This document shows positions 1-64,000 of a DNA stretch of 64,000 bases, in pieces (within the stretch, counting starts at the first letter, position 1; each line of letters opens with the position of its first letter). Under the pieces are notes generated by a model. The model saw only the letters and a list, made by a program, of their open reading frames with translations, ran no database searches and was not told the DNA's origin. The stretch lies in NCBI RefSeq assembly GCF_013408535.1, contig NZ_JACBZA010000001.1, forward strand, positions 5,292,850 through 5,356,849, written 5' to 3'. This DNA is from Actinopolymorpha cephalotaxi (GTDB lineage Bacteria; Actinomycetota; Actinomycetes; Propionibacteriales; Actinopolymorphaceae). A program made the position numbers and the translations under genes.

Positions 1-124
1 GCGCCACACCGGCGGCGCCGTCGGCGGCCTCGGCCACCACCTCGATGTCGTCCTCGGCGTCGAGCAGCGCGCGGAACCCACCGCGGATCAGCGACTGGTC
101 GTCGACGAGCAGTACCCGGATCAC
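1..124 (-). CDS. Response regulator, N-terminal fragment (partial)
   Basis: Reading from a GTG at 124-122, the 41 visible residues begin VIRVLLVDDQSLIRGGF and match the first strand and helix of a CheY-like receiver domain; the DD of LLVDDQ would be part of the Mg2+-binding acidic pocket. The phospho-acceptor Asp and the output domain lie beyond the window edge. A NarL/LuxR-type regulator is inferred because the overlapping upstream gene is a HisKA_3 histidine kinase, which usually pairs with that class. The start codon overlaps the kinase stop by four bases (GTGA), so the two are probably translationally coupled. Confidence 0.88.
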   Translation of the reverse strand, partial: MIRVLLVDDQSLIRGGFRALLDAEDDIEVVAEAADGAAGVA

Positions 125-1377
125 GGTGACGGCTCCGCGGGGTGCTCGGCGCGGCTGTCAACTCCGGCTTGCCCAGGTTCGGCAAGCCGGAGTTTGGCAC
201 GGCTGTCAACGTCAGCTTGCCCGGGTTCGGCCTGCCCGGGTTCGGCGGGTACGGGGAGTACCGGGAGTACGGCGTGCACGGTGAAGCCGCCCTCGTCGCG
301 CGGCGCCGCCCGCAGGTGGCCGCCGAGGGCGGTGACGCGTTCGCGCATCCCGAGCAGCCCGACACCGGGTACCGGCACCGCGTCCACCGTGGCCTTCCCG
401 TCGTCGTCGACGCGTACGTCCAGGGCGTCTCGCCGGTAGCCGATCCGGACCGACGCCTCGGTGGCGCCGGCATGGCGGGCGATGTTGGTCAGCGACTCCT
501 GGACGATCCGGTAGGCGGTCCGGTCCACGGCCGCCGGTACGCCACGGCGTACTCCCTCGATCGTCAGCGTCGCGTCCAACCCCGCGGCCCGGGCTCGCCG
601 CAGCAGGTCCGGAACCTGGTCGAGTCCACTCGGCGGGCTCAGCTCGTCGTCGCGCAGCGCCTCGAGGGTCGCGCGTAGCTCCCGCGCCGCTTCCCGGCTG
701 GCCTCGCGGATCGCCACCAGGGCCTCCGGCACCGGCTCAGCTCGCTTGCGGGCCAGGTGAACTGCGGCCTCGGCCTGCACCTTGATGACGGAGATCTGGT
801 GGGTCAGCGAGTCGTGCAGCTCCCGTGCGATGTGCAGCCGCTCCTCGTCGGCACGGCGCCGCGCGGTCTCCTCCCGGGTGCGTTCGGCCTCGTCCGCCCG
901 GCGTTCGGCCTGCCGCAGGGCCTCTCCGGCGGCCCCGGCGGCGATCAGCCAGGCGATCTGGAGGACGTCCCGGGCCTGCGCGAACGCCTTGCTCACCGAG
1001 GCGTCCTGGGGCGAGACCACGATGGCGAACGGGAGGACGGCGAGCATGAGCACCGACGCCGCCACGGTGACGATGCGGTGGCCGGCCCGCACCGCGGCGT
1101 ACACCGCGAACAGGTACGCCACGACCGGCACGTCGAAGCCGACGGCCTGGTAGCCCAGCGCGCACAACCCGGTGACCACCAGCACGGCGACCGGAGAACG
1201 GCGGCGCGCGACCAGCGCCAGCCCGCCGGCCGCCAGCAACCCGTAGCCCAGCGGGTCCAGGCTCGTCGCGGGTCGCGCCTCGGAAAGCCCGGCGGCCACC
1301 AGGGCACCGGCCACGCCGACGGCGATCACGACGTCCATCACCCCGAGGTTTCGGGTTCGCCCAGGTGCACTGCTCAC
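121..1377 (-). CDS. Two-component sensor histidine kinase (HisKA_3 / NarX-like)
   Basis: This 418-residue membrane kinase senses an unknown signal and phosphorylates the regulator encoded just downstream. The N-terminal 150 residues hold about four to five hydrophobic segments without a large extracytoplasmic domain. A charged coiled coil follows (about 152-180), then the HisKA_3 dimerisation box with the likely phospho-acceptor His188 in ARELHDSLTHQ, then a HATPase_c domain (about 280-380) with the N-box QESLTNIARHA and the glycine-rich GVGLLGMRER segment. The last 40 residues are a low-complexity tail of AEPGQA repeats not normally found in this family, produced by a local DNA duplication. 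The start is a GTG. Transcription diverges from the DUF6223-like gene. Confidence 0.92.
   Translation of the reverse strand: MSSAPGRTRNLGVMDVVIAVGVAGALVAAGLSEARPATSLDPLGYGLLAAGGLALVARRRSPVAVLVVTGLCALGYQAVGFDVPVVAYLFAVYAAVRAGHRIVTVAASVLMLAVLPFAIVVSPQDASVSKAFAQARDVLQIAWLIAAGAAGEALRQAERRADEAERTREETARRRADEERLHIARELHDSLTHQISVIKVQAEAAVHLARKRAEPVPEALVAIREASREAARELRATLEALRDDELSPPSGLDQVPDLLRRARAAGLDATLTIEGVRRGVPAAVDRTAYRIVQESLTNIARHAGATEASVRIGYRRDALDVRVDDDGKATVDAVPVPGVGLLGMRERVTALGGHLRAAPRDEGGFTVHAVLPVLPVPAEPGQAEPGQADVDSRAKLRLAEPGQAGVDSRAEHPAEPSP
160..194 (-). repeat. Perfect 14-bp inverted repeat inside the 3' end of the kinase gene
   Basis: AACTCCGGCTTGCC (160-173) and its exact complement (181-194) flank a 7-base loop. 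The hairpin lies within the Ala/Glu/Pro/Gly/Gln-rich tail of the histidine kinase, 37 bases before its stop and just ahead of the coupled response-regulator start. An imperfect copy of the same segment follows at about 197-245, giving the AEPGQA repeats in the protein tail. It could modulate read-through or coupling between kinase and regulator, but no run of T follows it, so a simple terminator is unlikely. Confidence 0.6.
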
Positions 1378-1432
1378 CCGCGCACCATAACCGTGGGCCC
1401 GCGCGGGTGGCTCCCTCTGCGGGACCAGGGAG

Positions 1433-1454
1433 GGATACCGCGATCGCGGTATCC
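1433..1454. promoter_or_regulatory. Perfect 22-bp palindrome in divergent promoter region
   Basis: The half-site GGATACCGCGA is followed directly by its exact reverse complement, giving a gapless palindrome. It lies 56 bp upstream of the kinase start and about 157 bp upstream of the DUF6223-like gene on the other strand. A symmetrical site of this size in a divergent region is typical of a dimeric regulator. The response regulator of this locus is the obvious but unproven candidate. Confidence 0.55.
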
Positions 1455-1610
1455 GGGCGGTTCGTACGACCTCCGCGGCAGCCGGCTACGGCACCGGCGG
1501 CAGCGCGAACTGTCTCCGTCCGTACGACGACCGGCGGCGACCGGCGCGACAGGCTGGAGGCGTCCGGTCGTGGACGTCAGCCGTCCGCTCGGAGGCGAGA
1601 AGGAGCCCTC

Positions 1611-1997
1611 ATGTTCGTCCCACACCTGATTGCCGGGTTCGTCCCGGCCCAGCCGGCCGCACCCGGCGCGTACACCCTGACCGCCGGCCGTTCCTGGGCC
1701 ATGGTCGCCATGGCGCTGGGAGTTGCCGGCGCGATCGCCGGTGGACTGGCGCTGGCCAACCGGGCGGGCACCGTCACCCGCAGAAGGCGGGCCCTCGCGG
1801 CTCTGGTCGCGGGCTCGGCCGGGACGGTCGTCGGCGGGCTGGTCGTGGCGGCCGCCGACGGCGGTCCCGGCACCGGCTACGGGATCGTCGGCGGTGTGCT
1901 GGCCCTGCCGGTCGGGCTGGCCGCGATGCTGCTCGGCGGGCTGGCTCTCGCCCGGGTCCGCCGCACGGTCTCATCGACCGCGGGAACGCCCGGCTGA
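1611..1997 (+). CDS. Small DUF6223-like membrane protein
   Basis: The protein has 128 residues. It starts at the ATG preceded by GAAGGAG about 7 bases upstream; a longer in-frame reading from 1365 has no ribosome site. There are three hydrophobic helices: about 24-48 (AMVAMALGVAGAIAGGLALA), 60-82, and 88-112. A conserved-looking DGGPGTGYGIVGG loop lies between the last two and resembles the DUF6223 family of actinobacterial membrane proteins. The function is unknown. The gene stands alone, diverging from the two-component system, so it may be one of that system's targets. Confidence 0.75.
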   Translation: MFVPHLIAGFVPAQPAAPGAYTLTAGRSWAMVAMALGVAGAIAGGLALANRAGTVTRRRRALAALVAGSAGTVVGGLVVAAADGGPGTGYGIVGGVLALPVGLAAMLLGGLALARVRRTVSSTAGTPG

Positions 1998-2007
1998 CGG
2001 ACAGGCC

Positions 2008-2532
2008 CTACGCCGGGAACAGCGGCTCGAGCAGCCGGTGCGGCTTGGCCATCGCGCGGTTGACGGCATCGTCCCGGGCCGGTCCGGCGCCCGGACCGAG
2101 ACGGGTCTCCACCTCGCGGGCGGGAACGAAGTGGCCGCATGCCGGGCAGGCGCCGGTGAGGTCGAGCCGCCGGCCGCACCCCGCGTGCCGGAACACCCGG
2201 CGCGGCTTGCCGGTGGTTGCATGCCGCTCGCCCCAACGGGACAACGCGTACAGCGCCGGCCACAGCTCCTCGCCGACCTCGGTGAGGACGTACTCGTCGC
2301 GCGGCGGGGACTCCTGGTAACGCTGCCGGGCGAGGACGCCGGCGTCGACCAGGGCCTGCAGGCGCTCGGTGAGTACGGCCCGCGGGATGCCGAGGTGGTC
2401 GGCGAAGTCGCTGAACCGGCGTACGCCGTAGAACGCGTCCCGCAGCACCAGCATCGTCCAGCGTTCGCCGACGAGCTCGAGCGCACGGGCCAGCGAGCAG
2501 TCCTGTCCCTGGTAGTCCTTGCCGAGCGCCAT
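2008..2532 (-). CDS. HxlR-family winged-helix transcriptional regulator
   Basis: The 174-residue protein opens with CSLARALELVGERWTMLVLRDA, the characteristic HxlR N-terminal helix ending in ERW, followed by a winged helix (GVRRFSDFADHLGIPRAVLTERLQ as the recognition region and PPRDEYVLTEVG as the wing). The C-terminal 60 residues add a Cys-rich patch (CGRRLDLTGACPACG) that could bind a metal or act as a thiol sensor. It is transcribed away from the MFS efflux gene, and the intervening 109 bases hold two copies of one palindrome. Repression of itself and of the efflux pump is therefore the likely arrangement. Confidence 0.92.
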   Translation of the reverse strand: MALGKDYQGQDCSLARALELVGERWTMLVLRDAFYGVRRFSDFADHLGIPRAVLTERLQALVDAGVLARQRYQESPPRDEYVLTEVGEELWPALYALSRWGERHATTGKPRRVFRHAGCGRRLDLTGACPACGHFVPAREVETRLGPGAGPARDDAVNRAMAKPHRLLEPLFPA

Positions 2533-2555
2533 GCCTCCGATCGTACTCCCCAGTG

Positions 2556-2572
2556 AGTTCGTTCACCGAACC
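2556..2572. promoter_or_regulatory. Operator candidate, copy 1 (AGTTCG-TTCAC-CGAAC)
   Basis: The sequence AGTTCGTTCACCGAAC carries inverted half-sites AGTTCG and CGAAC(T) around a 5-base spacer. The same 16 bases recur 48 bp to the right, in the same orientation, between the HxlR gene and the MFS gene. It is the probable binding site of the HxlR protein. Confidence 0.7.
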
Positions 2573-2603
2573 GACACCTGCTACGGTGGTGAGCAGCCAC
2601 GTC

Positions 2604-2620
2604 AGTTCGTTCACCGAACT
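2604..2620. promoter_or_regulatory. Operator candidate, copy 2 (AGTTCG-TTCAC-CGAACT)
   Basis: This is the complete form of the repeated palindrome, with 6-bp arms and the same TTCAC spacer as copy 1. It ends 21 bases before the MFS start codon, where a bound repressor would block transcription initiation. Confidence 0.7.
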
Positions 2621-2641
2621 CACTATCCGGGAGCAGCCGCC

Positions 2642-4118
2642 ATGCCGAACATGCCGGACAGATCGGGCCTGCTGGAGTCGTCGGCCGCGGCCGCGCCGGA
2701 CGCACCGGCCGCTACCGCGCCCGCACCGCCGGAGCGGCCGGCGCTCACCCTGCTGGCCGCGTGCGTCTCGACGCTGCTGGTGCTGATGAACTACGTCCAG
2801 CCGATGACCGTGCTTCCCCGGATCGCCGCCGACCTGCACGCGGACACCACCGGGCAGACCTGGATCCTCAACGGCATCGCGCTCGGCCTGGCCTCCCTGC
2901 TCCTGGTCGCGGGCAGCCTGGCCGACAACCACGGCCGCCGCCGGCTGTTCCTGCTGGGCACCGCGGTGTCGGTGGCGGGAAGTGTCGTGGCCGCGACGGC
3001 GGGTACGACACTCGTCCTGGTCCTCGCCCGGGTGGTGCAGGGCGGGGCCGGTGCGGCGATCCTGGTCGCCACGCTGGGGATCATCGGCCACGAGTTCCCG
3101 GCCGGGCACCACCGGGTGCGCGCGACCGGACTGTGGGGCGGGAGCCTCGGCGCCGGCATCGCGCTCGGGCCGCTCGCCGCGGCCGGCCTGGCCGCCGCGT
3201 CCTCCTGGCGCGCGTTCTTCTGGGCGTACGCCGTCGCCTCGGCGGTCGCCGGCGTGCTCGGTGCGCTCGCGCTGCGGGAGTCCCGCGCCGCCATCCGGCG
3301 CCGGCCCGACGTGGCCGGCGTGGTGACGCTCGGCGCGGGCGTGGCCGTCCTGCTCGCCGCCGTCACCGCCGGCCGGCAGGGCTTCGACCGGCCACTGGTG
3401 CTGGCGCTGTCCGCGGTGGCGGTGCTCCTGCTCGGCGCCTTTCGTCGCGGTGGAGGCCCGGACCCCCGAGCCCATGCTCGACCTCGGGCTGTTCACCCGG
3501 CCGGCGTTCCTGCTGTCGGTGGGTGGCGCCATGATCACCGGCTTCGGCGTGATCGGGGTGATGAGCTACCTCCCCACCGCCTGGGAGCACACCCTCGGCT
3601 GGACCCCGCTGGTCACCGCCTGCTGGTTCGCCCTGTGGTCGGGCGCGTCGTTCGTCGCCGCCACCCAGGCCCGCCGGGCCGGGCTGGGTGCGGACCACCA
3701 GCTCGCGCTGGGCCTCGCCCTCGCCGGTGCGGGCAGCCTGCTTCTCCTCGGCTCGGCCGGCTCCTGGTCGCCGGCGCGGCACGTCGCCGGGGTGGGCAGC
3801 GGCCTGCTGAACTCCGCCCTGGCCCGGCTGGCCATCGAGTCCGTACCGGCCGGGCGGGCCAGCATGGGCACCGGCGCGAACAACACCGCCCGCTACATCG
3901 GTTCCTCGCTCGGGGTCGCCGCCACCGTCGCCGTGGTGACCACCGCCGGCGGGGGCCACGCCGGGAGCCGGACCGGCGTCGCAGCCGGCATCGCCCACGG
4001 AGTCGACGTGGCGCTGCTCGCCGCCGCCGTGCTGCTGCTCCTCGCGGCGGCGGCACTGGTCCTCGCCCGCTCCGCCGCCGTCGGCGACCGGTCGGCCACC
4101 CCTGTCGGTGGGCAGTGA
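2642..4118 (+). pseudogene. DHA2-type MFS drug-efflux transporter, frameshifted
   Basis: Two reading frames together encode one major-facilitator protein of about 491 residues. The first runs from the ATG at 2642 (MPNMPDRSGL) through about eight helices, including LADNHGRRRLFLLGT, the family loop motif between helices 2 and 3. The second carries on from about 3443 (VAVEARTPEPMLDLGLF) to the stop at 4118. The join is at a TTT run (3440-3442): removing one T restores GAFVAVEARTPEP, so a single inserted base breaks the gene. This may be a true inactivating mutation, a phase-variable site or a sequencing error. Two palindromic operators and a divergent HxlR regulator lie immediately upstream, so a regulated multidrug exporter is the likely original function. 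Confidence 0.85.
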
Positions 4119-4149
4119 GAGGATCACTGGCCTGAGAACGCTCGGGACG

Positions 4150-4183
4150 GCTCCCGGGACCATCCGCGGATGCTCCCGGGAGC
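4150..4183. terminator. 34-bp near-perfect hairpin after the MFS gene
   Basis: GCTCCCGGGAC plus CATCCG is followed by the complementary CGGATG plus CTCCCGGGAGC, with a single mismatch over 17 paired positions and no built-in loop. It lies 31 bases after the MFS stop and 45 bases before the next start. There is no T-run, so it could be an actinobacterial L-shaped terminator or a protein-binding site. Confidence 0.5.
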
Positions 4184-4228
4184 TGCCGAGCAGTCGATCG
4201 TGGGCCGAAGGCCGGAAGGGAAGGCGGC

Positions 4229-4930
4229 GTGCTCGACGAGGCCACCGCGGGTTCGGAGGGCGACTGGCTGGCCCACCAGGTCGGCGAGCGCGCCGCGTTC
4301 GTGCTGACCACCTACGCCGTTCCCTGCCTGCACTTCGCCCACGCCGAGGCGGCCAGGTTGTTCGAGGCCACCGACTACCTCAACGCCACCGCCTACGGCC
4401 AGCTTCGCTACCACATCCTGTGCGAGGTGCTCGGCCGAGTGATCGAGCAACGCCTGCCGGCCGCCGACGTGCACCGGCCCAGCGACCGGATCGGCACGGC
4501 GTTCACGGTCGAGGTCGGTGGCCGGGTCGTCTACCCCTACAAGTACTCCGAGGCCGGCACCGACCCCTACGCCGGTTTCCGGCTGGCCGACGACGACGCC
4601 CTCAAGGGCCGGCTGACTCCCGGCGACGTGCCCCGGCAGGGCATCCTGGCCGGCATGCCGGAGCTCCCGCCGGGTGAGCTTCTGGTGCTCGCCTGGGCGG
4701 GCAACCACCACGAGGGGCTGACCCGCGCGGTCCTCGGTGTCCCGATCCTGCACGACGGCCGGCTGCGCTGGGCCCACGGCCACGTGCTCGAACTCGACCT
4801 GCGCATCGGACAGGACCACGCCGGACGCGACGACCAGGGGCGCCCCACCCTCGACCTGGACCGGATCGACGCGGAGCTCGGCGTCGATTTCGACGCGACG
4901 TTCCCGCACTTCGGACGCGGCCGACGATAA
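4229..4930 (+). CDS. Hypothetical protein, 233 residues
   Basis: I do not recognise this family. The GTG start is preceded by GGAAGGGAAGG at a suitable distance. The protein is soluble with no signal peptide. Visible features are an N-terminal helical part (QVGERAAFVLTTYAVPCLHFAHAEAARLF), a central block containing TAFTVEVGGRVVYPYKYSE, and a C-terminal block GELLVLAWAGNHHEGLTRAVLGVPIL ending in an acidic stretch. It is flanked by hairpins or AT-richer spacers on both sides, so it is probably monocistronic. Confidence 0.6.
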   Translation: MLDEATAGSEGDWLAHQVGERAAFVLTTYAVPCLHFAHAEAARLFEATDYLNATAYGQLRYHILCEVLGRVIEQRLPAADVHRPSDRIGTAFTVEVGGRVVYPYKYSEAGTDPYAGFRLADDDALKGRLTPGDVPRQGILAGMPELPPGELLVLAWAGNHHEGLTRAVLGVPILHDGRLRWAHGHVLELDLRIGQDHAGRDDQGRPTLDLDRIDAELGVDFDATFPHFGRGRR

Positions 4931-5191
4931 TCGCCTCACCGCGAATTCACCCTTTTCGCCGGTCACAACACAGCGGGCGGTGGACAACACTCCCAGGCCG
5001 GAAATAGCGCGCATTCCCGTTTTCGGATAATGGCAACTTCGGTGTCGATTTCGTGCCGCCCGCGATTCTCGACATTGCCGATTCACCCGCTACCGATCGC
5101 TTCCGTCAACCGGCGACCGGGTATCCGCTAGCCCGTTGGCGGACGCGGAAAAGGCCCGCTGTGCCACACAACAGGCGGGGGTAGAAGCGCC

Positions 5192-6517
5192 ATGCGAATA
5201 AGGCTCCTCATCGTGGTCGGCACATTCATGACCGCACTCGCGATGACGCTCGGACTGGTGCTCTATTTCGGCCGGGACAATTACGTTCCGCCGGCAAGTC
5301 CCCCGCGCGCACTCGACGAGGGGCCGGTGATTCTGGCCCCACCCAACGCCGGCATCGACCAGCTCCAGGCGCACCTGCGCAAACAGCCCAGGGACTACCA
5401 GGGCTGGGCACGGCTCGGGGTGTCGCTGCTCCGGCAGGGCCAGGACACCGTTGACCACACGCTCTACAGCCAGGCCGGCCGGGCGTTGTCGAACTCGCTG
5501 CGGATCGAGTCCGACTACAACGACGTCGCGCTGCGGGGGCAGGCCCAGCTCGCGTACGCGCGCAACGACTACCCCGGCGCACTCAGGTGGGCCGACCAGG
5601 CCCTGTCGGTCAACGCCCGCGACCGGGACAGCAACCTGTTGCGGATCGACGCGCTGATCAGCCTCGGCCGCTACGACGAGGCACTGCTCGCGGCGAAGGA
5701 ACTGCACGCGATGGATCCGTCGGCGGGATCGGTGGTCCGGCTCGCCCGGCTGGCCGAACTCGGCGGGAACGCGGCCCGGGCCAAGGTGCTGCTCGCCCAC
5801 GCCGCGGAGATCGCCACCAGCAAGCCCGACCGGCTGCGCGCCTTCACCGCTCAGGGCGACCTCGCCCTCCGGCAGGGTGACTTCGCCGCGGCCGCCACCG
5901 CCTACCGCGAGGCTCGGCGGGTCGACTCCACGGATCCGCCCGCGGTGGCGGGTACGGCGCAGGCGTTGTTCGCCCAGGGCCGGCTGGCGACCGCGATCCA
6001 GTGGTACCGCGACCTCGCCCAGCGGGTGCCCGAACCGCAGTACGTCGCCGAGCTGGGCGACCTCTACACCGTCGCCGGCAAGAACGTCAGCGCCGCCGCG
6101 CAGTACGACGTGGTGAGCACGTGGCAGACGATCGCCAGCGACAACGGCGTCCGGGTGACCATGGACCTGGCCAACTTCGCCGCCGACCACGGCAAGCAGG
6201 CGCTGGCTCTTCGGCTCGCGCGGGCGGAGTGGAAGAAGCGGCACAGCATCGAGGTGGCGGACGCGGTCGCCTGGGCGCTGCACGTCTCGGGCCAGGACAA
6301 GGCGGCCGTGCCGTTCGCCAACTACGCCGCCCGCACCGGCTACAAGGACGCGACGTTCCTCTACCACCGCGCCATGATCGAGCGGGGAGTCGGCAACACC
6401 GCCCGCGCCCGTGAGCTGCTGACCGAGGCGCTGAAGCTGAACCCGCGCTTCTCGCCGCTGCAGGCACCCCTGGCTCGCAGGATCCTCGCGGCGCTGAACG
6501 CCAGGCCGACCGCCTGA
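5192..6517 (+). CDS. Exported or membrane-anchored TPR protein
   Basis: The 441-residue protein starts with a signal-anchor helix (about residues 4-26) and has no lipobox, so it is probably held in the membrane with a long extracytoplasmic part. From about residue 50 onward it consists of tetratricopeptide-type helical hairpins, for example DYQGWARLGVSLLRQGQ, YPGALRWADQALSVNARD and FAAAATAYREARRVDSTDPPAV, ending in GNTARARELLTEALKLNPRF. TPR arrays bind partner proteins; no enzyme domain is visible. The 260 bases upstream are clearly less GC-rich than the surroundings. A perfect palindrome follows the stop. Confidence 0.82.
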   Translation: MRIRLLIVVGTFMTALAMTLGLVLYFGRDNYVPPASPPRALDEGPVILAPPNAGIDQLQAHLRKQPRDYQGWARLGVSLLRQGQDTVDHTLYSQAGRALSNSLRIESDYNDVALRGQAQLAYARNDYPGALRWADQALSVNARDRDSNLLRIDALISLGRYDEALLAAKELHAMDPSAGSVVRLARLAELGGNAARAKVLLAHAAEIATSKPDRLRAFTAQGDLALRQGDFAAAATAYREARRVDSTDPPAVAGTAQALFAQGRLATAIQWYRDLAQRVPEPQYVAELGDLYTVAGKNVSAAAQYDVVSTWQTIASDNGVRVTMDLANFAADHGKQALALRLARAEWKKRHSIEVADAVAWALHVSGQDKAAVPFANYAARTGYKDATFLYHRAMIERGVGNTARARELLTEALKLNPRFSPLQAPLARRILAALNARPTA

Positions 6518-6526
6518 CGTCCGTGC

Positions 6527-6548
6527 GGATTCTTCCGCGGAAGAATCC
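6527..6548. terminator. Bidirectional hairpin between convergent genes
   Basis: The half-site GGATTCTTCCG is followed immediately by its exact complement, giving 22 bases of perfect dyad. It sits 9 bases after the TPR gene stop and 28 bases beyond the stop of the opposing APH-type gene, where a shared terminator is expected. Confidence 0.65.
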
Positions 6549-6576
6549 CGGCAGCTCGAAGTAGGTCTCCGAGAAC

Positions 6577-7542
6577 TCAGGCGTCGAGGGTCCGCAGGCC
6601 GTCGCGTACGGCCTGGACGTGGCCGGCGAACCAGTCCCCGCCGGCGGCGTACTCCCAGGTCAGCGCGTACAACGACCACAGCACTCGGTAGAGCACGATC
6701 CGGCGGCCGAACTTCTCGTCCCGGTCCGGCTGGTAGCCACGCAGGACGAGCGCCAGCGAGTCGTCGCCGGCCCGTGAGTAGCGGCCGAACTCGTACGCCG
6801 GGTCGCCCGCGGTCGCGTCTCCCCAGTCGATGATGCCGGTCAGCCGCCCCTGCTCGGCGAACACGTGCCGCGGATGCAGGTCCGCGTGCAGGAGCACGCC
6901 TCCCCTCCCGTACGCCAGCAGGCCTGCGCCGGCGGCGAACGCCGCGCGCACCCGGCCGGCCAGCGACTCGTCCAGGATCCGCGCGGCCACCAGGTCGGGC
7001 AGCCTGCCCAGCGGGTGAGCGACGACGTCGGCCCAGGTGGACTCCCGGCCGCGCACCTGCCCCCACGTTCCGTCGGGCCCGCGGCTCGCGGTGAGCAGGC
7101 CGTACCCCTCGACCTCGATCTCGTGCACCGCGCGCAGCCACCGTCCGGCGGCCACCAGCGCTTCGTCCGCATCATCGACGTCGTCCGTGTCGTCGATGGG
7201 GCCGCCGGGCAGGCAGCGCATCAGGAGGTACGGCAGGGGCAGCGTGTCCCGGTCGGCGTCGACGGCCACCACCTCCGGCGCGGGCACGCCCACCGCTCGG
7301 GCGCGTTCGCACGCCCACGCCTCGGACAGGACCGCGTGGGCGTCCCCGGCCTTGAGTACGAAGTCGCCCCGGCCGGTGGTGACGAGGAAGTCCTGGTTGC
7401 CGACGAACCCGGAGAGCTGCCGCACCGCGTCCGGCCGTACACCCACCTGCGTGCGCACCGCGGCCGCGACCGCCGCGTCCGGCAGGCGCTCGCCCATCGC
7501 CTCGTACGGGTGCACGTCCCCACCCACCATGCTGTCCGCCAT
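6577..7542 (-). CDS. Aminoglycoside/choline-kinase-like phosphotransferase (APH family)
   Basis: The 321-residue protein starts at the ATG with a strong GGAGGTGGGGG upstream; a reading from 7608 adds 22 Gly/Arg-rich residues with no ribosome site. It has the protein-kinase-like APH fold: an ATP-binding lobe with GFVGNQDFLV and Lys64 in DFVLKAG, a catalytic loop HADLHPRH (219-226), and the metal-binding IIDWGDATAGDP (237-248). In the catalytic loop the usual Asn is replaced by His (HPRHV), which is tolerated in some relatives. The substrate could be an antibiotic, a small alcohol or a sugar and cannot be told from sequence. Confidence 0.85.
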   Translation of the reverse strand: MADSMVGGDVHPYEAMGERLPDAAVAAAVRTQVGVRPDAVRQLSGFVGNQDFLVTTGRGDFVLKAGDAHAVLSEAWACERARAVGVPAPEVVAVDADRDTLPLPYLLMRCLPGGPIDDTDDVDDADEALVAAGRWLRAVHEIEVEGYGLLTASRGPDGTWGQVRGRESTWADVVAHPLGRLPDLVAARILDESLAGRVRAAFAAGAGLLAYGRGGVLLHADLHPRHVFAEQGRLTGIIDWGDATAGDPAYEFGRYSRAGDDSLALVLRGYQPDRDEKFGRRIVLYRVLWSLYALTWEYAAGGDWFAGHVQAVRDGLRTLDA

Positions 7543-7749
7543 CACACCCCCACCTCCGCGCCGAGCTCCCGGCCAAGCCGCAGCGACACTACCCGACCTG
7601 CCGACCACGGCCGGTCCGCCCGATAGCGGTCACTCGCCGAAGATCCGTAGTCATGCCGTACTCCGGACGCCTACAGTCACGCCGACTGTTCGCTCGGTGT
7701 TTCGCCGGTGGTCAGCTCACTCCCAGGTGAACACCGGATCATCGCCGTC

Positions 7750-7768
7750 GCGTACGTCGTACGTACGC
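7750..7768. promoter_or_regulatory. Palindrome GCGTACGT-CGT-ACGTACGC upstream of phosphoesterase
   Basis: Eight-base perfect arms surround a 3-base spacer, 23 bases before the phosphoesterase ATG. It overlaps the expected promoter or leader region and could be an operator. The CGTAC core is common in this DNA, so chance contributes. Confidence 0.35.
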
Positions 7769-7791
7769 CTGCTTCAGTGGAGGGGCACGCA

Positions 7792-9480
7792 ATGCGAATC
7801 AGACGAATCGCCGGGGCGGGTGCCGCGGTCGCGGCCGCCGCGTTCCTGGCGGCAGGAACGATGGCGCCGGCACAGGCGAACGGCAACCACGACGGGCCGG
7901 GAGCCAGGACGGCGACACCCATCAAGCACCTGGTGGTCATCTTCGGCGAGAACGTGTCGTTCGACCACTACTTCGGCACCTACCCCAACGCCGCCAACCC
8001 CGCGGGCGAGCCGGCGTTCGACGCCGCACCCGGAACCCCCACGGTGAACGGCCTCAGCCCGCTGCTCCTGAACCACAACCCGAACGTCATGGACGGCCAC
8101 CAGGTCAACCCCACCCGGCTGGGCCGCGACCAGGCGCTGACCTGCGACATGGACCACAACTACAAGGACGAGCAGGTCGCGGTCGACCGCGGGCTGATGG
8201 ACCAGTTCGTGCCGGCCACCAACCGGACGTGCAAGGACCCCAAGCACTACTCCTCGCCGACGCAGGTGCTCGACTACTACGACGGCAACACCGTGACGGC
8301 GTACTGGAACTACGCCCAGCGGTTCGCCATGAACGACAACTCCTTCGACACCAACTTCGGCCCCTCCTCCCCCGGCGCGATCAACCTGGTGTCCGGGCAG
8401 ACGTCGGGCATCTACTCCGTGGGCGCGGACCGGAAGAAGACCGCCACGCCCGACCCGTACGTCGTCATCGCGCCGAACGCCGAGGGCGTGGGCACGATGA
8501 TCAACGACCCGGACCCGGCCTGGGACGACTGCTCCAACGCGTCCCGCAACCTCGCGGTGATGACCGGGTCGAACGTCGGCGACATGCTGAACAAGCAGAA
8601 CGTCACCTGGGGCTGGTTCCAGGGCGGGTTCCGGCCGCAGTCCTACACCGGCTCCTCGACGTACGACCCGGACTTCGGCAAGACCGCCCAGTGCACCGCG
8701 AAGCACCCAATCGGTGCCGCGCTCGGCTACACCGGCGAGGCGGGCTTCACCGGTGACTACAACCCGCACCACCAGCCGTTCCAGTACTACAAGTCCACCG
8801 CCAACCCGCACCACCTCCCGCCGACCAGCGTGGACATGGTGGGCAGGCAGGACCAGGCGAACCACCAGTACGACCTGACCGACTGGTACGACGCACTGGG
8901 CAACGGCAACCTGCCCGCGGTGAGCTTCCTCAAGGCAGCCAACTACCAGGACGGGCACGCGGGGTACTCCGACCCGCTGGACGAGCAGCAGTTCGTGGTC
9001 GGCGTCCTGAACAAGCTGCAGAAGTCCCGTGACTGGGCGTCCACCGCGGTCGTCATCGCCTACGACGACAGCGACGGATGGTACGACCACGTCGTGCCGC
9101 CGATCGTGAACGCCTCCCAGACCGACCAGGACGCGCTGAACGCACCCGGCCAGTGCGGGACCGGTGCGCCGATGGGTGGCTACCAGGCCCGGTGTGGTTA
9201 CGGTCCCAGGTTGCCGCTGCTGGTGCTCTCGCCGTACGCCAGGCGCAACTTCGTCGACGGCACCATCACCGACCAGACGTCGGTCATGCGGTTCGTGGAG
9301 GACAACTGGCTGGACGGCCGGCGGCTCGGCGAGGCGTCCGGCGCCGCGATCGACAAGGCATCGTTCGACTCGATGGCGAACAGTCTGGATGCGATGTTCG
9401 ACTGGCGGCACCGCGACCTGCGGCCGCTGCTGCTGGACCCGGCGACCGGTCAGCAGGTGAAGGGCCACCACGGCGCCTGA
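7792..9480 (+). CDS. Secreted phosphoesterase (phospholipase C / acid phosphatase family)
   Basis: The 562-residue protein starts at the ATG after GGAGGGG and has a Sec-type signal peptide (RIRRIAGAGAAVAAAAFLAA...AQA, cleavage near residue 29). The mature part begins IKHLVVIFGENVSFDHYFGTYP (about 45-66), the signature of the PF04185 phosphoesterase family that includes bacterial phospholipase C and AcpA acid phosphatase. The later motif AYDDSDGWYDHVVPP supplies further metal ligands. It probably hydrolyses phosphate esters outside the cell. A 9-bp tandem repeat and a strong hairpin follow directly. The gene diverges from an APH-type kinase and is probably monocistronic. Confidence 0.9.
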   Translation: MRIRRIAGAGAAVAAAAFLAAGTMAPAQANGNHDGPGARTATPIKHLVVIFGENVSFDHYFGTYPNAANPAGEPAFDAAPGTPTVNGLSPLLLNHNPNVMDGHQVNPTRLGRDQALTCDMDHNYKDEQVAVDRGLMDQFVPATNRTCKDPKHYSSPTQVLDYYDGNTVTAYWNYAQRFAMNDNSFDTNFGPSSPGAINLVSGQTSGIYSVGADRKKTATPDPYVVIAPNAEGVGTMINDPDPAWDDCSNASRNLAVMTGSNVGDMLNKQNVTWGWFQGGFRPQSYTGSSTYDPDFGKTAQCTAKHPIGAALGYTGEAGFTGDYNPHHQPFQYYKSTANPHHLPPTSVDMVGRQDQANHQYDLTDWYDALGNGNLPAVSFLKAANYQDGHAGYSDPLDEQQFVVGVLNKLQKSRDWASTAVVIAYDDSDGWYDHVVPPIVNASQTDQDALNAPGQCGTGAPMGGYQARCGYGPRLPLLVLSPYARRNFVDGTITDQTSVMRFVEDNWLDGRRLGEASGAAIDKASFDSMANSLDAMFDWRHRDLRPLLLDPATGQQVKGHHGA

Positions 9481-9541
9481 GCCGGACGAGCCCAGCGAGC
9501 CAGACGAGCCAGACGAGCCGGACAAGCCAGACAAGCCCGTC
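9479..9541. repeat. 9-bp tandem repeat array abutting the phosphoesterase stop codon
   Basis: About seven units of the form GAGCCAGAC (variants GAGCCGGAC, GAGCCCAGC, AAGCCAGAC, AAGCCCGTC) start within the stop codon and run almost to the terminator. The three-base phase suggests slippage-derived DNA that may once have been coding. Confidence 0.75.
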
Positions 9542-9553
9542 GTACGAAAACAA

Positions 9554-9583
9554 GGGGTTCCGGTGCACGCGCACCGGAACCCC
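9554..9583. terminator. Strong bidirectional terminator
   Basis: A perfect 13-bp stem GGGGTTCCGGTGC with an ACGC loop is flanked by AAACAA on the left and CTGTTT on the right, giving T-rich tails in both directions. It separates the phosphoesterase gene from the opposing VanZ-like gene, whose stop is at 9599. Confidence 0.88.
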
Positions 9584-9598
9584 TCTGTTTCGTTGGGC

Positions 9599-10285
9599 TC
9601 ACCTGGTCGATGCCGGCGCGGCGCGGGGCCGACCGGTCCGCACGCCCGCCGGGGTGCGCCACCAGCGGCGCGACGCCAGCCCGGCCAGCACGGCACCGGT
9701 CGTGTTGACCAGTACGTCGTCCACCGACGTCACCCGGTCCAGCCAGAGGACGTACTGCGCGATCTCGACCAGGGCCGAGCAGCCGGCCGCGAGTGCCAGG
9801 ATCCGCGGCAGGGTCGCCAGCGCCGCGAAGCGCATCGGGGCGAAGAACCCCAGCGCCGCCAGGATCACCAGGTTGCCGCCGATGCCGAGCGGCCCCATCG
9901 TGGCCAGGTCCCGCAGCGGGACCAGGCTCACCCTGCGGGGGACGACACCGGCCCCCGGCCCCGGCATCAGGGTCAGCCACAGCATCGGCACCGTGCCGTG
10001 GACCATGCCCACCTCGGCCAGCGACGTCCGCCACGCCGAGGACCTCGTGCTGCCGGCGGCACGCCGCCGGAGCGCCAGGACCCACACCACCAGCGCGGCC
10101 GGTGGGAGCCCGGCCAGCATCATCAGCAGCACGCCGTTCTCGGTGCCGAAACAGCCGTGCCACTGCCCGGTCAGGCACGCCGGAGCGGACATCAGCAGCG
10201 GCCGCCGTACGGCGAACGCCACGACGGCCAGGCCGAGGATCGCCAGGCCGGCGAGGACGATCCGCCGGATACGTCGCGCGGCCAC
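9599..10285 (-). CDS. VanZ-like family membrane protein
   Basis: The 228-residue protein starts at a GTG. It has about five hydrophobic segments and the VanZ-like core in its second half: GTVPMLWLTLMPG, SLVPLRDL, GNLVILAALGFFAP, then EIAQYVLWLDRVTSVDDVLVNTTGAVLA, in which the Glu-Gln and the Asp-Asp-Asn pattern are the family hallmarks. VanZ relatives affect teicoplanin and related glycopeptide tolerance, but most genomic copies have no known role. It follows the beta-lactamase-fold gene by 6 bases and so shares its transcript. Confidence 0.85.
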   Translation of the reverse strand: MAARRIRRIVLAGLAILGLAVVAFAVRRPLLMSAPACLTGQWHGCFGTENGVLLMMLAGLPPAALVVWVLALRRRAAGSTRSSAWRTSLAEVGMVHGTVPMLWLTLMPGPGAGVVPRRVSLVPLRDLATMGPLGIGGNLVILAALGFFAPMRFAALATLPRILALAAGCSALVEIAQYVLWLDRVTSVDDVLVNTTGAVLAGLASRRWWRTPAGVRTGRPRAAPASTR

Positions 10286-10291
10286 GCCGCC

Positions 10292-11548
10292 TCAGCCTCC
10301 CGCCCCGTCGCCGGGCGCGACCCCGGTGACGGCCTGCATCTCCTGCCCGATGACCTCCACCAGCGGCACACTGTCGCGGTTGCCGAGGATGACCCCGACC
10401 CAGCCGGTGTCCGGGTAGATGCTCCAGTTCGCACCGACCCCGGGGTTGCCGCCGGCGCGCTGGAACATCCACTGGCCGCCGACGATGGAGACCGGAATCC
10501 CGTAGGCGGCGAACGATCCCGGTCCCTGGGGGATCCTGGCGGCGGTCAGCACGTCGGCCCAGGGGCGGTCCAGCAGCGTGCCGTCGCCCAGGGCGCGGGC
10601 GAACCGGACCAGATCCGGCGCGGTGGCGAAGCCGCCGTCCCCGGGGGCGTCGACGAAGGCGCGACCCGGGTTCCGGCCGAGTACGTACGGGTCCGGACTG
10701 CCCTTGTCCAGGTTGCGGAGGGCGTCCACCACGCTGCCGTCGGCCAGCCGCATGTACGGGTGCGCGATGTGCCTGTCGGCGAGCCACCGCGGCCTGGTGT
10801 AGAACCCCGAGCCGGTCATGCCACAGCGGTCGAAGATGTTCCGCCGGACGTAGCTCCAGTACGTCGTGCCGGCCACGGCCTCCACGATCAGTGCGGCGAT
10901 GGTGACCTCGGCCTCCGCGTGGATGGTGTCGGGCAGGCCGGGGACACCCACCAGCTCTGCCTGCCGGGCTCGCCGCCGGTAGTAGTCGTGCACCTCGTCC
11001 CGGCTCCCGAAGACCCGTTGCACGTCCTCGTCGGGCAGGGACAACCCGGAGGTGCCGGACAGCAGGTGGTGGACGGTCACCCGATCGGCCACGTCCGCGG
11101 CGAAGCCGGACAGATGGGCGCCCACCGTGTCCGTCAACCGCAGCTTGTCACGCTGGGCCAGCTGCAGGAGGGCCACCGCGAGGAACGGCTTGCCTGCCGA
11201 ACTGAGCGCGAACGCGGTGCCCTCGTGGTTGTGGATCCCCCGCTCCTCGTCGGCCATGCCGTAGCTGCGGGACAGCACCGTCCGGCCCCGGTGCGACAGC
11301 AGCACCACCCCGGAGAACCTGCCCGCGGCGGCCAACCGCGCGACGTACCGGTCGTAGGCGCCGCCGGGCCGGGTGTCCGGCGGGATCCGGTCGTGCCCGG
11401 ACGAGTCGGTCCGGGTGGACGCGGCGTCGGCGTGGGCGATCCCGGTGCTCACCAGCGGCCCGCCGGCCGTCACCACACCGGCGGCCGCCAACCCGCCCCA
11501 CCCGACCAGCCGCCGCCGCCCGACAGGTCGTGCCGAATTCGAGTCCAT
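10292..11548 (-). CDS. Secreted beta-lactamase-fold (serine hydrolase-like) protein with altered active site
   Basis: The 418-residue protein has a twin-arginine-like leader (GRRRLVGWGGLAAAGVV, residues 10-26) and probably acts outside the membrane. The class C beta-lactamase/PBP fold is clear: SGVVLLSHRGRTVLSRSYGMAD, the SxxK motif SAGK (117-120), and the HLLSGTSGL segment. The second motif, normally YxN just before LLGxIIExxxG, is replaced here (IHAEAEVTIAALIVEAVAG). The C-terminal HxG region reads RAGGNPGVGANW. Two of the three catalytic motifs are therefore missing, and activity as a peptidase or esterase is doubtful. It is co-transcribed with the VanZ-like gene. Confidence 0.85.
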   Translation of the reverse strand: MDSNSARPVGRRRLVGWGGLAAAGVVTAGGPLVSTGIAHADAASTRTDSSGHDRIPPDTRPGGAYDRYVARLAAAGRFSGVVLLSHRGRTVLSRSYGMADEERGIHNHEGTAFALSSAGKPFLAVALLQLAQRDKLRLTDTVGAHLSGFAADVADRVTVHHLLSGTSGLSLPDEDVQRVFGSRDEVHDYYRRRARQAELVGVPGLPDTIHAEAEVTIAALIVEAVAGTTYWSYVRRNIFDRCGMTGSGFYTRPRWLADRHIAHPYMRLADGSVVDALRNLDKGSPDPYVLGRNPGRAFVDAPGDGGFATAPDLVRFARALGDGTLLDRPWADVLTAARIPQGPGSFAAYGIPVSIVGGQWMFQRAGGNPGVGANWSIYPDTGWVGVILGNRDSVPLVEVIGQEMQAVTGVAPGDGAGG

Positions 11549-11682
11549 GCTCTCGGTCCTCTCCGGGGTGGGGAACCCGGCGTCGACGCGGTGCGCCTGG
11601 TTCGTCCCCCCATCGAAGACGTGAGGCCGTTGTGGCGGCGTATGGGATTTTCGATACGCCCGCGATACACCGATCCCCGACG

Positions 11683-12972
11683 TCAGCCCCGGTCGGGCAC
11701 CAGCGTCACCTCGACGAACCGCGGCCGGTAGATCGTCACGTCGTCGTACAGATCGGCGTTCGGGTCGAGGCTGTTGACGTTGTACGTCACCAGCAGCCGG
11801 TCACCGCGGCGCAGGTCCGGGTGCTCGTGTGCGTTGTAGGTGAAGATGTCCGGGTCGGCGTAGGAGCCGGCGGCACCCGTCTCCGGTGTCGTGTAGAGGG
11901 TCGCCGCCTCGGTGAACGGACCGGTCGGCGAGCAGCCCACGTAGGCGAGGATGCGCCGGCTGAACAGCTCGCGGGTGTCCTGGGTGACCAGCAGGTAGCC
12001 GTCGCGCCAGCGGGAAACGCTGTACTCGTTGGCGACTCCCGACATCAGCCGGGCCGAGTCGGTCTCGGTGGGCGACCAGGCGCCGCCCGTCCAGTACTCC
12101 CACCCGCCGCTCGCGAGGTCGGTGCCGCGCACCCGCGCGAGGTGCATGTACTTCGTCAGGCCGAGGTCCTCCACGCCGTACACATAGGTGTATCCGCCCG
12201 ACCGCAGCAGCCAGGACGCCCACTGCACACCGGCGGCCGAGGGCAGCGGAACGACCTCGCGCAACCGCAGCGTGCCCGGGTCGAACCGGCCGAGCTTGTT
12301 CTCCCGCCAGCCGAAGTCGAGCGGCCCGGACCCGGTGCGGGCGAACTCGAGGAACATCACGTCCAGGGAGGCGGGCGTCGCCTGGCCCGCTCCCAGCCAG
12401 TTCCACGTGCCCGGCTCGTCCGGCGGAACCAGCGAGTCGGGTGCCTGCGGGGTGCCGCCCGCGACCGTGCGCAGGTGCCCGCCGCGTTCGACCACGAACG
12501 AGCTGTTGAGGAACGGCACGGTGGTGGGCCGGCTGAGGTCGGCGTTCACCGGCCCCCAGAACGTGTCGGAGAACAACCACGCGGTGCGGTTGCCGGGCAG
12601 CGGGACGGAGTAGGTGCTGTCGCCGCCGGTCCAGCCGACGCCGCTGTTGCCGTACGCCGCGAACCGCTCGGTGCGGGCACGGTCGACCCGGGCGTGCGCG
12701 GTCCAGTGCCGGTCGGTCAGCGAACAGCTCGCGCTTCCGGGGGCGGCGTCCGTAGCGGGGGCCGCACCTGCAGCGGGGGCCGCACCTGCAGCAGGGGCAG
12801 CCGCGGCGGGTGGGCCGGCGCCGAGCAGCGCACCCGCGCCGACCAGCAGGCCGAGCCCGCTCGCCGCCAGTGCCGTGCGCCGGGCCGGCCCGCGTCCGCG
12901 GCTACCTCCGGAACTGAACCGCGCGGACTTCGCGGACTGGCGGGCGGATGGGGTCGTCGCGGCGTCCGTCAT
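11683..12972 (-). CDS. Secreted DUF4185-like protein (beta-propeller type)
   Basis: The 429-residue protein has a twin-arginine signal (RGPARRTALAASGLGLLVGAG) followed by an Ala/Pro/Gly repeat linker (about 52-78). The rest consists of repeated beta-strand blocks such as GGDSTYSVPLPGNRTAWLFSDTFWG, SYADPDIFTYNAHEHP and DRLLVTYNVNS, typical of five-bladed propeller proteins annotated as DUF4185 or DUF5005 that resemble glycosidase-like domains. A carbohydrate-related extracellular role is plausible, but no catalytic residues can be assigned. The 134 bases between it and the serine-hydrolase-like gene may hold a separate promoter for the latter. Confidence 0.75.
   Translation of the reverse strand: MTDAATTPSARQSAKSARFSSGGSRGRGPARRTALAASGLGLLVGAGALLGAGPPAAAAPAAGAAPAAGAAPATDAAPGSASCSLTDRHWTAHARVDRARTERFAAYGNSGVGWTGGDSTYSVPLPGNRTAWLFSDTFWGPVNADLSRPTTVPFLNSSFVVERGGHLRTVAGGTPQAPDSLVPPDEPGTWNWLGAGQATPASLDVMFLEFARTGSGPLDFGWRENKLGRFDPGTLRLREVVPLPSAAGVQWASWLLRSGGYTYVYGVEDLGLTKYMHLARVRGTDLASGGWEYWTGGAWSPTETDSARLMSGVANEYSVSRWRDGYLLVTQDTRELFSRRILAYVGCSPTGPFTEAATLYTTPETGAAGSYADPDIFTYNAHEHPDLRRGDRLLVTYNVNSLDPNADLYDDVTIYRPRFVEVTLVPDRG
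12757..12800. repeat. Short tandem repeat encoding the Ala/Gly/Pro linker
   Basis: About three imperfect 18-21 bp units (core GGGGCCGCACCTGCAGC) encode AAGAAPAAGAAPA in the linker of the secreted DUF4185-like protein. Linker length probably varies by slippage. Confidence 0.7.
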
Positions 12973-13096
12973 GTCGGCTCCCGTGCCTCGCGCGTCGATC
13001 GGTGGACGCCTTCACCTCAGCGTCCCGGTGGGCGCGGGTCAACGGAGGCGGCCCGGATCGGGCGGTTTCGGCCACGGTCGTGCGAGGTCGGGCGGG

Positions 13097-13888
13097 TCAG
13101 CGGCGGGCGGGGTCGGGGGGTTCGGGGGTGTAGTCGCCGGAGTAGCCGTCCAGCTCGTCGCGACCGTGCCCGCCGTGCCACGACACATCAGGCGACCCGT
13201 CAAGAGACCCGTCAAGAGACCCGTCAAAGGACCCGTCCGGATACCCGTCGCCGGATGAGTACGACCGACGTCCCTCGGACAGGTCGGGCACCTGGCCGAG
13301 GCGGTCGACCTGTTCGCCGAGCGCCTCCAGCACCGAACGGAACTGCACCTGCGCGACCCGGGCGAACGTACGGACGTACTCGATGTCCGGCACCGGGGTG
13401 TCGTACCCTCCGGCGCCGTGGCCCGCCCGGCCGTCCACCGCGCCGCCGGGCGAACGGCCGCCCGTCTCGCGCGTGGAGGTGCGCGCCGATTCGCGCGCCT
13501 GCTGGACGATTTCGCGCTCCTGCGCACGCGCCGCCGACATCAGGTCGCGGGCGTGTTGCACCGCCTCCTCGACCAGCCGGTCGGCGACCTGCTGGGCCTG
13601 GCTGAACAACGCCACCGCGCGGTCGCTGATCTCCGGTGGGTTCTCCTCACGCTGCACGAGTTCGGTACGCCACCGGTCGACGTCGGCGCGCAGCCGCTCG
13701 TTTTCGGCGCGCAGCTCGGCACACTCGGCCTCGGCGGCCTCCACCTGGCTCGCGACCTGACCCAGGAAGTCACGGACCTCGCCCTCGTCGAAACCCCGTC
13801 TGCGCTGGGAGAACGTCGCGGATCGGATCACCTGCGGCGACCGCCTGGGCGCACGGGTCGCACGGGGTCCACGGGGGAAGTCACTCAC
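13097..13888 (-). CDS. DivIVA-domain coiled-coil protein
   Basis: This 263-residue protein has a short DivIVA-like N-terminus (VIRSATFSQRRRGFDEGEVRDFLGQV, residues 20-45, the Arg/Gly-Phe-Asp-x-x-x-Val-x-x-Phe pattern that targets curved membrane). A long coiled coil follows (about 45-150), then a second helix (YVRTFARVAQVQFRSVLEALGEQVDRL) and a disordered acidic tail with DGS(F/L)DGSLDGS repeats. It is not Wag31 itself, which lies in the cell-division cluster. The GTG start overlaps the flavohemoglobin stop by 4 bases (GTGA), placing it as the third gene of the globin operon. Its role there is unknown; scaffolding at the membrane is one possibility. Confidence 0.85.
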   Translation of the reverse strand: MSDFPRGPRATRAPRRSPQVIRSATFSQRRRGFDEGEVRDFLGQVASQVEAAEAECAELRAENERLRADVDRWRTELVQREENPPEISDRAVALFSQAQQVADRLVEEAVQHARDLMSAARAQEREIVQQARESARTSTRETGGRSPGGAVDGRAGHGAGGYDTPVPDIEYVRTFARVAQVQFRSVLEALGEQVDRLGQVPDLSEGRRSYSSGDGYPDGSFDGSLDGSLDGSPDVSWHGGHGRDELDGYSGDYTPEPPDPARR

Positions 13889-15054
13889 TGCCCATCACCT
13901 TGCCTGCTGGCTTCCTGCTGTGAATGGTTGACGTCCCCCGCCGCTCCGAAGGACTCGAAACGGATGTGCTCGCGTGGGATCCCGGCTTCGGCCAGCCTGG
14001 CGACGGTGTGCTCGACCATCGCCGGTGAACCACACACCATCGCCGTTCGCCCCTGCCAGCTTCCACCGCGTGCCGCAACAGTACCCACCGGCCCCCGCGC
14101 GCCGGGGTAGGACGAGTCGTCGGACACGGCCTCGGTGTAGTCGAACCACGGCCGGTTGGCCAGCTGGGACAGCAGCTCACGCTCGTAGAGGCTCCACGGC
14201 ATGCGTACGCCGTGGAAGAGGTGCGTACGCGGCGTCCGGCCGGTGACCTGCCACCGCCGGTCGAGTTGTTCGAGGACCGCGCGCAGCGGCGCGAGTCCGG
14301 TCCCGCCGGCCACCATCAGCAGGTCGCCCTCGAAGTCGTCGGGCAGCGTGAGCGCGGTCCCGATCGGCGCACCGAGCCGCACCGTGTCGCCGACCTTGGT
14401 GGACCGGACGATCGACGTGCTGACCTGGCCGCCGTCGACGAGCTGGACGTGCAGCTCGATCGACCCGTCCCGGCGCGGCGCGTTGGCCGGACTGAAGTAA
14501 CGCCACAGCCGCGGCCGCTGCGGAATCTCCATGGCGAACGACTGACCCGCGCGGTAGTCGTAGTGCTCCTGCGGCTGGAGCCGGAGCACCGAGACGTCCA
14601 GGGTGCGGCGTTCGATCGCGGTGACCTCGGCCGTCCACCACGCCGGGGTGTCGGCGGCCGCCTCCGCGGCCTCCACCATCGTGCGCGCGATCAGGCCGTA
14701 CGCCGCGGACCAGTCGGCGGCGAGCTCCGGCGTCCAGGCCGGCCCGAGGAAGTGCTTCAGCGTGGCCAGCAACGACGCTCCCACCGCGCCGTAGTGCTCG
14801 GCGACGACGGAGAACCTCCGGTGCTCGCGGCCGAGCTGCTGGATGAGCGGCACGACCTCCTCGAGGCGGTCGACACTGCTGACGACGCTCCCGAGGGCAC
14901 CGACCAGCTTGTCGCGCTGGGCGGCCATCGAGATGGGGAACAGCTCGCGCAGCTCCGGATGGGACAGGAACAGATGGGAGTAGAAGAACAGCGGAACGTC
15001 ATCGCCGGACTTCGCGACGATCTGCCAGCTGCCCTGAAGTGCCGCGGGATCCAT
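13885..15054 (-). CDS. hmp: Flavohemoglobin-type nitric oxide dioxygenase
   Basis: The 389-residue protein oxidises NO to nitrate using O2 and NAD(P)H. The N-terminal globin domain (1-135) has Tyr25 at the B10 position (LFFYSHLF), Gln46 in MAAQRDKL and proximal His87 in EHYGAVG. The ferredoxin-reductase-like half has the FAD motif RLWRYFSPAN, the nicotinamide-binding GGTGLAPLRAV and the C-terminal VCGSPAMVEHTV. It begins 6 bases after the truncated-hemoglobin stop and overlaps the DivIVA-domain gene, so the three form one operon. The symbol is by family; direct orthology to E. coli Hmp is not shown. Confidence 0.9.
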   Translation of the reverse strand: MDPAALQGSWQIVAKSGDDVPLFFYSHLFLSHPELRELFPISMAAQRDKLVGALGSVVSSVDRLEEVVPLIQQLGREHRRFSVVAEHYGAVGASLLATLKHFLGPAWTPELAADWSAAYGLIARTMVEAAEAAADTPAWWTAEVTAIERRTLDVSVLRLQPQEHYDYRAGQSFAMEIPQRPRLWRYFSPANAPRRDGSIELHVQLVDGGQVSTSIVRSTKVGDTVRLGAPIGTALTLPDDFEGDLLMVAGGTGLAPLRAVLEQLDRRWQVTGRTPRTHLFHGVRMPWSLYERELLSQLANRPWFDYTEAVSDDSSYPGARGPVGTVAARGGSWQGRTAMVCGSPAMVEHTVARLAEAGIPREHIRFESFGAAGDVNHSQQEASRQGDGQ

Positions 15055-15060
15055 GTCCGG

Positions 15061-15450
15061 TCAGCCCGCGGGTTCGGTGACGATGTCCTTCTCGGTGGCG
15101 CCGAGGACCGCGCCGACCCGGGCGATCACCTCCGGCGGAACGCCGGCCTCGGTCAGCGCCGCCACCAGGTGCGCCACCACGGCGCCGAAGTGTTCGGCGG
15201 TGATCGGCAGGTCCTTGTGCGCGACGCGCAACTCCCGGCCGGTGAACTCCGCCGGACCGCCGAGCACCTGGGAGATGAGCAGCGCCTGGTGCCGCTTGAG
15301 GCTGCTCATGTCGACGCCGACGAAGAACGGCGCGAGGTCGGCGTCGGCGAGAACCAACTCGTAGAAGCGTTCGACCACGCGGCTCACCGCGGGCCCGCCG
15401 CCGATCCGGTCGTAGTCGCTCTCGATCCCCGTGCCGTCATGGTCGGACAT
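15061..15450 (-). CDS. Group I truncated hemoglobin (HbN-like)
   Basis: The 129-residue protein starts at the ATG after ATGAGGCAAATCGG; longer readings lack homology. It carries the 2-over-2 globin pattern: DYDRIGGGPAVSRVVERFYE with Tyr30 at B10, LGGPAEFTGRELRVAHKDLPIT with proximal His78, and AEHFGAVVAHLVAAL. HbN proteins bind O2 tightly and convert NO to nitrate when re-reduced. The flavohemoglobin gene 6 bases downstream could supply reductase function or act in parallel. Transcription diverges from the LuxR/NB-ARC regulator across 238 bases. Confidence 0.93.
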   Translation of the reverse strand: MSDHDGTGIESDYDRIGGGPAVSRVVERFYELVLADADLAPFFVGVDMSSLKRHQALLISQVLGGPAEFTGRELRVAHKDLPITAEHFGAVVAHLVAALTEAGVPPEVIARVGAVLGATEKDIVTEPAG

Positions 15451-15688
15451 CCGATTTGCCTCATTTCGTCCTGAACGGCAGCGATCAGGGGCATTGCTAC
15501 CAGCCTGGCACCTTCGGGCGCAAGCTCGGGTTGGCAGCCGGACGACATCGGCCACCCCACCTGGTCGCCAACCAGCTGATCATGGGGCACTTCCGGCCTT
15601 GTGCGCAAGGAGATTCGGCACCCTCCGACGTGGCGGCATACCATGCGGTTGTCGGACGGCGACTGCTCGTGGCCGTCCGTACGTCGCC

Positions 15689-18097
15689 ATGACCAGGCCC
15701 GAATCGGACGCCACCGCGCAGGTGGGGAATCTTCCTGCGGACACGACCAGCTTCGTCGGAAGACGGCGTGAGCTGGCCGAGGTCAAACGCCTGCTGTCGG
15801 TCACCCGGATGGTGACACTCACCGGTCTCGGCGGCGTCGGCAAGACCCGGCTCGCCCTGCGCGCCGCGCACGCTCTGCGCCGAACGTTCCGCGACGGCGT
15901 GTGGCTGGTCGACCTCGCCAACGTCACCGACCCCGCGCTGGTCGCACCGACGGTGGCGGAGTCGCTACGGGTTTTGGAACGCTCCCGGCGCGACCCGGCC
16001 CGGATGCTCGCCGACCATCTGCGCGACCGGCACCTTCTGGTGGTGCTGGACAACTGCGAGCACCTCCCCGAGTCCTGCGCCGTGCTCGCCGACCGGCTGC
16101 TGTCGGCCGCACCCGGCCTGCACCTGCTGGTCACCAGCCGGCAGCGGCTGGACGTGGCCACCGAGCACACCCTCACGGTGCCGCCGCTCCCGCTTCCGGA
16201 CGCACGCGACCATCCCGGCGGTGACGCGGCCGACGGCCGGGAGGCGGGGGCGCGGCAGGTGCCCGGGCGGTTCGAGGCGGTCGCGTTGTTCGTCGACCGG
16301 GCCGCCGCCGTCCAGCACGACTTCGTCCTCACCGAGGAGAACCAGGACGCCGTGGTGGCGATCTGCCGGCGGCTGGACGGCATCCCGCTGGCCATCGAGC
16401 TCGCCGCCGCGCGGGTGCGCGCGCTCACCCCCGGCCAGATCCGCGACCGGCTCGACCAGCGCTACGGCGTACTGACCGCGGGTCCCGGCTGCGGCGACCC
16501 GCGGCACCGCACGCTCGAGGCGATGCTGGACTGGAGCTACGACCTGTGCTCGGCGGGCGAACAGGCGATGTGGGCACGGTCGTCTGTGTTCGCCAACGCC
16601 TTCGACCTGGACGCCGCGGAGTCGGTGTGTGCCGGCGACGACCTGGCCCGCGAGGACGTGATGGACCTCGTGACCGGCCTGATCGACAAGTCCGTGCTGC
16701 TCCGGGAGGACCACGCGGGCCGGGCGGGATACCGGCAGCTCACCCTTGTCCGCGACTACGGCCTGCGCCGCCTCGCCGAACAGGAGAGGCTGGACGCCAC
16801 CCGCCGACGGCACTTCGGCTACTTCCGGCAGGAAGGTGCCCGTACGGCACGGCAGGTGTTCGCGCCGCACCAGGTGGAGTGGTTCGCCCGGTTGCGCCGC
16901 GAGCACGACGACCTGCGGGCGGCGCTGGACCTCGCGCTGGCCGATCCGGACCTGCACCAGGACGGGGTCCGGCTGGCCGCCGACCTGCTCTTCCACTGGC
17001 TGAACGGCTACCTCAACGAGGGCCGGGAGTGGCTGGACCGGCTGCTGGCCGCCACTGCTGCCGACACTGCTGCCGACACTCCTGGGACGGCACCGGCCGC
17101 CGGCCGGGCCGACGCGTTGTGGGCGAACGCGTGGCTGGCCCTCATCCAGACCGACTTCCCGGCGGCACGCACGATGCTGGCGCAGGCGCGGTCGATCCTG
17201 GAAACGGAGGACGCACCGAGCACCCGGGGGTACGTCGAACTGTTCTCCGGGATGCTCGCCACCGCGACCGGCGACACCGACGCCGGCCTCGCGCACTACG
17301 CGCGGGCGCTGGAGCTCCACCGGGCCGGCCGCAACCCGCACGGGATCGCGTCCACCCTGATCCGGTCGGCCATGGCGCACTCCGCGCTCGGCGACTCCGC
17401 CCAGGCCGTCGAACTCGCCGAGGAGGCGTTGTCGCTGTGCACCGACGCCGGTGACCTCTGGCACCGGGCGTACGTACTGCTCGCTCTGGGCATCGAGGTC
17501 TGGCGGGAGGGCGACGTCGCCCGGGCGACCATCCTGGAACGGGAGAGCCTGCGTCACAACCAGCGGCTGGACGACCAGGTGGGCGTGGCCCTCAACCTCC
17601 AGGTGCTGGCGCTGGCCGCGGCCTCCGCCGGGCAGCCCGCCCGGGCGGCCGGGTTGTTCGGCGCGCTGGACTCGTTGAGCCGCGCACTCGGGCTCTCCCT
17701 CACCGGCTACACCCACCTGTCGGGATACCAGGAACGCTGCGTGCGCGAACTCCGCGCCACCCTCGGCGAGGAAGCCTACGCACGGGCCTTCGCCGAGGGC
17801 GCCGAACGCGGACACGACCACGCGATCGCCGTCGCCCTGCAGGAGGAGCCGGACCGGCGCGGCGTACGCAGCGGTCCGGGCAACTCGCCGTTGACACGGC
17901 GCGAACGCGAGATCGCCGACCTGATCGCACAGGGGCGTACGAACAAACAGATCGCGGGCGCACTCGTGATCGCCCAGCGGACCGCGGAAAGCCACGTGGA
18001 GAACATCCTCGTCAAGCTGGGCTTCACCTCCCGCGCGCAGGTCGCGGCGTGGACCGCCGAGCAGGGCCGCACCGACGAAGGTCACGACGACCGCTAG
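15689..18097 (+). CDS. LuxR-type regulator with NB-ARC/STAND ATPase and TPR-like domains
   Basis: This 802-residue regulator starts MTRPESDATAQVGNLPADTTSFVGRRRELAEV. The P-loop GLGGVGKT (46-53), the Walker B LLVVLDNCEHLPES and a downstream winged-helix region (TLEAMLDWSYDLCSAGEQAMW) define a STAND ATPase. TPR-like helices occupy about 390-680. A C-terminal LuxR helix-turn-helix (about 735-800, LTRREREIADLIAQGRTNKQIAGALVIAQRTAESHVENIL) binds DNA. Such proteins act as ATP-gated switches that activate transcription on sensing a ligand. A short ADTAADT repeat near residue 455 comes from DNA slippage. It diverges from the globin operon and is a candidate regulator of it, by position only. Confidence 0.9.
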   Translation: MTRPESDATAQVGNLPADTTSFVGRRRELAEVKRLLSVTRMVTLTGLGGVGKTRLALRAAHALRRTFRDGVWLVDLANVTDPALVAPTVAESLRVLERSRRDPARMLADHLRDRHLLVVLDNCEHLPESCAVLADRLLSAAPGLHLLVTSRQRLDVATEHTLTVPPLPLPDARDHPGGDAADGREAGARQVPGRFEAVALFVDRAAAVQHDFVLTEENQDAVVAICRRLDGIPLAIELAAARVRALTPGQIRDRLDQRYGVLTAGPGCGDPRHRTLEAMLDWSYDLCSAGEQAMWARSSVFANAFDLDAAESVCAGDDLAREDVMDLVTGLIDKSVLLREDHAGRAGYRQLTLVRDYGLRRLAEQERLDATRRRHFGYFRQEGARTARQVFAPHQVEWFARLRREHDDLRAALDLALADPDLHQDGVRLAADLLFHWLNGYLNEGREWLDRLLAATAADTAADTPGTAPAAGRADALWANAWLALIQTDFPAARTMLAQARSILETEDAPSTRGYVELFSGMLATATGDTDAGLAHYARALELHRAGRNPHGIASTLIRSAMAHSALGDSAQAVELAEEALSLCTDAGDLWHRAYVLLALGIEVWREGDVARATILERESLRHNQRLDDQVGVALNLQVLALAAASAGQPARAAGLFGALDSLSRALGLSLTGYTHLSGYQERCVRELRATLGEEAYARAFAEGAERGHDHAIAVALQEEPDRRGVRSGPGNSPLTRREREIADLIAQGRTNKQIAGALVIAQRTAESHVENILVKLGFTSRAQVAAWTAEQGRTDEGHDDR

Positions 18098-18163
18098 GAC
18101 ACGCTCCAGGTCGACACTTCATCCGGCCGGTTAGGCTGCGGCATTGCCTGGCGGGAGGGTGCG

Positions 18164-19471
18164 GTGAAAGTCACGGCGGTGGTGGTGCGTCCCGACGACG
18201 GCGCGGTGCTCGTGCTGCCCTCCGGGCTTCCCCGGGTGGAGGTCGCCGGCAAACCCTGGTTCCCCGATGTCGAAGCGCCGGTGCGGGCATTGCGGACGCA
18301 GCTGGGAATCGAGGCGTGCGTACTCCTCTGCCTCGACGACCTGCCGAACGCGACGGACTATCTGATGACCGTGACCGGAGCGGTGCCGGACGAGGCCCGG
18401 TGGGTGAGCGACCTCGACGACCCGCTGGTCGCCGCCGCGCGCATCCACCTCGCGCTGCCTCCGGACTCCCCCGTCACCCCCGCCTGGACGATGCCCGGCT
18501 GGTACGCCGAGGCGATGCCGTGGATCGACACCCACCTCGAGGCGGCCGGAGCGCCGCGTACCGGCCTGCCGGTACAGGTGCGGTCGTGGGGCCTGTCGAA
18601 CGTCCTGCGGTGCCCGACGGCCAAGGGCGACGTGTACTTCAAGGCACTCGCCCACTCCAGCACGATCCGGCCGGCGCGCGCCGGCGCGTTGCCGTTGCTG
18701 TTCGCGCACGAGCCCCTGCTGCTGGAGAAACTGTCCGGCGAGCGGCCCGGCGCGGTACCCACTCCGCTGGCGATCGACGAGCAGCGGGCCTGGATGTTGC
18801 TGCCGGATCTCGGCCCGGCGCTGGCGCACGAGCCGGATCTCTCGCTGTGGTTCGAGGCCGTCCGCGGGCATGCCCGGTTGCAGCGTAGCTATGCCGGCCG
18901 GTCCGATCGGCTGCTGGCGTTCGGTTGTGTCGACCGCCGGCTCGCGGTGCTGCACGGTGAGGTCGCCAGGTTGCTCGGCCCGAACCCCGCGACCGAGCGG
19001 CTCGAACCCGCCGAGCGCGCGGTGTTGCCCCGCCGGGCAGAGCAGTTGCGGGCGGCGATCGACGAGCTGGCGGCGATCGGCGTACCGGAGACCTTGCTGC
19101 ACGGCGATCTGCACCCGCGCAACGTCGCCGTACGCGACGGCCGCGTACTCGCCTTCGACTGGACCGACGCGGCGGTCTCGCATCCGTTCCTCGACCTGGT
19201 GACGTTCGCCGAGCAGGGCTCGGCGATCTCGCAGGACCCGCGGGTGAAGGACGCCTACCTCGCCGAGTGGGAGGAGTACGCCACACCTGCCGACCTGCGC
19301 CGGGCCCTCTCGCTGGCAGAGGAACTCGGCGTGCTCCACCAGACGATGACCTCCCTGCACCTGCGCGACCACGTGTCCGGCACCAGTGCAGAGTCGATGG
19401 TGCGGGGCGCCACCTCGTGGCTCCGCCGCCTGGTCGGCACCGATGTCAAGGAAGGCTTGACAGCCTCCTGA
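18164..19471 (+). CDS. APH-family phosphotransferase with Nudix-like N-terminal extension
   Basis: The 435-residue protein starts at the GTG after GGGAGGGTGCG. Residues 1-120 (VTAVVVRPDDGAVLVLPSG... to ARIHLALP) resemble the beta-strand pattern of a Nudix domain but lack an obvious Nudix box. The rest is an APH-like kinase: SWGLSNVLRC and DVYFKAL as the nucleotide lobe, HGDLHPRNV as the catalytic loop with canonical Asp and Asn, and FDWTDAAVSHPFLDLV as the metal-binding segment. The substrate is unknown. It may be read from its own promoter in the 66-base gap after the LuxR gene. Confidence 0.78.
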   Translation: MKVTAVVVRPDDGAVLVLPSGLPRVEVAGKPWFPDVEAPVRALRTQLGIEACVLLCLDDLPNATDYLMTVTGAVPDEARWVSDLDDPLVAAARIHLALPPDSPVTPAWTMPGWYAEAMPWIDTHLEAAGAPRTGLPVQVRSWGLSNVLRCPTAKGDVYFKALAHSSTIRPARAGALPLLFAHEPLLLEKLSGERPGAVPTPLAIDEQRAWMLLPDLGPALAHEPDLSLWFEAVRGHARLQRSYAGRSDRLLAFGCVDRRLAVLHGEVARLLGPNPATERLEPAERAVLPRRAEQLRAAIDELAAIGVPETLLHGDLHPRNVAVRDGRVLAFDWTDAAVSHPFLDLVTFAEQGSAISQDPRVKDAYLAEWEEYATPADLRRALSLAEELGVLHQTMTSLHLRDHVSGTSAESMVRGATSWLRRLVGTDVKEGLTAS

Positions 19472-19487
19472 CGGCCTACCGGGCTTG

Positions 19488-20003
19488 TCACTGGGCCTTG
19501 CTGGGCGTCGGAGCGGGCGCGCCGAACGACCCGGAGACCGTGAGGCCGCCGGCCATCCCCTGCTGCTGGTGCCCGGTCGAGTAGAACGACACGTTGCCGT
19601 GGGCCGGAAGGGTGAACGCCAGCTTGGCCAGCGTTCCCGGCTGCAGCTGCACGTCCAGGGTCTTGTCCGACGTGGTGAACGTGTGCGGCGTCTGGCTCTC
19701 GTTCTCCACCAGCAGGGTGATCTTCTGCCGCGGCCGGCCGCGGATGATGGTGGGCGAGAAGTAGAAGTCCTCGATCTCGACGTAGACGCTGCGCGCCTTC
19801 CGGACGTCCCTGGTGCCGTGGTAGTTGGCGCGAATCCCGGCGACCTTCACCCTGGCGCCGTACGACAGTGGCTTCGGCGCGATGGACACCTGCGTCACCT
19901 TGGGCCTGGGCGCACTCGCGGGCTCGCCGCCGCCGCACCCGGCGACCGCCGCCAGCGCGCACGACCCGACGACCAACCCGGCGACCAGCATGCGTGCCCG
20001 CAT
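19488..20003 (-). CDS. Cupredoxin-like lipoprotein lacking the copper-ligand Cys
   Basis: The 171-residue protein starts at the ATG that places the signal peptide MRARMLVAGLVVGSC at its N-terminus, with lipobox LAAVAGC (Cys23); a longer reading from 20039 would bury the signal. Residues 75-160 form a cupredoxin sandwich: VEIEDFYFSPTIIRG, TLLVENESQTPHTFTT with His107, and the ligand loop NVSFYSTGHQQQGM with His145 and Met150. The Cys expected in this loop (FYC.GH...GM) is Ser142, so a blue type-1 copper site cannot form. It could bind Cu weakly or act as a structural or copper-chaperone relative. It lies 130 bases downstream of two membrane-protein genes on the same strand. Confidence 0.82.
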   Translation of the reverse strand: MRARMLVAGLVVGSCALAAVAGCGGGEPASAPRPKVTQVSIAPKPLSYGARVKVAGIRANYHGTRDVRKARSVYVEIEDFYFSPTIIRGRPRQKITLLVENESQTPHTFTTSDKTLDVQLQPGTLAKLAFTLPAHGNVSFYSTGHQQQGMAGGLTVSGSFGAPAPTPSKAQ

Positions 20004-20133
20004 GGGAACCCCCCGATACCCAGTGGCCAGGTCCGACACAACATGTGTGGCGCAGGCCGCCGCGAACAGTCCGACCCTAGGTCACCGCGGGAGGGTGCGG
20101 ATGCCGTTCGGCCAACTCCCCGTCAGTGTCCGC

Positions 20134-20643
20134 TCAGCTGCCGACGCCGAGCGCGGTCAGCAGGACCAGGATGATCGTGATCACCGCGAACGCGCCGTGG
20201 GGGTAGACCAACTGGCGGGGCAGCCGGGCCTCGGGCCCGGACCGGGACTTCCGCCACCGCAGGAACATCACGTCGCCGAGCACCGCCCCCACGATCAGCA
20301 GCACGAACGACACCCATGTCAACACGTCCTTGTCAGCGGCGAGGTAGATGATCCACAGCACCAGCCCGGCCAGCACCACCAGGAAGTGCCCGAAGACCAC
20401 GCCCGGAGGAAACGACGTGCCCGTCGTACTCCCGGGCGTCGCACCACCGGCAGCCGTGCTCCCGGGCGTCGCGCCGCCGGCAGCCGTACCGCCGGTGGCG
20501 GTCTCGGCCGTGTCGGCCGTGCCTGCTGTTTCGGTGGCACCTGCCCGCGCCGCGGCCAGGCCTCCGCCGGAGACCCACTTCCGCAGCATCGTGAAACCCA
20601 GGATCGCGGTGATCACCCAGGTGATCAGTGCGGCAACAGCCAT
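20134..20643 (-). CDS. Small membrane protein of unknown function
   Basis: The 169-residue protein has four predicted helices (1-22, 82-102, 108-128, 148-167). Between the first and second lies a 50-residue cytoplasmic or external loop of low complexity containing two copies of AAGGATPGST. No family is recognised. It follows the DUF2231-like gene by 15 bases and is probably co-transcribed with it; the cupredoxin-like lipoprotein comes next, which suggests a shared membrane or redox task. Confidence 0.7.
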   Translation of the reverse strand: MAVAALITWVITAILGFTMLRKWVSGGGLAAARAGATETAGTADTAETATGGTAAGGATPGSTAAGGATPGSTTGTSFPPGVVFGHFLVVLAGLVLWIIYLAADKDVLTWVSFVLLIVGAVLGDVMFLRWRKSRSGPEARLPRQLVYPHGAFAVITIILVLLTALGVGS

Positions 20644-20658
20644 TGCTCCGGTCCTTTC

Positions 20659-21279
20659 CTAACCACCCGGTGGATCCACTTCACCCGATGCACCCGGCTT
20701 GCCCGAACCCGCGCCACCCGAACCACCCGGAGCGTCCGAACCACCTGAACCACCTGCGCCGCCCGAGGGCTCCGGTGCGAACCCGGCTGCCTGGGTGGAC
20801 TCGGCGGCCACCCGGACGCCGTACCGGAACGTGAGTTCGCCGCCGAGGTAACCGGAGCCGCCCAGCAGGGAGAGCCCGACCGCGGAGAGGACCAGCTGTC
20901 CCCAGCCCACCGGGCCGAGCGGGTTGGCGCGCATGAAGAAGTTCACGACGTACAGAACGATGACCACGAGGTTGAGCGACATGTGCAGGACCGCCGTGCG
21001 GTAGGCACGGGTCCTGCCCGGGATGACCAGGAAGTCCAGCAGCCCGACGGCCGCGGCGACGACGGCACCGACCAGTCCGATCCCGACCAGCCAGTGCGAC
21101 CCCTCGGCGAACAGCACCGGCATGCTGGAGAACCTCGACACCACGTCGAAGACGAAGCTCGCCACCCAGCATCCGATCGGGATCGTGACCAGGGCCGGGT
21201 GCAGCGGGTGGCCGTAGGGTCCGGCCGCCGTCGTGGCCGGATGCTTCGCCGGCAGCCGGCTCCTCCCGGCGTCCGCCAT
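20659..21279 (-). CDS. DUF2231 family membrane protein
   Basis: The 206-residue protein starts at the ATG after GGGAGGGCAG; nine further residues upstream are possible. The sequence GPYGHPLHPALVTIPIGCWVASFVFDVVSR is the DUF2231 signature, with His residues in HPLHP that could bind a metal or heme. Three more helices follow, with the DFLVIPGRTRAYRTAVLHMSLN segment between them. The last 40 residues are a Gly/Ser/Pro tail. DUF2231 proteins often sit next to cytochrome or copper genes; the cupredoxin-like lipoprotein two genes downstream fits that trend. Confidence 0.85.
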   Translation of the reverse strand: MADAGRSRLPAKHPATTAAGPYGHPLHPALVTIPIGCWVASFVFDVVSRFSSMPVLFAEGSHWLVGIGLVGAVVAAAVGLLDFLVIPGRTRAYRTAVLHMSLNLVVIVLYVVNFFMRANPLGPVGWGQLVLSAVGLSLLGGSGYLGGELTFRYGVRVAAESTQAAGFAPEPSGGAGGSGGSDAPGGSGGAGSGKPGASGEVDPPGG

Positions 21280-21364
21280 CTGCCCTCCCGTAACCCCGCC
21301 GCGCATCCCCCGTGACCTCGCCGCGGCATCGTCGACCTGTTCCCTTACCCGTCCGCCCGGCGGC

Positions 21365-21370
21365 TAGTCT
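21365..21370 (+). promoter_or_regulatory. Possible -10 box of a leaderless RNase HI transcript
   Basis: TAGTCT matches the actinobacterial TAnnnT pattern and lies 7 bases before the GTG start of the RNase HI gene, which has no ribosome-binding sequence. This spacing is what a leaderless transcript would show. No clear -35 box is present. Confidence 0.45.
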
Positions 21371-21377
21371 CGCTGCT

Positions 21378-21836
21378 GTGGCCGCACCCTCGCACGTGGA
21401 ACTGTTCACCGACGGGTCCTGCCGGCCCAACCCCGGCCCGGGCGGCTGGGCGTACGTGCTCCGGCATCCGGCCAGCGGCAAGACCCAGGAGCGGTCGGGG
21501 GCGGACCCGGTGGCTACCAACCAGCGGATGGAGCTGCAGGCGGTGATCGAGGGACTGGTCGCGCTCCGGCGGCCGTCGGTGGTCGACCTCACCTCGGACT
21601 CGCAGTACGTCCTGCGCGGCCTGCGCGACTGGATGCCCCGCTGGAAGGCCCGCGGGTGGCGCAAGGCCGACAACAAGCCGGTGGAGAACCTCGACCTGTG
21701 GCAGCGGCTGGACGAGCTGGTCGCGCCGCACGACGTCCGCTTCCACTGGATCAAGGGGCACAGCGGCCACCCCGAGAACGAACGCTGCGACGAACTCGCC
21801 AACGCCGCCCGGGAGACTCTCGCCCGACCCACCTGA
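21378..21836 (+). CDS. rnhA: Ribonuclease HI
   Basis: The 152-residue enzyme cleaves the RNA strand of RNA-DNA hybrids. All four metal-binding acidic residues are present: Asp12 in FTDGSC, Glu52 in QRMELQAV, Asp74 in TSDSQYV and Asp138 in NERCDELAN. The handle region [20 protein letters not shown] and the [10 protein letters not shown] loop with the catalytic His are typical of the E. coli type. The GTG start was chosen because it precedes the family N-terminus directly; the longer reading from 21312 is not conserved. Confidence 0.94.
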
Positions 21837-21866
21837 CCCAGGCGCTCGTGACCCCGGGCGGTTGCA

Positions 21867-22796
21867 TCAGCCGCGGTGCCGGCGCAGGAAGTCCTCGAGG
21901 GCGGCGACGTAGGGGCCGGGCCGGTCCCTGCGTACGGAATGGCCGGCGCCGTCGATCCGGGCGACCTCCACGTCCCCACCGGCCGCCATCGCGCACGCGG
22001 CCGCGATGGCGGGCGGCAGCAGCGAGCCCCGGTCGACGTCGCCGTGGATCAGCAGCACCGGGCAGGTCACCTTCGCGAGGAGTTCGCGCAGCGGTACGAA
22101 CGGCTCGCTCGGCCGCTCGAACACTCCCACGTCGAACTGCTCCTTGGACCGCGCCCAGGGGACCAGCTCCTCCTCCGACCACTCCGGGTTGTCGGCGCGG
22201 CCGCGGGCGATCCGGGCCGCCGGGTCGAGTGCGCGGACGGCCCGCAGCCAGTCCGGCAGCTGCCGCGGCGGTCCCGGTCGGGGCGTGGCTGAGGGCGCGG
22301 CCGGAGGCGTGGCTGAGGGCGCGGCCGGGGCTGTGTCGGGGGAGGCCGCCGGCCCGGGGCCGGGCGTACTCTCGCGTTCTCCCGGCGGCGGGTCCTCCAG
22401 CACCACCGCGCGCACCAGGTCGGGGCGCAGGCCGGCCAGTGCGGCGGCGGTCACCGCGCCCATCGAGTGCCCGACCACGAGGACGCCGTCCGGGTCGAGG
22501 CCGGGCTGGTCGTCCAGGACGGCGGCGGCGTCGCGGGCGTGCGCGGTGTGGCCGAACGGCTCCTCCGGAAGGCCGGACTCACCGTGGCCGCGGGCGTCGG
22601 TGGCGAGAACACCCCAGCCGGGGCGGAGGGCGGACACCACCGGGTCCCAGCAGGCACCGGAGTCGCTGAAGCCGTGCAGGAAGAGGATCTCCGGCCGGCC
22701 GCCGCGACGGGTCCAGGCGATGTGCCCGGTTCGACCGGCTTCGGTCCGCGGCTTCGGGGTCTCGGGCTCGCGTGCGGTACTCCGTGCGGTGCTCAT
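21867..22796 (-). CDS. Alpha/beta hydrolase
   Basis: The 309-residue protein has the oxyanion strand ILFLHGFSDSGACWDPV, the second signature ATDARGHGESG, the nucleophile elbow GHSMGAV, and the C-terminal acid and His in LLIHGDVDRGSLLPP and GAGHSVRRDRPG. A Pro/Ala insertion with two copies of AAPSATP (about 150-180) interrupts the cap region and is encoded by a short tandem repeat. Esterase or C-C hydrolase activity is likely, but the substrate is unknown. It diverges from the antiporter pair. Confidence 0.87.
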   Translation of the reverse strand: MSTARSTAREPETPKPRTEAGRTGHIAWTRRGGRPEILFLHGFSDSGACWDPVVSALRPGWGVLATDARGHGESGLPEEPFGHTAHARDAAAVLDDQPGLDPDGVLVVGHSMGAVTAAALAGLRPDLVRAVVLEDPPPGERESTPGPGPAASPDTAPAAPSATPPAAPSATPRPGPPRQLPDWLRAVRALDPAARIARGRADNPEWSEEELVPWARSKEQFDVGVFERPSEPFVPLRELLAKVTCPVLLIHGDVDRGSLLPPAIAAACAMAAGGDVEVARIDGAGHSVRRDRPGPYVAALEDFLRRHRG

Positions 22797-22984
22797 CGTC
22801 CGACGCTAGTGCCGGTCGGTACGCCTGGACAGTCCGGCGGCCAGCACCGGTCGCCCACCCGGTTCCCGGCCCGGTGGTGGCCGGTGGGCGAAGGTGCCGG
22901 CGAGTGAGAGGATCGGTGCGGCCCACCCGCACCCCGGGTGGGCCGCACAGGCTCGCGAACCCGAACGCGGAAAGGGATGTCCGG

Positions 22985-23470
22985 ATGGCCGGCCCACGGA
23001 TGAGCTCGACACCACTGCCCGGGATCGGGGTTCAGTACGACCTCACGACCCGCGACGACCGGCACCTGTCGGTGGTGGCGCACCGCGACGGCGCCCGGAC
23101 GCTGTCCGCCTACCGCGGTGACGACCCGGACGCGTGCGCGCTGTCCCTCCAGCTCAGCGGCCCGGAGGCGGCCACCCTGGCCGAGGCCCTGCTGCCGACG
23201 CACAAGAGCCCGAGCCTGCTGCACACCACCGACCTCGGCCTGGTCGCGGACCGGATCCCGCTGTCGGCCACCTCGCTGTGGAACGGCCGGGTGCTCGGCG
23301 AGACCCGGCTGCGCGCGGAGACCGGCGCGTCGATCGTCGCCGTACTCCGGCGTACGGACGCGATCCCGTCCCCGCGTCCGGACTTCCGGCTGGCGGGCGG
23401 TGACACCCTTATCGTGATCGGCACCCGGGAGGGCGTGGACGCGGCCGCCGCGATCCTCGAGAGGGAGTGA
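22985..23470 (+). CDS. khtT: Cation:proton antiporter regulatory subunit (KhtT-like)
   Basis: The 161-residue cytosolic protein ends in a TrkA-C (RCK C-terminal) domain: LWNGRVLGETRLRAETGASIVAVLRR, then PSPRPDFRLAGGDTLIVIGTREGVDAA. The N-terminal domain begins PLPGIGVQYDLTTRDDRHLSVVAHRDG, as in KhtT, which gates the KhtU K+(NH4+)/H+ antiporter in response to nucleotide or pH. The ATG follows AAAGGGATGTCCGG; a second ATG five codons on is also possible. The antiporter gene starts 3 bases after the stop, confirming the operon. Confidence 0.88.
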   Translation: MAGPRMSSTPLPGIGVQYDLTTRDDRHLSVVAHRDGARTLSAYRGDDPDACALSLQLSGPEAATLAEALLPTHKSPSLLHTTDLGLVADRIPLSATSLWNGRVLGETRLRAETGASIVAVLRRTDAIPSPRPDFRLAGGDTLIVIGTREGVDAAAAILERE

Positions 23471-23473
23471 CGC

Positions 23474-24787
23474 GTGCACTCGACCCTCCTGCTGATCGAG
23501 CTCGGCGCCGTCATCCTGGGACTCGGGCTGCTCGGCCGGATCGCCGGCCGCTACGGCTTCTCCCCCATTCCGCTCTACCTGCTGGCCGGACTGGCGTTCG
23601 GCCACGGCGGACTGCTCCCGCTGGACGCCAGCGAGGAGTTCGTGTCCGTGGGCGCCGAGATCGGCGTCATCCTGCTGTTGCTGATGCTCGGCCTCGAGTA
23701 CACCGCCGCCGACCTGGTCACCAACCTCAAGACGCAGTTCCCGGCCGGCGTCGTCGACTTCACCCTGAACGCCGTGCCCGGCGCGCTGGCCGCGCTGCTG
23801 CTCGGCTGGGGACCGGTCGCGGCGGTCGTGCTCGCGGGAGTCACCTGGATCTCCTCCTCCGGGGTGATCGCCAAGGTGCTCGGCGACCTCGGCCGGATCG
23901 GTAACCGCGAGACACCGGTGATCCTGAGCGTGCTGGTCCTCGAGGACCTCTCGATGGCGGTCTACCTGCCGATCCTCACCGCGCTGGTGGCCGGGGCCGG
24001 GCTGGCCACCGGCAGCATCACGCTGGTGATCGCGCTCGGTGCGGCCGGCGCCGTGCTGGTGGTCGCGCTCCGCTACGGCAGGCTGATCTCGCAGTTCGTG
24101 TCCAGTGACGACCCGGAGAAGCTACTGCTGGTGGTGTTCGGGCTGACGCTGCTGGTCGCCGGGATCGCCCAGCAGGTGCAGGTGTCCGCGGCGGTCGGCG
24201 CCTTCCTGGTCGGCATCGCGCTGTCCGGTGAGGTGGCCGAGGGTGCGCACACGCTGCTCAGCCCGCTGCGCGACCTGTTCGCCGCGGTGTTCTTCGTGTT
24301 CTTCGGGCTGAACACCGACCCGGCGAGCATCCCGCCGGTCCTGTTCCCCGCGCTGCTGCTCGCGGCCGTCACCATCGTCACCAAGATCGCCACCGGCTAC
24401 TGGGCGGCGCGACGGGCAGGCATCGGCGAACGCGGACGGTGGCGGGCCGGCGGCACTCTCGTCGCCCGGGGTGAGTTCTCCATCGTCATCGCCGGCATCG
24501 CGGTCACCGCCGGCGTACAGCCCGAACTCGGGCCGCTGGCCACGGCGTACGTCCTGCTGCTGGTGATCGCCGGACCGCTCACCGCGAGGTACGTCGAACC
24601 CGTCGCGAGCCGGGTCCGGCGGGCCCTGAACGCTCCGCCCACACCGCCTCCGCCACCTCCCGCACCGCCGGACAACGAATCCCGGGTGGACGAGCCGGAG
24701 TACGCGCCGGTGGACGGTCAGCCGGCCGAGCCCGGCGAGACAGACGAGGTGGACGAGGGAGCGCCGCCCCGGCGACGCGCGCGGTAG
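23474..24787 (+). CDS. khtU: CPA2-type cation:proton antiporter (KhtU-like)
   Basis: The 437-residue protein has about 12 membrane helices of the Kef/NhaP type. Visible are the start LLIELGAVILGLGLLGRIAGRYGFSPIPLYLLAGLAFG, the GLEYTAADLVTNLK segment, TWISSSGVIAKVLGDL and the GEFSIVIAGIAV segment of a late helix. It lacks the long TrkA-N domain of KefB/C, in agreement with a separate KhtT partner. The C-terminus is a Pro-rich, acidic tail. It probably exports K+ or Na+ in exchange for protons at alkaline pH. The last 70 bases overlap the end of the opposing CGNR gene. Confidence 0.9.
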   Translation: MHSTLLLIELGAVILGLGLLGRIAGRYGFSPIPLYLLAGLAFGHGGLLPLDASEEFVSVGAEIGVILLLLMLGLEYTAADLVTNLKTQFPAGVVDFTLNAVPGALAALLLGWGPVAAVVLAGVTWISSSGVIAKVLGDLGRIGNRETPVILSVLVLEDLSMAVYLPILTALVAGAGLATGSITLVIALGAAGAVLVVALRYGRLISQFVSSDDPEKLLLVVFGLTLLVAGIAQQVQVSAAVGAFLVGIALSGEVAEGAHTLLSPLRDLFAAVFFVFFGLNTDPASIPPVLFPALLLAAVTIVTKIATGYWAARRAGIGERGRWRAGGTLVARGEFSIVIAGIAVTAGVQPELGPLATAYVLLLVIAGPLTARYVEPVASRVRRALNAPPTPPPPPPAPPDNESRVDEPEYAPVDGQPAEPGETDEVDEGAPPRRRAR

Positions 24788-25308
24788 GCAGCGGCCTTCA
24801 CCCGGTCGCCGCAGCCGGCCATCTCACACCAGCGGCGGCGGTGCCCGCGCGAGCGGTCCAGGAACGGGTGCGTGCAGTCGTCGTCGGCGCACCACTTCAG
24901 CACGCCGCCCCGGTCCGGGTCGAACAACGCGATCGCGTCCCGGGCGACCGCGGACAGCCCGGCGGCGAGGTCGCCGGTGTGGGTGATCCGGCCGTTCCCG
25001 GTGAGTCGCGGGACCGGGTCGGGTGCGGCGGCAGCGGCGTTCAGCCGGCGCAGGTGTGCCGGCCGCGGCGCCTCGCCGGGACGGTCGATGCGCTGCTCGA
25101 CCAGCGCGAACAGCACCTCACGCAGGCCGATCGCGTTGGCCAGGTCGCCGGCGGTCACCTCCGGCGGCCGGTCGAGTACGCCCGCCGACACCAGCCACCT
25201 GCCCAGGTCGGCCGGGGCGCGTAGCTGTTCCACCCGGTTGGTGTGGCGTTCGTTCAGCGTGCCCACGTAGTCCAGGGCCAGGTTGCCACCCACGAAGACA
25301 ACTCCCAT
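24718..25308 (-). CDS. CGNR/ABATE-domain transcriptional regulator
   Basis: The 196-residue protein starts at the ATG after AAGGTGGTGAC. The N-terminal ABATE domain (FVGGNLALDYVGTLNERHTNRVEQLRAPADLGRWL) is followed by the C-terminal zinc finger KWCADDDCTHPFLDRSRGHRRRWCEMAGCGDRVKAAAYRARRR, in which four Cys bind zinc and CGDR stands for the family's CGNR. These proteins are thought to be stress-linked DNA-binding regulators. The divergent region to the MFS gene carries three identical-architecture palindromes, the first overlapping this gene's leader, so it most likely represses itself and the transporter. The 3' end overlaps the antiporter gene. Confidence 0.88.
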   Translation of the reverse strand: MGVVFVGGNLALDYVGTLNERHTNRVEQLRAPADLGRWLVSAGVLDRPPEVTAGDLANAIGLREVLFALVEQRIDRPGEAPRPAHLRRLNAAAAAPDPVPRLTGNGRITHTGDLAAGLSAVARDAIALFDPDRGGVLKWCADDDCTHPFLDRSRGHRRRWCEMAGCGDRVKAAAYRARRRGGAPSSTSSVSPGSAG

Positions 25309-25330
25309 GTCACCACCTTGACCGGTGACG
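25309..25330. promoter_or_regulatory. Operator copy 1: GTCACC-N9-GGTGACG
   Basis: This copy of the repeated palindrome lies immediately upstream of the CGNR gene's ATG, covering its leader and ribosome-binding region. The arms are identical to those of the two copies further right and the spacer is again 9 bases. Confidence 0.7.
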
Positions 25331-25356
25331 TCCGGATCTGCAAGGGTTCCTTGCCA

Positions 25357-25379
25357 CGTCACCGGTCGAAGCGGTGACG
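25357..25379. promoter_or_regulatory. Operator copy 2: CGTCACC-N9-GGTGACG
   Basis: A seven-base inverted arm pair surrounds a 9-base spacer (GGTCGAAGC). It sits midway between the two divergent starts, 36 bp from copy 3 and 49 bp from copy 1. Confidence 0.75.
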
Positions 25380-25392
25380 CCATCGCGATGCG

Positions 25393-25415
25393 CGTCACCA
25401 GTCAGAACGGTGACG
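25393..25415. promoter_or_regulatory. Operator copy 3: CGTCACC-N9-GGTGACG
   Basis: The arms are the same as in copy 2, with spacer AGTCAGAAC. It ends 18 bases before the MFS start codon, where binding would block the transporter promoter or its leader. Confidence 0.75.
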
Positions 25416-25433
25416 CAGCTGGAGGGGACCGGG

Positions 25434-26666
25434 ATGACCGTCCAGGACACCGGCAGCCGGGCGCGGGCGGGCTGGGTCACTCGCGTGCGACGGTTCGGGC
25501 TGCCGCGCTACCTGCTGGCCGCGACGCTGGCCCGGACGGCGGACGCGGGCGCGGCCGTCGGCCTGCTGCTACTGGCCGCCGACCGGCACGACGGCGCGAC
25601 CGCGCTCACCGGCGGACTGCTCGCGGCCGCGCTGACCGCACCCCACCTGCTCGGCCCGCTGCTCGCACGCCGGCTGGACTCCCTCGCCGACGGCCGGCGG
25701 ATGCTGGCCACGGCGTCCTGTGCGTACGGGGTGTTCCTGGCCGCCGGCGCGTTGCTCACCGGCCGGGCGCCGCTGCCGGTGGCGGTGGTGGCCGTCGCCC
25801 TCGCCGGGTCGTGCGGGCCGCTGCTCACCAGCGGGCTGAGCAGCCAGCTGGCGGGCGTACTACGAAACGGTGGCGAGGCGGAGCGGAGCACCCGGCGCGC
25901 GGAGGGATGGGACGCGCTCACCTACGGGCTGGCAGGGACGGCCGGCCCGGCCGCGGTGGCGGTGCTGGCCGCGGCCACCACGCCGCTGGTCGCCGTCCTC
26001 ACTCTCGCCGCGGCGGCCGACCTCGGTGGCCTGCTCACCCTCTCGCTTCCCCGGCGGCAGCCGCAGGGGCACGACGCCGAGAAGGCCATGCCGACCCGTC
26101 AGGTGCTGGGCCTGCTCGCGCGGTTCGGGCCGTTGCGCCGGGTCACCTACGCGACGATGCTCACCGCACTCGTGCTCGGCGGCATCCCTGTCCTGGCGGT
26201 GACGACCGGCGCCCGGCTCGGCTCCGGAGCCGCCGCGGGCGCCGCGCTGGTCACCGCGTTCGGTGTAGGCAACCTCGGCGGCTCGCTGCTGGTGACCGCG
26301 TTCCCGTTGGGTGGTGAGCCCGAACGGCTGACCACCCGCTACGTCTGGGTGCTGGCCGGCGTGCTCGCGCTGACCGCGGCGGCACCGACGTACTGGCTCG
26401 CGCTGGCCGGGTTCGCGCTGGTGGGAGCGGCGAACGCGCCGTTCTTCGCCGCCACCCTGGCCGCCCGCTCTGCGTACTCACCGGCGTCCGCACGTGCCCA
26501 GGTGTTCGCCGCCGTCGCGGGGTTCAAGATCGCCGCGGCCTCTGCGGGCACCGCTCTCGCCGGCCTGCTCAGTGGGCACGACCCGCGGTGGATCCTGCTC
26601 GGCAGCGCCGCCCTGGTGGGAGCAGGCGCCGCCGCGACCGTCGCCGAACGACGGCGCCTCACCTGA
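25434..26666 (+). CDS. MFS transporter
   Basis: The 410-residue protein has 12 likely helices of the major-facilitator type. The N-terminal half begins GLPRYLLAATLARTADAGAAVGLLLLAADRHDG; the loop after helix 2 reads LARRLDSLADGRRML, the region of the MFS loop motif. The second half begins RVTYATMLTALVLGGIPVLAV. It resembles small-molecule exporters of the MDR/EntS type. The ATG is preceded by CTGGAGGGGACCGGG. Control by the divergent CGNR protein through the three palindromes is likely. Confidence 0.85.
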   Translation: MTVQDTGSRARAGWVTRVRRFGLPRYLLAATLARTADAGAAVGLLLLAADRHDGATALTGGLLAAALTAPHLLGPLLARRLDSLADGRRMLATASCAYGVFLAAGALLTGRAPLPVAVVAVALAGSCGPLLTSGLSSQLAGVLRNGGEAERSTRRAEGWDALTYGLAGTAGPAAVAVLAAATTPLVAVLTLAAAADLGGLLTLSLPRRQPQGHDAEKAMPTRQVLGLLARFGPLRRVTYATMLTALVLGGIPVLAVTTGARLGSGAAAGAALVTAFGVGNLGGSLLVTAFPLGGEPERLTTRYVWVLAGVLALTAAAPTYWLALAGFALVGAANAPFFAATLAARSAYSPASARAQVFAAVAGFKIAAASAGTALAGLLSGHDPRWILLGSAALVGAGAAATVAERRRLT

Positions 26667-26679
26667 GGAGACCGTCGGC

Positions 26680-28080
26680 TCACATGTTGATCATGTGGCC
26701 GGCGAGCCCGTGGACGGCCTCCTTGACGGCCTCACCGAGCGTCGGGTGGGCGTGCACGTTGCGGGCGACCTCGTTGACGGTGAGGTCCCACTGCTGGGCC
26801 AGCGTCAGCTCCGGCAGCAGCTCGCTGGCGTCCGGGCCGATGATGTGGGCGCCGAGCAGCTCGCCGTACTTGCCGTCGCTGAGGATCTTCACGAAGCCGC
26901 CCGGGTCGCCGAGCCCGTGCGCCTTGCCGTTGGCGGTGAACGGGAACTTCGCCACCTTGACGTCGTGGCCGGCGTCGCGGGCCTGCTGCTCGGTGAGCCC
27001 GAAGCTCGCGATCTGCGGCTGGCAGTAGGTCGCCCGCGGGATCATCACGTACTCGAGCTCCTGCGTCTCGGCGTCGCCGATCGTCTCCGCCGCCACGATG
27101 CCCATCGCCTCCGCGGCGTGCGCGAGCATCAGCTTCGCGGTCACGTCGCCGATGGCGAAGATGTGCGGGACGCTGGTGCGGCAGCGCCGGTCGACCGCGA
27201 TCGCGCCGCGGTCGGTCAGCTCCACCCCGGTGGCGTCCAGGCCGTAGCCCTTCACGCGAGGCGCGAAGCCGATCGCCTGCATCACCTTGTCGGCCTTCAG
27301 GGTCTGCTTCTCCCCGTCGCGGGTGACCAGCACCTCCACCTGGTCCCCACTCTCGTCGATCGACTCCACCCGGGTCGAGGTGAGGATGTCGATGCCGAGC
27401 TTGCGGAAGCGGCGGTTGAGCTCCGCGGACACCTCGGCGTCCTCGGTGGGCACCACCCGGTCGAGGAACTCCACGATGGTCACCTTCACGCCGTAGGCGT
27501 TCAGGACGTACGCGAACTCGACCCCGATCGCGCCCGCGCCCGCGATCACGATGCTGCCCGGGAGCTCCTCGCTGAGGATCTGCCCCTCGTAGGTCACCAC
27601 CCGGTCGCTGAGGGAGGTGCCCGGCAGCAGCCGGGTCTCCGCGCCGACGGAGATGATGCAGTTGTCGAACGTGATCGTCTCGGTGCCGCCGTCGGACTTG
27701 TCGACCCGGATGGTGTGGGCGTCGGTGAAGGTGCCGCGGCCGTCGTACTCGGTGATCGCGTTCTTCTTCATCAGGAAGTGGACGCCCTTGACCCGGCCGT
27801 CGGCGACCTTCCGGCTGCGGGAGAACGCCGCACCGTAGTTGAGTCGTACCTCACCGTCGGACTCGATGCCGAACAGCTTGGCCTCGCGGGTGATGGTGTT
27901 GGCCAGCTCCGCGTTGCGCAGCAGTGCCTTGGACGGGATGCAGCCGATGTTGAGGCAGACGCCGCCCCAGAACTTCTCCTCCACGACCGCGGTTTTCTTA
28001 CCGAGTTGTGCGGCTCGTACCGCCGCCGTGTAGCCACCCGGACCCGAACCCAGCACCACCACGTCAAAGTGTGTCGACAT
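26680..28080 (-). CDS. lpdA: Dihydrolipoyl dehydrogenase (E3)
   Basis: The 466-residue flavoenzyme reoxidises the dihydrolipoyl groups of 2-oxoacid dehydrogenase complexes with NAD+. The FAD motif GSGPGG is at 11-16, the redox-active disulfide is Cys42/Cys47 in [13 protein letters not shown], and the NAD-binding motif is [21 protein letters not shown]. The second FAD contact is [22 protein letters not shown], and the catalytic dyad is His445 and Glu450 in HAHPTLGEA. No ribosome site is visible, but a -10-like TACCGT lies 7 bases before the ATG. The E1/E2 partners are not in the window. Confidence 0.95.
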
Positions 28081-28087
28081 GCCCCAG

Positions 28088-28093
28088 ACGGTA
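28088..28093 (-). promoter_or_regulatory. Possible -10 box of a leaderless lpdA transcript
   Basis: On the coding strand TACCGT is followed by 7 bases and then the lpdA ATG. The same hexamer at nearly the same distance precedes the ArsR-like gene at 44993. It lies in the 26-base gap after the ABC exporter gene, so lpdA may be expressed independently. No -35 box is evident. Confidence 0.45.
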
Positions 28094-28106
28094 GCTCGTT
28101 CCCAGG

Positions 28107-29927
28107 TCAGCGGTAGGCACGGGCCTGCATCTGGAACAGCTCGGCGTACCGCCCGCCCAGGGCCACCAGCTCCTCGTGCGAGCCGACCTCGGCGACCCGC
28201 CCGTCGGCCATCACCACGATCAGGTCGGCCATCCGTACGGTGGAGAACCGGTGGGACACCAGGATGGTCACCCCGCCGGTCTCCGCGGCCGCCTGCCGGG
28301 ACGCCTGCGCGAACCGCTCGAACAGCACGTGCTCGGCCTCGGGGTCGAGTGCGGCGGTGGGTTCGTCCAGCAGCAACAGCAGGGTGCGCTCCCGCATGAA
28401 CGCCCGGGCCAGGGCCAGCCGCTGCCACTGCCCGCCGGACAGGTCCACGCCTTCGGAGAACTTCTTGCCCAGCTGGGTGTCCAGGCCGCGGGGCAGCTTC
28501 TCCACCACCGCCTCGGCGTCGCCGCGGCGGATCGCCGCCGCCACCGCCTGCTCGTCGTCCATCCGGTCGGCGTCGCCGATGCCCACCACCTCCCGGGCGG
28601 TGAACTGGAACTTCACGAAGTCCTGGAAGCCGGCCGAGATCCGAGCCCGCCAGGCGGCCGGGTCCAGGTCGCGCAGGTCGGTGCCGTCGACCCGGATCGA
28701 GCCCGACGTCGGGTCGTACAGCCTGGCCAGCAACTTCACCAGGGTGGTCTTCCCGGCGCCGTTCTCCCCGACCAGCGCGACGGTGGAGCCGGCCGGCAGG
28801 TGCAGGTCGACGTCGTGCAGGGTGGAAAGCTCCGAGCCGGGGTAGCGGAAGCCGACGCCGCGGAAGCTGATCCCCTCCGTCAGCCGGGGCGGCGCGGGCG
28901 TGCGGCTTTGCGACCACGAGTTGCGGGCTGCGTACTCCCGCAACCAGTCGTAGCGGCCGAAGCTGCGCAGGATCTCGCCCATCCAGTAGACGTTTCCGGC
29001 CAGGCCGCCGGCGAGCTGGTCCACCTGCGGCGCGACCAGGATCAGGAGTACGACGTCGCCGGCGCTGACCTGACCGGATCGCGCCCGTGCCAGCACCCAC
29101 ACGATCGCGCCGGCGTAGACCACGCCGAAGGCGGCCCGCACCGTCCCGTCGAGCAGGGCACCCTTGCGCAACGCCGCCGCCTGGATGTCGAACACCTCGT
29201 CGTGCAGCCGGGCGAGCCGGTCGACCAGCACCGGGCGCAGGCCGAAGACCCGGACCTCCAGGCCGTTGCGGGCGTCCTTGGAGATCTCGATCAGCCGGTC
29301 GATCATCCGGTGGCGCGGCGCCACCTCCTCGACGGCGTCCTGCACTCGGCGGATGTTGCGGTAGGACGACCACACCCGGCCCAGGCCGAGCACCGGGAGC
29401 AGCAACAAGACCGGGTGCACCGATCCGAGCAGGCCGAGCACCGCGACGGTGTTGGCCGCGATGCCGACCAGGAACAGCAGCATCTCGAAGCTGACGCCGA
29501 GCCGCCACGCCTGCTCGCGGATCAGCTCCAGCCGGTCGGCGACCTTCGGGTCCTCGTGGTGGGTGATGCTCGGGATCGACACGGTGACGTCCAGCAGGTC
29601 GCGGTAGACCCGCCCCGCCACCCGCTCGGCGGTGGTGTCCTGGATCGGGCCGGTGACGACCATCCCGACGAAGCTCACCGCGAACCCGACGAGGATGACG
29701 GTCGTGCCCAGGCCGATGGTGCCGGAGTCCCGCCCGGTCAGCCCGTCGACGAGGAGTTTCACGCCGTACGTCTGGGCCGGCGCGGTCACCGCCTGCAGCA
29801 CCGACAGCAGGCACTGGACGACGACCAGCAGCGGAGCGGCCCGGAAGGCGGTGACCGCCCACAGGCGGACGGCCCGCACCGCCTCGGGCATCGGCAGCGA
29901 GCGCTCCTCGGCCTTCGGGTCGCTCAT
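28107..29927 (-). CDS. ABC exporter half-transporter (permease-ATPase), second of a pair
   Basis: This 606-residue protein has an N-terminal six-helix membrane domain (about 30-320) and a C-terminal ATPase domain. The ATPase carries Walker [10 protein letters not shown], signature [14 protein letters not shown], Walker [14 protein letters not shown] with the catalytic Glu, and the H-loop VSHRFS. The start ATG was preferred to a longer GTG reading that has no homology. It begins 4 bases after the preceding ABC gene, so the two probably form a heterodimer. Both ATP sites look canonical. The substrate is unknown; such pairs in actinomycetes export lipids, peptides or drugs. Confidence 0.88.
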
Positions 29928-29931
29928 GGCC

Positions 29932-31866
29932 TCAGGCCTTCCCCTCGACCTCGGCCACGGCGTACCGCTCGGCCTGCAAGGTGAACATGTCGGCGTACCG
30001 CCCACCGGTGCTCAACAACTCGTCGTGCGTGCCGGACTCGACGATCCGGCCGTTCTCGAGGACGCAGATCCGGTGCGCGTCGCGGACGACCGAGAAGCGG
30101 TGGGAGATGATCAGCGAGGTGAGCCCGGACGTCAGGTCGAGGTAACGCTCCACCAGCTCGGCCTCGGCGCGGACGTCCAGCGCGGCGGCCGGCTCGTCCA
30201 GCACGAGCACCCCGGCGCCCGCGTCGACCGCGAACAACGCCCGCGCCAGCGCGACCCGCTGCCACTCCCCGCCGGACAGGTCGACGCCGCCGGTGTAGGT
30301 CTTGTCCAGCACGGTGTTCCAGCCGGAGGGAAGCCGGGCGACGACGTCGGTGATGCCGGCCTCGGCGGCCACCCGGCCGACCGCGTCGCCGGGGTCGACC
30401 GCTGGAGAGTCACCGGGCGGGCCGGCGTGCTCGACCGCGCCGAGCACGACGTTGTCGGTGGCCGACAGCGGGAACCGCAGGAAATCCTGCACGATGGCGG
30501 CGATCCGCCGCTGCCACCGGGCCAGGTCGAGGTCGCGCAGGTCGACACCGTCGACGGTGATCCGGCCCGACGTCGGCTGGTAGACACCGGCGAGCAGCTT
30601 GACCAGGGTGGACTTCCCGGCGCCGTTGACGCCCACGAGGGCGAGCGCCTCCCCGGCCCGGATCTCCAGGTCGAGCCCGGACAGCACCTCCGCGCCCTCG
30701 GCGGCGCCGGGGTAGCGGAAGCTGACGTTCTCGAAGCGTACGCACTCCCGCGGCATCAGGCCGACGTCGCGTGCACCGTCGGTGCTTCCCGCGGTCTGCT
30801 CGGGGTGGTGTTCGCCGATGTAGCCCGGCAGCTCCCGCAGCGCGCGCAGGGCGGTCTGTGCCCGCCGCACCTGCACCGCCGCGAACCCGTTGTACGACAT
30901 GCCGACGGCGAGGATGGCGGGCACCGCGGTGGCCACCTGGGTCAGCGGCAGGTCACCGGCCAGTGCCGCCCGGGCGACCAGCACCACCGCGACCACGTGC
31001 GCGGCCAGGTGCACCACGGCCGCGCCGGCGGAGGACACCGTGCCCCTGCGGCGGGCCGCCCACACCGGCCGCATCGCGTCCAGCCACTCCCGCCGGTGGC
31101 GTTCGACCAGCCAGCGGCCGAGGCCGAACACCCGCAGCTCCTTCGGCGCGTCCTTCATGCCGAGGTCGAAGAGGTACCACGTGCGGCGCTGCCCCTCGGT
31201 GAGTCCCCACCAGGAGTCGATCTCGCGCTCGACCACCCGGCGGCGGTCCCACTCCATGAAGAAGGTGACGGCGGCGAGGACGACCGCCACCGGCCAGGAG
31301 AACGTCCGGCCGACCAGAACGGCCGAACCCAGCAGTGTGAGCCGGCTGGACACCAACTGGGGAAGGGTGTGCAGGCCGTTGCTGACCTGGTAGCCCTCCT
31401 TGCCCTTGGCGCGCTCCTGCTCGTCCTGCACCTGTGGGTCTTCCAGGTGGTGGATGCGGCGCGGTGCGAGCAGCGGGTCGATGACGCGGACGCCGATGTC
31501 GCGGGAGACCCGGTTGGAGAGGTTCCACTGCGTGACCTGGGTGAGCGCGGGCAGCGTGCTCTGCGCGACGAACACCACCAGCATCGTCGCGAGCAGGAAC
31601 CCGAAGCCGGCAAGGGACATCCCGGACGTCGTGGCCGTCCTGCCCGCGACGACGCCGGGCACCGCGCCGACGACCTGCCCGACGAGGTAGGTGAGCAGGA
31701 CGCCGAGAACGGACGAGGAGACGGCCAGGCCGAGCGTCAGAAGGGTGTTGCGGCGGGCGACCTGGTAGGCATACCCGATGAGTGCGAACACGCCGAGGAC
31801 CGTAACGGCCACCACCGACAGGCACAACGGGATTAGCTCCGCCACCGGCGCCCGGGTGCACGACAT
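29932..31866 (-). CDS. ABC exporter half-transporter (permease-ATPase), first of a pair
   Basis: The protein has about 644 residues. Membrane helices occupy roughly 10-330. The ATPase domain has Walker A GVNGAGKST, Q-loop IVQDFLRFPLS, signature LSGGEWQRVALARA, Walker B VLVLDEPAAALD and H-loop ISHRFS. Its start is uncertain: ATG codons at 31890 and 31866 and a TTG at 31827 with GGAG upstream are all possible. The first two would overlap the divergent dehydrogenase gene. The close coupling to the next ABC gene (4 bases) indicates a heterodimeric exporter. Confidence 0.85.
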   Translation of the reverse strand: MSCTRAPVAELIPLCLSVVAVTVLGVFALIGYAYQVARRNTLLTLGLAVSSSVLGVLLTYLVGQVVGAVPGVVAGRTATTSGMSLAGFGFLLATMLVVFVAQSTLPALTQVTQWNLSNRVSRDIGVRVIDPLLAPRRIHHLEDPQVQDEQERAKGKEGYQVSNGLHTLPQLVSSRLTLLGSAVLVGRTFSWPVAVVLAAVTFFMEWDRRRVVEREIDSWWGLTEGQRRTWYLFDLGMKDAPKELRVFGLGRWLVERHRREWLDAMRPVWAARRRGTVSSAGAAVVHLAAHVVAVVLVARAALAGDLPLTQVATAVPAILAVGMSYNGFAAVQVRRAQTALRALRELPGYIGEHHPEQTAGSTDGARDVGLMPRECVRFENVSFRYPGAAEGAEVLSGLDLEIRAGEALALVGVNGAGKSTLVKLLAGVYQPTSGRITVDGVDLRDLDLARWQRRIAAIVQDFLRFPLSATDNVVLGAVEHAGPPGDSPAVDPGDAVGRVAAEAGITDVVARLPSGWNTVLDKTYTGGVDLSGGEWQRVALARALFAVDAGAGVLVLDEPAAALDVRAEAELVERYLDLTSGLTSLIISHRFSVVRDAHRICVLENGRIVESGTHDELLSTGGRYADMFTLQAERYAVAEVEGKA

Positions 31867-32914
31867 CGCCGTCGTCGCCGGGGACGGCATCGGCCGGGAG
31901 GTGGTGCCGGCCGCGGTCCGGTGCCTGGACCTCGCCGCCGCCCGGCACGGCTTCTCGTTCGCCTGGACGGAGTACGACTGGGGCTCGGACCACTACCGCA
32001 GGCACGGGGCGATGATGCCGCCGGACGGCCTGGACCGGCTGCACGCGCACGACGCCATCTTCCTCGGTGCTGTCGGCGCGCCGGACATCCCCGACACCGA
32101 AACCCTGTGGGGGTTGCTGATCCCGATCCGGCGCCGGTTCAGCCAGTACGTCAACCTCCGGCCGGTGCGCACGCTGCCCGGCGTGCCCAGCCCGGTGCGC
32201 GGCGCGGAAACGATGGACCTGGTGATCGTGCGGGAGAACGTCGAGGGCGAGTACTCCGAGGTGGGCGGGCGGATCTACCGCGGCGAGCCGGCCGAGGCCG
32301 CGATCCAGGAGGCGGTGTTCACCCGGACCGGCATCACCCGGGTGGCGGCGTTCGCGGCCGAGCTCGCCGCCGGGCGGCACGGCCTGGTCACCTCCGTCAC
32401 CAAGTCCAACGGCATCGTGCACACCATGCCGTTCTGGGACGAGGTGGTGGAGCAGACGCTGGCCGGCCGGGCGGGCGTACGGCTGGAGAAGATCCTGGTG
32501 GACGCGATGGCTGCCAAGCTGGTGCTGGCGCCGACCGCGTTCGACGTCATCGTCGCGTCCAACCTGTTCGGCGACATCCTCTCCGACCTCGCGGGCGCGA
32601 TCGCCGGGTCGATCGGGGTCGCGCCGAGCGCCAACCTCAACCCCGAACGCGACCACCCGTCGATGTTCGAGCCGGTGCACGGGTCCGCGCCGGACATCGC
32701 CGGCAAGGGCGCCGCCAACCCGGTCGGCCAGCTGTGGGCGGGCGCGATGATGCTCGACCATCTGGGTGAGCCGGCCGCCGCCGCGGACGTGGTCGCGGCG
32801 TTCGAGGCCGTGCTCGCCGACGGCGTTCGTACGCCCGACCTGGGCGGAACGTCCGGCACGGCGGAGTTCACCGACGCGGTGGCGCGGCACCTCGGCGAGG
32901 CTCCCCCGCGCTGA
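31856..32914 (+). CDS. Tartrate/D-malate dehydrogenase-like oxidative decarboxylase
   Basis: The 352-residue enzyme belongs to the isocitrate/isopropylmalate dehydrogenase family. It starts near IAVVAGDGIGREVVPAAV, and the LGAVGAPDIPDTETLWGLLIPIRRRFSQYVNLRPVR and IVRENVEGEYSEVGGR segments match the tartrate dehydrogenase/D-malate branch rather than LeuB, which carries a different substrate loop. The metal site is NLFGDILSDLAG, and the NAD-binding part is MFEPVHGSAPDIAGKGAANP. The expected reaction is NAD+- and metal-dependent oxidation and decarboxylation of a 2-hydroxyacid. The GTG start fits the family N-terminus but has no ribosome site; an ATG at 31778 after GGTAGG is an alternative. The 3' end overlaps the ROK gene by 47 bases. 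Confidence 0.85.
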   Translation: MHDIAVVAGDGIGREVVPAAVRCLDLAAARHGFSFAWTEYDWGSDHYRRHGAMMPPDGLDRLHAHDAIFLGAVGAPDIPDTETLWGLLIPIRRRFSQYVNLRPVRTLPGVPSPVRGAETMDLVIVRENVEGEYSEVGGRIYRGEPAEAAIQEAVFTRTGITRVAAFAAELAAGRHGLVTSVTKSNGIVHTMPFWDEVVEQTLAGRAGVRLEKILVDAMAAKLVLAPTAFDVIVASNLFGDILSDLAGAIAGSIGVAPSANLNPERDHPSMFEPVHGSAPDIAGKGAANPVGQLWAGAMMLDHLGEPAAAADVVAAFEAVLADGVRTPDLGGTSGTAEFTDAVARHLGEAPPR

Positions 32915-34169
32915 CGGGCGTCTCCACGTCCCGGGCCTCGAACCACTCGAGCAGCCGGGGTTCCACGTCGTCCAGCCCCCGGCGGACCGCACCCAGCACC
33001 ACCGCCCGCTCACCGAGGGCCGACGCCACGACGCGAGGCGGGACGGCGATCCGGCCGCGCAGCAACCGGTGGGTGATCCGGCGCAGCGGGTCGACCAGCA
33101 CCTCGTCGGCCGCTGTGCCGCCGCCGACGACGACGAGCTCCGGGCTCACCAGCAACGCCACCGTCACCAGGCCGTATCCTGCCCCCGCCACGAAACGTTC
33201 CAGCGCGGCCCGGGCCTCGCGCGACCCGCTCGACGCCGCCTCGATCAGCGGCCGGGTCTCCACCCCCCAGGACAGGCTCTCCCGGTCCTCGGGCCGGCGC
33301 AGGCTGTGCCGGCTGGGCCGGCGGCTGCCCCAGCCGACGAACTCCGCCACCAGCTCCGCACTCGCCACGGCCACGTCGCCGCGGGCCGTGCGCGAGTCCT
33401 CCCACAGATCGAGGAAGCCGAGCTCGCCGGCGCCGCCGCCGTGCCCGCGCAGCAGCCGCCCGTCGACCACGAACCCCGCGCCCGTACGAGAACCCAGCAG
33501 CAGGAACGCGATGTCGCGGCAGCCCACCGCCACTCCCCGCCACGCCTCGCCGACCGCGGCGAGGTTGGCGTCGTTCTCCACCAGGACCGGGCACCCGAAC
33601 GCCGACCGCAACGATCCGGCGAGGTCCAGGTCGGACCATTCCGGCAGCGCGGTGCAGAAGCGCACCCGGCCGGCCTCGGCGTCCACGGTGCCGGGTGTGC
33701 CGACCACCGCGGTCAGCACGTCGCCGGCGCGCACGCCCGCGGCGGCCAGCGCCGCCCGCACGGTCGCCCGCACCACCCGCAGCCGCGACCGGCGCCCGGC
33801 CTCGCGGTCGACGCCGCGGGTGCGCTCGGCCACCAGCTCACCGGCCAGGTCGGCGACGGCGGCGTGCACGGACTCCTCGGCCACGTCCACCCCGAGCAGG
33901 TGACCGGCGCCGGCGCGGAACCGGAACCGCCGGGCCGGCCGTCCGCGCCGCGGCCGGGCGGGTGCGGACCCCGGACCGGTCGCCTCCATCACGGCGCCGA
34001 GCCGTACCAGGTCGGCGACCGCGGCGTCCACCGTCGGCCGGGACAGGTCGGTACTGGCGGCGACCTCGGCGACGCTCCGGTCGGCCTCGGAGCCGCGCAG
34101 GGTGTCCAGAACCGTCCGCGCGTTGATGCGCCGCAGCAGCGCCGGGGTCGCGGGGTCGCTTACCTGCAA
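32868..34169 (-). CDS. ROK-family transcriptional regulator
   Basis: The 433-residue protein starts at a TTG after AAGGAG. It has an N-terminal winged helix (RINARTVLDTLRGSEADRSVAEVAASTDLSRPTVDAAVADLVRLGAV, residues 14-60) and a C-terminal ROK sugar-kinase-like domain: LGVDVAEESVHAAVADLAG, VVGTPGTVD, VENDANLAAVGEAW, the glycine-rich RTGAGFVVDGRLLRGHGGGAGELGF and VVVGGGTAADEVL. The usual ROK zinc motif (CxCGxxGC after the Gly-rich loop) is absent. Such proteins repress sugar-uptake genes until a sugar or sugar phosphate binds. It diverges from the ABC importer operon across 344 bases and is its likely repressor. Confidence 0.9.
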   Translation of the reverse strand: MQVSDPATPALLRRINARTVLDTLRGSEADRSVAEVAASTDLSRPTVDAAVADLVRLGAVMEATGPGSAPARPRRGRPARRFRFRAGAGHLLGVDVAEESVHAAVADLAGELVAERTRGVDREAGRRSRLRVVRATVRAALAAAGVRAGDVLTAVVGTPGTVDAEAGRVRFCTALPEWSDLDLAGSLRSAFGCPVLVENDANLAAVGEAWRGVAVGCRDIAFLLLGSRTGAGFVVDGRLLRGHGGGAGELGFLDLWEDSRTARGDVAVASAELVAEFVGWGSRRPSRHSLRRPEDRESLSWGVETRPLIEAASSGSREARAALERFVAGAGYGLVTVALLVSPELVVVGGGTAADEVLVDPLRRITHRLLRGRIAVPPRVVASALGERAVVLGAVRRGLDDVEPRLLEWFEARDVETPVSAGEPRRGAAPPRR

Positions 34170-34513
34170 GGGTCCTCACTCCTTCTGCGGCGTACCTCGA
34201 CAGGGCCGGACGGTGCGCCTGGCTGTTCACCAGCATCACGACCGGGAACGGCCGACAGTGCCCGGACGGCGGAAACGGCCAGTAATTTCACAAGGCCTTT
34301 ACCTAAAGAAGGCTTGCTATCGACCCGTGGGCGCGGGAATCTCGACTGCACCAGCAAGATCGGTTCGACGCCGCACCGGGTCTGCTGCGAGTTCTGCTCC
34401 ATCGGCTTCCGCCGCACCAGCTTCTGCTCCACCAGCTCCGCTCCACCAGCTCCGCTCCACCAGCCCTTCAGGTACGCCCGTCCCGGCGCGCAGGCACGAA
34501 CGGTGAGGACGCG
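34170..34513. promoter_or_regulatory. 344-base divergent regulatory region between ROK gene and importer operon
   Basis: No gene is visible here. The left half holds an AT-richer stretch (34281-34322) containing the dyad CTTTA-CC-TAAAG (34297-34308), a possible ROK operator. The right half (about 34385-34470) is pyrimidine-rich and carries a 14-bp tandem repeat. The ribosome-binding sequence GTGAGGACG of the solute-binding protein gene lies at the right end. Confidence 0.5.
34427..34465. repeat. 14-bp tandem repeat in the importer leader
   Basis: CTCCACCAGCTCCG occurs twice exactly (34427-34440, 34441-34454), followed by a partial third copy; degenerate copies extend to about 34388. It is about 50-90 bases before the solute-binding protein start and would lie in the untranslated leader if transcription starts near the AT-rich segment. 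Confidence 0.7.
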
Positions 34514-36190
34514 ATGAAACGATCGGTAGTTGTACGACTTCTCGCAGGCGCGTGCGGCCTGGCGCTGGCCGCGACCGCCTGCGGCGGGCAGTCCGACGAG
34601 GGCGGCGGCCCCGGTGGCGGCAGCACGCTGTCGGTGGTAAACGCGTCCGGCGCGTTGTGGACCTGCAACTTCAACCCCTACGCACCCACCTCGGGGCAGA
34701 CCGCGGGTGCGATCTGGGAGCCGCTGATCTACGTCAACACCCTGACCGGCAAGGAGAAGCCCTGGCTGGCCACGGGTTACAAGTGGAGTTCGGACCGCAA
34801 GGAGCTCACCTTCACCACCCGGTCGGGCGTGAAGTGGACCGACGGGAAGCCGTTCACCGCCAAGGACGTCGCCTACACCTTCAACGCCGCCAAGACCAAC
34901 GACGCGCTGGACAGCTACGCCCTGTGGGGCGAGGGCGTCCTCGACAGCGTGACCGCGGCGAACGACACCACGGTGAAGTTCCGGTTCAAGCGGGTCTCCA
35001 CCTCGTCGTTCTACTACATCGCCGGCCAGACCTGGATCCTGCCCGAACACGTGTGGAGCAAGGTCAAGGACCCGGTGAAGGAGATGATGCGCAAGCCGGT
35101 CGGCACCGGGCCGTACACCATCGGCTCGTGCACGCCGCAGGCCGTCACCTACACCAAGAACCCGAAGTACTGGCAGAAGGGCAAGCCGAAGGTCGACAAG
35201 GTGCTCTACCCCGCCTTCGTCGACAACCAGCCGGCTAACCGCTACCTCGCGCAGGGCAAGGGCGACTGGGGCGGCCAGTTCGTTCCGAACATCGACAACT
35301 ACTGGGTCGCCAAGGACAAGGCGCACCGCAAGTACTGGTACCCACCGAGCGGCAACGTCTACATCGGCATCAACGCGGCCAAGCCGTTCCTCGGTGACAA
35401 GCGGGTCCGGCAGGCGCTGTCGTACGCCGTGGACCGGGACAAGGTGTCCAGCGACGCGATGTTCGGCTACCAGCCGCCGGCCAACCAGGCCGCGATTCCC
35501 ACGCCCACGTTCAAGGACTGGCTGGACCAGGCCGCGGTGTCGAAGTACGACTACGGTTTCGACCCGGCGAAGGTGGCGGGCAAGCTCCAGGCGGCCGGCT
35601 TCACCAAGGGCGCGGACGGGATGTTCAAGACGCCGGACGGCAAGCCGTTCAAGCTGAGCATCATCAACAACGGCGGCTTCACCGACTGGGTGGCCGCGGT
35701 GCAGGTGCTCACCGGGAGCTTCAAGAAGGCCGGCATCGCGGTGGAGGCGCTCAACCTCAACGGCAACGAGTACAACCGCCGGCTCAGCCAGGGCCAGTTC
35801 GACCTGGCGTACATGTCGGCGAGCTCCGGCCCCACGCCGTACTACCAGCTCCGCGACGTGCTCTACGGCGCCTACGCCAAGCCCATCGGCCAGGACACCA
35901 GCCGCAACTACGAACGCTGGAAGGACCCGGCCACCGACGCCCTGATCCGCCAGTACGACACGCTGACCGACCAGCAGGCCCAGATCGGCGTGGTCAAGAA
36001 GCTGGAACAGGTGATGCTGGAACAGGTCCCGGTCATCCCGGTCACCCAGGCGGTCTCGTGGAGCCAGATGGACAGCACGCACTTCACCAACTGGCCGTCG
36101 AAGCAGAACCCCTACGCCAACCCGGCGCCGTACGCCGCGCCCGACTGGGGCGTCGTCCTGCTCAACCTCGAGCCCGTGCAGAAGAAGTGA
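34514..36190 (+). CDS. Family 5 (Dpp/Opp-type) solute-binding lipoprotein
   Basis: The 558-residue protein has a lipoprotein signal (MKRSVVVRLLAGACGLALAATAC, lipobox AATAC, Cys23) and a Gly-rich anchor. The family 5 pattern follows: YKWSSDRKELTFTTRSGVKWTDGKPFTAKDVAYTFNA (about 92-128), FKRVSTSSFYYIAGQTWILPEHVW, GTGPYTI and the late GDKRVRQALSYAVDRDKV. Members bind peptides, but many actinobacterial ones bind oligosaccharides; the ROK regulator next to it and the sugar-acid-type enzymes downstream favour a carbohydrate ligand. It opens a five-gene importer operon. Confidence 0.92.
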   Translation: MKRSVVVRLLAGACGLALAATACGGQSDEGGGPGGGSTLSVVNASGALWTCNFNPYAPTSGQTAGAIWEPLIYVNTLTGKEKPWLATGYKWSSDRKELTFTTRSGVKWTDGKPFTAKDVAYTFNAAKTNDALDSYALWGEGVLDSVTAANDTTVKFRFKRVSTSSFYYIAGQTWILPEHVWSKVKDPVKEMMRKPVGTGPYTIGSCTPQAVTYTKNPKYWQKGKPKVDKVLYPAFVDNQPANRYLAQGKGDWGGQFVPNIDNYWVAKDKAHRKYWYPPSGNVYIGINAAKPFLGDKRVRQALSYAVDRDKVSSDAMFGYQPPANQAAIPTPTFKDWLDQAAVSKYDYGFDPAKVAGKLQAAGFTKGADGMFKTPDGKPFKLSIINNGGFTDWVAAVQVLTGSFKKAGIAVEALNLNGNEYNRRLSQGQFDLAYMSASSGPTPYYQLRDVLYGAYAKPIGQDTSRNYERWKDPATDALIRQYDTLTDQQAQIGVVKKLEQVMLEQVPVIPVTQAVSWSQMDSTHFTNWPSKQNPYANPAPYAAPDWGVVLLNLEPVQKK

Positions 36191-36203
36191 CGAAGGCGCA
36201 GGT

Positions 36204-37190
36204 ATGCCCCGACTGATCCGCAGGCTGGAGTTCTTCGTCGTCACGTTCTGGGCAGCGGTGAGTATCAACTTCCTGCTGCCCAGGATGATGCCCGGAGATC
36301 CGATCCAGCAGATGATGGCCCGGATGAAGGGCCAGATCACCGGCTCCCGACGGCACTCGCTGGAGGTGATGCTCGGCCTGAACACCCACGAACCCCTGTG
36401 GAGGCAGTACATCTCCTACTGGGGCCAGGTGTTCCGGTTCGACTTCGGCTCCTCCATCACCTACTTCCCCGAGAACGTCACCAGCGTGATCTCGATCGCG
36501 ATCCCGTGGACGCTGGGACTCGTCGGGGTCACCACCGTCCTCGCGTTCGTACTCGGCACCCTGCTCGGCGCGGTCTCGGCCTGGCGGCGCGGCGGGGTGC
36601 TCGACAGCGTGCTGCCGCCGGTGTTCATCGTGGTGGGCGCGCTGCCGTTCTTCTGGGTGGGACTGCTGTTCCTGTACGTCTTCGGCGTTCTGCTTCCGTG
36701 GGCGCCGATCGGGTTCGGGTACGACATCACCGCCGGCCAGTTGTCGTTCGACTGGCAGACGATCAGCCAGATCGTCTCGCACGCGCTGCTGCCGGCGACG
36801 GTGATCGTGCTGACCTCCATCGGCGGGTGGATCCTCACCATGCGCAACACGATGATCGGCGTGCTGTCGGAGGACTACGTGAAGATGGCGCGGGCGAAGG
36901 GGTTGTCGTCCGGCCGGATCATGGTGCAGTACGCCAGCCGCAACGCGATCCTGCCCAACCTCACCGGGTTCGCGATGTCGCTCGGCTTCGTCATCAGCGG
37001 CGCCCTGCTGGTCGAGCTGGTGTTCACCTACCCCGGGGTCGGCTACCTGCTGGTGCAGGCGGTGACCGGGCAGGACTACCCGCTGATGCAGGCGCTGTTC
37101 CTGCTGATCACCGCGGCGACGCTGGTCTCGGTGCTGATCGCCGACGCGGTGACGTTCGTCCTCGACCCGCGGACCCGGGGCAGGGCGTGA
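36204..37190 (+). CDS. ABC importer permease, DppB/OppB type
   Basis: The 328-residue protein begins MPRLIRRLEFFVVTFWAAVSINFLLPRMMPGDPI, typical of the first permease of peptide-family importers. It has six helices and the EAA loop EDYVKMARAKGLSSGRIMVQYASRNAILP that contacts the ATPases. The start is 13 bases after the solute-binding protein stop, and the stop codon overlaps the next permease start by one base (TGATG). Confidence 0.93.
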   Translation: MPRLIRRLEFFVVTFWAAVSINFLLPRMMPGDPIQQMMARMKGQITGSRRHSLEVMLGLNTHEPLWRQYISYWGQVFRFDFGSSITYFPENVTSVISIAIPWTLGLVGVTTVLAFVLGTLLGAVSAWRRGGVLDSVLPPVFIVVGALPFFWVGLLFLYVFGVLLPWAPIGFGYDITAGQLSFDWQTISQIVSHALLPATVIVLTSIGGWILTMRNTMIGVLSEDYVKMARAKGLSSGRIMVQYASRNAILPNLTGFAMSLGFVISGALLVELVFTYPGVGYLLVQAVTGQDYPLMQALFLLITAATLVSVLIADAVTFVLDPRTRGRA

Positions 37191-38215
37191 TGAGCACCGA
37201 CCTCAACCACACCGAGGACACCGGGAGCCCCGGCGGCACGGAAACCGCCGTCGAGGCAGCGGCCACCCAGGACGACGACAACCGTCACCGGAGCGCGATC
37301 GGCCAGCTGCTCGGCTCGATCGCGCACAACCCCAAGGCACTCGCCGGGGCGGCGGTGCTGGGCATGTTCGTCGTGGTCGCGGTGTTCGCACCGCTGATCG
37401 CGCCGTTCGATCCGCACTCCACCGACTACGGCCGCGGTGTCGGCCCCAGCGGTGCGCACTGGCTCGGCACCACGACATACGGCCAGGACGTCTTCTCCCA
37501 GCTGGTGTACGGCACCCGCCAGTCGTTGCTGATCGCGTTCCTCGTCGGCGGGGTGGCGACGGTGGTGTCGGCCCTGATCGGCGTCGGCGCGGCCTACGTC
37601 GGCAACCTCGTCGACCACGGGCTGTCGCTGTTCACCGACATCTTCCTGGTGATCCCGGGGCTGCCGCTGCTGATCGTCATCTCCTCCTACATCCGCGGCG
37701 GCGGCATCATGGTGATGGTCGGCGTGATCGCGGTGACCAGCTGGGCCTACGGCGCGCGGCAGTTCCGGGCACAGGCACTGTCGCTGCGCAACCGGGAGTT
37801 CCTGGACGCCGCGCGGGTGCGCGGTGAACGCACCTCCTACACCGTGGTCTTCGAGATCCTGCCCACCATGTCGGGACTGCTGGTGGCGAACTTCCTCGGC
37901 GCCGCGGTGTACGGCGTGCTGGCGGTCGCGGGCCTGCAGTTCATCGGCCTGGGCGACATCACCTCGATCAGCTGGGGTTCGATGATGCACTGGGCGGAGA
38001 ACAACGAGGCCCTGCAGGCGGGCACGCCGCTGTGGGACCTCGCCCCCGGCCTGTGCATCGCCCTGCTGGGCGCCAGTTTCTCGCTGATCAACTACGCCTT
38101 CGACGAGGTGAGCAACCCCGCGCTGCGCCCGCCGCGGCGACGCCGGCCGCAGCGCGACCGGTCACAGCGCAACCAGAAGGAGGTGTCCGGTGCAGCCACT
38201 GTCCAGCAGACCTGA
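37190..38215 (+). CDS. ABC importer permease, DppC/OppC type
   Basis: The 341-residue protein carries an acidic N-terminal extension of about 40 residues, then NPKALAGAAVLGMFVVVAVFAPLIAPFDPHSTD, as in DppC, and the EAA loop REFLDAARVRGERTSYTVVFEILP. Six membrane helices are visible. The last 26 bases overlap the first ATPase gene, whose ribosome site AAGGAGG lies inside this gene. Confidence 0.93.
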   Translation: MSTDLNHTEDTGSPGGTETAVEAAATQDDDNRHRSAIGQLLGSIAHNPKALAGAAVLGMFVVVAVFAPLIAPFDPHSTDYGRGVGPSGAHWLGTTTYGQDVFSQLVYGTRQSLLIAFLVGGVATVVSALIGVGAAYVGNLVDHGLSLFTDIFLVIPGLPLLIVISSYIRGGGIMVMVGVIAVTSWAYGARQFRAQALSLRNREFLDAARVRGERTSYTVVFEILPTMSGLLVANFLGAAVYGVLAVAGLQFIGLGDITSISWGSMMHWAENNEALQAGTPLWDLAPGLCIALLGASFSLINYAFDEVSNPALRPPRRRRPQRDRSQRNQKEVSGAATVQQT

Positions 38216-39230
38216 CACCACACCGCAGTCGCGTCAAGCCCTGCTTGACATCACCGACCTGGTGGTCGACTACGGCGTGCACGAGCCGGTCCGGGCGGTC
38301 GACCACGTGAGCCTGCGGGTGCGCCGGGGCGAGTTCGTCGGCATCGTCGGGGAGTCCGGGTGCGGCAAGTCCACCTTGCTGTACGCCGTGGCCCGGCTGC
38401 TCAGCCCGCCCGCGCGCATCGTGTCCGGGCAGGTCGACTTCGCGGGTCGCCAGATGGTCCAGCTCACCGAGGACGAGCTGCGCCCGATCCGCTGGCGCGA
38501 CTACTCCGTGGTGATGCAGAGCGCGATGAACGCGCTCAATCCCGTGCTCAGCATCGGCGCCCAGCTGCGGGACGCGATGGCCGCGCACGAACGCATCCCG
38601 GCCGCGCAGATGCGGCAGCGGTCGGAGGAGGTGCTGCGGCTGGTCGGCATCGACCCGATTCACCTGACCAGCTACCCACACCAGCTGTCCGGCGGTATGC
38701 GGCAACGGGCGATGATCGCGATGGCGCTGGTGTTCCGGCCCGACCTGATCATCATGGACGAGCCGACGTCCGCCCTCGACGTGGTGGCCCAGCGGTCGCT
38801 GATGCGCCGGGTCAAGGCGCTGCAGGAGGAGTTCGGCTTCGCGGTCGTGTTCGTCACCCACGACATGTCGCTGGTCAGCCACTACTCCGACCGGCTGGCG
38901 ATCATGTACGCCGGCCAGCTGGTCGAGCTCGGCGCCACCCGCGAGGTGTTCGCCCACGCGCGCCACCCGTACAGCGAGGGCCTGCTCGGCGCGTTCCCCT
39001 CCCTGCGTGGCGAACGCCGGGAGCTGACCGGCATCCCGGGCGCACCACCGGACCTGCGGCATCCACCGCGCGGTTGCCGTTTCCAGCCGCGCTGCCCGAA
39101 GGTGATGGACATCTGCCGCGAGGACCCGCCGGCGTACCACGTCGGCGCCACCGAACTCGTCCGCTGCCACCTCTACGGACCCGACGCCCACGGACCCGAC
39201 GCCGCACCCGAACGTCAGGAGCAGCGATGA
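38190..39230 (+). CDS. ABC importer ATPase, DppD/OppD type
   Basis: The 346-residue ATPase starts at the GTG after AAGGAGGTGTCCG. It has Walker A GESGCGKST, Q-loop SVVMQSAMNAL, signature LSGGMRQRAMIAMAL, Walker B LIIMDEPTSALD and H-loop VTHDMS. The C-terminal GCRFQPRCPKVMDICREDPP extension is the oligopeptide/dipeptide ATPase motif, whose Cys residues can hold an Fe-S cluster in some members. It overlaps the following ATPase gene by 4 bases (ATGA). Confidence 0.93.
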   Translation: MQPLSSRPDTTPQSRQALLDITDLVVDYGVHEPVRAVDHVSLRVRRGEFVGIVGESGCGKSTLLYAVARLLSPPARIVSGQVDFAGRQMVQLTEDELRPIRWRDYSVVMQSAMNALNPVLSIGAQLRDAMAAHERIPAAQMRQRSEEVLRLVGIDPIHLTSYPHQLSGGMRQRAMIAMALVFRPDLIIMDEPTSALDVVAQRSLMRRVKALQEEFGFAVVFVTHDMSLVSHYSDRLAIMYAGQLVELGATREVFAHARHPYSEGLLGAFPSLRGERRELTGIPGAPPDLRHPPRGCRFQPRCPKVMDICREDPPAYHVGATELVRCHLYGPDAHGPDAAPERQEQR

Positions 39231-40279
39231 CCGCCGTACGCGAGGACTCCGCCGCTTCGAGTTCTGCCGGCCCGGTGCTGCGGGCCACCAACCTCACCCG
39301 CCACTTCCGCGTCGGCGGCCGGCTCGGCCGCAACACCCTGCACGCCGTCGACGGGGTGGACCTCACCATCGGGCGGCGCGAGATCGTCGCCCTGGTGGGA
39401 GAAAGCGGCAGCGGCAAGAGCACGGTGGCGAGGTTGCTCGCGATGCTGCACCCGGTGACCGCGGGCGAGATCCACTACCACGGCCGGCCGGTGGGAACGC
39501 TCCGCGGCCGCAAGCAGCGCCTGGACTACCGCCGCCGGGTGCAGATGGTGTTCCAGGACCCCTACAGCTCGCTCAGCCCGGTCTATCCCGTCTCGCACGC
39601 GATCATGCGGTCGCTGCGGCTGCACCGCGGCGACCTGTCCGCGACCGAACGTACGAAGGAGGCCGAACGCCTGCTCGCGCTGGTGGGGCTCACCCCGCCC
39701 GGTGAGGTGATGCGGAAGTACCCCCACGAGCTCAGCGGCGGCCAGCGGCAGCGGGTCGGGTTCGCGGCGGCGCTGGCCTGCCGTCCGGAGGTGATCCTGG
39801 CCGACGAGCCGGTGTCGATGCTGGACGTGTCGATCCGGATCGGGCTGCTCAACCTGATGGCCAGGCTGCGCGAGCAGGAGGACGTGTCGTTCCTCTACAT
39901 CACCCACGACCTGGCCAGCGCACGGTACGTCGCCGACCGGATGATGGTGATGTACGCCGGGCAGGTGGTGGAGAGCGGGCCGGCCGAACAGGTGCTCGCC
40001 GACCCGCGCCATCCGTACACCCAACTCCTGTTGTCGGCCGCACCGGACCCGGACGCGATGCGCGAGGAGAGCGGCCCGGACGACTACGGCGAGCCGCCGC
40101 GGGTGGTCGACCCCGAGGAGGGCTGCAGGTTCCGGCCGCGTTGCCCGCTGGCGATCCCGGTGTGCGACACCGTCACACCACCACTCGGCGAGTTGGTCCC
40201 GGGCCACTCCGCGGCGTGCCACGTCGCGGCCGTGGACGCGGGCGCGGCGACCGCACCCGCGTCGCCAACCTCCGGTTGA
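39227..40279 (+). CDS. ABC importer ATPase, DppF/OppF type
   Basis: The 350-residue ATPase has Walker A GESGSGKST, Q-loop MVFQDPYSSLSPVYPVSHA, signature LSGGQRQRVGFAAAL, Walker B VILADEPVSMLD and H-loop ITHDLA, and a similar C-terminal EEGCRFRPRCPLAIPVCD motif. It completes the importer (one binding protein, two permeases, two ATPases). A triple 14-15 bp repeat spans its stop codon. Confidence 0.93.
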   Translation: MTAVREDSAASSSAGPVLRATNLTRHFRVGGRLGRNTLHAVDGVDLTIGRREIVALVGESGSGKSTVARLLAMLHPVTAGEIHYHGRPVGTLRGRKQRLDYRRRVQMVFQDPYSSLSPVYPVSHAIMRSLRLHRGDLSATERTKEAERLLALVGLTPPGEVMRKYPHELSGGQRQRVGFAAALACRPEVILADEPVSMLDVSIRIGLLNLMARLREQEDVSFLYITHDLASARYVADRMMVMYAGQVVESGPAEQVLADPRHPYTQLLLSAAPDPDAMREESGPDDYGEPPRVVDPEEGCRFRPRCPLAIPVCDTVTPPLGELVPGHSAACHVAAVDAGAATAPASPTSG

Positions 40280-40316
40280 CAGCCCGCCGGTTGACAGCCT
40301 GCGGTTGACAGCCCGC
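40273..40316. repeat. Triple 14-15 bp repeat between convergent stops
   Basis: CGGTTGACAGCC(C/T)G(C) occurs at 40273, 40288 and 40302. The first copy contains the stop codon of the second importer ATPase gene, and the array ends just before the stop of the opposing dioxygenase gene. No hairpin terminator is visible at this junction. Confidence 0.75.
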
Positions 40317-40317
40317 G

Positions 40318-41142
40318 TCAGGGCACCGGCTGGGCCACCGGCGGGCGGGCCGGCGCGACCGGCTGCAGGATCCGCCGCCGCTCCGGGGTCAGCCGCTCCA
40401 GCAGCTCGGGCGAGTACTCGTAGTTGAAGCGCGTACGTGCCCAGGAAGGCCCGTAGCGGTAGATGAGGACCCGGCGCTCGCCCGGGTTGGTACGGCTGCT
40501 GCCGCCGTGCATCAACCCGTCCACGAACAACAGCGCGTCGCCCTTGTCCAGGTGCAACGGGATCGCGCCCTCGAGGGTGTCCATCCGGTCACCGGCCGCG
40601 TAGTCACCGGCCAGCGGGTGCACGAAGTTCGACTTGTGGCTGCCCGGGATCACCATGGTGGGACCGTCGCCCTCGCCCACGTCGGTGAGCGCCAGGATGA
40701 TGTTCACCTGGCCGCAGCGGAAGACGCCGTTCTTGTACTGGAAGGCGCCGCGCATCGCGCCCTGGAAGCCGCCGCTGTGCACCGGGTGGTGGCCACCGGA
40801 GGTCCGGATGGAGGCGATGCACTCGTCGATGAAGACGCCTTCCACGTAACACTTCTCCTCACCGGCGAAGTGGGTGACCAGGCTGATCCAGGACGGGTGG
40901 TCGATGAGCCGCTCGAACGGCTCGCCGGCCTCGACGACGTTGTGCAGTTCGAAGCCGGTCTCGTCGGTGTAGTCGCGGCGCTGCGCGTTGCCCCACCACT
41001 GCCCGGGCGCGAGCTCGGGGAAGGTGTCGAACGCGTGGTTGAGGTCGTCCAGGAGCTCCGGCTCGACGGCGTTCTTCAGCACCAGATAGCCACGAAGGTC
41101 GAACAGGAAGTCGTCCAGCGGGGTCGGCTGCTTTCGTTCCAC
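40318..41142 (-). CDS. Phytanoyl-CoA dioxygenase (PhyH) family protein
   Basis: The 274-residue protein starts at the GTG after GAGGTGGAGACCC; the longer reading to 41766 has no homology. It has the PhyH pattern LDDFLFDLRGYLVLKNAVEPELLDDLNHAFD, GVFRCGQVNIILALTDVGEGDGPTMVIPGSHKSNFVHP and the C-terminal metal His and oxoglutarate Arg in LFVDGLMHGGSSRTNPGERRVLIYRY. The first His-x-Asp motif is not obvious; the HPVHSGG segment is the best candidate. Fe(II)/2-oxoglutarate-dependent hydroxylation is expected. It converges on the importer operon and lies next to sugar-acid-type enzymes. Confidence 0.82.
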   Translation of the reverse strand: MERKQPTPLDDFLFDLRGYLVLKNAVEPELLDDLNHAFDTFPELAPGQWWGNAQRRDYTDETGFELHNVVEAGEPFERLIDHPSWISLVTHFAGEEKCYVEGVFIDECIASIRTSGGHHPVHSGGFQGAMRGAFQYKNGVFRCGQVNIILALTDVGEGDGPTMVIPGSHKSNFVHPLAGDYAAGDRMDTLEGAIPLHLDKGDALLFVDGLMHGGSSRTNPGERRVLIYRYGPSWARTRFNYEYSPELLERLTPERRRILQPVAPARPPVAQPVP

Positions 41143-41291
41143 GGGTCTCCACCTCTTCCGAGCACGGCTGTACGCCAGATCCACACCGACCATAGGGGCG
41201 GAGGATCCGGGTGCGCCTCCAGCATCCTCCGCCCTGCTTCCCGGATCGTCCGGCCGTCCGCCATCGGACACTTCCGCGCGGGGACGCGGAC

Positions 41292-42059
41292 TCAGAAGGC
41301 CGTGTAGCCACCGTCCACGACAAGGACGGACCCGGTCATGAACGACGCGGCCGGGCCGGCCAGGAACACCACGCTCGGTGCGATCTCCTCCGGTGTGGCG
41401 TACCGCTGCTGCGGCGCGTCCTCGATCCACTGCCGCCGGAACTCCGGCCGGTCCACCGGCGCCATCTCGGTCTTCACGTAACCGGGCGCGAGCGCGTTGA
41501 CCCGGATGTCGTACGGCGCCCACTCCGCCGCCAGCGACTTCGTCAGCTGGTGCACGGCCGCCTTCGACGCGTTGTAGGCGGGCTGCCACTGCGGGCGGTT
41601 GACGATCACGCCGGAAATCGAACCCACGTTGACGATCGAGCCGCCTCCGTTGGCCGCCATGTGCTTGCCGGCGACCCGGCAGCACCGCCACAGCGCACGG
41701 ACGTTGAGGTCGAACACCTGGTCCCACTCCTCGTCGGTGACCTCCCACGACGGCGCGTGGAAGCACACCCCGGCGTTGTTGACCAGGATGTCCAGGCCGC
41801 CGAGCGAGCTGACGGTCTCCTCCACCGCGCGGTCCACGTCGGCGGCGACGGTGATGTCCCCGGTGATCGGCACCGCGCGGACGCCGTTTTCGGCCAGCTC
41901 CGCGGCGGCGCGCTCGTTGCGGTCGGCGTGCCGGGAGACGAAGGCGACCTCGGCGCCGGCCTGGGCCAGGGCGACCGTGAAGGCTTTGCCGAGGCCGCGG
42001 TTGCCGCCGGTGACCAGGGCCTTGCGACCCGCGAGGCTGAAGCTGTCGAAGACGTTCAC
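41292..42059 (-). CDS. Short-chain dehydrogenase/reductase (SDR)
   Basis: The 255-residue enzyme starts at the GTG after GAAGGGACAGC. It has the classical cofactor motif TGGNRGLGKA (about 18-27), NNAG, the catalytic Ser in GSISG and the YNASK tetrad, followed by PGYVKTEM and the C-terminal MTGSVLVVDGGYTAF. The Arg after the second strand (SRHADRNE) suggests NADP(H) use. Gluconate 5-dehydrogenase and similar sugar-acid enzymes have this layout. It diverges from the enolase-superfamily gene across 115 bases and is a probable partner in the same pathway. Confidence 0.9.
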   Translation of the reverse strand: MNVFDSFSLAGRKALVTGGNRGLGKAFTVALAQAGAEVAFVSRHADRNERAAAELAENGVRAVPITGDITVAADVDRAVEETVSSLGGLDILVNNAGVCFHAPSWEVTDEEWDQVFDLNVRALWRCCRVAGKHMAANGGGSIVNVGSISGVIVNRPQWQPAYNASKAAVHQLTKSLAAEWAPYDIRVNALAPGYVKTEMAPVDRPEFRRQWIEDAPQQRYATPEEIAPSVVFLAGPAASFMTGSVLVVDGGYTAF

Positions 42060-42174
42060 GCGCTGTCCCTTCGGTTGGCCGATCTGCGTCCCAAAGCTAT
42101 CCGGCCCGCTGTGGACCTGCCGGGCCTGCCGGTGCTGCCGGTAGCGTCGGGACTCCCGAGCCAGTGGAGGACGG

Positions 42175-43263
42175 ATGAGCAGGGTGGTCAGCGCGTCGGC
42201 GTACCTCGTCGACCTGGAGGTGGAGACCCCGCGAACCGACGCGGTGCAGTCGTTCGTCAAGCAGGAGACGGTGTTCGTCGAGCTCGCCACCGACGACGGG
42301 CACACCGGACTCGGCTACAGCTACACGATCGGCACCGGCGGGCACGCCGTCCTGGCGCTGTTGCGGCACGACCTGCTGCCGCGGCTGGTGGGCACCGAGG
42401 CCGGCGACATCGAGGCGCGGTGGAACGACCTGTACGCCGTGACCCGGGCGACCAGCATCGGCGTCATCACCGCGCTCGCCCTGGCCGCCGTGGACACCGC
42501 CCTGTGGGACATCCGCTGCCGGCGCGCGGGTGAGCCGCTGTGGCGGATGGCCGGCGGGTTCCGGCGGCAGGTGCCGGTCTACGACACCGAGGGCGGCTGG
42601 CTGCACCTGCCGACCGAGGAGCTCGTCGCCGGTGCGGCCGCCTCCCGCGACGCCGGGTTGTTCGGGGTGAAACTCAAGGTGGGCAAGCGACTCGTCGCCG
42701 AGGACGTCGCACGCATCGCCGCCGTCCGAGCCGAGGTCGGTTCCGGCATGGAGATCATGGTCGATGCCAACCAGTCGTTGACAGTGGCCGGCGCGACCCG
42801 GCGGGCGAGGGCGTTCGAGGAGCTGGACGTCGCCTGGCTGGAGGAGCCGCTGCCGGCCGACGACGTGTCGGGGCACGCGTTGCTGGCCCGGGCTAGTTCG
42901 GTTCCGGTCGCGGTGGGCGAGTCGTTGTACTCCCTCGGACAGTTCCGCGGCTACCTCGAGGCCGGTGCGGCCGGAATCGTGCAGGTCGACGTGGCCCGGA
43001 TCGGCGGCATCACGCCCTGGCTGAAGGTCGCCCACCTGGCGGAGGCGTTCAACGTCGCGGTGGCGCCGCACTTCCTGATGGAGCTGCACGTGAGCCTCGC
43101 CGCCGCCGTGCCGAACGGCTCCTACGTCGAGCACATCCCGCAGCTGCGGGCGATCACCACCGAGGAGCTGAGGATCGTCGACGGGCACGCGGTCGTGCCG
43201 GAAGCGCCGGGGCTCGGCATCGCGTGGAATCAGGACGCGATCGACGACCGCCGGGTCGCCTGA
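42175..43263 (+). CDS. Mandelate racemase/muconate lactonizing enzyme family protein
   Basis: The 362-residue enolase-superfamily enzyme removes the proton alpha to a carboxylate, for example in sugar-acid dehydration. The barrel carries the KxK base motif GVKLKVG, metal ligands Asp in MVDANQ, Glu in WLEEPL and Glu in AVGESLY, and the second-half His in APHFLMELH. It is preceded by TGGAGGACGG. Galactarate, galactonate or fuconate dehydratase or cycloisomerase activity are possibilities that the sequence alone cannot separate. The 3' end is duplicated directly downstream. Confidence 0.9.
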   Translation: MSRVVSASAYLVDLEVETPRTDAVQSFVKQETVFVELATDDGHTGLGYSYTIGTGGHAVLALLRHDLLPRLVGTEAGDIEARWNDLYAVTRATSIGVITALALAAVDTALWDIRCRRAGEPLWRMAGGFRRQVPVYDTEGGWLHLPTEELVAGAAASRDAGLFGVKLKVGKRLVAEDVARIAAVRAEVGSGMEIMVDANQSLTVAGATRRARAFEELDVAWLEEPLPADDVSGHALLARASSVPVAVGESLYSLGQFRGYLEAGAAGIVQVDVARIGGITPWLKVAHLAEAFNVAVAPHFLMELHVSLAAAVPNGSYVEHIPQLRAITTEELRIVDGHAVVPEAPGLGIAWNQDAIDDRRVA

Positions 43264-43311
43264 CGCTATGCGAACCAGGACGCGATCGACGACCGCCGGG
43301 TCGCCTGACGC
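43227..43311. repeat. Tandem duplication of the 3' end of the enolase-superfamily gene
   Basis: Forty bases at 43227-43266, covering the last codons and the stop, recur at 43272-43311 with one mismatch (period 45). The second copy still encodes NQDAIDDRRVA followed by a stop in its own frame. It is a recent-looking slippage or repair product. Confidence 0.85.
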
Positions 43312-43326
43312 CCGGCGGAACGGCGG

Positions 43327-44127
43327 TCAGCGGCGGCGGCCGACGGTGAGCACCGACGCCCAGTGCCGGGTCAGCCGGCCGTCGGGGCGGGCCGCGAGCC
43401 GGCGGCGGATCTCGCCGTACAGTCGGTCGCGCTTGTCCGGGCCCATCGCGATGTGCCCGGAGAACGTGTCCAGCAAGGCGATGTACTCCTCGGCGGTGTA
43501 GCGGATCCCCCACACGTAACGGCGTACCGCCACCGGCTCGAAGTGGCCTGACTCCTCGAACTCCCCCGCCAGGTCCGGCGCCTCCTCCGGCGGAGGCGGC
43601 GGCCACCGGTCGCCGGGCCGGTCCTCGCCGAGCTCGACGTAGACCTCCTGGATCTGTTCGAAGAACGGGTCGTACCCGGCCGGGAAGCCGTGCACGGCGT
43701 TCCACACCGCGAGGTGCCCGCCCGGCCGCAGCAGTTCCGCGGCCCTGGCGTACTTCACCGCCGGGTCGATCCAGGCCCAGGCGGTCGCGGCGTAGACGAG
43801 GCCGAACGGCGGACCGCCGGCCGGACCCGGCCAGTCCTCGAACGACGCGGTGACGACCTCGACGTCCGGGAAGCCGGCCAGGTTGTGCCGGGCCTGCTCG
43901 GCCAGCGCCGGTCCCAGCTCCACGGCGGTGATCGCGAACCCGGCCCGGGCCAGCGGCAAGGTGGCCTTGCCCGGGCCGCAGCCCACCTCCAGCAGGCGGT
44001 CCGGGGGGTTCAGCCCGGTGACGTCGAGCAGGTCGGCGTACACCTGCCCGGGATAGTCGGGACGGGCCGACTGGTACGACACCGCCGCCTCGTCGAAGGT
44101 GGTCCGCAGCCGCCGATCGTCAGACAT
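43327..44127 (-). CDS. Class I SAM-dependent methyltransferase
   Basis: The protein has 266 residues from the ATG at 44127 (MSDDRRLRTTFDEAAVSYQSARPDYP); an ATG five codons upstream is also possible. Motif I is LLEVGCGPGKATLPLA, motif II AVELGPAL, and the post-motif segments FGLVYAATAWAWIDPAVKYARAAELLRPGGHLAVWN follow the ubiE/Methyltransf_11 pattern. The substrate is unknown. It follows the isochorismatase-fold gene on the same strand by 52 bases. Confidence 0.88.
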   Translation of the reverse strand: MSDDRRLRTTFDEAAVSYQSARPDYPGQVYADLLDVTGLNPPDRLLEVGCGPGKATLPLARAGFAITAVELGPALAEQARHNLAGFPDVEVVTASFEDWPGPAGGPPFGLVYAATAWAWIDPAVKYARAAELLRPGGHLAVWNAVHGFPAGYDPFFEQIQEVYVELGEDRPGDRWPPPPPEEAPDLAGEFEESGHFEPVAVRRYVWGIRYTAEEYIALLDTFSGHIAMGPDKRDRLYGEIRRRLAARPDGRLTRHWASVLTVGRRR

Positions 44128-44179
44128 CGCGCCATCATGCACCGGCCGGCTCCCCGGAGCACCCCAATTAGGGCCAGTC

Positions 44180-44812
44180 CTAGGCGACCGTGGGCATCGC
44201 CTCCGCCGGGGGTTCGATGGTGGCCTCCCGGGCGAAGGTGAAGCCGGCGTCGACGGAGGTGACCGTGGCCAGGCCGCACGCGTCCAGCACCTCCAGCGAG
44301 ATCTCGTGCAGGCGTGGCGTCTGGGCCGCGCAGCAGTCCGACAGCACCGTCACCTCGTAGTCGTGCATGAACGCCGACCTGGCCGTCGACTCCACGCTGA
44401 TGTTGGTGACGACGCCGGCGAGGACGAGTTCGGTGACGCCGAGCCCCCGCAGCAGCGGGTCCAGGGAGGTCCACACGAACGCGTCGAAGCGCACCTTGTC
44501 GACCGTCAGGTCGTCGGGCAGCGCGCCGAGTTCGGCGACGAGCGCGCTGTCCCAGGTGCCCGCGACCAGTCCGTCCAGCCGCGCCAGCTTGGGGTTCAGC
44601 CGGGCGGCGTTGGGTCCCTCGTCGGCGCGGCCGGGCCGGTAGCCGTGCCGGGTGAAGATCACGGGTACGCGGTTGCGGCGCGCGTCGGCGACCACCTCGG
44701 CGGTGGTCCGTACGGCCTGGTCCACGTCGGCGAGCTTCATGCCCACGTGCGCGAGTGATCCCTCCGGATGACAGAAACCGTTCTGCATGTCGATGACGAC
44801 GAGCGCTCTCAT
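44180..44812 (-). CDS. Isochorismatase-fold hydrolase-like protein lacking the catalytic Cys
   Basis: The 210-residue protein begins MRALVVIDMQNGFC with the family Asp8, and has the catalytic Lys106 in VDKVRFDAF. The third residue of the triad, a Cys in the usual GVxTNxCVxxTA motif, is Ser139 here (GVVTNISVESTARSA, codon AGC). Family members hydrolyse amides or vinyl ethers through that Cys, so this protein is probably altered in activity or inactive as a cysteine hydrolase. The remaining fold, including the DCCAA segment, is intact. Confidence 0.87.
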   Translation of the reverse strand: MRALVVIDMQNGFCHPEGSLAHVGMKLADVDQAVRTTAEVVADARRNRVPVIFTRHGYRPGRADEGPNAARLNPKLARLDGLVAGTWDSALVAELGALPDDLTVDKVRFDAFVWTSLDPLLRGLGVTELVLAGVVTNISVESTARSAFMHDYEVTVLSDCCAAQTPRLHEISLEVLDACGLATVTSVDAGFTFAREATIEPPAEAMPTVA

Positions 44813-44956
44813 GGCGCCACCTTCCCCAGGCGAGTGGCAGGTTCCGCGACGACTTCCTGCAGACGTTAGGAAGCCGGTGTTGCCGCCAAGTGAACTTGCA
44901 TACGCGCCGGGTTACAAGCAGGAGTCGCCGGCCGAACACGACCTTCCAACAATTAT

Positions 44957-44986
44957 TTGACGGTCGGGGCGCCGAGCCACTACCGT
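44957..44986 (+). promoter_or_regulatory. Leaderless promoter of the ArsR-like/MFS operon
   Basis: A -35 box TTGACG (44957-44962), an 18-base spacer and a -10 box TACCGT (44981-44986) are followed by 6 bases and the ATG at 44993, with no ribosome-binding sequence. Transcription would start at or next to the A of the start codon. A regulator binding here could act directly on initiation. Confidence 0.75.
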
Positions 44987-44992
44987 CCCCGC

Positions 44993-45568
44993 ATGCCGTC
45001 GGAGATCAAGAGCATGCGGGCCGTGGCCCACCCGGTCCGGCTTCGCATGCTCTCCCTGCTCACCGGTGCGCCGATGTCGGCCACCGAGCTCGCCCAGGAG
45101 TTGGACATCACCCACGCCAACGCGTCCTACCACCTGCGGCTGCTGGTGGCGGCCGGCATGCTGGAGCCGGCCGGTGAGGAGAACGTCCGCGGCGGAGTCG
45201 CCAAGCGCTACCGCTATCTCGCCCGCACACCCGGGACTCCCGGGGCAGCCGGGTCACCCGGTACGACGGCGCCGCCCGGCGAGGTCGACCTCGAGCAGTT
45301 GCCGGTCTGGCAGGCGATCGCGGACGAACTCGTCCGGCGCGCGCACCACCAGATCCGCGCCGGCCATCCGGCCTCCCTCACCGACGCCGACCTCTGGGTC
45401 GAGCCCGAGACCTGGCAGCGGGTGGTCGCCCTCACCGCCGAGGCGTCCAACCTGCTGCACACGAACGCCCGCCGGCCTCGCACGTCCGGCACCATCCGGG
45501 TCAACGCGACGATGGCGCTGTTCGAGCTCGACCCGAAGGAGACCGCACAGAAGGGGAACGGGCGATGA
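44993..45568 (+). CDS. ArsR-like winged-helix regulator
   Basis: The protein has 191 residues from the ATG at 44993; an upstream TTG belongs to the -35 box. The HTH occupies residues 4-75 (IKSMRAVAHPVRLRMLSLLTGAPMSATELAQELDITHANASYHLRLLVAAGML), the ArsR/helix-turn-helix 20 pattern, with a wing ending KRYRYLAR. No metal-binding Cys cluster is present. A Gly/Pro/Thr-rich linker precedes a C-terminal effector domain of the kind seen in regulators of adjacent MFS genes. Its stop overlaps the MFS start by 4 bases. Confidence 0.88.
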   Translation: MPSEIKSMRAVAHPVRLRMLSLLTGAPMSATELAQELDITHANASYHLRLLVAAGMLEPAGEENVRGGVAKRYRYLARTPGTPGAAGSPGTTAPPGEVDLEQLPVWQAIADELVRRAHHQIRAGHPASLTDADLWVEPETWQRVVALTAEASNLLHTNARRPRTSGTIRVNATMALFELDPKETAQKGNGR

Positions 45569-46809
45569 TCGACCGGCACTCGCTGGCGCCGTTGCGCCAC
45601 CGGCGCTTCCGCTACTTCCTCGGCGCCCGCTTCTCCACCCTGCTGGGCAGCGCGATCGCGCCGATCGCGGTCGCGTTCGCGGTGCTCGACCTGACCCACT
45701 CCCCGTCGGCCCTGGGACTGGTGCTCGCCGCCCGGACGATCCCGATGGTCGTGCTGGTGTTGTTCGGCGGGGTGCTCGCCGACCGGATCCGCCGCGACGT
45801 CGTTCTCCTCACCGCCAACCTGCTGTGCTTCGGCACCCAATCGCTGGCCGCGGTCCTGCTGCTCACGGGGAACGCCGACGTCTGGCAGATCGCCGCGATC
45901 GAGGCAGTCAACGGCGCGGCCGCCGCGTTCACCTTCCCGGCACTGCAGGGACTGATGCCGCAACTCGTGGACCGCACCGAACTCCAGCAGGCGAACGCGC
46001 TGAACGGCCTGAGCCGCAACATCACCATGATCGGCGGCGGGGCGGTGGGCGGTGCGCTGGTCGGATTCCTCGGCCCCGGTTGGGGACTGGCCGTGGACGC
46101 GGTGACGTTCGGCGTGGCGGCGGTGCTGATCTCCCGGCTCCGGCTGGCCCGGGTGCCGCGCGAGGCCGGGCAGCGGTCCTCCACCTGGACCGACCTGCGG
46201 GTGGGCTGGCAGGAGTTCGTCTCCAGGCGCTGGGTCTGGGTGATCGTACTCGCGTTCAGCGTGTTCAACGCGGTGACCGCGGGCGCCGTGCAGACTCTCG
46301 GACCGGTCATCGCCGACGAGACCTTCGGCCGGGTGGGCTGGGGACTGGTGCAGTCGGCCGGCGGCGTGGGCCTGGTGGTCGGTGCGCTCGTGATGCTGCG
46401 CTGGCGGCCGCGCCGGCCGCTCGTGGTCGGTATGTTCGGCTGCGGGATCGCGGTGTTCGAGCTGCTGCTGCTGGGGTTGTCACCCACGCTCGCGCCACTG
46501 CTCGCGATCGGTTTCCTGGTCGGCATCGGCACCGACCTGTTCGGCATCGGCTGGGAGACCGCGTTGCAGGAACACGTGCCGACCGACCGGCTGTCCCGGG
46601 TCGCCTCCTACGACATGCTGGGCTCGCTGGTCGCGGTGCCGGTGGGGCAGCTCACGGCCGGGCCGCTGGCCGCGGTGTTCGGCGCGTCCGAGGTCGTGGT
46701 GGGCGGTGCGGTCGTACTAGCGGTGGTCGTGGCGCTCACCGCCGCGGACTCCTCCGTACGCGGGCTGCGCCGGACCGACGTCGCTCAGCGGGTCGACACC
46801 CCGATGTAG
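45565..46809 (+). CDS. MFS transporter (EntS/MDR type)
   Basis: The 414-residue protein begins LAPLRHRRFRYFLGARFSTLLGSAIAPIAVAFAVLDLTHSP, as in MFS_3/EntS-like exporters, has the loop VLADRIRRDVVLL after helix 2 and QGLMPQLVDRTELQQANALNGLSRNITMIGGGAVGG before helix 5. Twelve helices are visible. It is translationally coupled to the ArsR-like regulator and presumably exports a compound that the regulator senses. The last 25 bases overlap the end of the opposing lipoprotein gene. Confidence 0.88.
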   Translation: MIDRHSLAPLRHRRFRYFLGARFSTLLGSAIAPIAVAFAVLDLTHSPSALGLVLAARTIPMVVLVLFGGVLADRIRRDVVLLTANLLCFGTQSLAAVLLLTGNADVWQIAAIEAVNGAAAAFTFPALQGLMPQLVDRTELQQANALNGLSRNITMIGGGAVGGALVGFLGPGWGLAVDAVTFGVAAVLISRLRLARVPREAGQRSSTWTDLRVGWQEFVSRRWVWVIVLAFSVFNAVTAGAVQTLGPVIADETFGRVGWGLVQSAGGVGLVVGALVMLRWRPRRPLVVGMFGCGIAVFELLLLGLSPTLAPLLAIGFLVGIGTDLFGIGWETALQEHVPTDRLSRVASYDMLGSLVAVPVGQLTAGPLAAVFGASEVVVGGAVVLAVVVALTAADSSVRGLRRTDVAQRVDTPM

Positions 46810-48293
46810 GCGTGCTCGGTGTCGCCCTCCGTCGAGGCCGAGACCGGTGTCCCGTCGGCGAGCACCACCTGCGCCGCCACGTGCAGCATGTTGGCGACCT
46901 CGAGGTCCCAGGTGGACAGCTGGATCCGGACCTCGTCGTCGGCGCCGAAGCCGGCCGGCGTACTGCCGTCGCGAGGTGCGGGAAGGTCCACCGTCCAGGC
47001 GTGGAAACCGTCCGGAGCCGCGTGTGCCGGCAGCTTCCTCCACAGCGCAGTGCTGCCGGATCGTCGGGTGCGCACGGTGAACCATGCGCGCGAGGCCGGG
47101 TTGGTGACTGTCAACCGGACGTGGACAGGTGGCAGCGAGACGCTGGTGTCGTTGACGAAACCGACGGTCAGGTTGGCCGATCCGGGGACCGTGACCGCCT
47201 CGGGCGTACGGATGTGGACGGTCGGCAGCAACACGTGCAGTTTCCGGTACGCCGTACCGAGGTCCGCGCCCTCGCTCGTCAGGGCGCCGGAGCCGAACCG
47301 GGTCCGGTCCCGCAGCGAGAACGACAGCAGCTTGTCGTTCTGTACGGAGCCGGGCCGCAGCGTGAGCCGGAAGCGGTAGGTGTGGTGGTAGCCGGCCGGC
47401 ATCGCCGCGTCGGCGGTCGGTGACGCCAGCACACTGTGGTCGTCCGCTGCCCGCAGCGTGAGCCGGTGCCAGCCGCCGCCGCGGAAAACCTCCAACCGCA
47501 GATGGTCGGCCGCCGCGAAGTCGATGCCGAGGTCGAGACCCGCCCGGCGGTACGACCGGCCGGTGGTGTTGTCGACGGTGGCGGTGAACTCGACCGGTGC
47601 GCCGCCGACCGGCACGCGCCGCTCGGGCAAGGTGAGGTTGACAGGAGTGCCCACAGGTGGGTTCAGCGCGAACACCGGCCCGGGGGCAGAGCTGTCGTCG
47701 CGGTGGCTCGGGTCGCCCAGATCCAGTCTGGTCCGGGCCCAGAAGTTCACCCCGTCGTGGTAGGTCCTCGGCACAGCGACCCGTAGCCGGGAGGTCCGGG
47801 TCTCGTGGGGCCGAAGGCGTACCGGCGCCAGCTCGCTGTGGAGCGCTTCGGGTTCGTCCTCGCTGATCCACGTCATCGTCAGTCGGTGCCACCCGGCGTC
47901 GTCGTGGTACTCCAGCCGCAACTCGTCCGCCTTCAGGCCCCAGGGAAGGGTGAACGACAGACCGGCGCGGACGGCCCGCCCGGTCGGGTTGGTGACCTCG
48001 ACCCCGAACCGCGCGGGCGGCCCGCCGGGCGTCAGCTCACAGTCCTCGTTCCTGATGGCGACGATCCGCGGCACGTCGGCCGACGGGGACGGCGTGGGCG
48101 CGACGGTCGGCGTGCAGTCGAGGTTCGAAGCCGGAGCGGTGCTCGGGGCCGACGTGGCCGGGGTGCTCGGGGTGCTCGGCCGGGTGGTCGCGCCGGACGG
48201 TGCGGTGGACGTCGTGCCACACGCGGCCAGCATCACCGACGCCACCAGGGTGAGCCCCGCGGCGACCGCTGCGAGAGAACCCCTGCGGATCAC
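46785..48293 (-). CDS. Lipoprotein with repeated Ig-like/NEW3-like domains
   Basis: The 502-residue protein has the lipoprotein signal IRRGSLAAVAAGLTLVASVMLAAC (lipobox LAAC) and a Ser/Thr/Pro linker of about 30 residues. Three beta-sandwich units follow, each beginning like VEVTNPTGRAVRAGLSFTL, FTATVDNTTGRSYRRAGLDL or TVGFVNDTSVSLPPVHVRL. The first two share GWHRLTxxW/RxxDE-like blocks, so they are internal duplicates. It may bind or stretch across the cell wall. It lies 27 bases after the stop of the next lipoprotein gene on the same strand, so both are probably made together. Confidence 0.75.
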   Translation of the reverse strand: MIRRGSLAAVAAGLTLVASVMLAACGTTSTAPSGATTRPSTPSTPATSAPSTAPASNLDCTPTVAPTPSPSADVPRIVAIRNEDCELTPGGPPARFGVEVTNPTGRAVRAGLSFTLPWGLKADELRLEYHDDAGWHRLTMTWISEDEPEALHSELAPVRLRPHETRTSRLRVAVPRTYHDGVNFWARTRLDLGDPSHRDDSSAPGPVFALNPPVGTPVNLTLPERRVPVGGAPVEFTATVDNTTGRSYRRAGLDLGIDFAAADHLRLEVFRGGGWHRLTLRAADDHSVLASPTADAAMPAGYHHTYRFRLTLRPGSVQNDKLLSFSLRDRTRFGSGALTSEGADLGTAYRKLHVLLPTVHIRTPEAVTVPGSANLTVGFVNDTSVSLPPVHVRLTVTNPASRAWFTVRTRRSGSTALWRKLPAHAAPDGFHAWTVDLPAPRDGSTPAGFGADDEVRIQLSTWDLEVANMLHVAAQVVLADGTPVSASTEGDTEHAYIGVSTR

Positions 48294-48320
48294 CGGCAGA
48301 GCATACCGATCACCGGCCGG

Positions 48321-49952
48321 TCACTGGTAGGAGACGAAGACCGGGGTCGGACTGACCTCCATCGTCTGCCGCGGGGTGAACGTCGGGCTGTCCGCGCGGT
48401 AGAAGTTCTTCCACCCCCACCGGACGTCGGCCGGTGCGTTGCGGTGCAGCGTGTTCCAGGTCTCGAACTTCTCCCCGGGAGTGCCGAAACCGTCGGCGTG
48501 GATGAGCACCTGGATGTCGTCGTAGTCGGTGTGCACCGCGGACCGGTCGGAGATCATGTCCAGCCTGAACTGGTGCAGCATCAGCAGCTTCTGCGGCAGG
48601 TGGTTCTTCCGGGTGAAGTCGGCCAGCCACTCGGCCGTCCGGTTGACCTCGGCCGCGCCGACCGAACCGATCACGCTCATCGGCCGCTGGGGCGGCTCGA
48701 GCCGCCACTCCGGGTCCAGGGCCAGGCCGACGTTCGGCAGCTTGAGCAGTGAGGCGTACCGCTTGGCCTGGGTCAGGAAGTCGGTGTAGCCGGGCTGCAG
48801 GTCGAGCACGACGTACAGGCCCTCGCGGTGCGCCGCCTCGACCCACGGCCGCAGCGTGTCGACCGACGTCTCGTTGGAGTAGTTGCCGTCCCCTCCGGCG
48901 GAGGAGGAGGACACGGTGGTGATGATCTCGAACGCGGGTACGACCTTCTCCTTGCTCAGCGGCTGGTAGTCGGCGGCGACCCGCTTGGCCCGGGCGATGG
49001 CCTCGTCGAGTGGCTGCTGCCCGAGCGAGCCGAGCGCCGAGCTGCCCGGGTGGCCGTAGAGCGCCACCATCCGGCGGCCGGGAAACACCACCTGGCCGCC
49101 GCCGGGCAACTGGACGCCGGTCGCGGCCACGTCGACGCGTGCGCGCAGCCGGTCGGCCGGCCCGAAGTCGCTGCCCAGCGCGAGGACCCGGGACGCGTCG
49201 TCCTTGGCCAGCGCGGTGACGGCATCACCGTCGGCGCGCGGGTCGGCGCTGCTGGTCCGCACCACCCGCGCACCGGTGGCGCGCGCGGTGGCCGTGGCCG
49301 CCCGGCCGGCGGGCCGGTCGAGTGCGAGGACCACCAGGTCCTTCAGCGGAGTTGGCGGCTCGATGCCGGCCACGTCGCCGCCGGACGCGTCCGGTGCGTT
49401 CTTCCGTGCCCACGCCTTCGCCGTACCTACCGGAACGACCGTGCGTACCTTCAGCCGATCCAGCTCGGCGCGCACCGCGTCACCGGCCGCCTTCGCGGCC
49501 TCGGCGGTGCCGCCGGCCGCCGGAGTGACCAGCAGCGGAACGCCGAGCCGCTCGGCCGTCGCGGTGGCCTTGGTCAGACTGCCCTGGTCGCCGTCGGCGA
49601 CCAGGACGGCGGCCGGTGACCGCTGGTAGAGGGACCGGCTCGCGCCGAGCGCGAGTTGTGCCGCGGTCGTTCCGGCGACCACCGTGGCCGGGTCCTTCGG
49701 CACGGCGGTGACGGCCTGCTCGCGATCGGCGGTCGCACTCGGACTCGCACTCGGACTCGCGTCCTTGTCCGCACCCGGACCCCCGTCCGCACCGCCGTCG
49801 CCACCCTTGTCCGTCGCCCCCGACGTGCACCCTGCCATGGCCAGGACGGCCAGAACACACACGAGCACGGCTGCCAGCAGGCGCGCGCGACTCCGGGCCG
49901 GACCCACCCGGGTCGTGCCGGTCGGTCGTTCGCTGCCCCCGTTGAAGATCAC
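48321..49952 (-). CDS. Large lipoprotein with CWB2-like and barrel-like domains
   Basis: The 543-residue protein has a lipoprotein signal (RARLLAAVLVCVLAVLAMAGC) and an Asp/Gly/Ser-rich linker with SPSASPSA repeats. Residues 80-290 contain blocks such as SPAAVLVADGDQGSLTKATATAERLGVPLLVTP and LDRLKVRTVVPVGTAKAWA, which resemble the cell-wall-binding repeat 2 pattern. Residues 320-540 look like an alpha/beta barrel (KVVPAFEIITTVSSSS, VVLDLQPGYTDFLTQAKRYASLL, VGLALDPEW, QKLLMLHQF, VLIHADGFG). No catalytic residues can be assigned. The GTG start has a -10-like TAGGCT six bases upstream and no ribosome site. Confidence 0.75.
   Translation of the reverse strand: MIFNGGSERPTGTTRVGPARSRARLLAAVLVCVLAVLAMAGCTSGATDKGGDGGADGGPGADKDASPSASPSATADREQAVTAVPKDPATVVAGTTAAQLALGASRSLYQRSPAAVLVADGDQGSLTKATATAERLGVPLLVTPAAGGTAEAAKAAGDAVRAELDRLKVRTVVPVGTAKAWARKNAPDASGGDVAGIEPPTPLKDLVVLALDRPAGRAATATARATGARVVRTSSADPRADGDAVTALAKDDASRVLALGSDFGPADRLRARVDVAATGVQLPGGGQVVFPGRRMVALYGHPGSSALGSLGQQPLDEAIARAKRVAADYQPLSKEKVVPAFEIITTVSSSSAGGDGNYSNETSVDTLRPWVEAAHREGLYVVLDLQPGYTDFLTQAKRYASLLKLPNVGLALDPEWRLEPPQRPMSVIGSVGAAEVNRTAEWLADFTRKNHLPQKLLMLHQFRLDMISDRSAVHTDYDDIQVLIHADGFGTPGEKFETWNTLHRNAPADVRWGWKNFYRADSPTFTPRQTMEVSPTPVFVSYQ
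49733..49776. repeat. Short tandem repeat in lipoprotein linker
   Basis: Three copies of ACTCG(G)ACTCGC-type units (12-bp period) encode the ASPSASPSA linker following the lipid anchor. Confidence 0.6.
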
Positions 49953-50037
49953 CGCCCGAGCCTAACTGTCGCAACCGGTAGGTGCTCGCGCACATGCCGC
50001 TGCCACGCGGGCCGGACCGGGACAGCCGGCACCGGGC

Positions 50038-51747
50038 CTACCCCGCGGGCGCGCCGGCGATGGCCGTACCTGCCTTCGTCACCGTGTAGTCGAGCACCGC
50101 GCCACTCCAGAAGTGGAATCGCAGGTGGACGACGCCGTCGTTCAGTTCGGCGAAGAACGCGGGCAGCAGCCTGATGTCGCCGGTGTCGTACGAGGGAGTG
50201 AAGGACGCGCCGAACTCCTTGTACGACGTCCAGTTCGCCGGCCCGGCGTTGGTCCCGTCGGGATAGACCGCCTCCATCGTGGCCAGCCGGTCGCCGTTGA
50301 ACGCGGTCGGCACCGCGAACGCGTCGGACGTCCCGGTCGCCGCGCCCAGCACGGGACGGTCCGCGACGACGACCTCGAACCTCCAGGTCGAGCCGGCGGA
50401 GAACCTCGCGGTCAGGACGGCGTTCGTGCCGTAGTCGCCGCCGGCGGTCAGCGACGCCAGCAGATCCGCCCGGAACGTCAGCCGGTCGCCGTCCAGCACG
50501 TAGTCGCGCCCGGCCCGCAGCACCCGGTCGGCGTACTCGATCCGGACCAGCCGGTTGCCGTTGAGGTTCAGGGTGACCGTCCGGTCGGCGGGTGCGTCGC
50601 CCTTGCCCACGAACACCAGGTCGCTGCTCGCGGTGGACGAACGCGCCACCCAGCTCGTCCGCATCACGTCGTAGAGGGCGGTGTCGCGCCACCGGTAGGC
50701 GACCCGGTCGAAGTGCTGGCCGTTGTCCCACAGCATCGTGGTGATGTGCCGCTGCCGGGCGTAGTAGCCGAGGTACTCGAAGAACTTCAGCTTCTCGCCC
50801 TGCTCGATCGTCCCGGTGTTCTTGTCGAAACCCAGCAGGCCGTACTCCCCCAGCACCACCGGGATGCCGGCCGCGACCAGCGTGTCGTGCACCCGGTCGA
50901 AGGCGTCGGTCAGGTCCTGCTTCGCGGCGTCGTCGAAGCGGGTGCCGCCGGCGATGTTCACGCTGAACGGGTAGTAGCCGTAGTAGTGCACGGTGGCGAT
51001 GATCCGGTCGTCGTGCAGCGTGGTGATGGTCTTCCTCAGCTCGTCCAGCCGGGCCTGCGACGGTGAGCCGGTGAGCGTCGGCAGCACCAGCGGACGGGTC
51101 GCGTTACGGCCGCCGGAGTCCCGGACGATCTGGTGGAACGACGTGTTCAGTTCGTCCAGCCACCGGAAGTACTCCGGCGCGTCGGCGTTCCAGTCGCCGG
51201 AGAAGCGCGGCTCGTTGATGCTCTCCAGCATCAGCCGGTCGGGCTCGTCCCGCAGCCGGTCGGCGATCTGCGTCCACCCCGCGCGGTACTTCGCCAGCAC
51301 CTCGTCGTGGTGGTTCGGCATGTCGATGACCCAGGTGCTGGAGTCGTGGTGCATGTTGACCATCACGTAGAAGCCGGTCTGCAACGCCCAGTCGACCACC
51401 TGCTCCACCCGGTCCAGGTAGGCCGGGTCGATGGTGTAGTCCGGCGCGGGACCCATGTGCTGGAACCACGTCACCGGGATCCGGATGCTGCGGTAGCCCT
51501 GCGCCTTCAGCTGCTGCAGGAACTCCCTCGTCACCCGGGGATTGCCCCACGACGTCTCGTCCGGGCCGGTGGAGTCGAAGGTGTTGCCGAGGTTCCAGCC
51601 CGGCTGCATCGCGTCGACGTAGGCCTGCAGGTCATCGGATGGCATGGCGCGTCCCTGGGCGAGCGCCGGTCCGCCGGCGGACGACAACGCGAGGGCCAGC
51701 GCGATCGTGAGGGTCGCGAGAAGGGCCCGCCTGCTGCGTCCGAACAT
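50038..51747 (-). CDS. Secreted GH5 endoglucanase with C-terminal X2- and CBM46-like domains
   Basis: The 569-residue protein starts at the ATG after AGAAGGG. Its signal peptide (FGRSRRALLATLTIALALALSSAGGPALAQ) is twin-arginine-like. The GH5 barrel spans about 35-370: GWNLGNTFDS, RIPVTWFQHM, MVNMHHDSS with His133/His134, the acid/base Glu179 in SINEPRF, HYYGYYPF, the nucleophile Glu301 in VVLGEYGLLG and Trp340 in MLWDNGQHF. Two C-terminal beta domains follow (about 373-460 and 465-569), the first like the Ig-like X2 module and the second like CBM46, the arrangement of processive or xyloglucan-active Cel5B relatives. The expected action is cleavage of beta-1,4-glucans outside the cell. Confidence 0.9.
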   Translation of the reverse strand: MFGRSRRALLATLTIALALALSSAGGPALAQGRAMPSDDLQAYVDAMQPGWNLGNTFDSTGPDETSWGNPRVTREFLQQLKAQGYRSIRIPVTWFQHMGPAPDYTIDPAYLDRVEQVVDWALQTGFYVMVNMHHDSSTWVIDMPNHHDEVLAKYRAGWTQIADRLRDEPDRLMLESINEPRFSGDWNADAPEYFRWLDELNTSFHQIVRDSGGRNATRPLVLPTLTGSPSQARLDELRKTITTLHDDRIIATVHYYGYYPFSVNIAGGTRFDDAAKQDLTDAFDRVHDTLVAAGIPVVLGEYGLLGFDKNTGTIEQGEKLKFFEYLGYYARQRHITTMLWDNGQHFDRVAYRWRDTALYDVMRTSWVARSSTASSDLVFVGKGDAPADRTVTLNLNGNRLVRIEYADRVLRAGRDYVLDGDRLTFRADLLASLTAGGDYGTNAVLTARFSAGSTWRFEVVVADRPVLGAATGTSDAFAVPTAFNGDRLATMEAVYPDGTNAGPANWTSYKEFGASFTPSYDTGDIRLLPAFFAELNDGVVHLRFHFWSGAVLDYTVTKAGTAIAGAPAG

Positions 51748-51887
51748 TCGGCACGACCCTTCTGGACCGGCTGGTGGACCTTTCCCGGGCACGAACGCAC
51801 CGGAGCGTAGTTACGCTTACCCACCTGTTCCAGGCGTGACGACGTTCCAGGACGGCCGGACCCGGCCCGCCGGATCCGGCCCGCCGC

Positions 51888-53776
<1,889 letters not shown>

Positions 53777-53780
<4 letters not shown>

Positions 53781-55579
53781 CGGCGTACTCCACTCATCGC
53801 TGCGCGGCCTGATCTCCCTGCGTGCCCTGGTCGCGGCCCGGTCAGGCCCGCGGCGGCCAGCAGGTGCGCGAACCTGCTGTCCGGGTCGGCGGCCAGCACC
53901 TCGCGCCGGCCGTACTCCACCACCCGGCCGTCGTCGACCACGGCGATCTTGTCCACCCGGGCGAGGGAGGACAGCCGGTGGGCGATGAGGACGGCGGTAC
54001 GGTCGGTCAGCAGCCGGTCGATCGCGCCCTCGATGTGGTGCTCGGTGGCCGGGTCGAGCCGGCTGGACGCCTCGTCCAGCACGACCAGCCCCGGGTCGGA
54101 CAGGAACGCCCGGGCGAACGCCAGCAGCTGCGCCTCCCCGGCGGACACGCCGCCGCCCTGGGCGCCGAGCACGGTGTCCAGGCCGTCGGGCAGGGACGCG
54201 AGCCAGTCGCCCAGCCCGACCTCGGCGACCACCTCCCGCAGCAGGTCGTCGTCGGCGTCCTGGCGGAACATCATCAGGTTGTCGCGCACGCTGGCGGCGA
54301 ACAGCTGGACGTCCTGGGTGACCACGCAGATCCGGCGGTGCACCGAGGCGAGGTCGGTGTCGCGCAGGTCGACGCCGCCGAGCCGCACGCTTCCCCGGGT
54401 CGGGTCGTACAACCGCAACACCATCCGCGCGATCGTGGTCTTCCCGCTGCCCGTACGCCCCACCAGGCCGAGGGTCTCGCCCGGCGCCAACTCCAGGTTG
54501 ACATCGGTGAGCACCGGCTCGTCGTCGTCGGCGTAGGCGAAGTGCACGCCGGACAGCTCCAGCCGCAGCGGGCCGGTCGCGGGCAGCGGCGTGGGGTCGG
54601 CGGGTTCGGGCAGGGTGCGCCGCTCGGCGAGCAGGCCGCCGATCCGGGCCACGCCCGCGAGGGCCTTCTGGTACTGCTGCAGCTGGTCGATGATCCGCTC
54701 GAACGGCGACCGCACCATCTGGGTGTACTGGAACAACAGCACGGCCGTACCCACGGTCAGCGTGCCCGACTGCTGCACCCAGGCCGCGAGCCCGAGCACG
54801 AGCGCGGTGCCGGCGGCGAACGCGAGGTTGGTGAGGGCGAACAGCCCGCCACCGATGCGTTCGGCGCGCACTTCGGCGCGGTAGACCTCGGCGCTGGTGC
54901 GGTGGAACCGCCGGACCACGTGCTCTCCCGCGCCGTTGGCCCGGATGTCCTCGGCCCCGGCCAGCCGCTCCTCCACGGCGCCGAACAACGCCGCGAACTT
55001 CTCGCGTACGCGGGTCATCGCGGGCACCGCGACCCGCTGGGCACGCACCATGAACCAGCCGATGAGGACGCAGTACGCCAGCAGGACCGCACCGATGCGC
55101 AGGTCAACGTTGAGCACCACGATCAGCACGCCGACCAGGAGCAGCAGGCTGGCCACGACGTCGAGCAGGAACGCCACCACGAAGTCGGCGAGCGCCACCA
55201 CGTCACCGTCGACCCGCTCGATCATCTCCCCCGGGGTGCGCTTGCCGTGGTAGCCCATGTCCAGGCCGAGGGCGTGCTCGGCGAGGCGTTCGCGCAGCCG
55301 GTTGGTGCCGTCCCAGGCGAGCCGGCTGGCCAGCCAGGCGGTCAGCATCCGGGCGAGCTGGCCGAACACCGCGAGCGCGAGGTAGCCGACCGCCAGCCAG
55401 GTGAGCTGCCCGGTGCCCGCGCCGCCGATCGCGTCGTCGACGAACCTGCGGGTCAGTTGCGGCGCCAGCAGCGGCAGGACGGTGGCGACCAGGATGACCG
55501 CTGTCAGGGCAAGCGCGGCTCGCCGCCCGGGCCAGAGCAGGCTCAGGACGACACGACGGGAGGAGGGGGAAGCAGACAT
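53777..55579 (-). CDS. Heterodimeric ABC exporter, subunit with degenerate signature
   Basis: The 600-residue half-transporter starts at the ATG after GAGGCGATC. It has six helices (about 15-310) and an ATPase domain with Walker A GRTGSGKTT, Q-loop VVTQDVQLFAASV, signature VSAGEAQLLAFARAF in place of LSGGQ, Walker B LVVLDEASSRLD with an intact Glu, and H-loop IAHRLS. The canonical Glu here pairs with LSGGQ of the partner to make the one active site, the usual design of TM287/288-type exporters. It is the first gene of the pair. Confidence 0.9.
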
Positions 55580-55642
55580 GATCGCCTCGACGCTACGAGG
55601 CGGACGCCTGCGCGGCAATTGGTTTACGGGGGAGGCGACACC

Positions 55643-56167
55643 CTACCGCGCGTACAGCTTGGTGAGCCCTGCCACGACGTCGTCCCACTCCGGTCCCGGA
55701 CGGTCGGCCAGGGCCGCGGCCAGCCGGTCGAGGTAGTAGTGCCAGCCGGCGGCCACGTCGGTCACGTCGTCGGCCGACGGCAGCCGATGGACGAAGAGCA
55801 GGCTGGTGCCCTCGGCTTCGCCGGTGCCCTCCGGGCTGAGCGTGACCTCCACCCGCCAGCGGGGCTGCCCCGGAACGGACCAGTCGACCACCAGCCGGCG
55901 TGGCGGCTCGCACTCCAGGATCTGCACCGGCTCCGGCCCCGCGCCGTCCTCGCCGGTCATGGTGAACTCCACGGTCGACCCGACGCCCGGACTCCCCGTC
56001 CAGGTGCCGATCCAGCGGGCCGTCCTGTCGGACTCGGTGACGGCCGCCCACACCTCCTCGACGGGATCCGGGTAGTTCCGGCGGAACTCCAGGCGTACTC
56101 CCCCGGTGTCGCCGTCGGTGTCGCCCTCGGGGACCACCCTGCCGAGGTCGGCATGTGTGTCGGTCAT
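55643..56167 (-). CDS. SRPBCC (AHSA1-like) domain protein
   Basis: The protein has 174 residues from the ATG after GGGAGCG; the longer reading to 56599 is not conserved. It has the START-like pattern RLEFRRNYPDPVEEVWAAVTESDRTARWIGTWTG, ECEPPRRLVVDWSV and WRVEVTLSPEGEGTSLLFVHR, with the C-terminal helix AAGWHYYLDRLAAAL. Such proteins bind hydrophobic ligands or help Hsp90; paired with DGPF/sigma genes they are frequent in actinomycetes. It diverges from the DGPF gene. Confidence 0.87.
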   Translation of the reverse strand: MTDTHADLGRVVPEGDTDGDTGGVRLEFRRNYPDPVEEVWAAVTESDRTARWIGTWTGSPGVGSTVEFTMTGEDGAGPEPVQILECEPPRRLVVDWSVPGQPRWRVEVTLSPEGTGEAEGTSLLFVHRLPSADDVTDVAAGWHYYLDRLAAALADRPGPEWDDVVAGLTKLYAR

Positions 56168-56364
56168 GAACGCTCCCGTTGCTCTGTCTGTTGGCCTGTC
56201 TGTCTGTTTGTCGTACGACTCGAAGCCACCGACTATAAGACGTGACTTAAATATGCGCCATCGTTCTGACCGCGCACCCGACAGGAAACGTCGAGAAAAA
56301 GGTTCGGGCACCGTGTCGAACCGGCGTCCGGTCGTTCGAAGTGTGGTTGGAAGGTGCCTCGAAG

Positions 56365-56409
56365 CTCGAATCACACAGACTCCAATCACACAGGCTCGAA
56401 TCACACAGA
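56365..56409 (+). repeat. Three 15-bp tandem repeats just upstream of the DGPF gene
   Basis: CTCGAATCACACAGA, CTCCAATCACACAGG and CTCGAATCACACAGA follow each other without a gap and end directly at the ribosome site GGGAG of the DGPF gene. They lie in the leader or promoter. The unit is a multiple of three but is not expected to be translated. Confidence 0.85.
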
Positions 56410-56420
56410 GGGAGATCGAC

Positions 56421-56846
56421 ATGCGGGTGATGGTCCTGGTCAAGGCGGACAACGACTCCGAGGCCGGTGTGATGCCGGAGGAGCAGTTGCTCACCGAGAT
56501 GGGGAAGTACAACGAGGAGCTGGTCAAGGCCGGGATCATGCTCGCCGGCGACGGCCTGCATCCCAGCTCGAAAGGCGTCCGGGTGCGCTTCTCCGGCAAG
56601 GAGCGGTCGGTGATCGACGGGCCGTTCGCGGAGACGAAGGAACTCGTCGCCGGCTACTGGCTGTGGCAGGTCCGCTCGATGGACGAGGCGGTCGAGTGGG
56701 TGAAGCGGTGCCCCAACCCGATGCTCGGCGACTCCGAGATCGAGATCCGTCCGGTGTTCGAGGCGGACGACTTCGGCGAGGCGTACACCCCCGAGGCCCG
56801 GGAGCGCGCCGAGCGCCTGCGCGCGCAGACCTCGCAGCGGCAGTAG
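56421..56846 (+). CDS. DGPF/YciI family protein
   Basis: The 141-residue protein begins MRVMVLVKADNDSEAGVMP and contains the signature VIDGPFAETKELVAGYWLWQVRSMDEAVEWVKRCP. DGPF proteins share a ferredoxin-like fold with YciI, and their genes regularly accompany ECF42-type sigma factors, as here. They may sense or modulate the sigma factor, since no anti-sigma gene is present. The ribosome site is GGGAG; the sigma gene starts 90 bases downstream. Confidence 0.92.
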   Translation: MRVMVLVKADNDSEAGVMPEEQLLTEMGKYNEELVKAGIMLAGDGLHPSSKGVRVRFSGKERSVIDGPFAETKELVAGYWLWQVRSMDEAVEWVKRCPNPMLGDSEIEIRPVFEADDFGEAYTPEARERAERLRAQTSQRQ

Positions 56847-56936
56847 GTCGGCGGGCCGAGCGGCGGTCCGGGCGGCGGTCCGGCGGTCCGGGCGGCGGTC
56901 CGACGGGTCGGCCGGCGGGCATGGTCTGATGGGGCC

Positions 56937-58283
56937 GTGAGGGCAGAATCCCAGCTCGCCGGCGACCCGGCCGACCAACCGACTGTCCGGCCGGACGCCC
57001 ACCCCGACGATCACCCCGACGATCACCCGGACGCCCATCGGGCGATCGAGACGGTCTGGCGGATGGAGTCCGCGAAGCTGATCGCCGGGCTGACCCGGAT
57101 CGTGCGCGACGTCGGCCTGGCCGAGGAGCTCGCCCAGGAGGCGCTGGTCGCCGCCCTGGAGCAGTGGCCCACCGAGGGGGTGCCCCCGAAACCGGCCGCG
57201 TGGTTGATGACCATCGCCAAGCGGCGCGGGATCGACCGGCTGCGGCGGGAGGAACGGCGCGACCAGAAGTACGCCGAGATCGCCCGTGACCTCGACGTCG
57301 AACAGGGCGACCACGCGGCCGAGGTGGCCGCTGCCCTGGACGACCACATCGAGGACGACCTGCTCCGGTTGGTCTTCGTCGCCTGCCATCCGGTGCTGTC
57401 CACCGATGCCCGGCTGGCGATGACCCTGCGGGTGATCGGCGGCCTGCGTACCGACGAGATCGCCCGCGCCTTCCTCGTACCCGAAGCCACCATCGCCCAG
57501 CGCATCGTGCGCGCGAAACGCACGCTCGCCGCGTCCGGTGTGCCGTTCGAGATCCCCGAGGGTGCCGACCGTGCGGCCCGGCTGTCGTCGGTGCTCGAGG
57601 TGATCTACCTGATCTTCAACGAGGGGTACGCGGCGACCGCCGGTGACGACTGGCTGCGGCCGGCACTGTGCGACGAGGCGTTGCGTCTGGGGCGGATCCT
57701 GGCCGAGCTCGCACCGGGTGAGGCCGAGGTGCACGGGCTCGTCGCGCTGATGGAGATCCAGGCGTCGCGGGCGAGCGCGCGGGTGGACGTGTCCGGGGAG
57801 CCGGTACTGCTGCTCGACCAGGACCGCGGGCGCTGGGACCAGCTGCTCATCCGCCGGGGACTGACCGCGCTGGAGCGGGCCGACTCGCTGGGCCAACCAG
57901 CCGGGCCGTACGTCGTGCAGGCCGCGATCGCCGCCTGCCACGCGCGTGCCCGTACGCCGGAGGAGACCGACTGGACCCGGATCGTCGGGCTGTACGGCGT
58001 ACTCGCCGCGATGGTCTCCTCGCCGGTGGTCGAACTCAACCGTGCCGTCGCGGTGGGGATGGCCCGGGGGCCGGCGGAGGGGCTCGCCCTGGTGGACGCG
58101 CTGGTTGCCGAGGGTGCGCTCGCGGAGTACCACCTGTTGCCGTCGGTACGCGGAGACCTGCTGGTGAAGCTGGACCGGCAGGAGGAGGCGCGGGCGGAGT
58201 TCGAGCGCGCGGCCTCCCTTACCCGTAACGAACGTGAGCGTTCCCTGCTTCTGGGACGTGCCGCCGACTGCGCCTCCGGGTGA
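56937..58283 (+). CDS. ECF42-type RNA polymerase sigma factor with C-terminal TPR-like domain
   Basis: The 448-residue protein starts at a GTG. It has sigma region 2 (TVWRMESAKLIAGLTRIVRDVGLAEELAQEALVAALEQWP ... AWLMTIAKRRGIDRLRRE) and region 4 (LVFVACHPVLSTDARLAMTLRVIGGLRTDEIARAFLVPEATIAQRIVRAKRTL). A long C-terminal helical domain (about 200-448) contains VLEVIYLIFNEGYAA and EVHGLVALMEIQASR, diagnostic of the SigI/DUF6596 class. The first 38 residues (PDAHPDDHPDDHPDAHR) are an unusual His/Asp/Pro-rich extension that might bind metal. It pairs with the DGPF gene upstream, and the adjacent SRPBCC gene is a possible target. Confidence 0.9.
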   Translation: MRAESQLAGDPADQPTVRPDAHPDDHPDDHPDAHRAIETVWRMESAKLIAGLTRIVRDVGLAEELAQEALVAALEQWPTEGVPPKPAAWLMTIAKRRGIDRLRREERRDQKYAEIARDLDVEQGDHAAEVAAALDDHIEDDLLRLVFVACHPVLSTDARLAMTLRVIGGLRTDEIARAFLVPEATIAQRIVRAKRTLAASGVPFEIPEGADRAARLSSVLEVIYLIFNEGYAATAGDDWLRPALCDEALRLGRILAELAPGEAEVHGLVALMEIQASRASARVDVSGEPVLLLDQDRGRWDQLLIRRGLTALERADSLGQPAGPYVVQAAIAACHARARTPEETDWTRIVGLYGVLAAMVSSPVVELNRAVAVGMARGPAEGLALVDALVAEGALAEYHLLPSVRGDLLVKLDRQEEARAEFERAASLTRNERERSLLLGRAADCASG

Positions 58284-58343
58284 GCCGGGCTCGGGCTCTG
58301 AAGTGGACTTACGGGTGTGCCGGCTTTCGGGCATGGTCGTCCC

Positions 58344-60371
58344 TCAGAACGGTGGCAGGTCGTCGTCGGCCGACCGTGTGCCCGCAGTGGCGGGTGCTGG
58401 TTCGTCGACCGGATCGGTGAGGGCCGGCGCTGTGCCTTTGTACTGGCGGCCGAACGGATCGGTCAGGGTGTGTTCGCCGGGCCCGGTCTGCTTCAGTTTC
58501 CAGTCCCTCTCGGTTTTCGCCTTGTGGTGACGTGGGCACAGCGGCGCGATGTTGTCCACGGACGTTTCGCCACCGTCGGCGTACTCGGTGTTGTGGTCCA
58601 GGTGACACGTCGCTGCCGGACGGCGGCAGGTGGTCCACACACACCGCTGGTCGCGGGCATGCACCAGCTCGGCCTGCAGTCCGCGCAGGAACCTCGCAGG
58701 TATCGGATGCAGATGCAGTAACCGCCCGGTGACCGGATGGGTGATGCCGACACTGAAGCGGGCTTCGGGATTGTCGAGGTGGTTCGCCACGATCCGGCGA
58801 GCCACCTCGGTGATGATGGGCCCGACTCCGCCGAGCTCACCGGGCTGGGTGGACAGCCCCATCAGGGTGGTCAGCGGCATGTTCAGCTGCACCTTGGCGC
58901 GCGTCTTGATCGGACCCCAGCTCGGCTGCGAAGAGGTCCACGGCGGCGGTGGCGGTGTGGAATTGTCTGTCGGCGGATCAGGCCGACCCAGCGGATCAGG
59001 CGGATCAGGCGGATCAGGCCGACCCGGCGGATCAGGTGGATCCGGCGGATCCGGCGGATCCGGCGGCTCGGCGTTGCGGGCTGCGGCCTCGTGGGCGGCG
59101 GTGTCGTGGACTCGGACCCCGTTCATCGCGGCCGCACCACACACGGTGCAGCTGGCCACCGGTGCCGGAGAACAGTTCCCACACTCACACCAGCTGTCGT
59201 GCAGGTCGTGGTCGGGGAACCGGTGAACAGCACAGTGCCCCAACTCGTCCTGGTCGGTATCTCCCTGCGCCCGCTCGCTCTCGGGCTGGGCGTCGTCTCG
59301 GGCTCGCGGCTCGTCTTCGGCCTGTTCGGCGTCGTCTCGCTCCTGCGGAGATTCGGCTTCCGCCGGGCGCTGCACAGAGTCGTCCTGCCCAGAGTCGTCC
59401 TGCCCAGAGTCGTCCTGCTCAGAGCCGTCCTGGGCCTGCTCCTCCGACTGTTGCTGCTCGGAGTCGTCCGGCCCATTGCCGTTCTCCCCAGAGTCCTCGT
59501 GCGCAGACTGGTGCTCAGTCTCGCCCTGGTCGGCGGTGGTTGTGGGGGCGGAGCAGTCGATCATGTCGGCGGTGCCGCTGAGCAGGGAGAAGGCGACGTC
59601 CGCGCGCAGTTGGCTCAGCTTGCGCGGGTCACCGGCGGACTTCACCGCACGCGCGATCGCGTCGATGTAGCCGTACGCCTCGGCGGCCTGGTCAGCGGAC
59701 AGTCCGCGGATGGCGAGGTCGGCGACCCCGTCGACGGCGGGCCAGATCGCGACGTTCCGCCCGGTCCGCGCGGCACGGTGCCGTTTACCGGCAGCCTCGG
59801 GGTCGGCTTTCACGACCTCGGACTCGACCTTCGCCCGCAACAACCCGCCCCGAAGTTCCAGCACCTTCGGGAAGATCGCGTCCTCGACCGCACCCCACAG
59901 ATCTGGCTTCGCGTCGGTGATCCGGTCCACGATCGCCCGCACGTCGGGCAGCTCCAGCCCACCAGACGCCAGCGCCGCACGCACACGCGGCAGACGCGGC
60001 AGGGTGAGGGCCAAAGCGAGGTACCAGCTGGCGCGGTAGCCCGACCACCGCAGCAAAGGTTCCAGCACGGCCTGGGTCATCGGGTCCATCTCGGCACTAC
60101 GCACAGCCGGCTCATCAGGCATACCGGGTTCGGCGTAGGCCAGCTCGTTCACCTCCGACAGACACTCGGCCTCCGCCCAGCCGATCAGCCGCCGCCACGC
60201 CCTGGCCCGCTCCTCCACCTCAAACCCGTTACACACCCCGCGATCCACCGACGCCAGCAGCACCGCAAGCCGCGGCCCACCCCGCACATCAGCGAACCCA
60301 TCCGGCAGCACCCGGCGACGACCCGGGCCATCGCCCAGGTCGTCGCCGAAGTACTCACCGCCGTCGCTCAT
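58344..60371 (-). CDS. DUF222 domain and HNH endonuclease protein with Cys-rich insertion
   Basis: The 675-residue protein starts at the ATG at 60371; a TTG seven codons upstream is possible. An N-terminal DUF222 helical region (about 30-270) is followed by an acidic Gln/Asp/Ser-rich stretch with DDSGQ repeats, a putative zinc knuckle CECGNCSPAPVASCTVCG, and a DPP-repeat linker. The C-terminal HNH nuclease reads HARDQRCVWTTCRRPAATCHLDHNTEYADGGETSVDNIAPLCPRHHKAK. DUF222/HNH proteins are repeated in actinobacterial genomes and some resemble the 13E12 repeat family. Whether they are homing nucleases or serve another purpose is unknown. Confidence 0.88.
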   Translation of the reverse strand: MSDGGEYFGDDLGDGPGRRRVLPDGFADVRGGPRLAVLLASVDRGVCNGFEVEERARAWRRLIGWAEAECLSEVNELAYAEPGMPDEPAVRSAEMDPMTQAVLEPLLRWSGYRASWYLALALTLPRLPRVRAALASGGLELPDVRAIVDRITDAKPDLWGAVEDAIFPKVLELRGGLLRAKVESEVVKADPEAAGKRHRAARTGRNVAIWPAVDGVADLAIRGLSADQAAEAYGYIDAIARAVKSAGDPRKLSQLRADVAFSLLSGTADMIDCSAPTTTADQGETEHQSAHEDSGENGNGPDDSEQQQSEEQAQDGSEQDDSGQDDSGQDDSVQRPAEAESPQERDDAEQAEDEPRARDDAQPESERAQGDTDQDELGHCAVHRFPDHDLHDSWCECGNCSPAPVASCTVCGAAAMNGVRVHDTAAHEAAARNAEPPDPPDPPDPPDPPGRPDPPDPPDPLGRPDPPTDNSTPPPPPWTSSQPSWGPIKTRAKVQLNMPLTTLMGLSTQPGELGGVGPIITEVARRIVANHLDNPEARFSVGITHPVTGRLLHLHPIPARFLRGLQAELVHARDQRCVWTTCRRPAATCHLDHNTEYADGGETSVDNIAPLCPRHHKAKTERDWKLKQTGPGEHTLTDPFGRQYKGTAPALTDPVDEPAPATAGTRSADDDLPPF
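58970..59072. repeat. 9-bp tandem repeats encoding the DPP linker of the HNH protein
   Basis: Repeated GGCGGATCC/GGCGGATCA units on the plus strand encode Asp-Pro-Pro repeats on the minus strand. Copy number is likely to vary between strains. Confidence 0.8.
59376..59430. repeat. 15-bp tandem repeats encoding DDSGQ units
   Basis: AGAGTCGTCCTGCCC recurs about three times and encodes DDSGQ repeats in the acidic linker of the HNH protein. Confidence 0.75.
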
Positions 60372-60582
60372 GCGTTCGAGTTTACCGCTCAAGATCAGCT
60401 CACGCTCGCGGGAAACCCCTTACCCACAAGACGAATCCGCGTCAATCTCAACTTGACCGAAAGCACGGCAACGTCGACCCACGTACATCCGACACCCGCC
60501 GCCGATACCCACATCGGGACCGCCCTGGCACCATACTCAGCACGCCGACCGCCGGCGTACCGGCGAGGACGGATGGACGACG

Positions 60583-61161
60583 ATGAACCCTGCGGTGACA
60601 GTCCGGCCGTTCGACAAGGCGACGGACACCGATGCGGTGGGCGCGATCGACCGATCGTTTCGCACCGACGAGGCCATGCAGGTCTCGCGTACCGACGACG
60701 GCTTCGAGCTGACCGAAGTACCCAGCAAACGACTCACGAAGGTATTCCCGCTCGACCTGGACCAGCAGACCGACCACGGCCGCTGGGACGCGGCCTGGGT
60801 CGCCGAAACAAACGACGGCGGATCACCGGCAACGGTGGTCGGTTTCGCCGCCGCCCGCTTCTCCCGGTGGAACCATCGGGTCGAGCTCTACCACCTCTAC
60901 GTCGACGCCGCCCATCGCGGTAAGGGCATTGCCCGTGCGCTGCTGGACCACATCGACGAGGATCCGCTGATTCGCGAGCAGGGGCACTGCGTGTGGCTGG
61001 AGACCTCACACCTGAACGTGCCCGGAATCCGTGCCTACCGAGCACTGGGCTTCGAACTCTGCGGCCTCGACCTCGAGCTCTACTGCGACCCGCCGAGCGG
61101 ACCGAGGGAGATCGCGCTCTTCTTCGCCCGTCCCCTCCCCTGGCACACCGAGCAACCCTGA
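60583..61161 (+). CDS. GNAT-family N-acetyltransferase
   Basis: The 192-residue protein has the GNAT core: VGFAAARFSRWNHRVELYHLYVDAAHRGKGIARALLDHI as strands 3-4 and the acetyl-CoA pyrophosphate loop (RGKGIA), then LETSHLNVPGIRAYRALGFELCGLD. The layout resembles streptothricin acetyltransferase-like proteins, but resistance cannot be claimed from sequence. The ATG follows GGACGGATGGACGACG. The 210 bases upstream, shared with the divergent HNH gene, are slightly less GC-rich and hold no other gene. Confidence 0.87.
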   Translation: MNPAVTVRPFDKATDTDAVGAIDRSFRTDEAMQVSRTDDGFELTEVPSKRLTKVFPLDLDQQTDHGRWDAAWVAETNDGGSPATVVGFAAARFSRWNHRVELYHLYVDAAHRGKGIARALLDHIDEDPLIREQGHCVWLETSHLNVPGIRAYRALGFELCGLDLELYCDPPSGPREIALFFARPLPWHTEQP

Positions 61162-61427
61162 GCTTCCACCACGGCTACTGGTCAGGCCCGCCCGTCACGC
61201 GCCCACATCTTCCGTTCGTACGGCACAGCCCAGCGCACACCCCGGGTAGGCCCTTGATCATTTCGCGTTACTGGACTACACCTGTTCGCGAATGTTCGTC
61301 AACGAAAGTGCGCCGGCTTTTTCCTCGCCGTAACGGAGTTGGCCAGGACGCGGCCGCGCGCGGACAGTCGTGGCGCGCGGACGGCCGTGGCACCCGTCAC
61401 CGGCGTGGACATGGCAGGCTGTGCGGG

Positions 61428-61820
61428 ATGAACGACGACCGGAACGTGCTCGGCGGTGAACTCGCCCCCTGCGGGACCGACCCGGTGACCGGCTTCTACC
61501 GGGACGGCACGTGCAGCACGGGACCGGACGATCTCGGCAGCCACACGGTCTGCGCGGTGGTCACCCAGGAGTTCCTTGCGCAGCAACGCGAACTCGGCAA
61601 CGACCTGGCCACGCCGAGGCCGGAGTTCCACTTTCCCGGCCTACGCCCCGGCGACCGCTGGTGCGTGGTGGCCGCGCGCTGGCTGCAGGCGCTCGAGGCG
61701 GGGGTGGCACCGCCGGTCGTACTGGAGGCGACGAACGCCCAGGCCACGCAGGTCATTCCGCTGGAGACGCTGCGCCGGCACGCCGTGGACGTACCACCGG
61801 ACATCCGGTCGCTCACCTGA
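61428..61820 (+). CDS. DUF2237 family protein
   Basis: The 130-residue protein matches DUF2237 along its length: NVLGGELAPCGTDPVTGFYRDGTCSTGPDDLGSHTVCAVVTQEFL, then PRPEFHFPGLRPGDRWCVVAARWLQALEAGVAPPVVLEATNAQA. Conserved Cys residues (CGTDP, GTCSTGP, VCAVV) could bind a metal. The function is unknown. The 266 bases between it and the GNAT gene contain an AT-richer stretch near 61255-61310 that probably includes its promoter, but no gene. Confidence 0.88.
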   Translation: MNDDRNVLGGELAPCGTDPVTGFYRDGTCSTGPDDLGSHTVCAVVTQEFLAQQRELGNDLATPRPEFHFPGLRPGDRWCVVAARWLQALEAGVAPPVVLEATNAQATQVIPLETLRRHAVDVPPDIRSLT

Positions 61821-61845
61821 GCGGTCGCTCACCTGAACGAGGGGC

Positions 61846-62406
61846 TCACCTGAAAGAGGGGTCGGCGGCGACCGTCAGCCAGCGCAGCGCCGAACCGTCG
61901 AACGGCGGTTCGCCGGCCAGCATCAGCGCCGCCACCTCGGCACAGGAACGCCGGGCGGTCTCCACGTGCCGGGCCGGGACCGAGTAGCGCGCGACGTCGG
62001 CGGCCATCTCGTCCTCGTCGAGGACGGTCACCACACCGTGCCGGTCGCGAACGACGTCGAGGGTCAGGTCGACGAACGAGACGCCGTCGGCGCCCACCCG
62101 CGCCGGGGTCGAGATGTCCACGCGGTCCGGCTCCACGCCGTCGAAGATCCGCACCGACCCGTCAGCGCGGTGGGCCCGGAAGCCGACCGGCGGCACGCCC
62201 ATCCGTGCCACCCACCAGCAGTCGTACGGGTAGCAGAAGACCTGATCGGTCGAGTACCGAAGAATCGTGCCGCTGGCCCGCCGGACCGGGGACCCGGCCG
62301 GGAGCACGGCCCACTCGCCATGCTCGTCCCGGCCGAGTACGCGTTCGGACCACGACGCGTTGATCCGATCCGGATACTTCAGCTTGCGGGCGGTCCGAAA
62401 CCCCAC
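61846..62406 (-). CDS. DUF402 domain protein
   Basis: The 186-residue protein starts at a GTG 14 bases after the hemerythrin-domain gene stop and so is probably read by coupling. It has the DUF402 pattern: LKYPDRINASWSERVLGRDEHGEWAVLPAGSP, the Trp/Tyr-rich DQVFCYPYDCWWVARM, and SFVDLTLDVVRDRHGVVTVLDEDEMAADV, the acidic Asp-Glu-Asp-Glu site that binds metal and phosphate in DUF402 nucleotide phosphatases such as Ntdp. Hydrolysis of a nucleotide is the expected but unproven activity. It ends 26 bases from the opposing DUF2237 gene. Confidence 0.83.
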   Translation of the reverse strand: MGFRTARKLKYPDRINASWSERVLGRDEHGEWAVLPAGSPVRRASGTILRYSTDQVFCYPYDCWWVARMGVPPVGFRAHRADGSVRIFDGVEPDRVDISTPARVGADGVSFVDLTLDVVRDRHGVVTVLDEDEMAADVARYSVPARHVETARRSCAEVAALMLAGEPPFDGSALRWLTVAADPSFR

Positions 62407-62420
62407 GCCGGCGGCCCGGA

Positions 62421-62966
62421 CTACTGCGACTTCAGAGCCTGGGTCAGCTCTTCCTTCGACATGCTCGCCGTGCCTTCGATGCCGGCGTTGCGTGCCTGGA
62501 TGAGCAGTTCTTCCTTGGTCTCCTGGCCGGGCTGCTCGCCGATGTGCTTCTCCCGGCTTGCCGCGAACGCCTTGCCAAGATCCTCGCGGCGCGCGTCGTC
62601 GAGCCGGTCGCGGAGCCCGGGAAGAACCTGGCTCTCCTCCTCGTCGACGTGGTGCTGCACCGCCTCGACGAACTCGTTCAGCTTGGACTCGAAGCTCGGG
62701 TCCTGAGGATCGGTGGCCTTCAGCCGGGCAAGGAGTTCCTCGGCCTCGGCGTGCTCTTCCTGGCTGTGCGCGACCTCGTCGGTCTCTCCCGCCTCGCCGC
62801 GAGCCACGGGGTAGACCTCGGCCTCCTCGGCCCGGGAGTGTGCCACGAACAGGGCCGACAGCTCGGGCAGTGTCAATGCCCGCTTGTCAGGCTCGTTCTG
62901 CAGGACGTCGAACAACCGCTCGACCTCGCGATGGTCTGCCATGATCAGGTCGACGACATCCGCCAT
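62421..62966 (-). CDS. Hemerythrin-domain protein with SAP-like C-terminal motif
   Basis: The 181-residue protein has a hemerythrin-type four-helix bundle (1-125) with potential diiron ligands His12, His43, Glu47, His68, His72, His106 and Glu110 (MADHREVERLF, VAHSRAEEAE, AHSQEEHAEAEE, HHVDEEES). The C-terminal 32 residues (149-180) form a separate helical motif with TKEELL.., I.G and SKEEL..AL that resembles SAP/Rho_N DNA-binding hairpins. Nearly the same motif ends the next gene. The ribosome site is GAGAGGAAA. Roles in O2, NO or iron handling are typical for the domain. Confidence 0.86.
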   Translation of the reverse strand: MADVVDLIMADHREVERLFDVLQNEPDKRALTLPELSALFVAHSRAEEAEVYPVARGEAGETDEVAHSQEEHAEAEELLARLKATDPQDPSFESKLNEFVEAVQHHVDEEESQVLPGLRDRLDDARREDLGKAFAASREKHIGEQPGQETKEELLIQARNAGIEGTASMSKEELTQALKSQ

Positions 62967-63099
62967 AGGTGTTTCCTCTCCCCGATGTTTCCAGCTTCTT
63001 TGGGCACGGCCGTCGGCCGCGTCGCCATTGCACCATGGTTCCTGGTTGGTCGCTTGTCGCGACGACGCGGCAGCGCGGGCGGCCGGAGGGTGACGCCGG

Positions 63100-63432
63100 T
63101 CACGTGCCGAGCGCGCGCTCCAGCTCGGACTTGGTCATGCCGGAGCGGCCCTTGATGTTGCGCCGCCGCGCCTCGCCGTACAGCTCCTGCCTGGTCCGCC
63201 CCTTCGGGCCGGACCGGTTGCCGGAGCGCTGACCACCGCGCTGCTGCGGCGACGTGTCCTTGACGGACTCCGTGCTGGCCTGGTCGGACTCACCGGACTG
63301 CGCGCGGTTCTTGTTCACCGTGCGGGCGGCGATCTCCTTGGCCCGGCCCTCGCCGGCGCCACGGTCCTCGGCGGACTCCTTGACGTGCTCGTACTGACGT
63401 TCGCGTTTGGAACCCCAGGCCTGCTGTGGCAT
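63100..63432 (-). CDS. Small basic protein with SAP-like C-terminal motif (plasmid-stabilisation-like)
   Basis: The 110-residue protein starts at the ATG after GATCGGAG. The N-terminal part, WGSKRERQYEHVKESAEDRGAGEGRAKEIAARTVNKNRAQ, is the pattern of a group of actinobacterial proteins sometimes annotated as plasmid stabilisation proteins. It is followed by a disordered Ser/Gly/Gln-rich linker and a C-terminal motif (80-108, TRQEL.., I.G, MTKSEL..AL) that probably binds DNA. The motif matches the tail of the hemerythrin-domain protein encoded just downstream. Confidence 0.8.
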   Translation of the reverse strand: MPQQAWGSKRERQYEHVKESAEDRGAGEGRAKEIAARTVNKNRAQSGESDQASTESVKDTSPQQRGGQRSGNRSGPKGRTRQELYGEARRRNIKGRSGMTKSELERALGT

Positions 63433-63499
63433 CGGAAACTCCGATCTCCGTACTTCGCTTTCTGCGAAGCACGTACCCCGCGGCCGGGCGATCACACGC

Positions 63500-63539
63500 G
63501 GGCGTGACCGGAACAGGCCACGCCCGCCCGGTCACGCCC
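63500..63539 (-). terminator. Terminator hairpin after the solute-binding protein gene
   Basis: GGGCGTGACCGG (63500-63511) and its exact complement (63528-63539) form a 12-bp stem with a 16-base loop, 12 bases beyond the stop of the solute-binding protein gene. There is no T-run, as is common in this GC range. Confidence 0.65.
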
Positions 63540-63551
63540 GGTGACATCCGC

Positions 63552-64000
63552 TCAGGAGTGCTGCGCGGGGTTGGTCCAGTAGAAGGCCTCCGGGTCGTAC
63601 GCCGCGGGCGTGGGGTGCTGCCACGGCGCGATCAGGCCGTTCAGCTTGAGGTTCTCCCGCGCGGGTACGTTGCCGAGCTCCTGGTGGGCGAGCTCCACAC
63701 ACGGATAGTTGCCGACCACGCCCATGTAGAAGGGCCCTTCGGCGATGTGGATCTTGATCATGTCCCAGACGCCGGCGAACCGCTTCAGCGCGTCGGTCTC
63801 CACCCGCGCCTTGTCGTAGATCTCCCACAGCCGGGTCACCGGGTGTTCGGCCGGCGGCTTCTCGCTCGGCGGGTTGCGTTTCCACGGGTCGACGTTCGCG
63901 ACCTTCTTCTCCCCGGGCGTGTTGCGGATCATGTCGAAGTTCGCGTAGAGGGGTGCCCAGAACGCGGCACTGAGCCCGTTGCCCACCGGGACCATCAGCT
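63552..64000 (-). CDS. Family 5 solute-binding protein, C-terminal part (partial)
   Basis: The gene enters from beyond the right edge; its start is outside the window, and the ATG at 63995 is internal. The last 149 residues match the C-terminus of actinobacterial family 5 (peptide/oligosaccharide) binding proteins: ALKRFAGVWDMIKIHIAEGPFYMGVVGNYPCVELAHQELGNVPARENLKLNGLIAPWQHPTPAAYDPEAFYWTNP. It is a second member of the family represented by the complete importer near 34.5 kb. A hairpin terminator follows. Confidence 0.85.
   Translation of the reverse strand, partial: LMVPVGNGLSAAFWAPLYANFDMIRNTPGEKKVANVDPWKRNPPSEKPPAEHPVTRLWEIYDKARVETDALKRFAGVWDMIKIHIAEGPFYMGVVGNYPCVELAHQELGNVPARENLKLNGLIAPWQHPTPAAYDPEAFYWTNPAQHS

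Follow-up and report, generated by a model that had tools for sequence, protein, structure and literature searches.

A shared helix-extension-helix-like tail on a hemerythrin and a neighbouring small basic protein of Actinopolymorpha cephalotaxi

Among the helix-extension-helix (HEH) modules, Rho_N and SAP domains bind nucleic acid and LEM domains bind proteins; all three have the helix-extension-helix arrangement. Both the HEH module and its use on Ku are already known, and Streptomyces KuB is described as ending in a C-terminal SAP/HEH domain (PMC5124664, PMC1378119, PMC11936186). The hemerythrin-like protein of M. kansasii is characterized as a nitric oxide (NO) peroxidase (PMC8913304). For M. 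smegmatis, PMC4694148 gives the SigF consensus as GTTT-N14-19-GGGTA and reports the ChaB MSMEG_1802 and the hemerythrins MSMEG_2415 and MSMEG_6212, which may or may not carry the tail, as lowered in a sigF mutant.

We analysed a 64,000-nucleotide stretch of A. cephalotaxi DNA (the window), near one end of which a hemerythrin gene and the gene of a small basic protein lie side by side (Table 1). We read both proteins, with a probability of roughly 0.6, as members of a SigB/SigF-type stress set that end in a mobile HEH docking tail of the Actinomycetota. The resemblance to Streptomyces KuB lies in the C-terminal position, and the Ku of the same genome shows the tail pattern. KuB is a DNA-end-binding protein, whereas in the window the tail sits on a diiron protein and on a small basic one. 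The small gene precedes the hemerythrin gene on the same strand with 133 bases between them; a mechanical open reading frame listing starts the small gene further out than the 63100-63432 interval used here. A DUF402 protein (31.7 bits, cut-off 23.9) is encoded at 61846-62406 on the same minus strand. Its gene begins approximately 15 bases past the hemerythrin stop, and the two genes perhaps form a single transcript.

Table 1. Positions of the two genes, their tails and the putative promoter element in the window.
Feature	Position	Strand	Basis
Hemerythrin HHE protein with predicted C-terminal HEH tail	62421..62966	-	181 aa; Pfam Hemerythrin
Predicted hemerythrin HEH tail, residues 150-178 (TKEELL...QAL)	62433..62519	-	pair alignment, model, sub-threshold Rho_N
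Small basic protein, 'plasmid stabilization protein' family	63100..63432	-	110 aa; tblastn vs plasmids
Predicted small-protein HEH tail, residues 80-108 (TRQELY...RAL)	63109..63195	-	pair alignment, model, sub-threshold Rho_N
Putative SigF/SigB-like element GTGT-N15-GGGTA, upstream of small gene	63474..63497	-	sequence match

The preliminary description of this DNA had claimed that residues 150-178 of the hemerythrin and 80-108 of the small protein align without gaps over 29 positions with 13 identities, and a recount gave exactly 13/29. The ungapped local score of the real pair was 65, and the best among 300 shuffles of both proteins was no higher than 50; in 60 shuffles the best 29-mer held 7-9 identities. 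BLASTP with the two proteins alone returned 14/33 identities (E 7e-6), and hhalign of 12 hemerythrin tails against 11 small-protein tails gave E 9.2e-12 at 97% probability. Full-length profiles of the two families also aligned at the tail region (E 1e-6). Chance likeness of the two tails, for which the description had proposed a profile search as the check, is excluded by shuffles that never reach the observed score, by BLASTP and by the profile comparison. When the tail of the window hemerythrin was compared with 78 tail proteins from a phylum survey, the median number of identical residues was 12 of 29 and the highest 18 (shuffled controls: mean 6, maximum 10). The 13/29 of the window pair is thus close to the median for the whole module, so the neighbours are not specially close copies of each other, and recent copying between them is unsupported.

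Rho_N (PF07498) was the only Pfam model matched by both window proteins, with 14.9 bits for the hemerythrin and 14.4 bits for the small protein. Since both scores lie under the gathering cut-off of 24.9, we call the tails Rho_N-like HEH modules and do not file them as Rho_N members. At E <= 0.1 the model matched 10/21 hemerythrins (best E 1.1e-4) and 16/21 small proteins (best E 0.0013), and bridging relatives passed the cut-off, among them a tailed Ku with 25.6 bits and the small basic protein of locus L270, described below, with 26.2 bits. Two other places in the A. cephalotaxi genome also exceeded it, one of them a 310-aa protein with 28.7 bits. The AlphaFold model of the hemerythrin (whole-model mean pLDDT 94.5) has tail helices at 151-160 and 171-179, and that of the small protein has them at 81-90 and 101-108 (tail-block pLDDT 83-89). 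In each predicted structure the two short helices are joined by an extended link as in an HEH module. The resemblance to SAP/Rho_N proposed from the sequence was borne out by these models, by the sub-threshold Rho_N matches and by the bridging relatives over the cut-off. Both tails are therefore very probably HEH modules of about 31 residues, Rho_N/SAP-like in kind. They differ from described Rho_N/HEH domains, SAP included, in this short length, in scoring below the cut-off and in standing at the C-terminus of small stress-type proteins; the domain of Rho is N-terminal according to the Pfam description. Solved structures searched with the tail profiles gave no significant match (best E 0.11 for an unrelated enzyme and 0.22 for a Rho), and Foldseek with the small-protein model found no structure at E <= 0.001. 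VIA-align tied no HEH structure to that model, in rows that cover mainly residues 3-66 and barely sample the tail.

The module is not confined to these two hosts. Within the A. cephalotaxi genome a profile of the small-protein tail (E <= 1) found 5 places: the window small gene, a second small-family gene, the Ku gene (Pfam Ku 169.8 bits), the hemerythrin gene and, weakly, the 310-aa protein. In the phylum survey 49/149 genomes, A. cephalotaxi included, matched the same profile at E <= 0.001. The survey sample was made up of every frame listed for the other genomes, 78 frames from 48 genomes. Pfam recognized Rho_N in 50 of these frames (E <= 0.001 for Rho_N), ChaB in 18, DUF7218 in 8 and Ku in 7; by pattern, 17 were ChaB, 23 belonged to the small-protein family and 10 were small basic proteins of histone-like appearance. 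The module lay 13 residues or fewer from the C-terminus in 74/78 frames. Of the four exceptions, L098 and L145 carry it near the N-terminal end, and L116 and L134 extend 107 and 18 residues past it. A class-wide scan found the tail profile in 153/246 genomes. The match at L009, inside a binding-protein frame, looks by eye like chance. Judged by sequence, the module is a mobile C-terminal tail that actinobacteria carry on stress and DNA-repair proteins of several kinds.

The ChaB and DUF7218 proteins resemble the window small protein in being small and ending in the same module, but Pfam recognizes their N-terminal domains and the window small protein matches neither. Its full-length homologues are the Streptomyces 'plasmid stabilization protein' family: tblastn matched 21 plasmid records, 16/21 of them covering >= 80% of the query, and the best plasmid match spans 99% of the protein at 59.6% identity. 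The name 'plasmid stabilization protein' is the annotation under the match in 10/21 records. It is an annotation name only, and the window gene sits in a one-contig genome of 6.86 Mb.

The window hemerythrin belongs to the Pfam Hemerythrin family (PF01814, 66.2 bits, cut-off 25.3), and H12, H43, E47, H72, H106 and E110, which we take to be the iron ligands, are invariant in 21 aligned hemerythrins. Its best match among solved structures was the M. kansasii protein (6q09). The hemerythrin fold is shared (Foldseek E 3.6e-4, TM 0.70 of query; phmmer E 1.1e-8, residues 24-144), but the Foldseek identity is 22% and the phmmer match stops before the tail. The model of RIC iron-sulfur repair proteins (TIGR03652) gave 14.5 bits, far from its cut-off of 204.7, which places the protein outside that family. 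Hemerythrins count among the known encapsulin cargoes, and the tail could on that ground be read as a peptide that loads its host into an encapsulin compartment. A search for encapsulin (PF04454, E <= 0.01) found nothing in the own genome and, as a control, gave matches in 3/14 genomes. The tail is also shared with Ku, ChaB and other proteins that are not known to us as cargo, and we regard this reading as barely conceivable. The best NCBIfam match (58.4 bits, E 7e-16, residues 4-140) was the family of P. aeruginosa PA2171 (NF053874), an inhibitor of translation and FtsZ involved in persister formation. PA2171 binds ribosomes (PMC13041383). A corresponding action of the window hemerythrin on ribosomes is very improbable, as the score lies far under the family cut-off of 190 and the match again ends before the tail.

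A scan of named genomes yielded at least 85 confirmed hemerythrin loci, of which the best 80 were analysed. The sample is biased towards tailed forms by a query profile that included the tail; the tail profile used to score the loci was built from the relatives' tails. In these best 80 of 85 loci the tail was found at E < 0.01 in 76, weakly in 3 (Nocardioides copies, E 0.055-0.068) and not at all in 1 (L229). Tailed hemerythrins occur in many actinobacterial genera; the loci come from Actinopolymorpha, Kribbella, Lentzea, Kibdelosporangium, Saccharothrix, Glycomyces, Jiangella, Amycolatopsis and Nocardioides, among other genera. Across the class, 125/246 genomes contained a hemerythrin match (E <= 1e-12), which reached the tail (position 173+) in at least 22 of the 125; among the matches listed, most stop short of it. 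A second hemerythrin in the own genome has no tail (L154). A tree was built from 63 hemerythrin domains, 45 tailed and 18 tail-less (seven rows undecided by score and L258 set to 'tail' by eye, one of the seven dropped as a duplicate); 3 label changes suffice on it, and it has three long branches. So few changes indicate that the tail is largely inherited within its branch, and independent gains by hemerythrins are unsupported. Locus L269 (1059-5305) packs three hemerythrin genes with tail-like ends, one of which has diverged strongly, into approximately 4.2 kb of the same strand.

A second tail gene was present within the flanks (<=3 kb) of 16 of the best 80 of 85 hemerythrin loci and in none of the other 64, where nine of the 80 have flanks cut by contig ends. 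The 16 comprise 10/11 Lentzea loci, 'Nocardia sp. NRRL S-836', 3/3 Amycolatopsis, 1/13 Kribbella and an Acidimicrobiia MAG. The second tail gene belongs to the small family in 15/16 (by eye) and to DUF7218 in the MAG (67.2 bits). The Lentzea and Amycolatopsis copies are related and represent only a few independent events. Since a genome has at most a handful of tail genes, we roughly estimate that a neighbouring tail gene is expected by chance in well under 1% of loci. The phylum survey, with its 78 tail genes in 48 genomes, contained 0 pairs within 5 kb (0.095 expected) and showed no general clustering of tail genes. In 57 relatives 5 tail-gene pairs were found against 0.087 expected. All five belong to the window's genus; three join a hemerythrin and a small-family gene, and two, in one genome, join a small-family and a small basic gene. 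In A. rutila the sole small-family match lies approximately 93 kb away from the hemerythrin. The preliminary description had singled out the neighbouring pair as such. Its view holds in that the two families adjoin in several lineages and have a stress-promoter-like element in common, and has to be qualified in that the module occurs on several unrelated kinds of protein. Its further idea, a common DNA or partner target by which O2/iron/NO sensing might be linked to nucleoid protection, is conjecture.

Several individual loci deserve mention. In Actinopolymorpha pittospori (L270, 1054-1751; L271, 1396-2233) a small-family gene stands beside a histone-like basic gene, both HEH-tailed. In two genomes of one genus (L267, 1474-2949; L268, 232-1724) a tailed Ku gene is divergent to a tailed small-family gene. 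Lentzea sp. NEAU-D7 (L188) has a membrane-like frame at 2281-2976, on the same strand, between the tailed small gene and the hemerythrin gene; it gave no Pfam match. At L153 (636000-640500) an HEH-tailed ChaB-like gene preceded by GTTT..GGGTA is divergent to a tail-less hemerythrin gene.

One could suppose that the tail merely aids solubility or stability, has no specific target and persists by descent, and that two common families which share it are neighbours by coincidence. The mostly inherited distribution on the 63-domain tree and the lack of clustering in the phylum survey fit this supposition, as does the lower mean pairwise identity of the tail (65%, vs 76% for the hemerythrin domain, among 17 relatives). 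Against it stand the retention of the tail in 76 of the best 80 of 85 loci, its presence on a number of unrelated hosts and the adjacency of tail genes in several lineages. We consider such a passive element improbable.

The GGGTA upstream of the small gene starts 46 bases ahead of the start codon, and the GTGT of the element has one mismatch in the -35 part. No GGGTA was found in the 170 bases upstream of the window hemerythrin gene, which may be transcribed from the small gene's promoter. Among relatives, GGGTA occurred within 200 bases upstream in 37/44 non-redundant small-family genes, 50/69 hemerythrin genes and 147/867 controls, and it lay 30-65 bases from the start in 30/37 of the small-family and 47/50 of the hemerythrin occurrences. 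The controls were mechanical open reading frames from the same loci, false genes included; near-copies were thinned from the promoter set, and related species remain in it. Tailed hemerythrins alone gave 47/66 and tail-less ones 3/3, so the promoter does not track the tail. For the other hosts the counts were 8/19 (ChaB), 4/7 (DUF7218), 4/7 (small basic proteins) and 2/6 (Ku, not above control). The commonest letters in the small family spell GTTT-N15-GGGTA; a -35 signal shows only in the commonest letters of positions -19 to -16, which were G,T,T,T at 45-59% in this family and G,C,T,T at 28-56% in the hemerythrins. A loose -35 pattern gave no separation, with 15/37 and 13/50 against 43/136 in controls. 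The own genome contains seven matches to the SigB/F/G model at E <= 1e-10, two of which exceed its cut-off. On these upstream sequences, a general-stress regulation shared by both families appears likely.

We propose that the tail works in three steps. The first is computed: the two tails share ancestry with one another and with those of Ku, ChaB, DUF7218 and related small proteins, with a predicted HEH fold. In the second, as the upstream sequences suggest, the genes would respond to general stress via a GTTT-N15-GGGTA-like promoter. In the third, the tail would anchor the protein that carries it, either to nucleic acid or to a partner bound to the nucleoid. On Ku it would help to hold DNA ends, and on the hemerythrin it would position a diiron centre that consumes peroxide/NO close to DNA. 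The small basic protein, basic in body and tail, would itself be nucleoid-associated.

Net charge bears on the third step. It averaged +0.2 in hemerythrin tails (n=79), with -1 in the window tail, +5.0 in the relatives found with the small protein (n=30, including the ChaB-like L066 and L067), +3.6 in the 23 small-family survey members and -1.6 in Ku tails (n=7). The 'other' charge class of the survey was left unused; a regular expression had mislocated the tails of L098 and L145. The near-neutral tails weaken the case for DNA binding by the hemerythrin tail. Hemerythrin tails are, however, at least as basic as those of Ku, so charge cannot decide on DNA binding, and net charge was dropped as proof either way.

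The near-neutral hemerythrin tails, together with the very acidic body of the window hemerythrin (charge -21), favour a protein partner. The HEH tail would then serve protein-protein docking, and the hemerythrin would be recruited by a partner, perhaps the small protein, and never touch nucleic acid. T150, L154, A158 and N160 are invariant in the tails of 21 aligned hemerythrins, whereas small-protein tails conserve GRS.M.K, as if the two kinds of tail had different faces, and the recurrent adjacency of hemerythrin and small genes also agrees with a partnership. Ku tails, which sit on a DNA-binding protein, are however equally neutral or more acidic, and we judge an exclusive role in protein docking rather unlikely. 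Docking on nucleic acid is favoured by the Ku precedent and by the basic small protein. By analogy, the hemerythrin tail may dock on nucleic acid or the nucleoid, a reading that we put forward tentatively and at somewhat less than even odds; we give nucleoid or nucleic-acid docking a slight preference over a target that is protein alone.

If the tail does dock on the nucleoid, it would bring a diiron protein that consumes peroxide/NO to the site where DNA has to be protected, and the poorly named 'plasmid stabilization protein', ChaB and DUF7218 would gain a common and easily tested role. Even with a protein target, the tail would be a testable link between Ku DNA-end repair and redox stress in actinobacteria. 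A wider and more doubtful idea makes the HEH tail an address tag used throughout the general-stress regulon of actinobacteria, leading to one nucleoid site or one partner. Such a tag would gather hemerythrin, Ku, ChaB, DUF7218, histone-like and 'plasmid stabilization' proteins, and peroxide/NO removal, DNA-end protection and compaction would form one stress assembly. Among the papers listed by full-text literature searches, none was on hemerythrins with this tail; domain-architecture databases may well contain such entries.

Two other frames in the window were recorded. A 682-aa frame at 58344-60392 (minus strand) contains, by eye, long Pro-Asp-Pro and Asp-Ser-Gly repeats, as well as an HNH endonuclease domain (25.5 bits, cut-off 21.4). 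At 56937-58283 (plus strand) a 448-aa sigma-70 family protein with a DUF6596 domain (126.5 bits) is encoded.
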